Positions 1 through 36,466 of a stretch of 36,466 nt of DNA are shown here, in pieces. Position 1 is the stretch's first letter, and every line of letters starts with the position of its first letter. The position numbers were made by a program, and so were the translations under genes. The DNA is from Candidatus Hydrogenedentota bacterium (lineage in GTDB: Bacteria; Hydrogenedentota; Hydrogenedentia; Hydrogenedentales; CAITNO01): assembly GCA_012523015.1 (NCBI GenBank), contig JAAYJI010000145.1, positions 1 through 36,466 of the forward strand, read 5' to 3'. Below the pieces are notes generated by a model that ran no database searches, was not told the origin of the DNA, and saw only the letters and a program-made list of their open reading frames with translations.

Positions 1-402
1 GATCTGGACCAATCCTCGGGAATGGCCGAAAGGATCAAAGTTGATCGCTGTGGTCGGCTCCACATCAAAATGTTTTTTGAAATAACGCTTCCCCAGAAGA
101 ATCTGGCGGATAAAGGATTCTCCGCTGGGCATGTTGCAATCAGGCTGCAAATACCAGCCGCCCATGATGTGCCATTTCTTCTCGCGGACCAGCCGTTGAA
201 TGCGCTCAAAAAGGGCGGGCTCATATTCGGCCACCCACTTGTATAAAATCACTTCGTTATGATTGAAGACGAAGCCGTCATGGTCTTCACAAAAATCCGC
301 GGCAGTACGGAAAGTGGATATGGCTTCCGCTGCTCCTTCTTCCCATTCCCACATCCAATAGGGATCCAAATGGGCATTACAAATCAAGTGCAATCGTTTC
401 AT
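1..402 (-). CDS. Alpha-mannosidase, glycoside hydrolase family 38 (N-terminal part, cut by window edge)
   Basis: The frame opens at an ATG at 402 and runs without a stop to base 1, giving the first 134 residues of a much longer enzyme. GH38 enzymes hydrolyse alpha-mannosides using a zinc ion and an aspartate nucleophile. Visible here are the HLDPYW motif (His11 and Asp13, expected zinc ligands), the GGWYLQPDCNMPSGES block (residues 81-95), and NFDPFGHS with the expected nucleophile Asp123. An AGGAG ribosome-binding site lies about 8 bases before the ATG, which fixes the start. There is no signal peptide, so a cytoplasmic enzyme acting on imported manno-oligosaccharides is likely. A small cysteine-rich gene ends 114 bases upstream on the same strand. 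Family assignment is confident; linkage specificity cannot be told from the fragment. Confidence 0.88.
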   Translation of the reverse strand, partial: MKRLHLICNAHLDPYWMWEWEEGAAEAISTFRTAADFCEDHDGFVFNHNEVILYKWVAEYEPALFERIQRLVREKKWHIMGGWYLQPDCNMPSGESFIRQILLGKRYFKKHFDVEPTTAINFDPFGHSRGLVQI

Positions 403-516
403 GAGCGATCTCCTCTACCGTAAAAACAAAAAAAGGATGTTGAAACAAAAAAGCAAGGATCGGGCACGCAAGACCTTCGGCAGGCCGCCACTTTCCGGCT
501 TGGGGCAAGCAAAGAC

Positions 517-744
517 TCAACAAGTTTTGGGCGGGAATTTCTTACACAAAAATAGGGGCGCTTTAAAATCTTTGCAATCGTTGTTGGGGTTGATCAACAT
601 GCACTGGCCGGGAACCATGATCAGTTTCTGAATGTCATTTTCTCGAACACAACTTTGAACCTGCCGTTTTCGACATAAGGCCGTCTCGTCATCGTAAAAG
701 AGGTATTTGCAATGAGAGCACTGTTCCGGAACGGATATATTCAT
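517..744 (-). CDS. Small cysteine-rich protein, possible metal-binding ribbon
   Basis: A 75-residue protein with eight cysteines. It opens with CSHC (Cys9, Cys12), followed by spaced cysteines and a closing NNDCKDF motif. I know this layout (an early CxxC, a mid-protein Cys, and a terminal D-C-x-[DE]-F) from small uncharacterised bacterial proteins thought to bind zinc or iron. GGGAG lies about 9 bases before the ATG. There is no signal peptide or membrane segment, so it should be cytoplasmic. It lies directly upstream of the GH38 gene on the same strand and could be cotranscribed. The opposite strand of this stretch also contains an open frame, but that one has no recognisable protein features. 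No function can be assigned. Confidence 0.55.
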   Translation of the reverse strand: MNISVPEQCSHCKYLFYDDETALCRKRQVQSCVRENDIQKLIMVPGQCMLINPNNDCKDFKAPLFLCKKFPPKTC

Positions 745-928
745 TTTCGAATTCTCCCGCGCAAGATCTTCACCTGATCGGTCACGGCAACTAGGCCTGT
801 CTATGTCCGCTTTAAGGTCGAAGGTCTCTATTAAATAACGAGGTGCAGACCTGCGTTTTAACTATCCTATTTGAATACATCATAGCATAAAATTTCTCTT
901 CGGCGTGATGCTGAAAAGGTAAAAGGAA

Positions 929-965
929 CCGTCCTGTCCACACTGTTTCTTGGGGTTAAGGACGG
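929..965 (-). terminator. Possible terminator of the dehydratase-family gene
   Basis: CCGTCCT at 929-935 pairs perfectly with AGGACGG at 959-965 (7 bp, 23-base loop). Read on the minus strand, the hairpin is followed by a pyrimidine-rich TTCCTTTTACC tail. It sits about 60 bases beyond the stop of the minus-strand gene ending at 1026. The large loop and interrupted T-run make it a weak intrinsic terminator. The rest of 745-1025 shows no gene. Confidence 0.35.
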
Positions 966-1025
966 GATGTCAATGGGCGATACTGCGTCAGAAGTCTGGC
1001 GGCTTACCTCTCTAGGCAGGATGTA

Positions 1026-2252
1026 TTAATCCTGCTTGCGAACGGTGAGCGTCTCGAGGAAGGCATCGATGCGCGTATTCACCTGTTCGTCGGACCAGCT
1101 GCGCGAATCGTTCATGTCTGCTTCCAGCATGAGCGTGGGAATTCCGTAGCGCTCTTCGAGACGGCGTGCCAGTTCATATTGTCCGAAAGAATAGGCGCGG
1201 CAGCTTCGGTTCGAATGCATAACAAAACCGTCAAGACTATATTTTTTGACCATGGCAACCAAGTCATTTTCCCGATAATCTAATCCGTGGTTGATATACC
1301 CGCCCAAATAGGTAGATGCATAGGAAAGGAGTTGGTCATTCGGATCTTGCAAAGGACCGCGATAACAAAAGTTTTCAGGATAAGTGGAGACCACTAAGGC
1401 GGCTCCTTGTTCGGCAAATTTTAGCGAAAGCGGATTGATATGATGCCAAATCGCGAGGTTGTCCCAGCCGAGCCGGAACTGTTCGCCGGGGATGGCTGCG
1501 ATATTGTTGCGGACCCGATCTTCCACCTCCGCCTTCAATTCTTCATAATAGTCTATGCACAGTTGGGTGCCGCGCAGGGTGACAATGGGCGCAAGATGAA
1601 TAAAAGTATCGAAAGAATTCATGGGCGCAGGTTTATGGGCAAGCAATTCCTGAATGTCACGCCAGAGATCAGCAGCCATTTCCGATAAGCGCACACACTC
1701 GTAGAAGCGTTCTTGATCGAAGGGCTTACCCGTTACCGCAACAATACCCTCAATATACGCTTCCAGCTGAGCTCTCATATAGCGCAGCCCATGATCCGTG
1801 TCTTGAAGGTCATATTGATAGGGCGCGTCAATGTAAAGAAGAGGCACGCTGAAATGGCGCTGCAATTCTTGATACCATTTGGCGACGGTTCCGCAAATAT
1901 TGTTGCAGCAGACGAGCAAATCAGGTTTTGGGAGGCCGCCTATAGGGCTTGTTCCGGTGAGGATCGCGCCAATATCGGTGCGCGCATAGGAACACAGGTC
2001 TTGTGAAAATCCCGCATCTTCCGCTGCGCCGCAAAGGATGTTCGCCATTCGTGTGGCGCCGCACATAGCCGCATGGTTTTCGGGGTAGAGCGGCGTAATG
2101 TCGGCGGCATAGAGGAATTCGACAGGAGCGCCGCTGGTAATCCACGCCATTTTTTGATCGGTGCCTTCGCCCATTTTCGCGCCCATGTAGTACATGGTCA
2201 TGATTTCTTTCATGCGCTTGTACGATTTCAACCGAGGAAGTTCGATGCTCAT
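1026..2252 (-). CDS. 2-hydroxyacyl-CoA dehydratase / benzoyl-CoA reductase family subunit (HgdB/BcrC-like)
   Basis: A protein of about 408 residues in the family of oxygen-sensitive iron-sulfur subunits that remove water from 2-hydroxyacyl-CoA or reduce benzoyl-CoA after ATP-driven electron injection. Conserved cysteine sites are visible: LCSYARTDIG, VCCNNICG, and near the C-terminus HSNRSCRAYS followed by EADMNDSRSWS and TRIDAFLETL, the usual closing block. An ATG at 2297 would add 15 residues, but the ATG at 2252 has AAGGA about 8 bases upstream and begins where family similarity begins, so I chose it. Known enzymes need a second related subunit and an HgdC-type ASKHA ATPase activator; neither is in the window. 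The gene stands 132 bases downstream of an ABC transporter operon on the same strand. The substrate is unknown. Confidence 0.82.
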   Translation of the reverse strand: MSIELPRLKSYKRMKEIMTMYYMGAKMGEGTDQKMAWITSGAPVEFLYAADITPLYPENHAAMCGATRMANILCGAAEDAGFSQDLCSYARTDIGAILTGTSPIGGLPKPDLLVCCNNICGTVAKWYQELQRHFSVPLLYIDAPYQYDLQDTDHGLRYMRAQLEAYIEGIVAVTGKPFDQERFYECVRLSEMAADLWRDIQELLAHKPAPMNSFDTFIHLAPIVTLRGTQLCIDYYEELKAEVEDRVRNNIAAIPGEQFRLGWDNLAIWHHINPLSLKFAEQGAALVVSTYPENFCYRGPLQDPNDQLLSYASTYLGGYINHGLDYRENDLVAMVKKYSLDGFVMHSNRSCRAYSFGQYELARRLEERYGIPTLMLEADMNDSRSWSDEQVNTRIDAFLETLTVRKQD

Positions 2253-2384
2253 AGGCAAGTCCTTCTTCTTGGAGCGGAGAAAGGCGATAGAGCGCATTTG
2301 TCCGTTCCCGCCATGGTGGTCATTCGTAACTCTTTTATTGCGGCAGCAGGAATGAAGAAGACAAGCTTAGAAAAGCCGAGCTTC

Positions 2385-3332
2385 TTAACCGCCTGCCGCA
2401 CGATCTGCCGCATACTCGCGTTTTTGCACAGCTATGATGGTGCTTCCCAAAGCGATTGCTGTAATTATAAACAAAATAAGCAGTGCCTTGCCTGCACTGA
2501 CTAAAAAGACTTCGCGCTGAAAGGTACCCAAGGCTGTCTGTATTTCGGTCACGTTTCGTTGGGTTGCCATGATGGGCAGCAAAGTATCAATATATTTTCT
2601 GACAGTAAAGAAGTCGATCAGACCGGGAATAAGAGTCGCTGCGTATTGCCAGCCGTAGAAAAAGATGACACCATAGACAATGGGCCGCTTCGAAAAGGTT
2701 CCGAGAAAGACGGATAGGGAACCGTAAGCGAGTAAGGCAAGGACAATGACGCCCATATAGTGGAACAGGAGTGTCAGATCTGTTATGCGCGTCAGTTCAA
2801 GATTTGCGTGGAGGGTGGACGCGGCAAAGGTCAAGGCGCAGGCGCACAACAAGATGGCGGAGGCAACAATCATGAAGGCGATAAATCTACCGAATACCCA
2901 AGCGGAACGGGCCGTGGGCCGAACCAGAATATAGATCATGGTGCGCATTTCAATATCTTCCGCCACCAACATGCCGGCGAAGAACAGTGCTAATAAGGGC
3001 GTAAACACATTGATAAAAAGATCTTCGGCGAGGCGGACAAAAACGTTATCGCCCAATTCAGAATAATTGCCCAGAGCCAAATAGGACATGGCGATGGGGA
3101 TCAACACGGGAAGAAAGGCAATCAAGGCGGCCATCGCAAGGCGGCGGCGGCGAAACAAAATCTGAAGGGCATGGCCGCAGGATGCGCCCATTACGGTGAA
3201 ATACCCGCCATGGTGGGGTTGTTGCTGTGATGTCAACCACGTTGGCAGGGTAAGGACAGCGTTTCCGTTCAATGATCCCGATGCTTCGTTGCCGGGCAGT
3301 CCTTGTTCCGGAATATGATCGTCAGTCTTCAT
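2385..3332 (-). CDS. ABC-2 type transporter permease (second pair)
   Basis: A 315-residue membrane protein and the last gene of the minus-strand transporter operon. After about 60 hydrophilic residues it has roughly six hydrophobic segments, beginning with LAMAALIAFLPVLIPIAMSYL and ending with ALLILFIITAIALGSTII. The motif LVAEDIEMRTMIYILVRPTARSAWVFGRF after the second segment is typical of ABC-2 permeases (DxxxGTxxYLLxRPxxRxxxxxGK in the family). AGGA lies 7 bases before the ATG. The partner is almost certainly the ATPase whose gene ends 25 bases upstream. Substrates of this class include polysaccharides, lipids, peptides and metal-reductase components; the sequence does not decide which. 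The hydrophilic N-terminal leader is longer than usual. Confidence 0.82.
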   Translation of the reverse strand: MKTDDHIPEQGLPGNEASGSLNGNAVLTLPTWLTSQQQPHHGGYFTVMGASCGHALQILFRRRRLAMAALIAFLPVLIPIAMSYLALGNYSELGDNVFVRLAEDLFINVFTPLLALFFAGMLVAEDIEMRTMIYILVRPTARSAWVFGRFIAFMIVASAILLCACALTFAASTLHANLELTRITDLTLLFHYMGVIVLALLAYGSLSVFLGTFSKRPIVYGVIFFYGWQYAATLIPGLIDFFTVRKYIDTLLPIMATQRNVTEIQTALGTFQREVFLVSAGKALLILFIITAIALGSTIIAVQKREYAADRAAGG

Positions 3333-3357
3333 AAAAGGATCCTATACGTCCATGACA

Positions 3358-4275
3358 CTATCGGGTCAAATAATCAAATATAGATTGTAAGTTATCATCA
3401 GAACAGCTGATGCCTTGGATGCGGGAAGCATCCTCACAGGCCATCTGATTCAAGAGTTCGTAACAGCTGTTCAGTTCTCGAGTATGAATGGTAAAGGCGT
3501 CGTTTTCAAATTCCAGTCCCGTCACTTCCGGAAGGGCGGTGAAAGGTTCGGACAAGCCACGGGGATTGCCGGTAGTGACGCGGATAGAGTGGGGGTATTG
3601 GTCGATGAGCCTACGGATTTCGCTCAGTTGCCCTTGCGCCAATAAATTGCCCCGATAGATCAACACGATGTTGTCGGTGATCCGTTCTATTTCATAGAGG
3701 ATATGGCTGGACACGATTACGGACAGCCCCGCATCGGCAAGGGATTGGATCAACATGACCATCTCTTCGCGTCCCCGGGGATCGAGCCCGTTCATGGGTT
3801 CATCGAGAAACAATAATTTTGGTGCCGACGCCAAGGCTTGTGCAATTTTGATTCGCTGACGCATGCCTTTACTATAACTGCTGATGGCATCGTGCATGCG
3901 CTCGGTCATGCGCGCCATTTCCAGTGCATTGTAGGCGGCTTCATGGGCCTTTTTACGATTCATGCCCCAATAGCGGTTCAGCCAGAACACGAATTCATAG
4001 CCGGTCGAGTTTTCAAAGAAATAGTCTGTTTCCGGACAATAACTTACTTGGCGCATGACACCGATATTGTTGCGCGGCTTTTCTCCAAAGAGCTTTATAC
4101 TGCCGCGGCTTGGCGCATAGAGTCCCAATGCGAGTTTAATAAAGGTGCTTTTTCCCGCGCCATTAGGTCCGAGCAAGCCGGTGATCCCCGGCTTGATGGA
4201 GAGGTTAAGATTGTTTACAGCGACTACTTCGCCGAACCATTTTGAAAGTTCATGGGCTTCAATTAACGCGGTCAT
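3358..4275 (-). CDS. ABC transporter ATP-binding protein (second pair)
   Basis: A 305-residue ATPase subunit that powers the neighbouring permease at the cytoplasmic face. The nucleotide-binding domain is complete: Walker A GPNGAGKS (36-43), signature YSKGMRQR (134-141) in place of the usual LSGGQ, Walker B LLFLDEP (154-160) and switch histidine His191 in SSHIL. The SKGM signature is common in ABC-2 exporters. About 100 C-terminal residues form an accessory domain. The frame opens further upstream (4359), but the ATG at 4275 has GAGGAG about 9 bases before it and begins at the domain start. Its A is shared with the TGA of the preceding permease gene (TGATG), which points to coupled translation. 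Confidence 0.9.
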   Translation of the reverse strand: MTALIEAHELSKWFGEVVAVNNLNLSIKPGITGLLGPNGAGKSTFIKLALGLYAPSRGSIKLFGEKPRNNIGVMRQVSYCPETDYFFENSTGYEFVFWLNRYWGMNRKKAHEAAYNALEMARMTERMHDAISSYSKGMRQRIKIAQALASAPKLLFLDEPMNGLDPRGREEMVMLIQSLADAGLSVIVSSHILYEIERITDNIVLIYRGNLLAQGQLSEIRRLIDQYPHSIRVTTGNPRGLSEPFTALPEVTGLEFENDAFTIHTRELNSCYELLNQMACEDASRIQGISCSDDNLQSIFDYLTR

Positions 4276-5147
4276 CACGCCAACTCCTCTCGGCGCAGCC
4301 GCCGCAATAAAATAAGCAAGGCCAGCAGACAAACTGTGACAACGAAAAGGAAGGACCAATACCAGGGCAGGGTGAAAAGATTTCGGTGTTCATTAAAGAG
4401 CACCTCTCCCACACGGCGCAGCGTCAGGGGGAAAGAGACGGCCAAAAAGTTGCGTTGGCGCAGCAGCGTCGCGAGAAGACCTGAAAAGCTGGAATCTGCC
4501 ACTAGCGCCATGATGATGGTGATGGTCGCATAGTTTTGTGTGGGCAGCACAGCGGAACACGCCAATACACACAAGGCGGTCGGGATTACGATTAAGAGGG
4601 AATAGGCTAAAATGGACAGCGGCCACCACCAGCTCGCCTGCAGGGTTTCAAGTCCCGGCAGCAACAGATTATGGAGCAGCACCAAAAAGATTCCCGGCAG
4701 TGCGGTGATGGATAAGCCGAGCAGTACGAGAGTCAAAATCTTGCCCAACGCATAATCTACCCAAGTCAGCGGTTTAGAAAAATAAATTTCCATCAGGTTG
4801 TTGCGTACGTCGTTGCAGATCATGCCTGCGCCGCTGTAGAGCAGAATAATGAACATGATGGAGGTCTGCAAGTATAGGAAGCCGAAGAAGGTTGTTGCTT
4901 TAATTTCGATGGCGGCAATATTGGAGAAAACCAGCTGCAGCGGATTATTCGGATCTTGGGCAAGCACATCATAGCCCACAATCTGGAGCAGGCGTATAAT
5001 CACATGGAGGCAGGCAATGAGATAGAGGAGTTTGAAAATACGAAATTTCGCGAGGGTCCTCAATTCCTGTTCGATAACGACCAGCCATCGAAAATGTTTG
5101 CGGGGCCGCCCTTCATATTCCCGAAAGGTGTTAGCATAAATCGGCAC
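4275..5147 (-). CDS. ABC-2 type transporter permease (first pair)
   Basis: A 290-residue integral membrane protein with about six helices. It begins with a cytoplasmic N-terminus (EQELRTLAKFRIFKLLYLIACLHVI) and ends with a helix followed by RRLRREELA. NDVRNNLMEIYFSKPLTWVDYALGK after the second helix is the ABC-2 permease coupling region. The start is a GTG at 5147 with AAAGGA about 8 bases upstream; a nearby ATG is out of frame. Only 3 bases separate it from the ATPase gene upstream, and its TGA overlaps the next ATPase start. It differs clearly in sequence from the second permease in this operon, so the two pairs are not a recent duplication. Confidence 0.83.
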   Translation of the reverse strand: MPIYANTFREYEGRPRKHFRWLVVIEQELRTLAKFRIFKLLYLIACLHVIIRLLQIVGYDVLAQDPNNPLQLVFSNIAAIEIKATTFFGFLYLQTSIMFIILLYSGAGMICNDVRNNLMEIYFSKPLTWVDYALGKILTLVLLGLSITALPGIFLVLLHNLLLPGLETLQASWWWPLSILAYSLLIVIPTALCVLACSAVLPTQNYATITIIMALVADSSFSGLLATLLRQRNFLAVSFPLTLRRVGEVLFNEHRNLFTLPWYWSFLFVVTVCLLALLILLRRLRREELA

Positions 5148-5150
5148 GGA

Positions 5151-6071
5151 TCAGTCCTTTCCAACGGCCTGCAAAAAGACCGATTCGAGGCTATGGCGGG
5201 CAGGCTGAAAATGTCGAATTTGCGAGGAACAGTCTGCCGCTGTTTTGAAAAGCTGTTGTATATCGCCGTTATCACGGCATTGAACGAGCCAGGTATTGCC
5301 GGGGGGAATACGCTCACAGTGCATGCCCAGCCCCTGCAATGCCGCCACGCACGCGGCGTCATTGTCGCGGAAACGAAGCTCATAGCGGTTGGCTTGCGGT
5401 CCCGTCAAGCTTTCAATGTCACCTTGCTGAACCACGCGCCCTTTGTTGATCACGATCAGATGTTTGCAGACATGTTGTACATCGGGCAGCAGGTGAGAGG
5501 ATACTACCACCGATATGCCCGGTCGTTTACTGATGTCTTTAATCAGGTTCAAGATTTCAATGCGCCCATCGGGATCGAGTCCGTTGGTGGGCTCATCGAA
5601 GAGCAAGAGTTTTGGATCGTGCAAAATGGCTTGCGCAAGTTTTACACGCTGCAGCATGCCCGTTGAATAACTCTCCATTGTGCGGTAACGGCTGTCGCCC
5701 AGCTTAACATAGTTCAGCACTTCATGGGCACGTTCGAGGGCGTCCACATGGCTCATTCCAAAGATGCGGCCGCAGTATCGCAAGAAGGAAACGGCGCTTA
5801 CCTTGGGGCTGGATATCTCGCGTTCAGGCATATAGCCGAGCCGATGCCGGATATTGATCGCCTGCTCCGGCATCTCCATATCGAAGACGCGTATGCGCCC
5901 CTTTTCTGCGCGCACAAAGCCGAGCAAGGTTTTTATAAGCGTACTTTTGCCCGCGCCATTCGGACCGAGCAGCCCTGTGGCGCCACTTTTCAATTCGAGG
6001 GTGACGCCATCCAGAGCACGCACATCACGATAGGACACACATAAATCAGATAGGGATATTACTGGTGTCAA
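5151..6071 (-). CDS. ABC transporter ATP-binding protein (first pair)
   Basis: A 306-residue ABC ATPase with Walker A GPNGAGKS (36-43), signature YSTGMLQR (135-142), Walker B LLLFDEP and switch histidine in SSHLL, followed by about 100 residues of C-terminal accessory domain. The start is a TTG at 6071, because a stop codon lies two codons upstream in frame; a GGGAA about 10 bases before it is a weak ribosome-binding site. Its gene comes 52 bases after the large repeat protein and 3 bases before the first permease, so all five genes from 9033 to 2385 probably form one transcript. The mature ABC unit would be this ATPase plus the 290-residue permease. Confidence 0.9.
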   Translation of the reverse strand: MTPVISLSDLCVSYRDVRALDGVTLELKSGATGLLGPNGAGKSTLIKTLLGFVRAEKGRIRVFDMEMPEQAINIRHRLGYMPEREISSPKVSAVSFLRYCGRIFGMSHVDALERAHEVLNYVKLGDSRYRTMESYSTGMLQRVKLAQAILHDPKLLLFDEPTNGLDPDGRIEILNLIKDISKRPGISVVVSSHLLPDVQHVCKHLIVINKGRVVQQGDIESLTGPQANRYELRFRDNDAACVAALQGLGMHCERIPPGNTWLVQCRDNGDIQQLFKTAADCSSQIRHFQPARHSLESVFLQAVGKD

Positions 6072-6123
6072 CGGTTATTATTCCCGGTGTTGTAGCAGAC
6101 GGAATCCGTCAGCCCGTAACATT

Positions 6124-9033
6124 TTAGTAGTTAACATTTAACACGAGCGGAAGCACTTCTCCCTGCTCCACGTTAATGAATTCACTATGCACATAACGCA
6201 CTTCTAAGGGGTTGCCAATGCCCATCTCGAAATAAAAGATGTCCAGCTGCCATTCGCCGGGCATCACATCTTCCATGAGGAAGCTTCCGGCGGGGTTGAT
6301 CCCCACGCTTTGACCCAGCAGTTGGGTAACGTCCACCGTTTCGCCCAAGGGCGCTTGCGACATGCCCGGGCGTACGAGAACGACCCGTCCGCCGAGCAGA
6401 TTGACGGGGCCGGGGATGCACTGCCCTTCAATGCGGCCGCCTTCTTGGGTCCCGAAATCGTAGCGCGTTGCGACGCCCTCTTCCACGGTCAATTGCACGC
6501 CTCGCGCGTCATAGATGCTGGTCAGATCGCCGGAGCTGATGTCGGTGACCATGGCTTGGTATTCGCCTGAGGCAAGGCCGTCAAGATAATAGTAGCCGCT
6601 TTGGTCTGTAGTGACATTCTGGGTGACGCCATTGCCTACGACCAAGATGACCGCTTCAGACATGGCACGCCCCTCACTGTAGACATAGCCTTCAATAGCG
6701 CCGCCCGAACCGAAACGTATCCGTATATTTTCTTGACGATCGCCCACACCAACAACAATCAATTCGCTTTGTGAGGTGGGGTAGCCGGGATGTTCTGCAA
6801 CGATAACGTAATCGCCTTCGGGCAGACTGTCGAAAGAAAAGACGCCGTCGCTGCCTGTTCGTTGAATTTGGTTATCGGGAACGGCATTGGAAGCAAGCAT
6901 CATCAAGGCTTCTGCAGGCGACGAGGCTTCGAGCAGTGTCACCCGTGTGCCCGCAATATCGCCGCCGTCATTGGCGTACACACTTCCCGCAATGACGCTG
7001 CCTTCATCGGAAAGGATCAGATCGATACCGTCGAGAATTTCGCCCGCCTCCACTTTGATCTCAGTGCGCGCAGGCGTATAGCCGGATGCAGTCGCTTCCA
7101 GCCGATAGGTGCCCGCGTTAATACTTAATTCATAGCTGCCGTCAGGCGCATAAAATTGTTCGGAACGGATATTTTGGGACATCATCCCCATCACATTGAC
7201 GGCGCCCGTGTTTTCCGACAAGGGATACGCGGCGACTTCATAGCTTTCCAAGGCTTCGCTTCGACCTTTGGCGAGGACGCGTCCGCGCACCACAGCCGTC
7301 TGACGCATGAGGATACGGGTCTCGTCATTCAAGCGTACACGGCGCACGGTGGTGGGGGAATAGCCGTCTTTTTCCGCCACAATGCTGTATTGTCCTGAGC
7401 CGACGCTGTCAAAGCGGAACTTACCGTTGTTGGCAGTGGTCGTTGTCAGTTCAAAGCCCTGAAATCCGCCCATCGTCACGCCGGCAAGGCGTATATTGAC
7501 GCCGTCCACGCCGGCGCCGCGATCGTCCACCGCCTGTCCATAGACAGCGAAAGAACCCTCTTCGATATTGCTTAATATAACCTTGACCCCTTGGAGGTCA
7601 CTGTAACCGTCGGGATAAATGGGAGTGCCTAAGGGCGACACTTTGTAGCCTTCTTTTTGCGCGAAAATTTGATATTCACCGGCAGGAAGTTCTTCGATTA
7701 GGAAGTTGCCGTCCTTGTCGGAGGTGGCATTTCTAAAGGCTTGGGCGGAAGTCATGCTTCGGAAGAAACTGCCATAGCCGGGAATGCAAATGATTTGGGC
7801 TCCCGGTACGGCTTGATTTTTTTCGGTGGTTACCTGACCGGAAACATTGGTTCCGGAAAAGAGGAAGATATCAATTTTGACGTTGCGTTGAGAGGGGGTC
7901 AACAAGAAGGGATCGCTCAGCTGTGGCGCTTCTTTGTCTGAAGAGGCGTGCAGACGCCATTCTTGTCCAAAAGGAACGCCGAGCAGTTCGTAATAGCCTT
8001 CTGAATCGGTCATATCCATAATGGGACGCGCTTCTTTCGCGATGGTGCTCAACGCCTGGGAGAACATGCTTTCTCCGGAGCTGAGAAGGACGTTAGCCGA
8101 TTCAATGGGTCGATTATCCATGGTTAGCACATGACCCCAAACAACGCCTGCCGCTTCCACTTCAAAGTTGATGTTTTTGATGCGTTCATCGGCCCGTTTG
8201 ATGGATACTTTCTGGAAGGGCAGGGCATGTCCCGCCATATAGGCGGACTCGCGCAAATCTACGGCTACGCTCAGTTCGCCGGTAGGCAAGCCTTCCACCG
8301 TATAATTGCCGTCACTATCCGTAACACCGGAAGGGTCGCCAACGGATTCCACACGAACCGTCACGCCGGCCGCGCCATTGCTGCTGCCCGCTTCTGTGAC
8401 ACGGCCCGAGATACTCGCCCCCGATGATAGCCGCGCTTCCAGATGATAGCTCGTTTGTTCTTCATCGACCGGTGCCGTATCGCCCACAAATGGAATATAG
8501 CCCGGCGCCTGAATCGTCACTTCATAGACCCCTGCCCGGGTCACGTTCACGGTGAAGGTTCCTTTTTCGTCGCTGGAGCCGCTTTGCCGTTCTCGGAATT
8601 GCATCGCCATACGACGCCGTTGCACTCTATCCATTGACGCCAGAACGATCCTATCGTTGGCATCAGGTTTACGCTCTACGAAAATGCGTGCATTCGCAAT
8701 GGCAGTTTGATCCGCCGCTTTTAAGACGACACCGCTGATTTCCAAATCAAGCGGAGGTTCTTCTTCGATTGCCGCTGTTTCCGGGACTTCTGTAACGGTG
8801 ACCGCCGGCATGGGCTCCGTTTCTGAAACCGTGTATTCCGGCATAGCGGTGATGATCTGACCTTCGCTTTTCTTCGGCCGGGCTTCATAGCTGATGCGCG
8901 ACGTAGGCGGTGGTGCAGGTTTGCGCGGCGCAAACATGAAACTTAAGCCGATTACGGCAATTAGCACTAACACCACCATGGCGATAATTTGAATAATAGA
9001 TACGGATGAAATAGAACTTCGTCTGGGAGGCAT
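6124..9033 (-). CDS. Membrane-anchored protein of repeated carboxypeptidase-regulatory-like (CNA-B-like) domains
   Basis: About 969 residues. After a basic N-terminus (MPPRRSS) comes one membrane helix (VSIIQIIAMVVLVLIAVIGLSFMF), a proline-rich linker, and then about nine beta-sandwich repeats. Each opens with a [ISV]xGxVxxxxxxxxxxAxVxxxx strand pair (for example ISGRVTEAGSSNGAAGVTVRV) and closes with DGxYxxxGLPxGEY-type blocks. This is the carboxypeptidase-regulatory / Cna-B-like fold found in bacterial surface and secreted proteins, where it serves as a stalk or binding module. The helix near the start suggests inner-membrane anchoring with a periplasmic rod. GTG at 9039 is possible, but ATG at 9033 has AGGA about 8 bases upstream and is preferred. 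Lying first in an operon with two ABC-2 transporters suggests a role in envelope export or assembly; that is inference. Confidence 0.82.
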   Translation of the reverse strand: MPPRRSSISSVSIIQIIAMVVLVLIAVIGLSFMFAPRKPAPPPTSRISYEARPKKSEGQIITAMPEYTVSETEPMPAVTVTEVPETAAIEEEPPLDLEISGVVLKAADQTAIANARIFVERKPDANDRIVLASMDRVQRRRMAMQFRERQSGSSDEKGTFTVNVTRAGVYEVTIQAPGYIPFVGDTAPVDEEQTSYHLEARLSSGASISGRVTEAGSSNGAAGVTVRVESVGDPSGVTDSDGNYTVEGLPTGELSVAVDLRESAYMAGHALPFQKVSIKRADERIKNINFEVEAAGVVWGHVLTMDNRPIESANVLLSSGESMFSQALSTIAKEARPIMDMTDSEGYYELLGVPFGQEWRLHASSDKEAPQLSDPFLLTPSQRNVKIDIFLFSGTNVSGQVTTEKNQAVPGAQIICIPGYGSFFRSMTSAQAFRNATSDKDGNFLIEELPAGEYQIFAQKEGYKVSPLGTPIYPDGYSDLQGVKVILSNIEEGSFAVYGQAVDDRGAGVDGVNIRLAGVTMGGFQGFELTTTTANNGKFRFDSVGSGQYSIVAEKDGYSPTTVRRVRLNDETRILMRQTAVVRGRVLAKGRSEALESYEVAAYPLSENTGAVNVMGMMSQNIRSEQFYAPDGSYELSINAGTYRLEATASGYTPARTEIKVEAGEILDGIDLILSDEGSVIAGSVYANDGGDIAGTRVTLLEASSPAEALMMLASNAVPDNQIQRTGSDGVFSFDSLPEGDYVIVAEHPGYPTSQSELIVVGVGDRQENIRIRFGSGGAIEGYVYSEGRAMSEAVILVVGNGVTQNVTTDQSGYYYLDGLASGEYQAMVTDISSGDLTSIYDARGVQLTVEEGVATRYDFGTQEGGRIEGQCIPGPVNLLGGRVVLVRPGMSQAPLGETVDVTQLLGQSVGINPAGSFLMEDVMPGEWQLDIFYFEMGIGNPLEVRYVHSEFINVEQGEVLPLVLNVNY

Positions 9034-9055
9034 TGTCACATTCCTGTACTGTTTG

Positions 9056-9089
9056 GATAATTAAGCGTATATCCATAACGTTAATTATC
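9056..9089. repeat. 34-base inverted repeat in the leader of the repeat-protein/ABC operon
   Basis: GATAATTAA at 9056-9064 is the exact reverse complement of TTAATTATC at 9081-9089, with a 16-base centre that can partly pair. It lies between a candidate promoter (9097-9125) and the start at 9033, so it could be an operator or a 5'-leader hairpin. Confidence 0.5.
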
Positions 9090-9096
9090 GTCAGAA

Positions 9097-9125
9097 AGTA
9101 TACACGTTCCGGGTATGCAGGAAAA
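9097..9125 (-). promoter_or_regulatory. Candidate promoter for the repeat-protein/ABC operon
   Basis: On the minus strand, TTTTCC (plus 9120-9125) is separated by 17 bases from TATACT (plus 9097-9102), a good -10 with a weak -35. It lies about 65 bases before the ATG at 9033, with the 34-base inverted repeat in between. Confidence 0.45.
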
Positions 9126-9202
9126 AACAGCCTATGTTGCAAAGACTTTTACTGCGGTCTATAGTTCGTTTCCGAGGGATTGTTCTCGACACTTAGACCG
9201 AA

Positions 9203-9243
9203 TATAAAAAAGGCTGCAAGGATTTCATACCCATGCAGCCTTT
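9203..9243 (-). terminator. Intrinsic terminator of the metallophosphoesterase gene
   Basis: AAAGGCTGCA (9209-9218) pairs perfectly with TGCAGCCTTT (9234-9243) around a 15-base loop. On the minus strand the hairpin is followed by TTTTTTATATT. It sits about 40 bases after the stop at 9286 and separates this gene from the operon starting at 9033. Confidence 0.8.
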
Positions 9244-9285
9244 ATTTAGCTCGGTTGCGTGCACTTCTATTTGCACTATTGCCTT

Positions 9286-11109
9286 CTATTTTGTCATCAT
9301 CAGACTGTCGTACACGGTTCCATCTGCTTTGTATACATTAAAGATAAGATGGAAATGGGACACGGTAAAAGCGGTGCAGGTGGCGAAACCGTCGCGATTG
9401 ACCACCTCAGCATAATCGGGGGCAGACCCTGATTCAGGGCGTCCGTCAATAGATACGGAAATCAGATAAATGGTACCGTCTTGCGGGGAGTCGACCACTT
9501 TACCACCGTTCATGGGGTAGGTGCGCAAATAATGATGTACATGGCCGGTCAGTGCAAGATCCACGTGGTATTTGTCGAAGAGGGGCACCCATAATTCTTC
9601 GATTTCAGGATACTCTCTTTCTAAAGCATAAGGCGGGAAATGAAATACAGCAACTTTCCAGCGTGCCTCTTCATTCTCACGGAGTGTTTGCTCTAACCAT
9701 GCAGTCTGAACATCAATTTCTTCAGTCACGTCTAGAGAAACCATAAAAAGATCGCCATAGGTAAAGCTGTAGCTTTGACCGCGAAGCAGACCTTCGGGGC
9801 CATTGTCGGGGTAACGGAGCAGGGTGCGGTACAAGCCGGAACCCAAGCCGTCAATGGCGTCATGATTGCCGATACAGGACATGAGGGGCCGTTCCCTCAA
9901 AAAGGCGGAGAAGAGGCTGAAGGTCATGTCCCAATCTTCGCGGTGCTGACCGGTGCCGACATGATCGCCGGAGATGACGAGGAAGTCTGCTTTGGGATGT
10001 TTTTCCCAAGCGGCCGATAACACAGCGGCACGTTCCGGGCGTCTGTGATTGTCGCTCATCCATAAGAAGGTAATCTCGTCAGATTCTTTCGGGGCGGTGC
10101 GAAATTCAGACACGAGGAGGGCATCCGTTTCGGGATTGCCCTTTCCCAACGCGTAGGCATAGACGGTTCCGGGCTCAAGTCCTTCCAAGGTGGCGGTGTG
10201 CCAAAGGACTCGGGAATCATTCACGATATTGCGGGCATACAATTCAACATAGGAACCCTTGGCTTGGATCCAACTGCCTTCCGTATCATCCTTGACGCGG
10301 TACTGCAGGGCAGAGTCTCTGTCGCCGTCCAGCGACGTGCGCCATTGAATGGTTTGCGTCGTTTGGGGATCATCACTCCAAGTCAACACGGGCAGATCGG
10401 GGAATGCTGTCGCTGCACGGTGGGTTTCACGGAAGACGCCGATAAGTTCGGCTTCACGCGCCCTGCCGCGTATGGTCGGTAGCAGTACCTGACCTTCGAG
10501 CGGCGCAGACACCTCTTCCACTACCAGATCCGGCCAATCCATATAAATAGGAGCGCCTTTGGTGAATAGGAAAGGGTTGTGGGTGAAGGGGACGATGTTG
10601 GATACTTCCGGCTGCACGCCTTGGGTTTGCGCGCCGACACTCACAAAATAGTGGGGGCGATGACGGTCAAATCCATTAACGCCCAGTCCGACACGGCCGG
10701 CGGGGAAGGATTTTTGCCACACTTCATAGGTGTACATTTCATTGCGGGCGCTGAGCGCGGTTTTGAGAAAGCCCTGATCTTCGAGCCAGAAAGGCGGCGT
10801 TTCCTGTTTCGTATCACGCATGACAGAAACCACGACCGGAACATTCACATCAAAGGTCCAGTATTCGGTGCCGAGCAATTGGCGCTGTTCATCGGTCATG
10901 GTGTCCAGAATGGTTTCATTAGTCAGTGCGGCCATGGCTTTCATGTCCCGACCAACCGATAATTTCACGGTCAAGTCATCCATAACAGCCGCCACTGCGG
11001 GCACTTCAGCGACGGCGGAGATCGTGGCGCTCAGCATGGCCACCACTAAACAGATCCCCCAAAACAGCTGCGATTGGAGGGGTGGGCGCGTTCCTTTAGA
11101 TTTCATCAT
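9286..11109 (-). CDS. Secreted metallophosphoesterase, purple-acid-phosphatase-like
   Basis: A 607-residue protein with a signal peptide (FWGICLVVAMLSATISAVAEVPA). A middle beta-sandwich part (WRTSLDGDRDSALQYRV ... ATLEGLEPGTVYAYALG) resembles the fibronectin-like N-terminal domain of purple acid phosphatases. The catalytic calcineurin-like domain carries all metal motifs in order: SDNHR (about residue 350), SGDHVG (about 380), GNHD (about 415), VFHFPPY (about 490) and GHVHHY (about 523). The family hydrolyses phosphomonoesters, phosphodiesters or nucleotides with two metal ions; the substrate here is unknown. AAAGGA lies 6 bases before the ATG. It is a single-gene unit with its own terminator, probably periplasmic or surface-exposed, perhaps for phosphate scavenging. 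Confidence 0.87.
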   Translation of the reverse strand: MMKSKGTRPPLQSQLFWGICLVVAMLSATISAVAEVPAVAAVMDDLTVKLSVGRDMKAMAALTNETILDTMTDEQRQLLGTEYWTFDVNVPVVVSVMRDTKQETPPFWLEDQGFLKTALSARNEMYTYEVWQKSFPAGRVGLGVNGFDRHRPHYFVSVGAQTQGVQPEVSNIVPFTHNPFLFTKGAPIYMDWPDLVVEEVSAPLEGQVLLPTIRGRAREAELIGVFRETHRAATAFPDLPVLTWSDDPQTTQTIQWRTSLDGDRDSALQYRVKDDTEGSWIQAKGSYVELYARNIVNDSRVLWHTATLEGLEPGTVYAYALGKGNPETDALLVSEFRTAPKESDEITFLWMSDNHRRPERAAVLSAAWEKHPKADFLVISGDHVGTGQHREDWDMTFSLFSAFLRERPLMSCIGNHDAIDGLGSGLYRTLLRYPDNGPEGLLRGQSYSFTYGDLFMVSLDVTEEIDVQTAWLEQTLRENEEARWKVAVFHFPPYALEREYPEIEELWVPLFDKYHVDLALTGHVHHYLRTYPMNGGKVVDSPQDGTIYLISVSIDGRPESGSAPDYAEVVNRDGFATCTAFTVSHFHLIFNVYKADGTVYDSLMMTK

Positions 11110-11640
11110 AATCGTTCCTTTATTAACAGACCCAATTCCTAAAAGATCGAGGTACGATCTTCAAGCAGCGTCTGTCCATTCAAAATAATGGTGTTTTTAC
11201 AAGGGTAACATGCGCTTTCGATTCATAAAGGAAGAACCAAAGGGCTCTATCAACATTAAAATTGAGTGTACAGGATTTTGTAACAATCGATCAAAAAAAG
11301 CGATTAACTTCGTTGCGGCTGGTTGAGGAATGCCACGTCGAAGACTATTTACAAAATACTTGTGACAAAAGTCCTGGTCGATTGTAAAATAGCTAGACTT
11401 TGATGATACGAAACAATTGAATCTCCTTAGACTTTCAGCCCCTAGAGGTGTCGGCAATCTTTTTATCCTGCCCCCTTTTTCCATAAAAATATGGTACAGT
11501 TGGGTTGGGAATAGATGGCGGCAAAAAAAGTTGAATTTATGACTTGTCAACCAGAAACGGTAACAAACACGTTTTATAGGTGAAAGTTGAAAAAAAAAAT
11601 AACCTGACGGAATGTTTTCTCCCCGGCAGTTGTTATTTAC

Positions 11641-11664
11641 AATAGAACACACAATAGAACACAC
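11641..11664. repeat. 12-base tandem repeat, two copies
   Basis: AATAGAACACAC occurs twice back to back (11641-11652 and 11653-11664). It is non-coding, with no associated gene or motif that I recognise. Confidence 0.75.
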
Positions 11665-11773
11665 AATTGAATCCTCCCCATTTAGAGTTTTTAAGTTGGC
11701 CTTTTGACTCGCCCTGTACATTATGTGCAGGTTTGAGAGGTCCTGAGTCGGAAGAACTCTGAATCAGGTAAAT

Positions 11774-11847
11774 GCGGAACCATGGCAGGTATCCCCTCCC
11801 CCACTTCCTCCCCTCCCCTTCCCCTACCATGGTTCCGCTCGTTTTTT
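11774..11847. other. 12-bp stem hairpin with a G-quadruplex-type loop and trailing T-run
   Basis: GCGGAACCATGG (11774-11785) is the exact reverse complement of CCATGGTTCCGC (11827-11838). The 41-base loop is almost pure pyrimidine on the plus strand. On the minus strand it reads as five runs of four or more G separated by 1-7 bases, matching the usual G-quadruplex pattern. On the plus strand the stem is followed by TCGTTTTTT (to 11847), as in an intrinsic terminator, but no plus-strand gene precedes it. It may end a non-coding transcript or form a DNA structure. Confidence 0.6.
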
Positions 11848-12030
11848 ATCTATAAGTTTCATGTGAAGTGGACTAGATTCGCCACTCCGTGATAGGATTT
11901 ACAGCAATCGTTACTGTCGCCCGTCTCTATCCGGGATGGAAGCAGACTTTAGCCGCGGCAGCGACTCCAAAATAGTATCGGGTCGGACTTTGTCTCGTAC
12001 GAAGCTTCGACGGGGAAAATAAGTACCGCT

Positions 12031-14349
12031 GTGAAATCTTTTCTTCAGACGCCGCATCAACGTTTTTCGCCGGTACCGCTTTTTTTTGCGGCGCTCCTTT
12101 TTATTTTGTGCAGCCCGGTATTCTGGATTAACGTCGAATCCCGCGACAGCACGAGTACCACCCTGTCCGGCGAAAATCAACGACTCGTTCGTGAAGTTTA
12201 TCCCCGCCTGAGTTATGGCTATGAGCGGCTTGCGAAGGGGGATTTGCCTTTATGGAATAATGAGCAGCTCTGCGGTATCCCATTTTTCGCCGATCCTCGT
12301 AATGCACTGGCACAACCTTTAAACTTGCTCTTTTTGTTTTTCGAGTCTTCCCGTGCCATGGTACTGCATGCCTTTATTGCCCTGTCCTTGATGGGTTTTT
12401 TCTTTACGCTCTATTTGCGGTCCATGGGACTCCGCTATGTTTCGGCAGCATTGGGCGGCGTAACCTATATGTGCTGCGGCGCGACTACCTCGGTCATGTC
12501 CCATTCTGCCTATGTACCCGCCTTGGTTTGGCTGCCTCTTTTGTGTTTGTTGATCCGAGAGTATACGTTGCATCAACCACGGCCCGCTCTTATTTGGTGG
12601 GGAAGTCTTATCAGCGCCTTTATCGGATTGTCCGGATCTTTTTTAATCAATGTGACAGCGCTGAGTCTTGCCTACGGTTTAGGGCTAACGGCGTTGCTCT
12701 TTGGTCATCCCGACACGGAAGAGACCGACTCAAAGCCCAAGCGTTATCTCTGGGCACGTCTGCGCGGTTTATTTATCATGGCCTTTTTAGGGCTTCTCTT
12801 GACCGCTGTGCAATGGGTGCCCACCTTCGTGTGGATCAGAGATTTAGCAGAACCCCTTCATTTTTTGACCCGTTTCGATCTGGCTTCCGAGATCCCTTTT
12901 AACGTGAAAGGTTTTTTGGCGCAATTGTTGGAAGCCCACAGTGAACGAGGCGTGCCCATTGCTTATTTTGGCATGGGCGCACTGCTCTTGGCGCCGATCG
13001 CCTTTTTTCATGGGGTGCAGCGATGGGAACGGTTTTTCTTCTTCGGTATCCCTGTCGGTGTCTGGCTGCTAATCTTTATTTGGGGTACGGCAGACCGGCC
13101 CGCCCCGGGATTCGTCTCCGCATTGGCGTATCCCGCCGCTTTTGCCGGTTGTGTGTTGACCGCGCTGGGGGCGGATCGTCTGTTCATGCCGCGGCGACGC
13201 GATTTCACCCCGCGATTATGGGCGCCCCTTCTGTTAGTGCTCTTATTGATCGGCATTCTTTTTATATTGGCACCGGCACACATGCGGGGTCGTATCTTGC
13301 CTGTACCGGGCGCGGTACTCTTCTTCGCCCTCTTTAGGCGCAATTGGGCGGCCGCCTTGAGCGGCATGCTCTTGTTGTGTTTCCAGTTTGTCGATCTCAA
13401 CACGACCATGGTTCATTATCAGATTCATCCTTTTTTTGTGCCGTCCACAGCGCGCGCATTGGACGACGCCCTTGCAAACCGTCTTCATGAAACAACCTTG
13501 GACGATCGGTGTATGGTTTTTCCCCTCAGCGGCTCTCCACGCTTGCATCCCAATATGGGTATGCTCGCACACTTGTCCATGATCAATGCGCTGGGCTTGC
13601 CGCTGACAAAAGAGCAGCAACTCTGGCAAGCCGTTCTGGACAGCAGCGACTTGTCCGCAACAAAAGCTTCCCTTGCCGGATTGTTAAATGTCATGGCTGT
13701 TCGATCTGTTGCCGTAATCGGAGAGCGGGACTCCATCCAAAAAGCGCTGCCCATCACCAGGCTCCGGCCCCGAGGAGTCTACGGCGATATTCATGTCTTT
13801 GCGAATGAAGATGTATTGCCCCGTATCAGTTGGGCGCAGTCGTGGCAACTTGCGTTGGACGGCAACGCTGCGCTTGAGGTCATGGGCGCGCCGGAATTCA
13901 ACAGCCGGCAAAAATGTGTTATCGTACCCGCTGATACAGCGCTCAGCCATCTTGTGCAAGTGCTTCCGGAGCGGATGCCCCTCGCCGACGGAGCCGCGAC
14001 AGGATCTGCATCCCGTCCCGAACTGCGCTTGGTGGCGGATCAGCCGGAAAAGGTATCTATGACCGTGGAAACGCGGGAATCGGGTATTTTGGTGTTGAGT
14101 GATTCCTACGCTCGAGGATGGCGCGCCTACGTGGACGGGAAATCAGTGCCGGTCTTGCGGGTCAACGGATTGTTTCGCGGCATTGCTTTATCGGCGGGCA
14201 AACATGAAGTCAGTTTTTATTACATCCCCTTAGCTTTTTATATCGGTGTGATCTTTTCTCTTTTGGGTTTATTCCTTTTGGTGGTTTTGGGAATACGCAG
14301 CTTTTTGACACGTCCATTCGCCCTTCCTTTCGATGTGAAAAAAGTTTAG
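12031..14349 (+). CDS. YfhO-family polytopic membrane protein (GT-C-like)
   Basis: A 772-residue membrane protein with about a dozen hydrophobic segments, a large extracytoplasmic domain from about residue 470, and a final helix near 730-755. YfhO proteins resemble GT-C glycosyltransferases; Bacillus YfhO is implicated in glycosylation of lipoteichoic acid. Hallmarks are LPLWNNEQLCGIPFFADPRNALAQPLNLLF after the first helix and, near the end, LVLSDSYARGWRAYVDGK and VNGLFRGIALSAGKHEVSFYY. The start is a GTG at 12031 with only a weak GGGGA 14 bases upstream, so the true start is less certain. It is a single plus-strand gene with no glycan genes adjacent. A role in glycosylating an envelope polymer from a lipid-linked donor is inferred from the family. 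Confidence 0.85.
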   Translation: MKSFLQTPHQRFSPVPLFFAALLFILCSPVFWINVESRDSTSTTLSGENQRLVREVYPRLSYGYERLAKGDLPLWNNEQLCGIPFFADPRNALAQPLNLLFLFFESSRAMVLHAFIALSLMGFFFTLYLRSMGLRYVSAALGGVTYMCCGATTSVMSHSAYVPALVWLPLLCLLIREYTLHQPRPALIWWGSLISAFIGLSGSFLINVTALSLAYGLGLTALLFGHPDTEETDSKPKRYLWARLRGLFIMAFLGLLLTAVQWVPTFVWIRDLAEPLHFLTRFDLASEIPFNVKGFLAQLLEAHSERGVPIAYFGMGALLLAPIAFFHGVQRWERFFFFGIPVGVWLLIFIWGTADRPAPGFVSALAYPAAFAGCVLTALGADRLFMPRRRDFTPRLWAPLLLVLLLIGILFILAPAHMRGRILPVPGAVLFFALFRRNWAAALSGMLLLCFQFVDLNTTMVHYQIHPFFVPSTARALDDALANRLHETTLDDRCMVFPLSGSPRLHPNMGMLAHLSMINALGLPLTKEQQLWQAVLDSSDLSATKASLAGLLNVMAVRSVAVIGERDSIQKALPITRLRPRGVYGDIHVFANEDVLPRISWAQSWQLALDGNAALEVMGAPEFNSRQKCVIVPADTALSHLVQVLPERMPLADGAATGSASRPELRLVADQPEKVSMTVETRESGILVLSDSYARGWRAYVDGKSVPVLRVNGLFRGIALSAGKHEVSFYYIPLAFYIGVIFSLLGLFLLVVLGIRSFLTRPFALPFDVKKV

Positions 14350-14368
14350 GACTGCCCACGCCCTATTT

Positions 14369-14391
14369 TCTCTTGTCTTGAAGAGACTTTT
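14369..14391 (+). terminator. Weak terminator after the YfhO-family gene
   Basis: TCTCTT (14369-14374) pairs with AAGAGA (14381-14386), with a 6-base loop, followed by CTTTT. It lies about 20 bases after the stop at 14349. The short AU-rich stem makes it a weak call. Confidence 0.35.
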
Positions 14392-14605
14392 CCGAGGTAA
14401 AAAGCAGAGAATGCGTGTCGATCTCTAAAAATAATATTGCGGAAAACTTATCGTTGCGGATGATGACTTATGGGTATATGTTATAACCATATGTAATAAA
14501 GGGATTTAACGGTGTGAATACTGAAGCGACGCGAAACGGCTAGGGATCGGAAAAATAGAGCGATGGCAGCGGGCACTTTTTCCTGAAACTTTATGCCTTC
14601 TTAAC

Positions 14606-14621
14606 GTATACTACTTATAAT
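14606..14621 (+). promoter_or_regulatory. Candidate -10 region for the leader RNA/secretin operon
   Basis: GTATACTACTTATAAT ends in a perfect TATAAT (14616-14621), a few bases before the first folded RNA module. No good -35 is present at 16-18 bases. The 15-base core GTATACTACTTATAA recurs with one change upstream of the rnf operon (18928-18942), in the same register to the -10. Confidence 0.4.
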
Positions 14622-14629
14622 ATAGTGTA

Positions 14630-14713
14630 GCGAAAATACAGATTTTCGCAGGTAGAAACAAAGAGCCTCCTTGTTGGTATACTATAGGAGTGCCGATGAT
14701 CGGCAGTTTTTTT
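14630..14713 (+). ncRNA. Candidate structured leader RNA, module 1 (hairpins, possible pseudoknot, terminator)
   Basis: Module 1 begins with a perfect 8-bp hairpin, GCGAAAAT (14630-14637) with ATTTTCGC (14642-14649), loop ACAG. A second hairpin pairs AACAA (14657-14661) with TTGTT (14671-14675). Its loop AGAGCCTCC can pair through CTCC (14667-14670) with GGAG (14687-14690) to make a pseudoknot. A terminator hairpin follows at once. The arrangement of aptamer-like fold, pseudoknot and terminator upstream of an operon is that of a riboswitch or attenuator, or of a short terminated sRNA. I do not recognise a known class. Confidence 0.5.
14691..14713 (+). terminator. Intrinsic terminator inside the leader
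   Basis: TGCCGA (14691-14696) and TCGGCA (14700-14705) form a 6-bp GC-rich stem with loop TGA, followed by G and seven T (14707-14713). It lies about 108 bases before the first gene of the operon, so it would end a short RNA or attenuate the operon. Confidence 0.7.
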
Positions 14714-14728
14714 AAGGATAATTTGATG

Positions 14729-14808
14729 CGGTCGATACGAGCTTTAGGGGGTGTCTGTAAGCTTGGCTGTTACGGGCAACCGAAAACAGCCGGGGATAGT
14801 GTCGACCG
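14729..14808 (+). ncRNA. Candidate structured leader RNA, module 2 (three-way junction)
   Basis: Closing stem P1 pairs 14729-14738 (CGGTCGATAC) with 14799-14808 (GTGTCGACCG), 10 bp with one G-U. Inside, P2 pairs AGCTT (14740-14744) with AAGCT (14759-14763) around a G-rich 14-base loop. P3 pairs GGCTGTT (14765-14771) with AACAGCC (14785-14791) and continues through an A/AA internal loop into CGG-GCAA-CCG, a GNRA tetraloop. GGGGATA joins P3 to P1. The structure ends 12 bases before the first ATG, next to the GGGGAG ribosome-binding site at 14813-14818, so it could control translation. No known riboswitch class was recognised. Confidence 0.55.
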
Positions 14809-14820
14809 AATCGGGGAGTA

Positions 14821-15243
14821 ATGATGTTACAAACACGGTATAGCCTGGTTTTTTCCCGTGGCTTGCTGGTGCAAATCGTGCTATTGGTTGCGTTTGCTGC
14901 CTCCGCTGTGGCAGAATCTATGTCAGTGCCTCCGGAAGCAGTGGACGAGCAAAAGATTTTTTGGGGCAGTGCTAATAAATTTGAGAAACCCGGGTCAGTT
15001 GATTATTTTGTCTTGGTTTCAGCTACGGAAGAATATAAGGTTGCCCAAAAAGCCGAAAAAGACTCGGCCAAGTATTGGATTCACATCAACAAGGCCAATG
15101 AAATGGCTGTGAAAGCGATTGGCGAAGTTGGCGGTGAAACAGACTATGATCTTATTGTCTGGAAAGGGTACCTGGAGGGTTTGGAACCGTCCATTGCTAC
15201 GGATGATATTACCGACTTGGTTCTAACCAAATTATCCCATTAG
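14821..15243 (+). CDS. Short periplasmic protein, Skp/OmpH-like C-terminus
   Basis: A 140-residue protein with a signal peptide (LLVQIVLLVAFAASAVAE). The C-terminal half, VKAIGEVGGETDYDLIVWKG ... ATDDITDLVLTKL, resembles the end of Skp/OmpH periplasmic chaperones (AI-x-EVA-x-E-x-GYDLV ... DIT-x-x-V-x-x-L). The preceding DYFVLVSATEEYKVAQKAEKDSAKYW could match the first strand and helix. If so, most of the long coiled-coil arms are missing, since Skp is usually about 160-180 residues. Skp holds unfolded outer-membrane proteins. First place in an operon with two secretins fits such a role, but the assignment rests on a short motif. GGGGAG lies only 2 bases from the first ATG and 5 from the second, so the start may be 14824. 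Confidence 0.6.
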   Translation: MMLQTRYSLVFSRGLLVQIVLLVAFAASAVAESMSVPPEAVDEQKIFWGSANKFEKPGSVDYFVLVSATEEYKVAQKAEKDSAKYWIHINKANEMAVKAIGEVGGETDYDLIVWKGYLEGLEPSIATDDITDLVLTKLSH

Positions 15244-15257
15244 GAAACTCTTTTCGC

Positions 15258-16277
15258 ATGACAGCACGATGTTCTCTTTTCCCTGCAATGCAGAGGGCGT
15301 ATTTTTTTAGGATAAGGCGTTGCTTTGTCGCGCTGCTCTTTGGCTTTATGTTGGGACTGATCCCATTGCCCGCCCGTGCCGATACCCTTTCGTTGAGCAG
15401 CGATGCGTCTTATATGACTTCTCCCGCCGGTGCCTCCCGTGAACTGAGCGCGGCTAAGCGTATGATGAAAGCAGGTGAGTATTCCACCGCCATTCCCCGG
15501 CTCACGCAGATTATCAGCAAGTACCCGGGGTCGAGTGCAGGCGTGGAAGCCCGCTACCATCTCGGCGATGCGTATTTTAATCTGGGCGCTTATTCTGATG
15601 CCCTCCGCTGTATTCAAGAATATTTGGATCTTGCGCCGCAAGGTGACTATGTGGAAAGCAGTCAGGCGCTGATCGGGAAAATGACCGATACAGCGGCACA
15701 GGCGACGCCGACCGAACAAGAAGCACAGATAGCCGCCTTGGAAGCTGCCATAGCGGAGGAACCGGATAATATGGTACCGCGCTTGGAGCTGGCAGAATTA
15801 TTATGGTCCCTTGGCAGCTACCAAGAAGCCGGAGCCGTCTATACCGAACTCTTGCGGCGTTGGCCGAAATTAGAATCAGATGTCGTGGTACGGCAGCGGA
15901 TACAGCGGGATGAAACGGGTCAGTTGGTGGTGTTGACTCCCGAAGAGGTGGAGCGCCAATATCGGGAAGCGGAACCGTTGAAGATTTATAATGTCTCCTC
16001 TTTCCGCAGCGGACGATTTGAGACATGGCCCGCCACCGCGTCGGAGCGTTATTATAATGTGACCGGTCAGGCGGTCAACCAAGGTACCCGTCCTTTGAAT
16101 GACGTGCGCGTTGTTGTTACCATTTATGGTTTGGGACAAATGGTCTTCGATACAAAGACCGTTGTGCTGGGATCCTTGCGCCCCGGTGAAGTCCGCGCTT
16201 TTAGTGCACAATTTAGTTCCTTTGATAATATTTATAATATTTCCCGCCATGAGTGTGTGGGAAGTTTTCAACGCTAA
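15258..16277 (+). CDS. Secreted TPR protein with C-terminal FxLYD-like domain
   Basis: A 339-residue protein with a signal peptide (RRCFVALLFGFMLGLIPLPARA) after a longish N-terminus; Met11 (15288) is an alternative start. At about residues 60-130 there are TPR helices of the BamD/YbgF type (AKRMMKAGEYSTAIPRLTQ ... ARYHLGDAYFNLGAYSDALR), with another TPR pair at about 160-200 (RLELAELLWSLGSYQEAGAVY). From about residue 260 comes a small beta-sandwich (YYNVTGQAVNQGTRPLNDVRV ... LGSLRPGEVRAFSAQF) like the FxLYD domain. TPR proteins of this kind act as periplasmic assembly factors or pilotins. It lies 14 bases after the Skp-like gene and 21 before a secretin. AGGAAA lies about 10 bases before the ATG. 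Confidence 0.78.
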   Translation: MTARCSLFPAMQRAYFFRIRRCFVALLFGFMLGLIPLPARADTLSLSSDASYMTSPAGASRELSAAKRMMKAGEYSTAIPRLTQIISKYPGSSAGVEARYHLGDAYFNLGAYSDALRCIQEYLDLAPQGDYVESSQALIGKMTDTAAQATPTEQEAQIAALEAAIAEEPDNMVPRLELAELLWSLGSYQEAGAVYTELLRRWPKLESDVVVRQRIQRDETGQLVVLTPEEVERQYREAEPLKIYNVSSFRSGRFETWPATASERYYNVTGQAVNQGTRPLNDVRVVVTIYGLGQMVFDTKTVVLGSLRPGEVRAFSAQFSSFDNIYNISRHECVGSFQR

Positions 16278-16298
16278 GCAAAATAACTTGGGTTTAAC

Positions 16299-17405
16299 AT
16301 GAAAACAGCGTGGTACATAGTGCCGGTGTTGCTGGCTTGCGTTGTCGGGGCTGTCGCCCAAGAACAACAAGTCAACGTTGCCGTCAAGATTATTGAATTC
16401 CAGACCTCCGCTGGTAAAGAATTCGGATTAAGCTCTTATTTTCGGCATCGTGTTGAGCCGCGTCCCTACGGTATTGTATCCACCGGCAAAGGGATTATTA
16501 CGGCGGCTTCCACCGCCTTTCCGAATCTCTCGACCGGCGGGGTCACCGTTTTTCTCGATCGCTTGAGCGGCTATTATGGTGATTTTGAAGTGGTGCTGCA
16601 GGCACTGGTCGATCAAAACCGCGCCTTCATTCTTTCCCAGCCCAAAGTAATGGTGCCTGTGGGGGTAGAGACTCCAACGGTCATTAAAACCACGCAGGAT
16701 GTGTCCTATGAAAACACGGTCGTCGTAGGGGCGACCACGACACAGACCACTGCATTCCGCGCAACCGGTGTTACCTTGACTGTGAACGCGCTGCAGGTCG
16801 TGGATGATGATGGCGATCCGGCAACGCAAGATGATGTGTTTATCCAATTGCAGTTGATTGCGGAAATTAACGAGGAAGGCGAACGTATTACGGTCGCCTT
16901 GGATGATCGAACACCGACGGGAACGCTCTTTACCCAATCTTCCAATGCAATTACCGTGCCTGAGTTTATTTCTCGCAGTATTGATACGACCGTGTGGGTG
17001 CGTCAGGATCAGGTGTTGTTGTTGGGCGGCTTGTATCGCAACACCAAAAATAAGAATGTGTCGACGCTGCCTTGGCTGACACAAAGTGAAAACATCGTCA
17101 ATAACGTCGTGGAACAACTATCCCCTTTTACGGAAACCCCCAAAGTGCCGCTCTCCTCAGCCTTGGGAAATCGTAACCAACGAGAATCACGCCGCGAATT
17201 GGTGTTTATGGTGAAAGCCGATCTGTGGCGTAAAGCCTATACAATCACCCAAGCCCATGATCTCTACCATGAGGATGATGAAGAAGTGGAAGAAGACGAA
17301 GACATCATCCGGCCCAAACGGAGCGGGCGTTTTGTGGATACTATTCTTGATTCACTAGGGGGTCGTGGTGACAGTGTGGAAAATATTTTGGGAGGACGTG
17401 ACTAA
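16299..17405 (+). CDS. Secretin-family protein lacking N-domains (first of pair)
   Basis: A 368-residue protein with a signal peptide (AWYIVPVLLACVVGAVAQ). It passes straight into a secretin-like core: QVNVAVKIIEFQTSAGKEFGL (the start of a secretin beta-domain), FEVVLQALVDQNRAFILSQPKVMVPVG, FRATGVTLTVNALQV, ITVPEFISRSIDTTVWVRQDQVLLLGGLYRN, and RRELVFMVKADLW at the end of the barrel. Secretins form multimeric outer-membrane pores for type II/III secretion and type IV pili, and are usually 500-700 residues with several N-domains; these are absent here. The usual V-P-x-LG-x-x-P-x-x-G gate motif is degenerate (VSTLPWLTQSENIV). An acidic tail (DDEEVEEDED) and a short basic segment follow the core. 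Its TAA overlaps the next start. Confidence 0.78.
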   Translation: MKTAWYIVPVLLACVVGAVAQEQQVNVAVKIIEFQTSAGKEFGLSSYFRHRVEPRPYGIVSTGKGIITAASTAFPNLSTGGVTVFLDRLSGYYGDFEVVLQALVDQNRAFILSQPKVMVPVGVETPTVIKTTQDVSYENTVVVGATTTQTTAFRATGVTLTVNALQVVDDDGDPATQDDVFIQLQLIAEINEEGERITVALDDRTPTGTLFTQSSNAITVPEFISRSIDTTVWVRQDQVLLLGGLYRNTKNKNVSTLPWLTQSENIVNNVVEQLSPFTETPKVPLSSALGNRNQRESRRELVFMVKADLWRKAYTITQAHDLYHEDDEEVEEDEDIIRPKRSGRFVDTILDSLGGRGDSVENILGGRD

Positions 17406-18502
17406 TGAACCTATATGAACGTCTCGCCCGGCTTATGTTGATTTTCACCGTGCTATTCTTAGCTTTTCTGCCCTTGCGCTCTTTGGCTGAAGAAGCTGCA
17501 GCACCGGCTGAAGAAGCGCCGCCGCCCGCTGAAGAAGCACCGCCCGCCCCAACCGGACCCGCCGATGTGCGCCAAGTACAGGTAAAAGTTTGGATCAGCG
17601 AAACCAATGAACAAGGGCTGCGCAACCTTGGCGCCAATATGACTTTTAACCGCTTTGTAAGAGGCGAAGAACAATCGGGCAGCGTGCAGAGTATCAATCT
17701 CAGCACCATGAACGCTTCGGAACGTTTCGCCACGGTGACCATGCCCTATCCCAATACGGAACTTTTCGATACGCCCATGCGCCCCGATTTGGATGGAAAT
17801 CCGGCAACAGGTCTGCAAACAAAACACGGCGTTGGCTTAGAGTTCAGTGTCATTGATGGGGATAGAGGAACCATTGACGGACTCTTCCATGCTATGGAGC
17901 AGAGTGTTGAGTTAGATTTGATTTCCAAACCGGAACTCATTGTGGCGAACGGTCTTTCCGCTACCATCAAGGCTGGCGGACAGGTTCCCTATCAAGATGT
18001 GACTTACGCGGGCGTGACTCCGACGCTCAAAGTGGCGTGGCGTGATATTGGCGTTAATTTAAGTCTGATCCCCACGGTCATGCCCAATAATTACGTCAAA
18101 CTTGATATTGCAGAATTGGAAGTCTCTGATACGGCCCGTATCGATAATATACGAGGCATCGATTTGCCTGTCTTTTCCTCGCGCTCACAGACGGGCACGG
18201 TCTTTGTACCTGACGGCACAACCTTAGTTGTCGGTGGTTTATCCAGCCGTGTCGTCCGTCAATCGGAACGGCGTATCCCGATTTTGGGGAAAGTGCCTTT
18301 GCTGGGCATTCCCTTCCGAAGCCGCAAGTCAGATGCAGAAGTAACGAGCTTACTTATCTTTGTGTCGCCTACGGTGGTTGATATGCGTGCGCCTACACCG
18401 CAAGCCAAAAGCGCCCTGTCCTTCTGGCGCGAACGCGGCTCCGAGTGGGCGAATAAAGATCGTATCGACCGTGAAGTAGACGCCATGGGAGCGGGATACT
18501 AA
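17405..18502 (+). CDS. Secretin-family protein lacking N-domains (second of pair)
   Basis: A 365-residue protein with a signal peptide (LARLMLIFTVLFLAFLPLRSLAE) and a linker of Ala/Pro/Glu repeats (EEAPPPAEEAPPAP), followed by a secretin core. Recognisable blocks are VQVKVWISETNEQGLRNLG, FHAMEQSVELDLISKPELIVANG, ATIKAGGQVPYQ, LKVAWRDIGVNLSLIPTV, GTVFVPDGTTLVVGGL, the gate motif RIPILGKVPLLGIPFRS, and SLLIFVSPTVVD, which normally ends the secretin domain. N-terminal N0/N1 domains are missing. GGAGG lies about 9 bases before the ATG, whose A is the last base of the preceding TAA. The two secretins are distinct in sequence. No assembly ATPase, prepilin or platform gene is in the window. Confidence 0.85.
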   Translation: MNLYERLARLMLIFTVLFLAFLPLRSLAEEAAAPAEEAPPPAEEAPPAPTGPADVRQVQVKVWISETNEQGLRNLGANMTFNRFVRGEEQSGSVQSINLSTMNASERFATVTMPYPNTELFDTPMRPDLDGNPATGLQTKHGVGLEFSVIDGDRGTIDGLFHAMEQSVELDLISKPELIVANGLSATIKAGGQVPYQDVTYAGVTPTLKVAWRDIGVNLSLIPTVMPNNYVKLDIAELEVSDTARIDNIRGIDLPVFSSRSQTGTVFVPDGTTLVVGGLSSRVVRQSERRIPILGKVPLLGIPFRSRKSDAEVTSLLIFVSPTVVDMRAPTPQAKSALSFWRERGSEWANKDRIDREVDAMGAGY

Positions 18503-19005
18503 TCTCACATCCCATAGTGACACTCATCCTTGTGTCAATCCCCGTGTGATATTCCCCGCCATCCGAAAAGATAATTTATAAAAATACCTTGAACCTGCGA
18601 TTGTTTATATGGGAAATAGCATTTATGGAACGGCGGCTACTTCCTATAGGATACAAAGGATAACTGTTAAAGTAAAAGTATATTTTGAGAAAGGGGCTTC
18701 ACTCGTTCGCCTGAAGAATAAATGTCTTCGAGGTTTTCAGTGATAGCAAACACAACCACGAGGCAATTATACAAAAATACTTTATAGTTCAAAACTAGGG
18801 CGGCCGTGTGGTTTGTGGTTACCGAGTGAAGGATTACTATTGACCTGTTTCCTTCTATAGTTCGTGATGAGACTTATGCATTTACCTGCGTGTTTAAGTA
18901 AGCTTTGATTAGCGTTGCGGTGAAGGTGTATAGTACTTATAACCCAAGCAAACACTGTAGTAATCCATTCACTTTCCCTCCTTTCGAAACAGGAGTATTC
19001 CATTT
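18503..19005. other. Non-coding region before the rnf operon
   Basis: These 503 AT-rich bases hold a weak hairpin after the secretin stop (TGACAC 18518-18523 with GTGTCA 18532-18537, no T-run) and a good candidate promoter at 18915-18943. A short minus-strand open frame (18782-19003) has no protein-like features. Nothing else was recognised. Confidence 0.6.
18915..18943 (+). promoter_or_regulatory. Candidate promoter of the rnf operon
   Basis: TTGCGG (18915-18920), 17 bases, TATAAC (18938-18943), about 60 bases before rnfB. The -10 lies inside GTATAGTACTTATAA, which matches 14 of 15 bases of the sequence before the secretin-operon leader. Confidence 0.5.
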
Positions 19006-19911
19006 ATGACAGGATTATTGATTGCCGGAGGGGTAATGCTCGCCCTCGGCGTATTACTTTCCGGGCTGCTGGCCATTGCCAACCGGAAACTCTATGTCTT
19101 TGAAGATCCCCGTATTGATGGGGTTGAAGAACTGCTTCCCGGTGCAAATTGCGGCGCCTGCGGTTTTGCCGGATGCCGCGCCTTTGCAGAGGCCTTGGTC
19201 ACCGGTACGGCACAGCCCGCCTTATGCACGGTGAACACAGCAGACGGCATTGAAAGCATCGCCTCCTATCTTGGTGTTGAGGCAGGCGAAGGGGTCAAAC
19301 GGGTAGCACGCCTTGCCTGTGCCGGCGGTGACGGCATCGCCAAACGTTTTGCCCACTATGAAGGCCGAGAAAGCTGCCGCGCTGCTGCGCTTATAGCGGG
19401 CGGCGGTAAAGCCTGCACTTACGGATGTCTGGGCTATGGCGATTGTATACGCGTTTGTCCATTCGATGCGATCCACATGAACGAAAATAATTTGCCCGTT
19501 GTCGATGAAAAGAAATGCACCGCCTGCGGTAATTGTGTTGTTGAATGTCCCAAGCATCTGTATTCCATCCATCCCGTCGAACATCAACTTTTTGTGGCAT
19601 GCTCCACGCAGATGCGCGGTAAAGATGCGAAGGAAGCGTGCCGGGTCGCCTGCATCGGCTGCGGTCTTTGCGCGCGGACGCTGCCTGAAGTCATTACCAT
19701 GAACCAAAATTTGCCTCGCATCGACTACGATAAAAACGAAGCGGCTACACGAGATGCCATTCAACGCTGCCCCAGCGGCGCCATCTGCTGGCTCGAATTA
19801 GGCGGCGGCGTCACCTACGGCGCGAAAGCATTGGAGGCGCGCGGCATGGCGTGCACGGTGGAGGCAGAGAAAACACAGTCTAAACAACAGGCGGAGGCAG
19901 CCTTATCATGA
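19006..19911 (+). CDS. rnfB: Rnf complex subunit RnfB (iron-sulfur)
   Basis: A 301-residue protein anchored by one N-terminal helix (LLIAGGVMLALGVLLSGLLAIA) with iron-sulfur domains in the cytoplasm. RnfB accepts electrons from ferredoxin and passes them on in the Rnf complex, which couples ferredoxin oxidation and NAD+ reduction to ion export. An NCGACGFAGC motif with Cys49, 52, 57 and 74 binds the first cluster. The ferredoxin-like pair has Cys137/141/147/151 and Cys171/174/177/181, both complete. A further ferredoxin-like segment (CRVACIGCGLCARTLPE ... RCPSGAIC) lacks several expected cysteines. It is first of six overlapping or closely spaced genes; AGGAG lies about 10 bases before the ATG. 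Its stop overlaps rnfC by 4 bases. Confidence 0.95.
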   Translation: MTGLLIAGGVMLALGVLLSGLLAIANRKLYVFEDPRIDGVEELLPGANCGACGFAGCRAFAEALVTGTAQPALCTVNTADGIESIASYLGVEAGEGVKRVARLACAGGDGIAKRFAHYEGRESCRAAALIAGGGKACTYGCLGYGDCIRVCPFDAIHMNENNLPVVDEKKCTACGNCVVECPKHLYSIHPVEHQLFVACSTQMRGKDAKEACRVACIGCGLCARTLPEVITMNQNLPRIDYDKNEAATRDAIQRCPSGAICWLELGGGVTYGAKALEARGMACTVEAEKTQSKQQAEAALS

Positions 19912-21239
19912 GTACTTGTATGCCTACTTTCCGACATGGTGTTCATCCTCCCGAATGTAAAGAGACCGCAAGCGCTGAGGTCATACGTATCCCGTGGCCC
20001 GACAAAGTGATTGTGTTGTTGTCTCAGCATACGGGCGCGCCAGCCAAGGCGATTGTAAAAAAAAGACAAGACGTGGCGCGCGGCGAAATGATCGCCGAAG
20101 CGGGCGGCTTTGTTTCGGTGCCGATGCACGCGCCTATTGCCGGTCAAGTGAAGTCGGTAGACCTTGCCTTGAACCCACGGGGCGAATTATCCCCTGCCAT
20201 CGAAATCATACGTGACCCGGATCAAGATCCGGAAAGCGTGCGCGGCAGCTTCCAAGATATAGACAGTCTGGAAGGGGATGCTTTGGTAGAGGCGGTTCAA
20301 AATACGGGAGCGGTCGGACTGGGCGGAGCTGCATTCCCCACCCATGTGAAAATGAAAGTGCCTGCAGGCCGAAAGATTGAGGCGGTCGTTGTGAACGGCT
20401 GTGAATGTGAACCCTATCTCACCACAGACTATAGGGTCATGATGGAGCAGGCGAACCAAATTATCGCAGGCATCCAGATTGCCATGAAAGCGACTAAAGC
20501 GCCCAAAGCCATCATCGCCATTGAAAATAATAAGCCTGCTGCCGTTGATGCCATGATGGCGGCTGTGCCCGAGGGTGCGCCGATCACGGTATGCAGCTTG
20601 GCGACGAAGTATCCTCAGGGCGCAGAGAAAATGCTGAGTACGGCGCTGCTGGGCCGTGAAGTGCCCTCAGGCGGCCTGCCTAGTGATGTGGGCATGGCTT
20701 GTTTTAACGTGGCTACCCTCGCGCAATTGGGTGAACTGCTGCCCTCAGGACGCGGTCTGATTGAGCGCGTGATTACCGTGGCAGGGGGTGGTGTCGAACG
20801 GCCCGGCAACTATATGGTTCCGCTGGGCACACCGTTGCGGCACATTATGGAATTTGTCGGCATTCGTCCCGATGCGCGCAAGATTATTAACGGCGGTCCC
20901 ATGATGGGTACCAGCGTCGCCTCCTTGGACGTGCCCTTGACCAAAGGCACGTCAGGCTTGCTTGTGTTGCGTGATGACGAAATTCGTACGGGTCGGTTGA
21001 ATGTCTATCCCTGCATCCGCTGCGCCCGCTGTGTGGATGCCTGTCCCGTGTTTTTAAATCCCTCTGACATGGGGTTGCTTGCGCGCAACTCCCGACATGA
21101 GGAGAAGGCGGAATCGTACCATCTGTACGACTGTATTGAATGCGGCTGCTGTTCTTATGTCTGTCCGTCAAACATTCCGTTGGTACAGTATTTCCGTATT
21201 GGCAAGGCGATGCTCAGAGAAAGGAGCGCAGCGAAATGA
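19908..21239 (+). CDS. rnfC: Rnf complex subunit RnfC (NADH-side flavo-iron-sulfur subunit)
   Basis: A 443-residue cytoplasmic subunit that binds FMN and carries NAD(H) chemistry in the Rnf complex. It has the expected N-terminal region (FRHGVHPPECK), a sandwich-hybrid/biotinyl-lipoyl-like part (GGFVSVPMHAPIAGQVKSV), the Rossmann-type nucleotide region (GAVGLGGAAFPTHVKM, VVNGCECEPYLTTDYR), an SLBB-like stretch (GNYMVPLGTPLRHIMEF), and two C-terminal 4Fe-4S motifs, CIRCARCVDACP and CIECGCCSYVCP. The length is at the usual size. GGAGG lies about 10 bases before the ATG. The start overlaps rnfB and the stop overlaps rnfD (ATGA in both), so translation is probably coupled. Confidence 0.95.
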   Translation: MSTCMPTFRHGVHPPECKETASAEVIRIPWPDKVIVLLSQHTGAPAKAIVKKRQDVARGEMIAEAGGFVSVPMHAPIAGQVKSVDLALNPRGELSPAIEIIRDPDQDPESVRGSFQDIDSLEGDALVEAVQNTGAVGLGGAAFPTHVKMKVPAGRKIEAVVVNGCECEPYLTTDYRVMMEQANQIIAGIQIAMKATKAPKAIIAIENNKPAAVDAMMAAVPEGAPITVCSLATKYPQGAEKMLSTALLGREVPSGGLPSDVGMACFNVATLAQLGELLPSGRGLIERVITVAGGGVERPGNYMVPLGTPLRHIMEFVGIRPDARKIINGGPMMGTSVASLDVPLTKGTSGLLVLRDDEIRTGRLNVYPCIRCARCVDACPVFLNPSDMGLLARNSRHEEKAESYHLYDCIECGCCSYVCPSNIPLVQYFRIGKAMLRERSAAK

Positions 21240-22324
21240 GTCCCGCATCTCATACGCATGTATTAGAAATAGGAACGTCCCCGCACATCAAAGGCCCCGA
21301 AAGTGTTCCGAACATCATGTTCAACGTCGTATTGGCGTTGATGCCGGTCACGTTTTTTGCGGTGTGGGCTTTTGGAATGAGCGCCTTTCTGCTGCTGGTG
21401 ACAACGACCTTATCTGCTGTTGCCGCTGAGCATGTTAGTTGTAAGCTTGCGAAGAAACCGACCACGATCCATGATTGGAGTGCCACCATCACGGGATTGA
21501 TTCTTGGTCTGACCCTGCCTCCCGGTACGCCCTTATGGATGGGTGCCTTGGGCGGTATTTTCGGCGTGATTATCACCAAAGCGCTTTTCGGCGGCTTAGG
21601 ATACAATTGTTTTAACCCTGCACTGGTGGGGCGCGCCTTCCTCCAAATTTCTTTTCCCGTTGCAATCACGACGTGGACGCCGTCGGGCTTACCCGGCCGC
21701 TTTTTACATCTCATCCCTTCCACGTTGTCTGCTCCCTTTATGGAGCCCAATGCTGATGCCGTGAAGAGCTACGTGGCGAACGCTTTATCCTCCGCGGGCA
21801 TTGACGGTTGGTCCGGCGCGACACCCTTGTCCATGTGGAAGTTTGCCGATGTACCCGAATTTGAATCTACGTGGAATCTCTTCTCGGGCATGGTCTCGGG
21901 ATCTACCGGCGAAACTGCCTCATGGCTGATTTTGCTGGGCGGCGCTTACCTCATCTGGCGCAACATGATGAATTGGCGCATTCCTGCCGGCATGTTAGGA
22001 GCCGTCTTCTTCGTGAGCGGCGCGTTGTGGCTTACAGATCGCAGCGCCTATCCTGATCCCGTTTTCATGCTCTTCTCCGGCGGGCTGCTCTTTGGCGCGG
22101 TTTTTATGGCGTCAGACATGGTCGCTTCGCCCATGACCTCCCTGGGCGTGTGGATCTATGGCGCTTTTATTGGTGTTGCCACGACGGTGATCCGCCTAAA
22201 GGGAGCGCTGCCTGAGGGTGTGATGTTTGCAATTTTGCTGGGTAATGCGCTGTCACCTTTGATTACCGATATTACGCAGCCTGCCACCTATGGTATTAAA
22301 AAGAAAGGCCTTTTCAGGATATGA
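21236..22324 (+). CDS. rnfD: Rnf complex subunit RnfD (membrane flavoprotein)
   Basis: A 362-residue polytopic membrane subunit. Conserved blocks are SPHIKGPESVPNIMFNVVLALMP at the start, ITGLILGLTLPPGTPLW, GGLGYNCFNPALVGRAFL, and GWSGATPL at about 191-198, where the threonine is the expected covalent FMN attachment site. Then come STGETASW and the final helices ending in QPATYGIKKKG. The frame is open from 21140, but the ATG at 21236 has AAGGAG 9 bases upstream and starts at the family's N-terminus; it overlaps the rnfC stop as ATGA. FMN attachment needs an ApbE flavin transferase, which is not in the window. Confidence 0.95.
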   Translation: MSPASHTHVLEIGTSPHIKGPESVPNIMFNVVLALMPVTFFAVWAFGMSAFLLLVTTTLSAVAAEHVSCKLAKKPTTIHDWSATITGLILGLTLPPGTPLWMGALGGIFGVIITKALFGGLGYNCFNPALVGRAFLQISFPVAITTWTPSGLPGRFLHLIPSTLSAPFMEPNADAVKSYVANALSSAGIDGWSGATPLSMWKFADVPEFESTWNLFSGMVSGSTGETASWLILLGGAYLIWRNMMNWRIPAGMLGAVFFVSGALWLTDRSAYPDPVFMLFSGGLLFGAVFMASDMVASPMTSLGVWIYGAFIGVATTVIRLKGALPEGVMFAILLGNALSPLITDITQPATYGIKKKGLFRI

Positions 22325-23007
22325 CGACACAGCTTCAAGCAGTCGATGCGCCGGTCACTCCGCCTGATTCCGACAGCAGCTTCCCGATGTTTCGTACACT
22401 GGGCGGGTTGGCACTCTTATCCGGATGTCTGCTTTCATTGGTATTTCAGCTCACGAAAGACCGCATCGAACATAATTTTGAGGAGCGCGTCCGCGAAGCG
22501 GTATTTGAACTGCTGCCCGGCGCAACGGAACAAAAAATTCTTGAATTCATCGGAACCGATGAACGGATCGGGGAAGTTCCCTTTACCGCCTATGCGGGCT
22601 ATGACGAAACGGGAAGACTTATCGGCGTGGCGTTGGAAGCCGTCGATGGCAACGGTTACAGCGGTGAGATTCGTTTTCTTTATGGATATTTGCCCGACAA
22701 AGAACGGGTTGTGGGCATGAAAGTGTTGTTGTGTAAAGAAACCCCCGGTCTGGGCGATAAGATCAAGACAGACGAGAATTTCATCGCGAATTTCAGACAG
22801 CTGGATGTGACCTTGAATGAGGATGCCTCCGCCCTTGAAGTACCCCTTTCCTTTGCTAAACCAGGGCAGGGCGGCGGCCGTGGTCAGATAGAAGGTATTT
22901 CCGGAGCGACCATCTCTTCGAAATCAGTTTTTCAGGCTATCGATTCCAGCACGCGACTGAAACTTCCCGTTATTCAACACCATCTGAGCGAATTGCAGGA
23001 GAATTAA
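22321..23007 (+). CDS. rnfG: Rnf complex subunit RnfG (periplasmic FMN subunit)
   Basis: A 228-residue subunit with one N-terminal helix (TLGGLALLSGCLLSLVFQLT) and a periplasmic FMN-binding domain. The covalent flavin motif is SGATISS (194-200, Thr197), preceded by KETPGLGDKI (139-148), as in NqrC/RnfG proteins. About 20 extra residues precede the helix. The gene overlaps rnfD by 4 bases (ATGA) and ends 2 bases before rnfE. Confidence 0.95.
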   Translation: MTTQLQAVDAPVTPPDSDSSFPMFRTLGGLALLSGCLLSLVFQLTKDRIEHNFEERVREAVFELLPGATEQKILEFIGTDERIGEVPFTAYAGYDETGRLIGVALEAVDGNGYSGEIRFLYGYLPDKERVVGMKVLLCKETPGLGDKIKTDENFIANFRQLDVTLNEDASALEVPLSFAKPGQGGGRGQIEGISGATISSKSVFQAIDSSTRLKLPVIQHHLSELQEN

Positions 23008-23009
23008 CT

Positions 23010-23666
23010 GTGAATGAACAATCCAAACCGGCTGCATCCATGGATGTTTTTCTTCGTGGTGTATGGCAGGAAAATCCCGTCTTCGTCATGTTGCTGGGCA
23101 CCTGTCCCACACTGGCGGTGACCAATAAAGTCATTAACTGTTTTGCCATGGGCGTATCAGTACTTTTTGTGTTGGTCATGTCGGGACTGCTCATTTCCTT
23201 GCTGCGCAATTTCATCCCGAAACAAGTTCGTATTGCCAGTTTCATCATCATCATCGCCACCTTCGTGACCATGGTCGATTATGCGATCCAATCCATCAGC
23301 CTGAACCTTTATGACAGTCTGGGCGCTTTCATTCAATTGATCGTGGTTAACTGCATTATTTTGGGCCGTGCTGAAGCTTTCGCATCGAAGAACGGGCCTG
23401 TACGCTCCATGTTGGATGCCATCGGCATGGGGCTCGGATTTACTTTTGCCCTGCTCTGTTTGGGGGTCATCCGTGAAGTGCTCGGAAACGGCACCCTGTT
23501 GATGGATACGCCTTTTGAAATCTCGCTCTTTGGCGAACATTTTGCGCCTTGGTCCATTATGATCCTGCCTCCGGGCGGATTCTTTGTGCTGGGTCTTGAA
23601 TTAATTCTCTTTGCTTGGCTGCGTAAATGGCGTGAAGCGCGGCAAGTAAAGACAGCCGCTATCTAG
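23010..23666 (+). CDS. rnfE: Rnf complex subunit RnfE (membrane)
   Basis: A 218-residue membrane subunit of six helices. Family blocks are FLRGVWQENPVFVMLLGTCPTLAVTNKVINC, VNCIILGRAEAFASKNG, MLDAIGMGLGFTFALLCLGVIREVLG and LPPGGFFVLGLELILFAW. The cysteines in GTCP and VNC, on the two half-helices, are the expected ligands of the membrane-embedded iron centre shared with RnfA. It starts with GTG at 23010, with AGGAG 8 bases upstream. The stop is 12 bases before the rnfA ATG. Confidence 0.95.
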   Translation: MNEQSKPAASMDVFLRGVWQENPVFVMLLGTCPTLAVTNKVINCFAMGVSVLFVLVMSGLLISLLRNFIPKQVRIASFIIIIATFVTMVDYAIQSISLNLYDSLGAFIQLIVVNCIILGRAEAFASKNGPVRSMLDAIGMGLGFTFALLCLGVIREVLGNGTLLMDTPFEISLFGEHFAPWSIMILPPGGFFVLGLELILFAWLRKWREARQVKTAAI

Positions 23667-23678
23667 GAAAGCTGTGCT

Positions 23679-24260
23679 ATGAATACAGAATCTCTTCCTT
23701 GAATTTTTATTGCTACCGTAATCGTAAACAACTTTGTGTTGATTATGTTTCCAGGCATATGCGCCTTTCTCGGCGTATCCTCGAAAAAAGAAACAGCAAC
23801 ACGTATGGGCATTGCGGTCACCTTCGTGCTCATCGTCAGTTCCATTTGTGCCTATGGCATCAATATTGTCTTGAATTATGTGGGCGCACCCTACCTGACC
23901 CTCATTTGTTATATTGCGGTTATCGCCGCTGCCGTGCAGCTGGTCGAAATGGTGATCAAGAAATATAGCCCCGGACTCTTTCGTGCCCTCGGCATCTTCT
24001 TGCCCCTCATCACGACAAACTGCGCCATTCTCGGCCTTGCGTTGTTCCAGACCCAAAAGGGCTATAACTTTGTGCAATGTCTCGTTTATGCCGTCGGTGC
24101 CGGCGCAGGATTTACGTTGGCGTTGGTGATCATGGCAGGGATGCGCGAAAAATTGGAACTTGCCGATGTACCCGACATCGCACAAGGTGCTGCCATCACC
24201 TTGATCCTTGCGGGGATCTTGTCCCTTGCCTTTATGGGCTTTGCCGGCTTAGGCGGATGA
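23679..24260 (+). CDS. rnfA: Rnf complex subunit RnfA, frame interrupted by an in-frame TGA at codon 8
   Basis: The RnfA reading frame begins at an ATG at 23679 with AGGAAA 8 bases upstream, 12 bases after rnfE. It reads MNTESLP, then TGA (23700-23702), then IFIATVIVNNFVL and the rest of RnfA. The whole frame encodes 193 residues if the TGA is read, the usual RnfA length, and everything after the TGA aligns with the family: FPGICAFLGVSSKKETA, LGIFLPLITTNCAILG, GFTLALVIMAGMREKL. The cysteines in GIC and TNC are the expected iron ligands. The best start after the TGA is a GTG at 23736, which would remove most of the first helix including the conserved NNF. Neighbouring genes use TGA as a true stop. 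Either the sequence has an error, the gene is mutated, or the TGA is bypassed. Confidence 0.88.
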
Positions 24261-24264
24261 TGTC

Positions 24265-24486
24265 ATGGTCACTTACTTTTCTCATGTTGCCCTTGCTGTC
24301 GCGATCCTGTTTCCAGTCTTAGGACTTTGGGTATTGATCCAGCGCTGGGCACGCAAGGCAGACCACCTTCCCCCGGACCGTGATATGCTTGACCGCCCGG
24401 AAAAGAAGTGCAGCCATTGCGGGATGCACGGGACTTGCGGCGCTATATCTGCAGCAAAGCCGGACGATACCAAAACACTGCATTAA
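24265..24486 (+). CDS. Small membrane protein with CxxC..C motif at the end of the rnf operon (NqrM-like layout)
   Basis: 73 residues: one N-terminal membrane helix (VTYFSHVALAVAILFPVLGLWVLIQRW), a short charged stretch and a cysteine cluster KKCSHCGMHGTCG (Cys49, 52, 58). The start is 4 bases after the rnfA stop, so it is surely cotranscribed with rnf. NqrM, a small one-helix cysteine-rich protein in Na+-NQR operons, is needed to mature the iron centre held by NqrD/NqrE, the homologues of RnfE/RnfA. Sharing layout and position, this protein could do the same for Rnf. That is inference: the sequence itself is not clearly NqrM. Confidence 0.7.
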   Translation: MVTYFSHVALAVAILFPVLGLWVLIQRWARKADHLPPDRDMLDRPEKKCSHCGMHGTCGAISAAKPDDTKTLH

Positions 24487-24603
24487 CCGCGCCGGATCCT
24501 CTCTCTTAACCTATCCTGCCCCCAGCGTCTCATACGCCGCCCTTGCTCTTTTCCTTGACCTTTAGGTGAAGCAGGGGGAAAGGTATATTTATGGGTTAAA
24601 ATC

Positions 24604-24632
24604 TTGACACACCAACACCGATTCTATATGAT
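24604..24632 (+). promoter_or_regulatory. Consensus sigma-70-type promoter of the GLUG-repeat protein gene
   Basis: TTGACA (24604-24609), exactly 17 bases, TATGAT (24627-24632). It lies about 98 bases before the ATG at 24730, giving an untranslated leader of about 90 bases. It is the best promoter match in the window. Confidence 0.75.
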
Positions 24633-24729
24633 TATATTGGTTGGGATTAACTCAATATTCGTGTTTTGAATAGATATCTATTTCGGAAATGTACTATCGA
24701 TTCTTAGGATCGACAAAGGAAGGCGACCC

Positions 24730-26250
24730 ATGAAAAGGCGAGGAAGAACTGCGATCGTTGGCCTAATCGTTACACTGATTGTAGTGGCCTTTGCAGCAGG
24801 TTCGGCTGATGCGATTATTGAAATATCAACTGCTTATGAATTACAAAAGATCGGCAGTGTCGCCGGATGGTCGTTGGAGGACAGTTATGTGCTCATCAAT
24901 GATATTGATGCAAGCAGCACGGTGGATTGGAACGACGGGAAAGGCTTTTCACCTATCGGGAACAAAAGCGAGCCTTTTTTGGGCAGTATAGACGGGCAAA
25001 GATTTGTTATTCGAGGATTGGTTATTGATAAGCCCTTGCAAGATGGGGTGGGGCTTATTGGCGCTATGAGTATGGGCGCTTCCCTCAACAATATTTGGCT
25101 GGAGGACTGCGAAGTCATGAGTCAGGGCCATTATAATCATGTGGGACTCCTTGTCGGCTACAAGAACGGCGGCACCATCGAGAATTGTCATGGGACGGGA
25201 AAGATTACGGGATCCAATTTTGTGGGTGGGATCGTGGGCAGCAATGAAGCGGGTTTGATTAGCGGCTGCTCTGCCCGGTGCGAGGTGGTCAGCAATCAGT
25301 ATTATGTGGGCGGACTTGTCGGATACAACGAAGATACGATCAGCAGCAGCTGCGCCGTTGGCATGGTTACGGGGCAACAAAGTGTTGGCGGTCTTGTCGG
25401 CGAAAGTGGCGGCGGCACGATTAGCGGCTGTTATGCAGCGTGCGACGCCATGAGTAATAGCTATTATGTTGGCGGTCTCATCGGGAATCTGAAAGATACG
25501 ACGGTCAACAACTGCTATGCCATGGGTTCGGTCGTCGGCGGCAACCTATACAACGTTGGCGGCCTCATTGGAAATATGCAAAGCAGCTCCGTTGTCAATT
25601 GCTATAGTAAAGTAAAAGTTACGGGAGCCGGCTTCGCTGTGGGTGGTTTTGCCGGATACAATTACAATACCGAAACGGCGGCTTGCTATTGGGATTTGGA
25701 TCGTTCCGGACAGACGACGAGCGCAGGAGGAGAAGGGCGTACAACAGTGCAGATGCGCTACCCTTACGACGGCAACACCTATGAAGCATGGGACTTTGTG
25801 TATACCTGGGCTCATGATGTAGAGTCAGAATTCAACGGCGGATATCCATATCTGCAAGCGGTACAGCCCGAGCCGGACTATGTAGGTGACAGCGAGACAC
25901 CGAAGGAGGGTGAGGAGAGTGGGGAAGGAGAAAATTCAGCCGAAGGCGAAACAACTGTTGAAGGCGAAACGATTGTCGAAGGCGAAGCGACTGTCGAAGG
26001 TGAAGACGAAACAACCGTTGAAGGCGAAGGCGAAGCGACTGTCGAAGGTGAAGACGAAACAACCGTTGAAGGCGAAGGCGAAGCGACTGTCGAAGGCGAA
26101 GAGGATGATTTGGATCCGGGCAGCGGCTGCTGCAAGGCGAATGATAAGTTGCTGTCCTTGCCGGAATTGATAGAAAAGACACTGGGCGATTGGCTTGTCA
26201 TTGGTATGAGCCTCGTGGGTCTGGGCGTTATTTCGCGGCGCCGCGTCTGA
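24730..26250 (+). CDS. GLUG-repeat surface protein with acidic EGE stalk and C-terminal membrane anchor
   Basis: A 506-residue protein. It has a signal peptide (TAIVGLIVTLIVVAFAAGSADA), then beta-helical repeats of the GLUG type (YYVGGLVGYN, QSVGGLVGES, YYVGGLIGNL, YNVGGLIGNM, each after a GCYA-like turn), found in adhesins and surface proteins. From about residue 390 comes an acidic stalk of EGE triplets encoded partly by a 48-base tandem repeat. The end is GSGCCKAN, a spacer, a helix (DWLVIGMSLVGLGVIS) and RRRV. That last arrangement looks like a sorting or anchoring signal, as in proteins carrying a helix-plus-arginines tail. AAGGAAGG lies 7 bases before the ATG. The ligand is unknown. Confidence 0.85.
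   Translation: MKRRGRTAIVGLIVTLIVVAFAAGSADAIIEISTAYELQKIGSVAGWSLEDSYVLINDIDASSTVDWNDGKGFSPIGNKSEPFLGSIDGQRFVIRGLVIDKPLQDGVGLIGAMSMGASLNNIWLEDCEVMSQGHYNHVGLLVGYKNGGTIENCHGTGKITGSNFVGGIVGSNEAGLISGCSARCEVVSNQYYVGGLVGYNEDTISSSCAVGMVTGQQSVGGLVGESGGGTISGCYAACDAMSNSYYVGGLIGNLKDTTVNNCYAMGSVVGGNLYNVGGLIGNMQSSSVVNCYSKVKVTGAGFAVGGFAGYNYNTETAACYWDLDRSGQTTSAGGEGRTTVQMRYPYDGNTYEAWDFVYTWAHDVESEFNGGYPYLQAVQPEPDYVGDSETPKEGEESGEGENSAEGETTVEGETIVEGEATVEGEDETTVEGEGEATVEGEDETTVEGEGEATVEGEEDDLDPGSGCCKANDKLLSLPELIEKTLGDWLVIGMSLVGLGVISRRRV
25987..26097 (+). repeat. 48-base tandem repeat within the EGE stalk
   Basis: Two identical 48-base units start at 25987 and 26035, followed by a partial third from 26083. Each encodes a 16-residue Ala-Thr-Val-Glu-Gly-Glu / Thr-Thr-Val-Glu-Gly-Glu-Gly-Glu block. 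Identity at silent positions points to recent duplication and possible length variation between strains. Confidence 0.9.
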
Positions 26251-26460
26251 TACAATTCAAATCGAATGTTAGAAGAGGAGCACCTTTTTTAAGGACTTCT
26301 GTTACTGATTTTTAAACACCCCCCTTTCTTTCGTATGATTAAGCGGATTATGTACGCATTTTCATGCGGTCTTTCTCCGTTTAACGAATTTGGGATCACC
26401 GGAATACTTTCGTGATCTCAGTCTTTGCTGTGTTTCACCATCAATCAAAGGAACTGCGCC

Positions 26461-29400
26461 ATGTTTTCTTTAACGAGCCTGTTCGCCCTTGCCAGTGTCA
26501 CGCTTGTAGGAGTATCATCCACTATGCAGCCGATTTCTCTCACTACCGAATACCGTATTAATCCTGAGGGTATTGATGTGCCCTCTCCTCGTTTTTCATG
26601 GATGTTGGAAGCGGAACAGCGCGATCGTGTCCAGAGTGCCTACCAGATTTTGTGTGCTGATTCGGAGGCGCACTTGGCTCAAGACGAAGGAAACTTGTGG
26701 GATTCGGGGCAAGTCGATTCAAGCGATTCACTGCACATCCCTTATGAAGGGGTCGCCTTAGGATCACGGACGCTGTGTTGGTGGGAGCTGCGCGTTTGGG
26801 ACAACGAGGGCGCTGTGTCTGCATGGAGTGCGCCCGCTCGTTTCAGTGTGGGGCTCTTAGAAAAAGAAGATTGGCAGGCGCAATGGATTGGCGGTTCGCA
26901 AGAGGATCTCGTTGATTTAGAAATTGCCGGCGCGCCAAATGTGGATCAGGCACGATGGATCTGGTATCCCGATGAGAAGCCGAATGAAAATGCGCCCGAG
27001 GGAGATTGTTGGTTCCGCTATAGCCTTGAATTGCCGTCCTCCATGGGTATTATCAGCGCCCGTCTTTTCATGGCGGTAGACAACAGCGCGGAACTATGGA
27101 TCAACGGCGCTCAGGTCGGTTTAGGAGAAGGGACGATCGATAATTGGAAGCGGATCCGTCCTTTTTTGGTGGAAGGATTTTTGAAACCGGGCAGCAATAC
27201 GCTGGCGGTAAAAGCGCACAATACAAACGGACCGGCAGGCTGGATTGCTGCTTTGCGCATCGTGGGCAACAACGGCACAACCGTTGATTTATATTCCGGA
27301 AAAGATTGGAAGTGCAGCAATGAGGATCCCGGCAAGAATTGGTTGGCTGCCGAATTTGACGACAGCAGCTGGCGCAATGCTTTTGAGATTGGTCTTCTCC
27401 GTTCGGCTCCTTGGGAAGAGAGTGTGGTGCATCATGCGCAATTTAGGCCGGTAGCGCAGCTGCGCCGCAGTTTCGAAGCGAAGCCCGAGCTTCGCCGTGC
27501 CGTCCTATATGTAACGGCTTTGGGTATTGCAGATTTCCGGTTGAACGGAAAGCGGATAAGCGCAGATTATTTCACGCCGGGCTGGACTGATTATCGGAAA
27601 CGCTTGTATTACCACACCTACGATGTGAGCGAGATGCTGCGCAGCGGTGAGACCAACGTGTTAAGCGCGCGCTTGGCGAACGGATGGTACGCCGGTCATA
27701 TTGGACATAAATTCCCGGGACTCTATGGCACCCGCCCCAAATTATATGGTCAGCTGGAACTGGAATACGCCGATGGTACGCGTGAGTGCATCCCCACGGA
27801 TGGCGAATGGCGCTGCAGTTACGGCGAGATTCGCGGTGCAGATCTCTTGCAAGGGGAGAACTATGATCTACGCCTTTCCACGCCGGGATGGACCGGCGTC
27901 GATTTTGATGATGCCTCTTGGGAGCCGGTAACGCTTGCGGAACCTGAGATTGTGCCGCCCCTCCTTGAAGCTTATCCCGGCGCGCCTGTGCGCCAATTTG
28001 AACGGTTCACGGCGCAAAGCTGCACTGAACCCGAAGCCGGTGTTTATGTGTACGATCTGGGTCAAAATATAGTGGGTTGGGTACGCCTTCAGCTGGCGGG
28101 AAAAGCGGATCAGCGCATTCAAGTGCGCCATGCGGAAATGCTCCAAGACAACGGCATGGTTTATACGGAGGCGCTGCGCAGTGCGCAGGCGGCAGATACC
28201 TATCTGCTCGCTCAGGACGGCGATGTTGTGCTGGAACCTGCCTTCACCTTTCATGGCTTTCGCTATGTGGAAATTCGAGGTCTGGAAGCTGCGCTGCCGC
28301 CCGAAGCGGTTACAGGCATCATGATGCAGGCTGACGTGCCGATTACGGCGCATTTTGAAAGTTCCAATCCGCTGTTAAACCAGCTTGCCCATAATATTGC
28401 CTGGGGATTGAAAGGTAATTATCTGGAGGCTCCCACCGATTGTCCGCAGCGTGATGAACGGCTGGGCTGGACCGGCGACGCACAATTCTTCATGCCCACT
28501 GCCCTGTATACGGCGGGCATAGGCGCGGTCTTTAATAAGTGGCGCGTCGATCTGATCGAGGACGGTCAATTGGAAAACGGCAGTTTTCCCCATGTCGCTC
28601 CTGACGTTATTTTCTCGGGCGGAGCGGTGGCGTGGGGAGATGCTGCGATGATCTGCCCTTGGCTCTACTACCAGTTTTATGGTGACAAGAGTATTATTGA
28701 GCGCCACTATGACCGCCTTATAAAAGGCATGGATTTCTTGGAAAGTACGAGCAGCAATTATATCCGTAAAGACCTTGGTTTCGGCGATTGGCTCAACCTT
28801 GGCGGCGGCGCAAAAGATGAAGTTATTTGCACGGCCTATTTTGCCTATTTGGCAGATATCATGTCGCAGATGGCAGATGTTATCGGCCGTCGTGAAGAGG
28901 CGGCTCGCTACGCGGCGCTCCATCAGACGATACGCCAAACCTTTATCGATAATTTTGTTGATGAGGAAGGCCGCATTCTGGAAAGCAGTCAGACCGGTTA
29001 CGCCTTGGCTTTTGCTTTTGATCTGATCCCTGAAGACTTACGCGAAAAAGCGGCTGAAAATTATCTGAAAGAAATCGAGCGCTTCGATGGTCATCTGGCG
29101 ACAGGCTTCATTGGAACGCCGCGCCTGCTGCCCACGCTGAGCTTGGCAGGACATGACGATGTGGCTTACAGTTTGCTCATGAATACGGATTATCCGTCGT
29201 GGTTGTTTCAGGTGATCCAAGGCGCTACGACCATGTGGGAACGGTGGAACGGGTGGACCCCCGACGAAGGCTTCTCCGATTCAAGGATGAATTCCTTCAA
29301 CCACTATGCCTTTGGTGCCGTGGGAGAATGGCTGTACAGCCGAATTGCAGGTATACGTTTGGAGACCCCCGGCTTTAAACGAATTCGCATTGAACCGGTA

Positions 29401-29676
29401 CCGGGCGGCGGGTTGACCAATGCCTCCATGCTGTATCAGTCCATACGGGGTACCATCTTGTCGTCGTGGCGGATTGAAGATGGACAATTCTTTTTGGATG
29501 TGGACATACCCGCCAATACGACGGCAACTGTGCGTATTCCCACATCGGATGCCGACGGCGTGATGGAAGGCGGCGAGAGTCTAGATAGCGTGGGCATTGT
29601 GAAAGAGAGCAGCGATGCGGAAAGTATTTCTTTTCACATTGGCTCCGGAAAATATCGTTTCCAAGCGGCGCTTTGA
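26461..29676 (+). CDS. Secreted alpha-L-rhamnosidase, glycoside hydrolase family 78
   Basis: About 1,071 residues. It has a signal peptide (FSLTSLFALASVTLVGVSST), then the N-terminal fibronectin-like part (TEYRINPEGIDVPSPRFSWML ... YQILCADS). An inserted sandwich domain (WIWYPDEKPNENAPEGDCWFRY ... LWINGAQVG) is followed by the rhamnosidase N domain (LRRSFEAKPELRRAVLYVTALG), the conserved YDLGQNIVGWVRL, and the alpha6/alpha6 catalytic barrel. That barrel contains the acidic active-site cluster DCPQRDERLGWTGD (about 660-673) and TMWERWNGWTP. The C-terminal beta domain ends with IPANTTATVRIPT. The enzyme removes terminal L-rhamnose from plant or bacterial glycans. An upstream in-frame start at 26425 exists, but the ATG at 26461 has AAAGGA about 8 bases upstream and begins the signal peptide. 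Confidence 0.92.
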   Translation: MFSLTSLFALASVTLVGVSSTMQPISLTTEYRINPEGIDVPSPRFSWMLEAEQRDRVQSAYQILCADSEAHLAQDEGNLWDSGQVDSSDSLHIPYEGVALGSRTLCWWELRVWDNEGAVSAWSAPARFSVGLLEKEDWQAQWIGGSQEDLVDLEIAGAPNVDQARWIWYPDEKPNENAPEGDCWFRYSLELPSSMGIISARLFMAVDNSAELWINGAQVGLGEGTIDNWKRIRPFLVEGFLKPGSNTLAVKAHNTNGPAGWIAALRIVGNNGTTVDLYSGKDWKCSNEDPGKNWLAAEFDDSSWRNAFEIGLLRSAPWEESVVHHAQFRPVAQLRRSFEAKPELRRAVLYVTALGIADFRLNGKRISADYFTPGWTDYRKRLYYHTYDVSEMLRSGETNVLSARLANGWYAGHIGHKFPGLYGTRPKLYGQLELEYADGTRECIPTDGEWRCSYGEIRGADLLQGENYDLRLSTPGWTGVDFDDASWEPVTLAEPEIVPPLLEAYPGAPVRQFERFTAQSCTEPEAGVYVYDLGQNIVGWVRLQLAGKADQRIQVRHAEMLQDNGMVYTEALRSAQAADTYLLAQDGDVVLEPAFTFHGFRYVEIRGLEAALPPEAVTGIMMQADVPITAHFESSNPLLNQLAHNIAWGLKGNYLEAPTDCPQRDERLGWTGDAQFFMPTALYTAGIGAVFNKWRVDLIEDGQLENGSFPHVAPDVIFSGGAVAWGDAAMICPWLYYQFYGDKSIIERHYDRLIKGMDFLESTSSNYIRKDLGFGDWLNLGGGAKDEVICTAYFAYLADIMSQMADVIGRREEAARYAALHQTIRQTFIDNFVDEEGRILESSQTGYALAFAFDLIPEDLREKAAENYLKEIERFDGHLATGFIGTPRLLPTLSLAGHDDVAYSLLMNTDYPSWLFQVIQGATTMWERWNGWTPDEGFSDSRMNSFNHYAFGAVGEWLYSRIAGIRLETPGFKRIRIEPVPGGGLTNASMLYQSIRGTILSSWRIEDGQFFLDVDIPANTTATVRIPTSDADGVMEGGESLDSVGIVKESSDAESISFHIGSGKYRFQAAL

Positions 29677-29728
29677 TAGGAAGCGTGTAGAATGCTAGGG
29701 AGCGATAGATGGTCGCGCCTGTGTGAGA

Positions 29729-29866
29729 TTAACGGATCATTTCTTCGTTGGAGTCGGTGCCTTCCGAGGGCTGTTTTTTCCAAAACATGCGTCGGAAACA
29801 AAAGATGTTCAGTGCGAAGATAATGATCCAGATGGAACCCATAAAGAGCCACGATAGGGTGGTCAT
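29729..29866 (-). CDS. Small single-helix subunit of the NSS transporter (MetS-like)
   Basis: A 45-residue protein: MTTLSWLFMGSIWIIIFALN begins a single membrane helix, followed by a basic stretch (FRRMFWKKQ) and an acidic tail ending in EEMIR. Its ATG overlaps the TGA of the symporter gene (ATGA), so the two are translationally coupled. In Corynebacterium the methionine/alanine importer MetP needs the small one-helix protein MetS encoded directly after it. The size, topology and overlap here match that arrangement. It is too short for most gene finders. Confidence 0.75.
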   Translation of the reverse strand: MTTLSWLFMGSIWIIIFALNIFCFRRMFWKKQPSEGTDSNEEMIR

Positions 29867-31434
29867 GATGCTTCCTCCTCGACGGTGGGGAGCTCGTCAT
29901 CAAGCGTGCTGTTATGGTTGCGCCATGCATAGCGCACGGCTGCGATGAGCGCCAATGCCGTGCCGATAATCATGATCCGTGCCAGCCACAGGTAGGGTTG
30001 GGATTGTGCTTCCACATTTTTCATGAGCAAGCGTGCCAACAATCCATCGTAGGCATACCAGATTAAGAGAAGCGCCATGAAGGTGGGGGTGATGTATTTC
30101 ATGATGTAGAAAAAGATGCGGGGCACACGAAGATCTGCGCCCAGGTGCATTTCTTTCCAGCCTTTGCTCATGCCGAAGATCCAGGAAAAGATAACGGTTT
30201 CGATGGCGGCGAAGAGTACGAGCCCAAAGTCGCCCACCCAATAATCGATTTCGTCGAGTACGCCGCGGTGCATAAACAAAACGACGGGCTGCATGATGAT
30301 GAACACGCTTACCGCGATGAATTTCACGCCCTGTTCGCGGGTGAGCCGTAGCTCTTCTTCCAGAAAAACGAGGAGGGGTGTAAACATGGCCATGGATGAG
30401 GTTAAGCCTGCGAGGAACAAAAGCAAAAACCACAGGGTCCCGAAAAACTGTCCTGCAGGCATTTGTTGGAATATGACGGGCAGCGCAAAGAAGCCTAGGG
30501 AGAAGGTTCCTTCCTGTGCGATGGTTTGCGCTTGGGCAACACCAAAAAAGAGGACTGCTGCCGGTATGGCAATGGTCCCGCCCAAAATGACTTCTGCGAA
30601 TTCGTTGGTGGCGCAGGCGCTCAATCCGCTCAGGACGATATCGTGTTTTTTTCTCAAATAACTGGCGTAGGTGTGAATCATGCCCAGCCCCACGCTGAGC
30701 GTGAAAAAGACTTGCCCTGTGGCTGCGATCCACACGTCAGAAGAGAAAAGGGTGCTCCAGTCGTCAATGTGCCAAATCTGACCCAGTCCCACGCCGATGC
30801 TGCGCCCCTCCATAGGGGGGAGCGTCAAGACGCGGATGGCAAGGATGATACCAATAAAGAGGAGCAGGGGCATGCAATATTTCGCTACAATTTCAATGCC
30901 CCGCGAGATGCCGCGGCTGAAGACAATCACGTTGACCGCAAAGGTGATGAGAAAAAACAGATAGGATTGGGGGTTAAACGCGAAGAAGCCATCCTTCATA
31001 CCAAGGTAATTGGAAAAAACGGTTTTCATTTCGCCGTGGCTTGTTTGACCCCAGTAACTGCCGGTCATGGTTTGCCAAGCGTATCCAAGGGACCACGATT
31101 CAATGTAAATGTAATAGACGCCGACCATGGCGGGCAGGAGTATGCCGAAAATACCTAAGTATTTGGCTGCGGGATGGCGCCAGAGGCGGTGGAACATGCC
31201 GGGCGTACTGCCATGACCGTATCCGCCGCCATAGCGGCCGATGGACCATTCCATCCACATGAGGGGTATGCCCAATAAGGTCAATGCGCATAAGTAGGGG
31301 ATCATAAAAGCGCCGCCGAACTGTGCCGCTTTTCCGGGGAACCGCAAAAAGTTGCCGAGCCCTACGGCATTTCCGGCCATGGCCATGATCAGGCCGAAAC
31401 GGGTTGCCCATCCGTCATGGCGTCGCTGCTTCAT
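29863..31434 (-). CDS. Sodium-dependent transporter of the neurotransmitter:sodium symporter (NSS) family
   Basis: A 523-residue LeuT-fold symporter that drives uptake of an amino acid or related amine with the sodium gradient. The helix 1 motif NAVGLGNFLRFP, with the unwound sodium-binding centre, is followed by GGAFMIPYLCALTLLGIPLMWMEWSIGRYGG. About 12 helices follow, including FFTLSVGLGMIHTYASYLRKK (helix 6 region) and LLLFLAGLTSSMAMFTPLLVFLEEE (helix 8). GGAG lies about 8 bases before the ATG. The small subunit gene overlaps its end, which favours the MetP group (methionine/alanine) over a eukaryote-like amine transporter. It fits a cell making an ion gradient with Rnf, if Rnf pumps sodium. 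Confidence 0.92.
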   Translation of the reverse strand: MKQRRHDGWATRFGLIMAMAGNAVGLGNFLRFPGKAAQFGGAFMIPYLCALTLLGIPLMWMEWSIGRYGGGYGHGSTPGMFHRLWRHPAAKYLGIFGILLPAMVGVYYIYIESWSLGYAWQTMTGSYWGQTSHGEMKTVFSNYLGMKDGFFAFNPQSYLFFLITFAVNVIVFSRGISRGIEIVAKYCMPLLLFIGIILAIRVLTLPPMEGRSIGVGLGQIWHIDDWSTLFSSDVWIAATGQVFFTLSVGLGMIHTYASYLRKKHDIVLSGLSACATNEFAEVILGGTIAIPAAVLFFGVAQAQTIAQEGTFSLGFFALPVIFQQMPAGQFFGTLWFLLLFLAGLTSSMAMFTPLLVFLEEELRLTREQGVKFIAVSVFIIMQPVVLFMHRGVLDEIDYWVGDFGLVLFAAIETVIFSWIFGMSKGWKEMHLGADLRVPRIFFYIMKYITPTFMALLLIWYAYDGLLARLLMKNVEAQSQPYLWLARIMIIGTALALIAAVRYAWRNHNSTLDDELPTVEEEAS

Positions 31435-31614
31435 CCTCTTCTCTCCATGAATACTCCTTGGTGTTGCGCTTTATATTTTTTCGTCACTCCCCTTATGCAT
31501 CATCGTGAGCAACACACAGTCCCTATTGGTGAATCGATATATTTCCAAAGAGCGGATCATCGTTTCCTTTTTTTCAAGCATACCAAAATCCCGGACTCCG
31601 CTTAAAGGGAAGTT

Positions 31615-34320
31615 TTAGAAGCGGATGGTATTGCCCGGGAATGCGACCAAACTGACTTCCACATTCACATCAAATCCGGATTCGCGGTCTCGGAAACGGA
31701 GCGCCGTTTCCAGACAATCAAAGGCGTGCCGAATTTCATAGGTTTGGTTGCGCATATAATTATCTTTGATATTGTAGATATGTTCGAAGCCGATTGCCCA
31801 AGTATCACTTAGTTTATAGCCCATGCCGTACAAAATTTCTTGATTGTAAATTTCACCCCGTGTATCGGTATAGGCGAATCCTAGACGGCCGGATACTTTA
31901 CCGCCCAAGGGGGTCTTATCGTAGTAGACCTGCGTCAACAACCTGGAGAAGTCGGCATTCATAGCCTTACAGTATTCTGCTTCGTGGTTAAAGGATCTGT
32001 CGAAGAGGCGTTCATAGCCTTGGTAAAACCAGCGTTTGTATAAGGGCGGCGCGTCATCGGGAACGATGAAGCCGCGCACATTGTGTTTTTCGCCGATGAG
32101 CTGGAATCCCCACCAGGAACGGGGGCGAATGTCCACTTCAAATTCGTAGTCATCGGCTTTGCGTACTTCGTTCCAGAAATCATTGCCTTGGTATAAGGTC
32201 AGTCGGGCCACCTGCCACACATCGTTGGTCTCCGCATCCCGCCCGTAAATGACATTATTGATTTTTGTTTCGATGCGGCTTCGTCCATAGACGTTGTCAT
32301 AGCTGTCATAAAAGGGTGTCTTTTGTGAAGCGAGGGTCGGGCTCGTTCGGTAGGAATAGGTGACGGAAGGTTCGAGTACATGTTTGAATCCGGAAAAGCT
32401 TAAGGCTCCCGGATAAATTTTGTGCATCCGGGTCTGGGCAGTCACGCCCATATGGTTCGAGAAGCGTGTTGCATCTTCGCTGCCCTCAAGGGTGCGGTGA
32501 TACCATGCTCCGGCCGCCTCATAGAAGGGGGTAATATTGAGACTTTTCGCGGGCTCCCAGTCATAGGTCAGCCTGGCGATATGCAGGCTCCGTGCGCCTT
32601 CCTGATCCAGCCATTTGCGTCGGTTATAGCCGGTGAGCGTGTCATAAGATACGTAGAAATTTTCGGCAAGGGGCCGCTCAATCAAGTGGAAAGCTACTTC
32701 CGGCAATTGTTCTGCTTCGTTGATCCAGCCGTGGGTATTCACCCGTGCCGTACCGGCTGCGATAAAGTCTTCTGTTCGGTATCTGATGTCGGCAAAAGTG
32801 CGCGGCTCCGTACGGTTGCGATAGTCTTCGTAGAAAAAGTCTTTATAAAAATCCTCATCAGACCATTGTTCGGCTTCCATGCGCAACACCAGATCTTTGT
32901 CATATTCCCAACGATGACGAAGGAGCCCATAACCTCGGTCACTGGTCGTATGGAGTCCGTGGATCTCACCTTTGCTGCGGTAGAGGGGGGAGGTGGGCTT
33001 GTTCATAAAGTCGTAGTATAGGTCGCCTCCCAGACCGACACCTTCTTTCTCTGTGGGCATGATTCTCGGCCCGGCACTGATTTCCGGGGTGATCTCAAAC
33101 TGGGTGCCTACATTGGCGAAATAGCCCAATTCCGCGCGCCGTCCGCCGTCATAATCCAAGGTATAGGGACTATCTTCGCCGCTGCGGAAAAAGGGAATAT
33201 AGAAGGGTGTTTTCACACGGCCCAGATAGAGGCGTGCTTTACGAAGGGTAACCTCTTCTGCGCCTTTTAAGGTTAATTCTTTCACGTGAATGCGGTAGTG
33301 CGGGTTCGGTCTCGGGCAGGTGGTTAGCCACGCATCTTTGATGACCGCATCTTCGTGGCTGTTGATTTGGATATAGGCGGCTTCATAATAAAATACAGTG
33401 GCAAGCCCCCGCGCGTTATGCAGTTCTCCACACTCTTTGGCAAAGTCGTAATCCACATAATCGGCGTACAACTCACGGGTTGGTTCTACGACGTGCAGAT
33501 TTTCCGCGAGAAGGCGGCCCATACTCAAGCGCCGTTTTGCAAAACTTCCTTCGTCCGGGCCCGGCTCCAAGATAAAGGAACGTTCTACAAGCTCTTGTTC
33601 GGGCGTGGTGTAGGTGAGTGAGTCTGCGGTCAGTTCGGATTCATGTTGGTAGACACGGACCTGTCCTTGTGCTTGGTAATGCCCTTCCGTTTCGGAATAG
33701 CGAAAGGAATCGGATTCAAAGAGCATGGAACCCAATCGCAAATGAACATTGTCGTTTAATACGGTTTCGCCCGTTGTTAAATCGGCCACCATAGAATCGG
33801 CCTTAATGTCACGCAGGGGTTCCGTCCAGTCGGGCGGCTCAAATCCCAAACTCATTTCACCGAACTCCAAGGGTCGGAGCAGCGCTTTTTGGAGTGCATG
33901 TTTATCCAATTGTTCAAGAGGATTGGGGGAGGGGTGGCCTAACTTCGAGCTGTATAAGGTTGCGGAGCTCACAGCTTGGGGCTCTTTAGCTTCCGTTTCC
34001 GTTTCTTCCGCTACTTCAGCCGCTTCCATCGCTTCCCGCTCATCAGCTGCTTCCTGAATGATGTCCTTAGCAATGGTGATGCTCACTGGTTCAACGGCTT
34101 CTTCTATGGAAAGGGCTTCCGCAATGATCCATTCTGAATCGCTGTTTATTTCGGAGCTCTGTTGCGTATCGCGCAATTGAACGAGAGTTGCCAAGCCTTT
34201 ATTAAAGTTTGCTCGGTTCGTCTCATGGTCGCGCATCTTTTGCGTCGAATCGGCCCATGCGGCTCCTGCAAGAAGAAGGGCTATGAACAAAACTATATAG
34301 GATCCGGAGGAGGATTTCAT
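31615..34320 (-). CDS. lptD: LPS-assembly outer-membrane protein LptD (OstA), with an acidic N-terminal extension
   Basis: About 901 residues. It has a signal peptide (SGSYIVLFIALLLAGAAWAD), then an unusual stretch of about 120 residues rich in Glu and Ala. A periplasmic OstA/LptA-like jelly-roll follows (KADSMVADLTTGETVLNDNVHL ... GHYQAQGQVRVYQHESELTADSLTY), then a long beta-barrel ending in a terminal Phe, as outer-membrane barrels do. LptD, with LptE, inserts lipopolysaccharide into the outer leaflet. An ATG at 34365 is possible, but the ATG at 34320 begins the signal peptide and has GGAA upstream. It follows the proline-rich protein gene by 23 bases and is probably cotranscribed with it and the PfkB kinase. 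LptE is not visible in the window. Confidence 0.83.
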   Translation of the reverse strand: MKSSSGSYIVLFIALLLAGAAWADSTQKMRDHETNRANFNKGLATLVQLRDTQQSSEINSDSEWIIAEALSIEEAVEPVSITIAKDIIQEAADEREAMEAAEVAEETETEAKEPQAVSSATLYSSKLGHPSPNPLEQLDKHALQKALLRPLEFGEMSLGFEPPDWTEPLRDIKADSMVADLTTGETVLNDNVHLRLGSMLFESDSFRYSETEGHYQAQGQVRVYQHESELTADSLTYTTPEQELVERSFILEPGPDEGSFAKRRLSMGRLLAENLHVVEPTRELYADYVDYDFAKECGELHNARGLATVFYYEAAYIQINSHEDAVIKDAWLTTCPRPNPHYRIHVKELTLKGAEEVTLRKARLYLGRVKTPFYIPFFRSGEDSPYTLDYDGGRRAELGYFANVGTQFEITPEISAGPRIMPTEKEGVGLGGDLYYDFMNKPTSPLYRSKGEIHGLHTTSDRGYGLLRHRWEYDKDLVLRMEAEQWSDEDFYKDFFYEDYRNRTEPRTFADIRYRTEDFIAAGTARVNTHGWINEAEQLPEVAFHLIERPLAENFYVSYDTLTGYNRRKWLDQEGARSLHIARLTYDWEPAKSLNITPFYEAAGAWYHRTLEGSEDATRFSNHMGVTAQTRMHKIYPGALSFSGFKHVLEPSVTYSYRTSPTLASQKTPFYDSYDNVYGRSRIETKINNVIYGRDAETNDVWQVARLTLYQGNDFWNEVRKADDYEFEVDIRPRSWWGFQLIGEKHNVRGFIVPDDAPPLYKRWFYQGYERLFDRSFNHEAEYCKAMNADFSRLLTQVYYDKTPLGGKVSGRLGFAYTDTRGEIYNQEILYGMGYKLSDTWAIGFEHIYNIKDNYMRNQTYEIRHAFDCLETALRFRDRESGFDVNVEVSLVAFPGNTIRF

Positions 34321-34343
34321 CGGAATTCCATCTTGGTTAAAGG

Positions 34344-34790
34344 TTATTTGTGGACGACAAACCAAAAGGTCATCACCGGTTGTGTGCCGTAAGAAGTCGA
34401 AGGAGAAGGACTCACTTCGGTAACAGGTGCCGGTGTTTGATTTTGTGTTGGCATGGGTGCCGGTGTCTGCACAGGTGTCGGCGCCGGTACCGGAGCTGGT
34501 GTCGGAAGGGCAGGCTCCGGCGTCATTTGGTTCACAGACCTCGCCACGGGGTTGCCGTGTTCATCATATTCCCATTGCAATTCTTGCGCACCTTCGTCGT
34601 AGCGTTGACGCGCTTCGGCTTCAACGGCGTTCAGCTCTTCTTTAACATTGGGCAGTGCGGGCGCTGTGGTGACAGGCGCGCCGCTCATGCTCATGCCCGG
34701 AGGCGGTGCAAGTTCTGCTTCCTTGATAACGACAGTACCGGGATTTTGTCCGGAAAGGGCTAAGACAATACAAATTAGTAATGCACTCAT
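34344..34790 (-). CDS. Small proline-rich secreted protein upstream of lptD
   Basis: About 148 residues: an N-terminal hydrophobic segment (SALLICIVLALSGQ) like a short signal peptide, a helix-prone middle (EELNAVEAEARQRYDEGAQELQWEYDEHGN), and a Pro/Ala/Thr-rich linker (PTPAPVPAPTPVQTPAPMP). The C-terminus ends in VMTFWFVVHK. The ATG at 34790 overlaps the TGA of the kinase gene (ATGA), with GGAG 9 bases upstream; the frame also opens further upstream, but inside the kinase gene. The proline-rich linker suggests a protein spanning the periplasm. Position between the kinase and lptD hints at envelope work, but no family was recognised. Confidence 0.65.
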   Translation of the reverse strand: MSALLICIVLALSGQNPGTVVIKEAELAPPPGMSMSGAPVTTAPALPNVKEELNAVEAEARQRYDEGAQELQWEYDEHGNPVARSVNQMTPEPALPTPAPVPAPTPVQTPAPMPTQNQTPAPVTEVSPSPSTSYGTQPVMTFWFVVHK

Positions 34791-35722
34791 GCCAAAGTCT
34801 CCATAAATGCCAAGGTTTCGTCTAAGCCGGTGATGGCTTCTGCGCCGCCCATTTGCTGCACGGTCAGCCCGCCCACCGCATTGGCGAGCCGCACACATTT
34901 TTCCAGGGACCAGCCTTGTCGTTTTCCATAAAGGAATCCACCGCAGCTTGCGTCGCCTGCGCCGGTGGAGTCGACAACGTCAACCTTGTGCGCCGGCAGC
35001 TGAACCGTTTCTTTTTGATCCCGAGCGTAGATGCCGTCTGCGCCGAGTTTGATCACAGCAGTTTTAACGCCATGATCCAAGTAGAAGGAAGCAATGCTTT
35101 CCGGCGTCTGACAGCCGGTGTAGTGGCTCGCCTCTTCGAAGCTGGAAAAGATAATGTCGAGATGGGGCAGCGACGCGGCAATTAAGGGAAGCCAAATCCC
35201 TTTACCATCAAAACAGGTGTCCATGCTTGTGATGACACCGAGGGTTTGAGCGCGCTGAAAGACGCGGCCCATGGGGTCTCCATCCAAGCGCGGCATAATC
35301 GCGGGTCCGCCCCAATGGAACAAGTGAGAGGCGCCGATCATCTCATAATCAGCGTCTTCTTCGCAGGTGTCCGCATTGGTGCCCACGTGATGCAAAAAGG
35401 TGCGTTCCCCTGTTCCGTCAACAAGCACTACGGTGGCGGAGGAAAGAATGTTATTCACGCGCTTTACGCCGTCTACATTGACTTTATTGCGTTGCAGTGC
35501 AGAAAGAAGATAATCACCGAAACCATCTTTTCCCAGTCTGCCGAGGAAGGCGGCACGACCGCCCAATTGACTGAAAATACTGGCGGTAACGGCGGCAAGC
35601 CCTCCCAGATGCATTTCCAAACGAGGAACCAGTTTGAGGGTGCCTCGTTTCGGCATCTCATCTACAGGCCGCACCATAATATCAGCGCACACAACGCCTA
35701 TTGACACGAGATCAAATTGCAT
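34787..35722 (-). CDS. PfkB-family sugar kinase
   Basis: A 311-residue ribokinase/PfkB-fold kinase that phosphorylates a sugar or nucleoside with ATP. It has the N-terminal strand DLVSIGVVCADIMVRPVD, the first signature-like GGLAAVTASIFSQLGGRAAFLGRLGKDGFG, and the second signature DSTGAGDASCGGFLYG containing the GAGD catalytic aspartate (about residue 256), after AVIKLGADGIY. The substrate cannot be told: ribose, fructose, an adenosine-like compound or a heptose are all possible, and the last would fit the lptD neighbour (HldE-type kinases belong to this fold). AAGGA lies about 10 bases before the ATG. It is first of a three-gene minus-strand operon. Confidence 0.88.
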   Translation of the reverse strand: MQFDLVSIGVVCADIMVRPVDEMPKRGTLKLVPRLEMHLGGLAAVTASIFSQLGGRAAFLGRLGKDGFGDYLLSALQRNKVNVDGVKRVNNILSSATVVLVDGTGERTFLHHVGTNADTCEEDADYEMIGASHLFHWGGPAIMPRLDGDPMGRVFQRAQTLGVITSMDTCFDGKGIWLPLIAASLPHLDIIFSSFEEASHYTGCQTPESIASFYLDHGVKTAVIKLGADGIYARDQKETVQLPAHKVDVVDSTGAGDASCGGFLYGKRQGWSLEKCVRLANAVGGLTVQQMGGAEAITGLDETLAFMETLA

Positions 35723-36148
35723 TCAAACCGTCCTTTGTGTTTGCCCAATTGAAAATCGTTTTATAGAAAAACAATAAGCTTTACTCTATGAGCGGTAAAA
35801 TTCGAGATTTAGTACGGGGTATAAATGCCCAAATTCATGATACCCATGATCCCGAAAATACCTGCCCGGATGAATCCTGAAGCCCAATTTATTCTATAGG
35901 AAGAGTATATCAAGACTTTGGCATATTCTCAAAGCCGCCGGGATAAATCGCTCCATAGTGCGGCACAAAAAGATGCCCGTAAAAATCCTGAGATCGAAGC
36001 CTGTGCCGCAACTCATAAAAGAGATAGAATAGACAAAGAACCGTATGGAATAGTTAAGGCAGACGGCGTTGTTCCCACTAACAGGATTAACGTTTTTTTG
36101 AAGAAATGGCGGATGAGTGGAGATGCCTTAAACGAAGGAAGCTTTATC
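35723..36148. other. Non-coding region between divergent kinase and lipoprotein genes
   Basis: It carries the candidate kinase promoter. The frame of the downstream lipoprotein stays open back to 35900, but it has no ribosome-binding site with a start codon there, and the signal peptide begins at 36149. A 30-codon plus frame at 35788 has no supporting features. Nothing else was recognised. Confidence 0.55.
35771..35799 (-). promoter_or_regulatory. Candidate promoter of the kinase-lptD operon
   Basis: On the minus strand, TTTACC (plus 35794-35799), 17 bases, TATTGT (plus 35771-35776), about 48 bases before the kinase ATG. A moderate match to a sigma-70 promoter. Confidence 0.4.
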
Positions 36149-36466
36149 ATGATAAAAAAAGCGCTGAATAGCTATGGTTGCCGAGTCACATTAATGTTGG
36201 CGTTGATGATTCTCATCACTTCCTGTGCGAGCGACGGCGGCAGTATCTTTGCCCGCCGTGCGCCAACGACCCTTTCTTTGTCTGAGGATTCCCCCTTGCC
36301 TGATGCGGCTGAAGAAGAGGCAGCGGAGGAGGAAATCGTAGTGGAGGAAGCGCTTGTTGAGGAGGAAGCGCTCCCGGAAATAGAAACGGTATCTGAAGCC
36401 GTGTCGGAGGAAGAAGTTGCACTTGACACAAGGCCGGAGTCGGAGCCTGTAGAAGTGGTGCAAGAA
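36149..36466 (+). CDS. Acidic lipoprotein (N-terminal part, cut by window edge)
   Basis: The first 106 residues of a protein running off the window. It has a lipoprotein signal peptide: basic start MIKKALNSYGCR, hydrophobic LMLALMILITSC with lipobox ITSC (Cys26 would be lipidated). A mature region follows that is extremely rich in Glu, Val and Ala (AAEEEAAEEEIVVEEALVEE). AAGGA lies 9 bases before the ATG. Such acidic linkers often separate the lipid anchor from a folded C-terminal domain, which is not in the window; the acidic extension of LptD nearby has a similar composition. Function unknown. Confidence 0.75.
   Translation, partial: MIKKALNSYGCRVTLMLALMILITSCASDGGSIFARRAPTTLSLSEDSPLPDAAEEEAAEEEIVVEEALVEEEALPEIETVSEAVSEEEVALDTRPESEPVEVVQE

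What the first reader, a model, noticed from the sequence alone, without database searches (positions are those of the whole stretch)
23679..24260. In-frame TGA at codon 8 of rnfA inside an otherwise intact rnf operon
The frame from the well-placed ATG (23679, ribosome-binding site 8 bases upstream) to the stop at 24260 encodes exactly the normal RnfA length of 193 residues, but codon 8 is TGA (23700-23702). It falls at the start of the first membrane helix, just before the conserved VNNF. A TGG tryptophan there would differ by one base. TGA is a real stop in rnfC, rnfD and the ABC genes, so the whole genome does not recode it. Options are a sequencing or assembly error, an inactivating mutation, read-through, or re-initiation at the GTG at 23736, which would lose most of the first helix.
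Basis: partly seen in the sequence, partly recalled or inferred. Interest (0 to 1): 0.75.

Follow-up and report, generated by a model that had tools for sequence, protein, structure and literature searches.

The report
Probable false stop in rnfA
The stop codon near the start of this energy-metabolism gene (rnfA) is really in the assembled sequence, but it is most likely an error in a draft genome pieced together from environmental DNA, because the same draft also carries false-looking stops in other conserved genes, including one the cell cannot live without.

Summary
The in-frame TGA at 23700-23702 (codon 8 of rnfA) is present as described. The contig belongs to a draft metagenome-assembled genome of Candidatus Hydrogenedentota (357 contigs). 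Relatives read Phe, Ser, Tyr, Ala or Glu at this codon (Ser in the genus), never Trp, and no other rnfA in the phylum carries a stop. Selenocysteine and TGA recoding are disfavoured: SelA is absent, no UCA-anticodon tRNA was found, and TGA ends neighbouring genes. Six further genes in about 898 kb of the same draft are broken by TAA, TAG or TGA. They include the only pheT, which is essential, and a thiamine-enzyme gene stopped at a Tyr invariant in 11 relatives. All six residues of the window's RnfA that occur in none of 29 relatives lie in codons 8-29; codons 30-193 are clean. A short corrupted patch in the consensus explains this best. A very recent real null mutation is the main rival: half of the family's genomes show no rnfA, and this genome also carries nqr genes that could back it up. 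Read-through and re-initiation are unlikely. Raw reads would decide. Low interest as biology.

The parts
23679..24260 (+). rnfA frame (193 codons) with in-frame TGA at codon 8
23700..23702 (+). in-frame TGA where relatives have Ser, Ala, Phe, Tyr or Glu
23700..23765 (+). anomalous patch, codons 8-29: every residue found in no other phylum RnfA lies here (codons 8, 12, 14, 22, 25, 29), next to the metal-ligand Cys28
23665..23671 (+). likely ribosome-binding site AGGAAAG of rnfA
23736..23738 (+). GTG at codon 20, possible restart; not the start used by relatives
19006..19911 (+). rnfB, intact
19908..21239 (+). rnfC, intact
21140..22324 (+). rnfD, intact
22321..23007 (+). rnfG, intact
23010..23666 (+). 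rnfE, intact

Best explanation
The TGA is most likely a consensus error of a draft metagenome-assembled genome, not a feature of the organism. One wrong base, in a short patch (about 23700-23765) that seems to hold several wrong bases, turned a sense codon (Ser in the genus) into TGA. The organism probably makes ordinary full-length RnfA. Shown: the stop is unique in the phylum; the anomaly is confined to 22 codons; other conserved genes of the draft have similar stops. Inferred: the cause is base-calling, low coverage or merging of related strains in the assembly.
For: Only 1 of 33 rnfA matches in 68 phylum genomes has a stop. The single-copy, essential pheT of the same draft has an in-frame TAA inside its CLM domain. 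A 2-oxoacid:ferredoxin oxidoreductase TPP subunit has TAA at a Tyr invariant in 11 relatives. A glycosyltransferase (TAG), an FtsX permease (TAA), a serine recombinase (TGA) and a repeat protein (TAG) are broken too: 6 in about 898 kb, against none obvious in 444 kb of the genus-mate G003. All 6 residues not seen in other RnfA lie in codons 8-29, a concentration no relative shows (at most 4). Codons 30-193 are under strong constraint, dN 0.03 with saturated dS. The contig of genus-mate G001 ends inside this same stretch, a hint that it is hard to assemble.
Against: No reads could be examined. 50 ABC-domain matches of this draft show no stop inside, so errors are not dense. The two other interrupted genes checked (TPP subunit, pheT) do not show the same local cluster of odd residues near the stop. 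Codons 12 and 14 vary in the phylum, so not all six odd residues need be errors.
Confidence: 0.72

Rival explanations
1. A real, very recent nonsense mutation has inactivated rnfA, and with it the Rnf pump, in this strain. The Na+-NQR of the same genome takes over membrane energisation.
For: Rnf is patchily present: the full-length search finds no rnfA in 8 of the 16 other genomes of the family (not counting G001, whose copy is cut by a contig end), and four of those eight keep the nqr paralogues. The genome has intact nqrD and nqrE on contig C30, with apparent nqrC and nqrF ends beside them. Leu25 and Pro29 beside the metal-ligand Cys are changed.
Against: Codons 30-193 and rnfBCDGE show no decay, so the event would have to be recent, too recent for several further radical changes to gather in 22 codons. 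The same draft also breaks essential pheT.
Confidence: 0.21
2. Translation ends at codon 8 and restarts at GTG 23736, TTG 23739 or ATG 23745, giving a shortened RnfA that still holds Cys28.
For: In-frame start codons lie 33-42 bases downstream; such distances allow restart in other operons (general knowledge).
Against: No ribosome-binding site before them; all relatives start at the upstream ATG or its equivalent; it would lose the first half of helix I (residues 3-15 in C. tetanomorphum RnfA, PMC9588780); it does not explain the odd residues at 22, 25 and 29.
Confidence: 0.04
3. TGA is read as an amino acid here (selenocysteine, suppressor tRNA or leaky read-through).
For: The frame is open after the TGA and conserved.
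Against: No SelA; tRNA-Sec hits coincide with ordinary tRNAs; no UCA anticodon among 39 tRNAs, tRNA-Trp is CCA (the set lacks some expected tRNAs, so it is incomplete); TGA ends rnfB, rnfC and rnfD; relatives have no Cys, Sec or Trp here; TAA and TAG also interrupt genes in this draft.
Confidence: 0.02

Closest known systems
RnfA of the Rnf ferredoxin:NAD+ oxidoreductase (TIGR01943; PDB 7zc6, 9eri, 8ahx)
   Same: Same length, operon context rnfBCDGEA, both metal-ligand cysteines, TIGR01943 above cut-off.
   Different: In-frame TGA at codon 8; Leu25 and Pro29, invariant in 29 phylum relatives, are Pro and Ala.
False stops from consensus errors in draft or metagenome-assembled genomes
   Same: Scattered stops of all three kinds in otherwise intact conserved genes, including an essential single-copy gene.
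   Different: In rnfA several odd residues cluster around the stop; not seen around the pheT and TPP-subunit stops.
Bacterial pseudogenes by nonsense mutation
   Same: Stop early in a gene that is absent from part of the family.
   Different: No decay in the rest of the gene or operon.

Membership tests
RnfA (TIGR01943 / PF02508) | Match to the family model above its cut-off | tested here: met
   TIGR01943 234.1 bits against cut-off 229.3, from codon 9 on
RnfA (TIGR01943 / PF02508) | Invariant metal-ligand cysteines of helices I and IV | tested here: met
   Cys28 and the Cys of TTNCAILG kept; aligned to 7zc6 and 9eri (ligand role from PMC9588780)
RnfA (TIGR01943 / PF02508) | Uninterrupted frame from start to stop | tested here: not met
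   TGA at codon 8
Draft-assembly consensus error | Stop absent from every related sequence | tested here: met
   None of the 32 other phylum rnfA matches has a stop
Draft-assembly consensus error | Similar stops in genes the cell cannot lose | tested here: met
   Single-copy pheT with TAA
Draft-assembly consensus error | Reads disagree with the consensus or are too few | not testable with these tools
   No reads held
Selenoprotein | SelA and tRNA-Sec present | tested here: not met
   No SelA; no separate tRNA-Sec
TGA-recoding genetic code | TGA in frame across many genes and a UCA-anticodon tRNA | tested here: not met
   No stop in 50 ABC-domain matches; no UCA anticodon among 39 tRNAs
Pseudogene by nonsense mutation | Relaxed constraint along the gene | tested here: not met
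   dN 0.03 over codons 30-193; no unique residue there; a very recent event would not show it

The most novel reading that the evidence does not exclude
The patch is real: this lineage has rebuilt helix I around the RnfA metal site and controls RnfA production through a stop at codon 8 followed by restart or regulated read-through.
Probability: 0.02. Interest if true: 0.6.

Novelty: not a real feature. Interest (0 to 1): 0.08.

Why it matters
As biology, little: it is probably an artefact. As a caution it is useful: this draft carries false-looking stops in essential genes, so gene losses and recodings should not be inferred from it without reads. If the mutation were real it would show a lineage in the act of losing Rnf while keeping Nqr.

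Tried and rejected
Trp at codon 8 (no relative has it). Selenocysteine. Suppressor tRNA. Start at GTG 23736. A copy of the patch from elsewhere in the genome, such as a paralogue or gene conversion: no match beyond chance. Frameshift around the stop: neighbouring codons stay in register. A first codon-usage scan for broken genes was swamped by antisense shadow frames and was replaced by a six-frame version. Of the candidates, several (for example L163:16934, L208:9013, L230:1130, L235:1089) look like natural gene ends and were dropped by eye.

Full report
Observation. The frame 23679-24260 reads MNTESLP*IFIATVIVNNF... with TGA at 23700-23702, exactly as reported. From codon 9 on it scores above the curated cut-off of the RnfA model. 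rnfB, C, D, G and E are whole and colinear with genus-mates. rnfB, rnfC, rnfD and rnfA end in TGA.

Origin. The window is contig C145 of a 3.7-Mb draft in 357 contigs. Its near relatives in the named collection are Candidatus Hydrogenedentota metagenome-assembled genomes.

What relatives show. Same-genus and most same-family genomes start RnfA at the same ATG with MNTESLP[S/A]IFIN...VNNFVLSMFLGICPFLGVS. Codon 8 is Ser in the genus. Over the 27 phylum sequences aligned there it is F16 S5 Y3 A2 E1, never Trp. Of 33 rnfA matches in 68 phylum genomes only the window's has a stop.

The patch. Taking each sequence in turn and asking which residues no other member has, the window's RnfA has six: codons 8, 12, 14, 22, 25 and 29. 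All lie in one 22-codon stretch and none in codons 30-193; no relative has more than four in such a stretch. Leu25 and Pro29 are invariant in all 29 relatives and are Pro and Ala here. These sit beside Cys28, which aligns with the metal-ligand Cys25 of C. tetanomorphum RnfA, where helix I is residues 3-15 plus 25-31 (PMC9588780; alignment). From codon 30 on, dN against G003 is 0.03 with saturated synonymous change; over codons 1-29 dN is 0.10.

Is the draft reliable? A six-frame codon-usage scan of about 898 kb of this genome and 444 kb of G003 looked for in-frame stops with coding signal on both sides. After setting aside natural gene ends by eye, six broken genes remain in G000: pheT (TAA), a 2-oxoacid:ferredoxin oxidoreductase TPP subunit (TAA), a glycosyltransferase (TAG), an FtsX-type permease (TAA), a serine recombinase (TGA) and a repeat protein (TAG). 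None is obvious in G003. For the five of these scanned against Pfam a domain match runs through the stop, weakly (just below cut-off) for the permease; the repeat protein was not scanned. pheT is the only copy found and is whole in the genus-mates; the TPP subunit's stop stands at a Tyr invariant in 11 relatives. PheT is essential in bacteria (general knowledge), so at least that stop is very unlikely to be real. At about six per 898 kb, a false stop in a 36-kb window is unremarkable. On the other side, 50 ABC-domain matches had none, so errors are sparse.

Recoding. SelA is absent. tRNA-Sec model hits fall on ordinary tRNAs. None of 39 tRNAs has a UCA anticodon and tRNA-Trp is CCA, though the set lacks some expected tRNAs. 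Stops of all three kinds interrupt genes, which no single recoding explains.

Real loss? No rnfA is found in 8 of the 16 other family genomes (a ninth, G001, is cut by a contig end), and four of those eight keep the nqr paralogues. This genome has intact nqrD and nqrE. Loss would therefore be tolerable. But an old null allele would decay throughout, and a young one would not have gathered several radical changes in 22 codons only. A locally corrupted consensus fits both facts. Genus-mate G001's contig ends at codon 30 of rnfA, perhaps because this conserved stretch is hard to assemble when related species co-occur; that is a guess.

Verdict. Probable consensus error (0.72); recent real inactivation (0.21); restart (0.04); read-through or recoding (0.02). 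Reads over 23700-23765 would settle it.

Noticed in passing
24265-24486 (+): Small membrane protein (73 aa, one N-terminal hydrophobic stretch, then CSHCGMHGTC) right after rnfA, conserved in genus- and family-mates, with no significant Pfam or NCBIfam match. By position and make-up it recalls NqrM, the small maturation protein for the NqrD/E [2Fe-2S] centre (PMC12174285), so it may be an Rnf counterpart; untested.
   Followed up: partly
G000:C236 about 10270 (L171), G000:C338 about 5738 (L232), C260 about 17668 (L228), C150 about 11900 (L227), C106 about 6883 (L176), C81 about 14462 (L177): Six further genes of the same draft carry single in-frame stops (TAA, TAG, TGA), pheT among them.
   Followed up: yes
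21069-21107 (+), rnfC codons 388-400: Four residues at positions invariant in six relatives are changed within 13 codons (L388M, K394N, Y397H, M400K), a second possible patch.
   Followed up: partly
L121 (G001:C104), end of contig: The contig of a genus-mate stops at codon 30 of rnfA, in the same conserved stretch.
   Followed up: no
24730-26250 (+): 506-aa protein with repeated VGGLVG-type motifs and a C-terminal run of VEGEGEATVEGE-type repeats before a final hydrophobic segment and RRR.
   Followed up: no
16299-18502 (+): Two adjacent secretin-like proteins (368 and 365 aa), judged from the sequence only.
   Followed up: no
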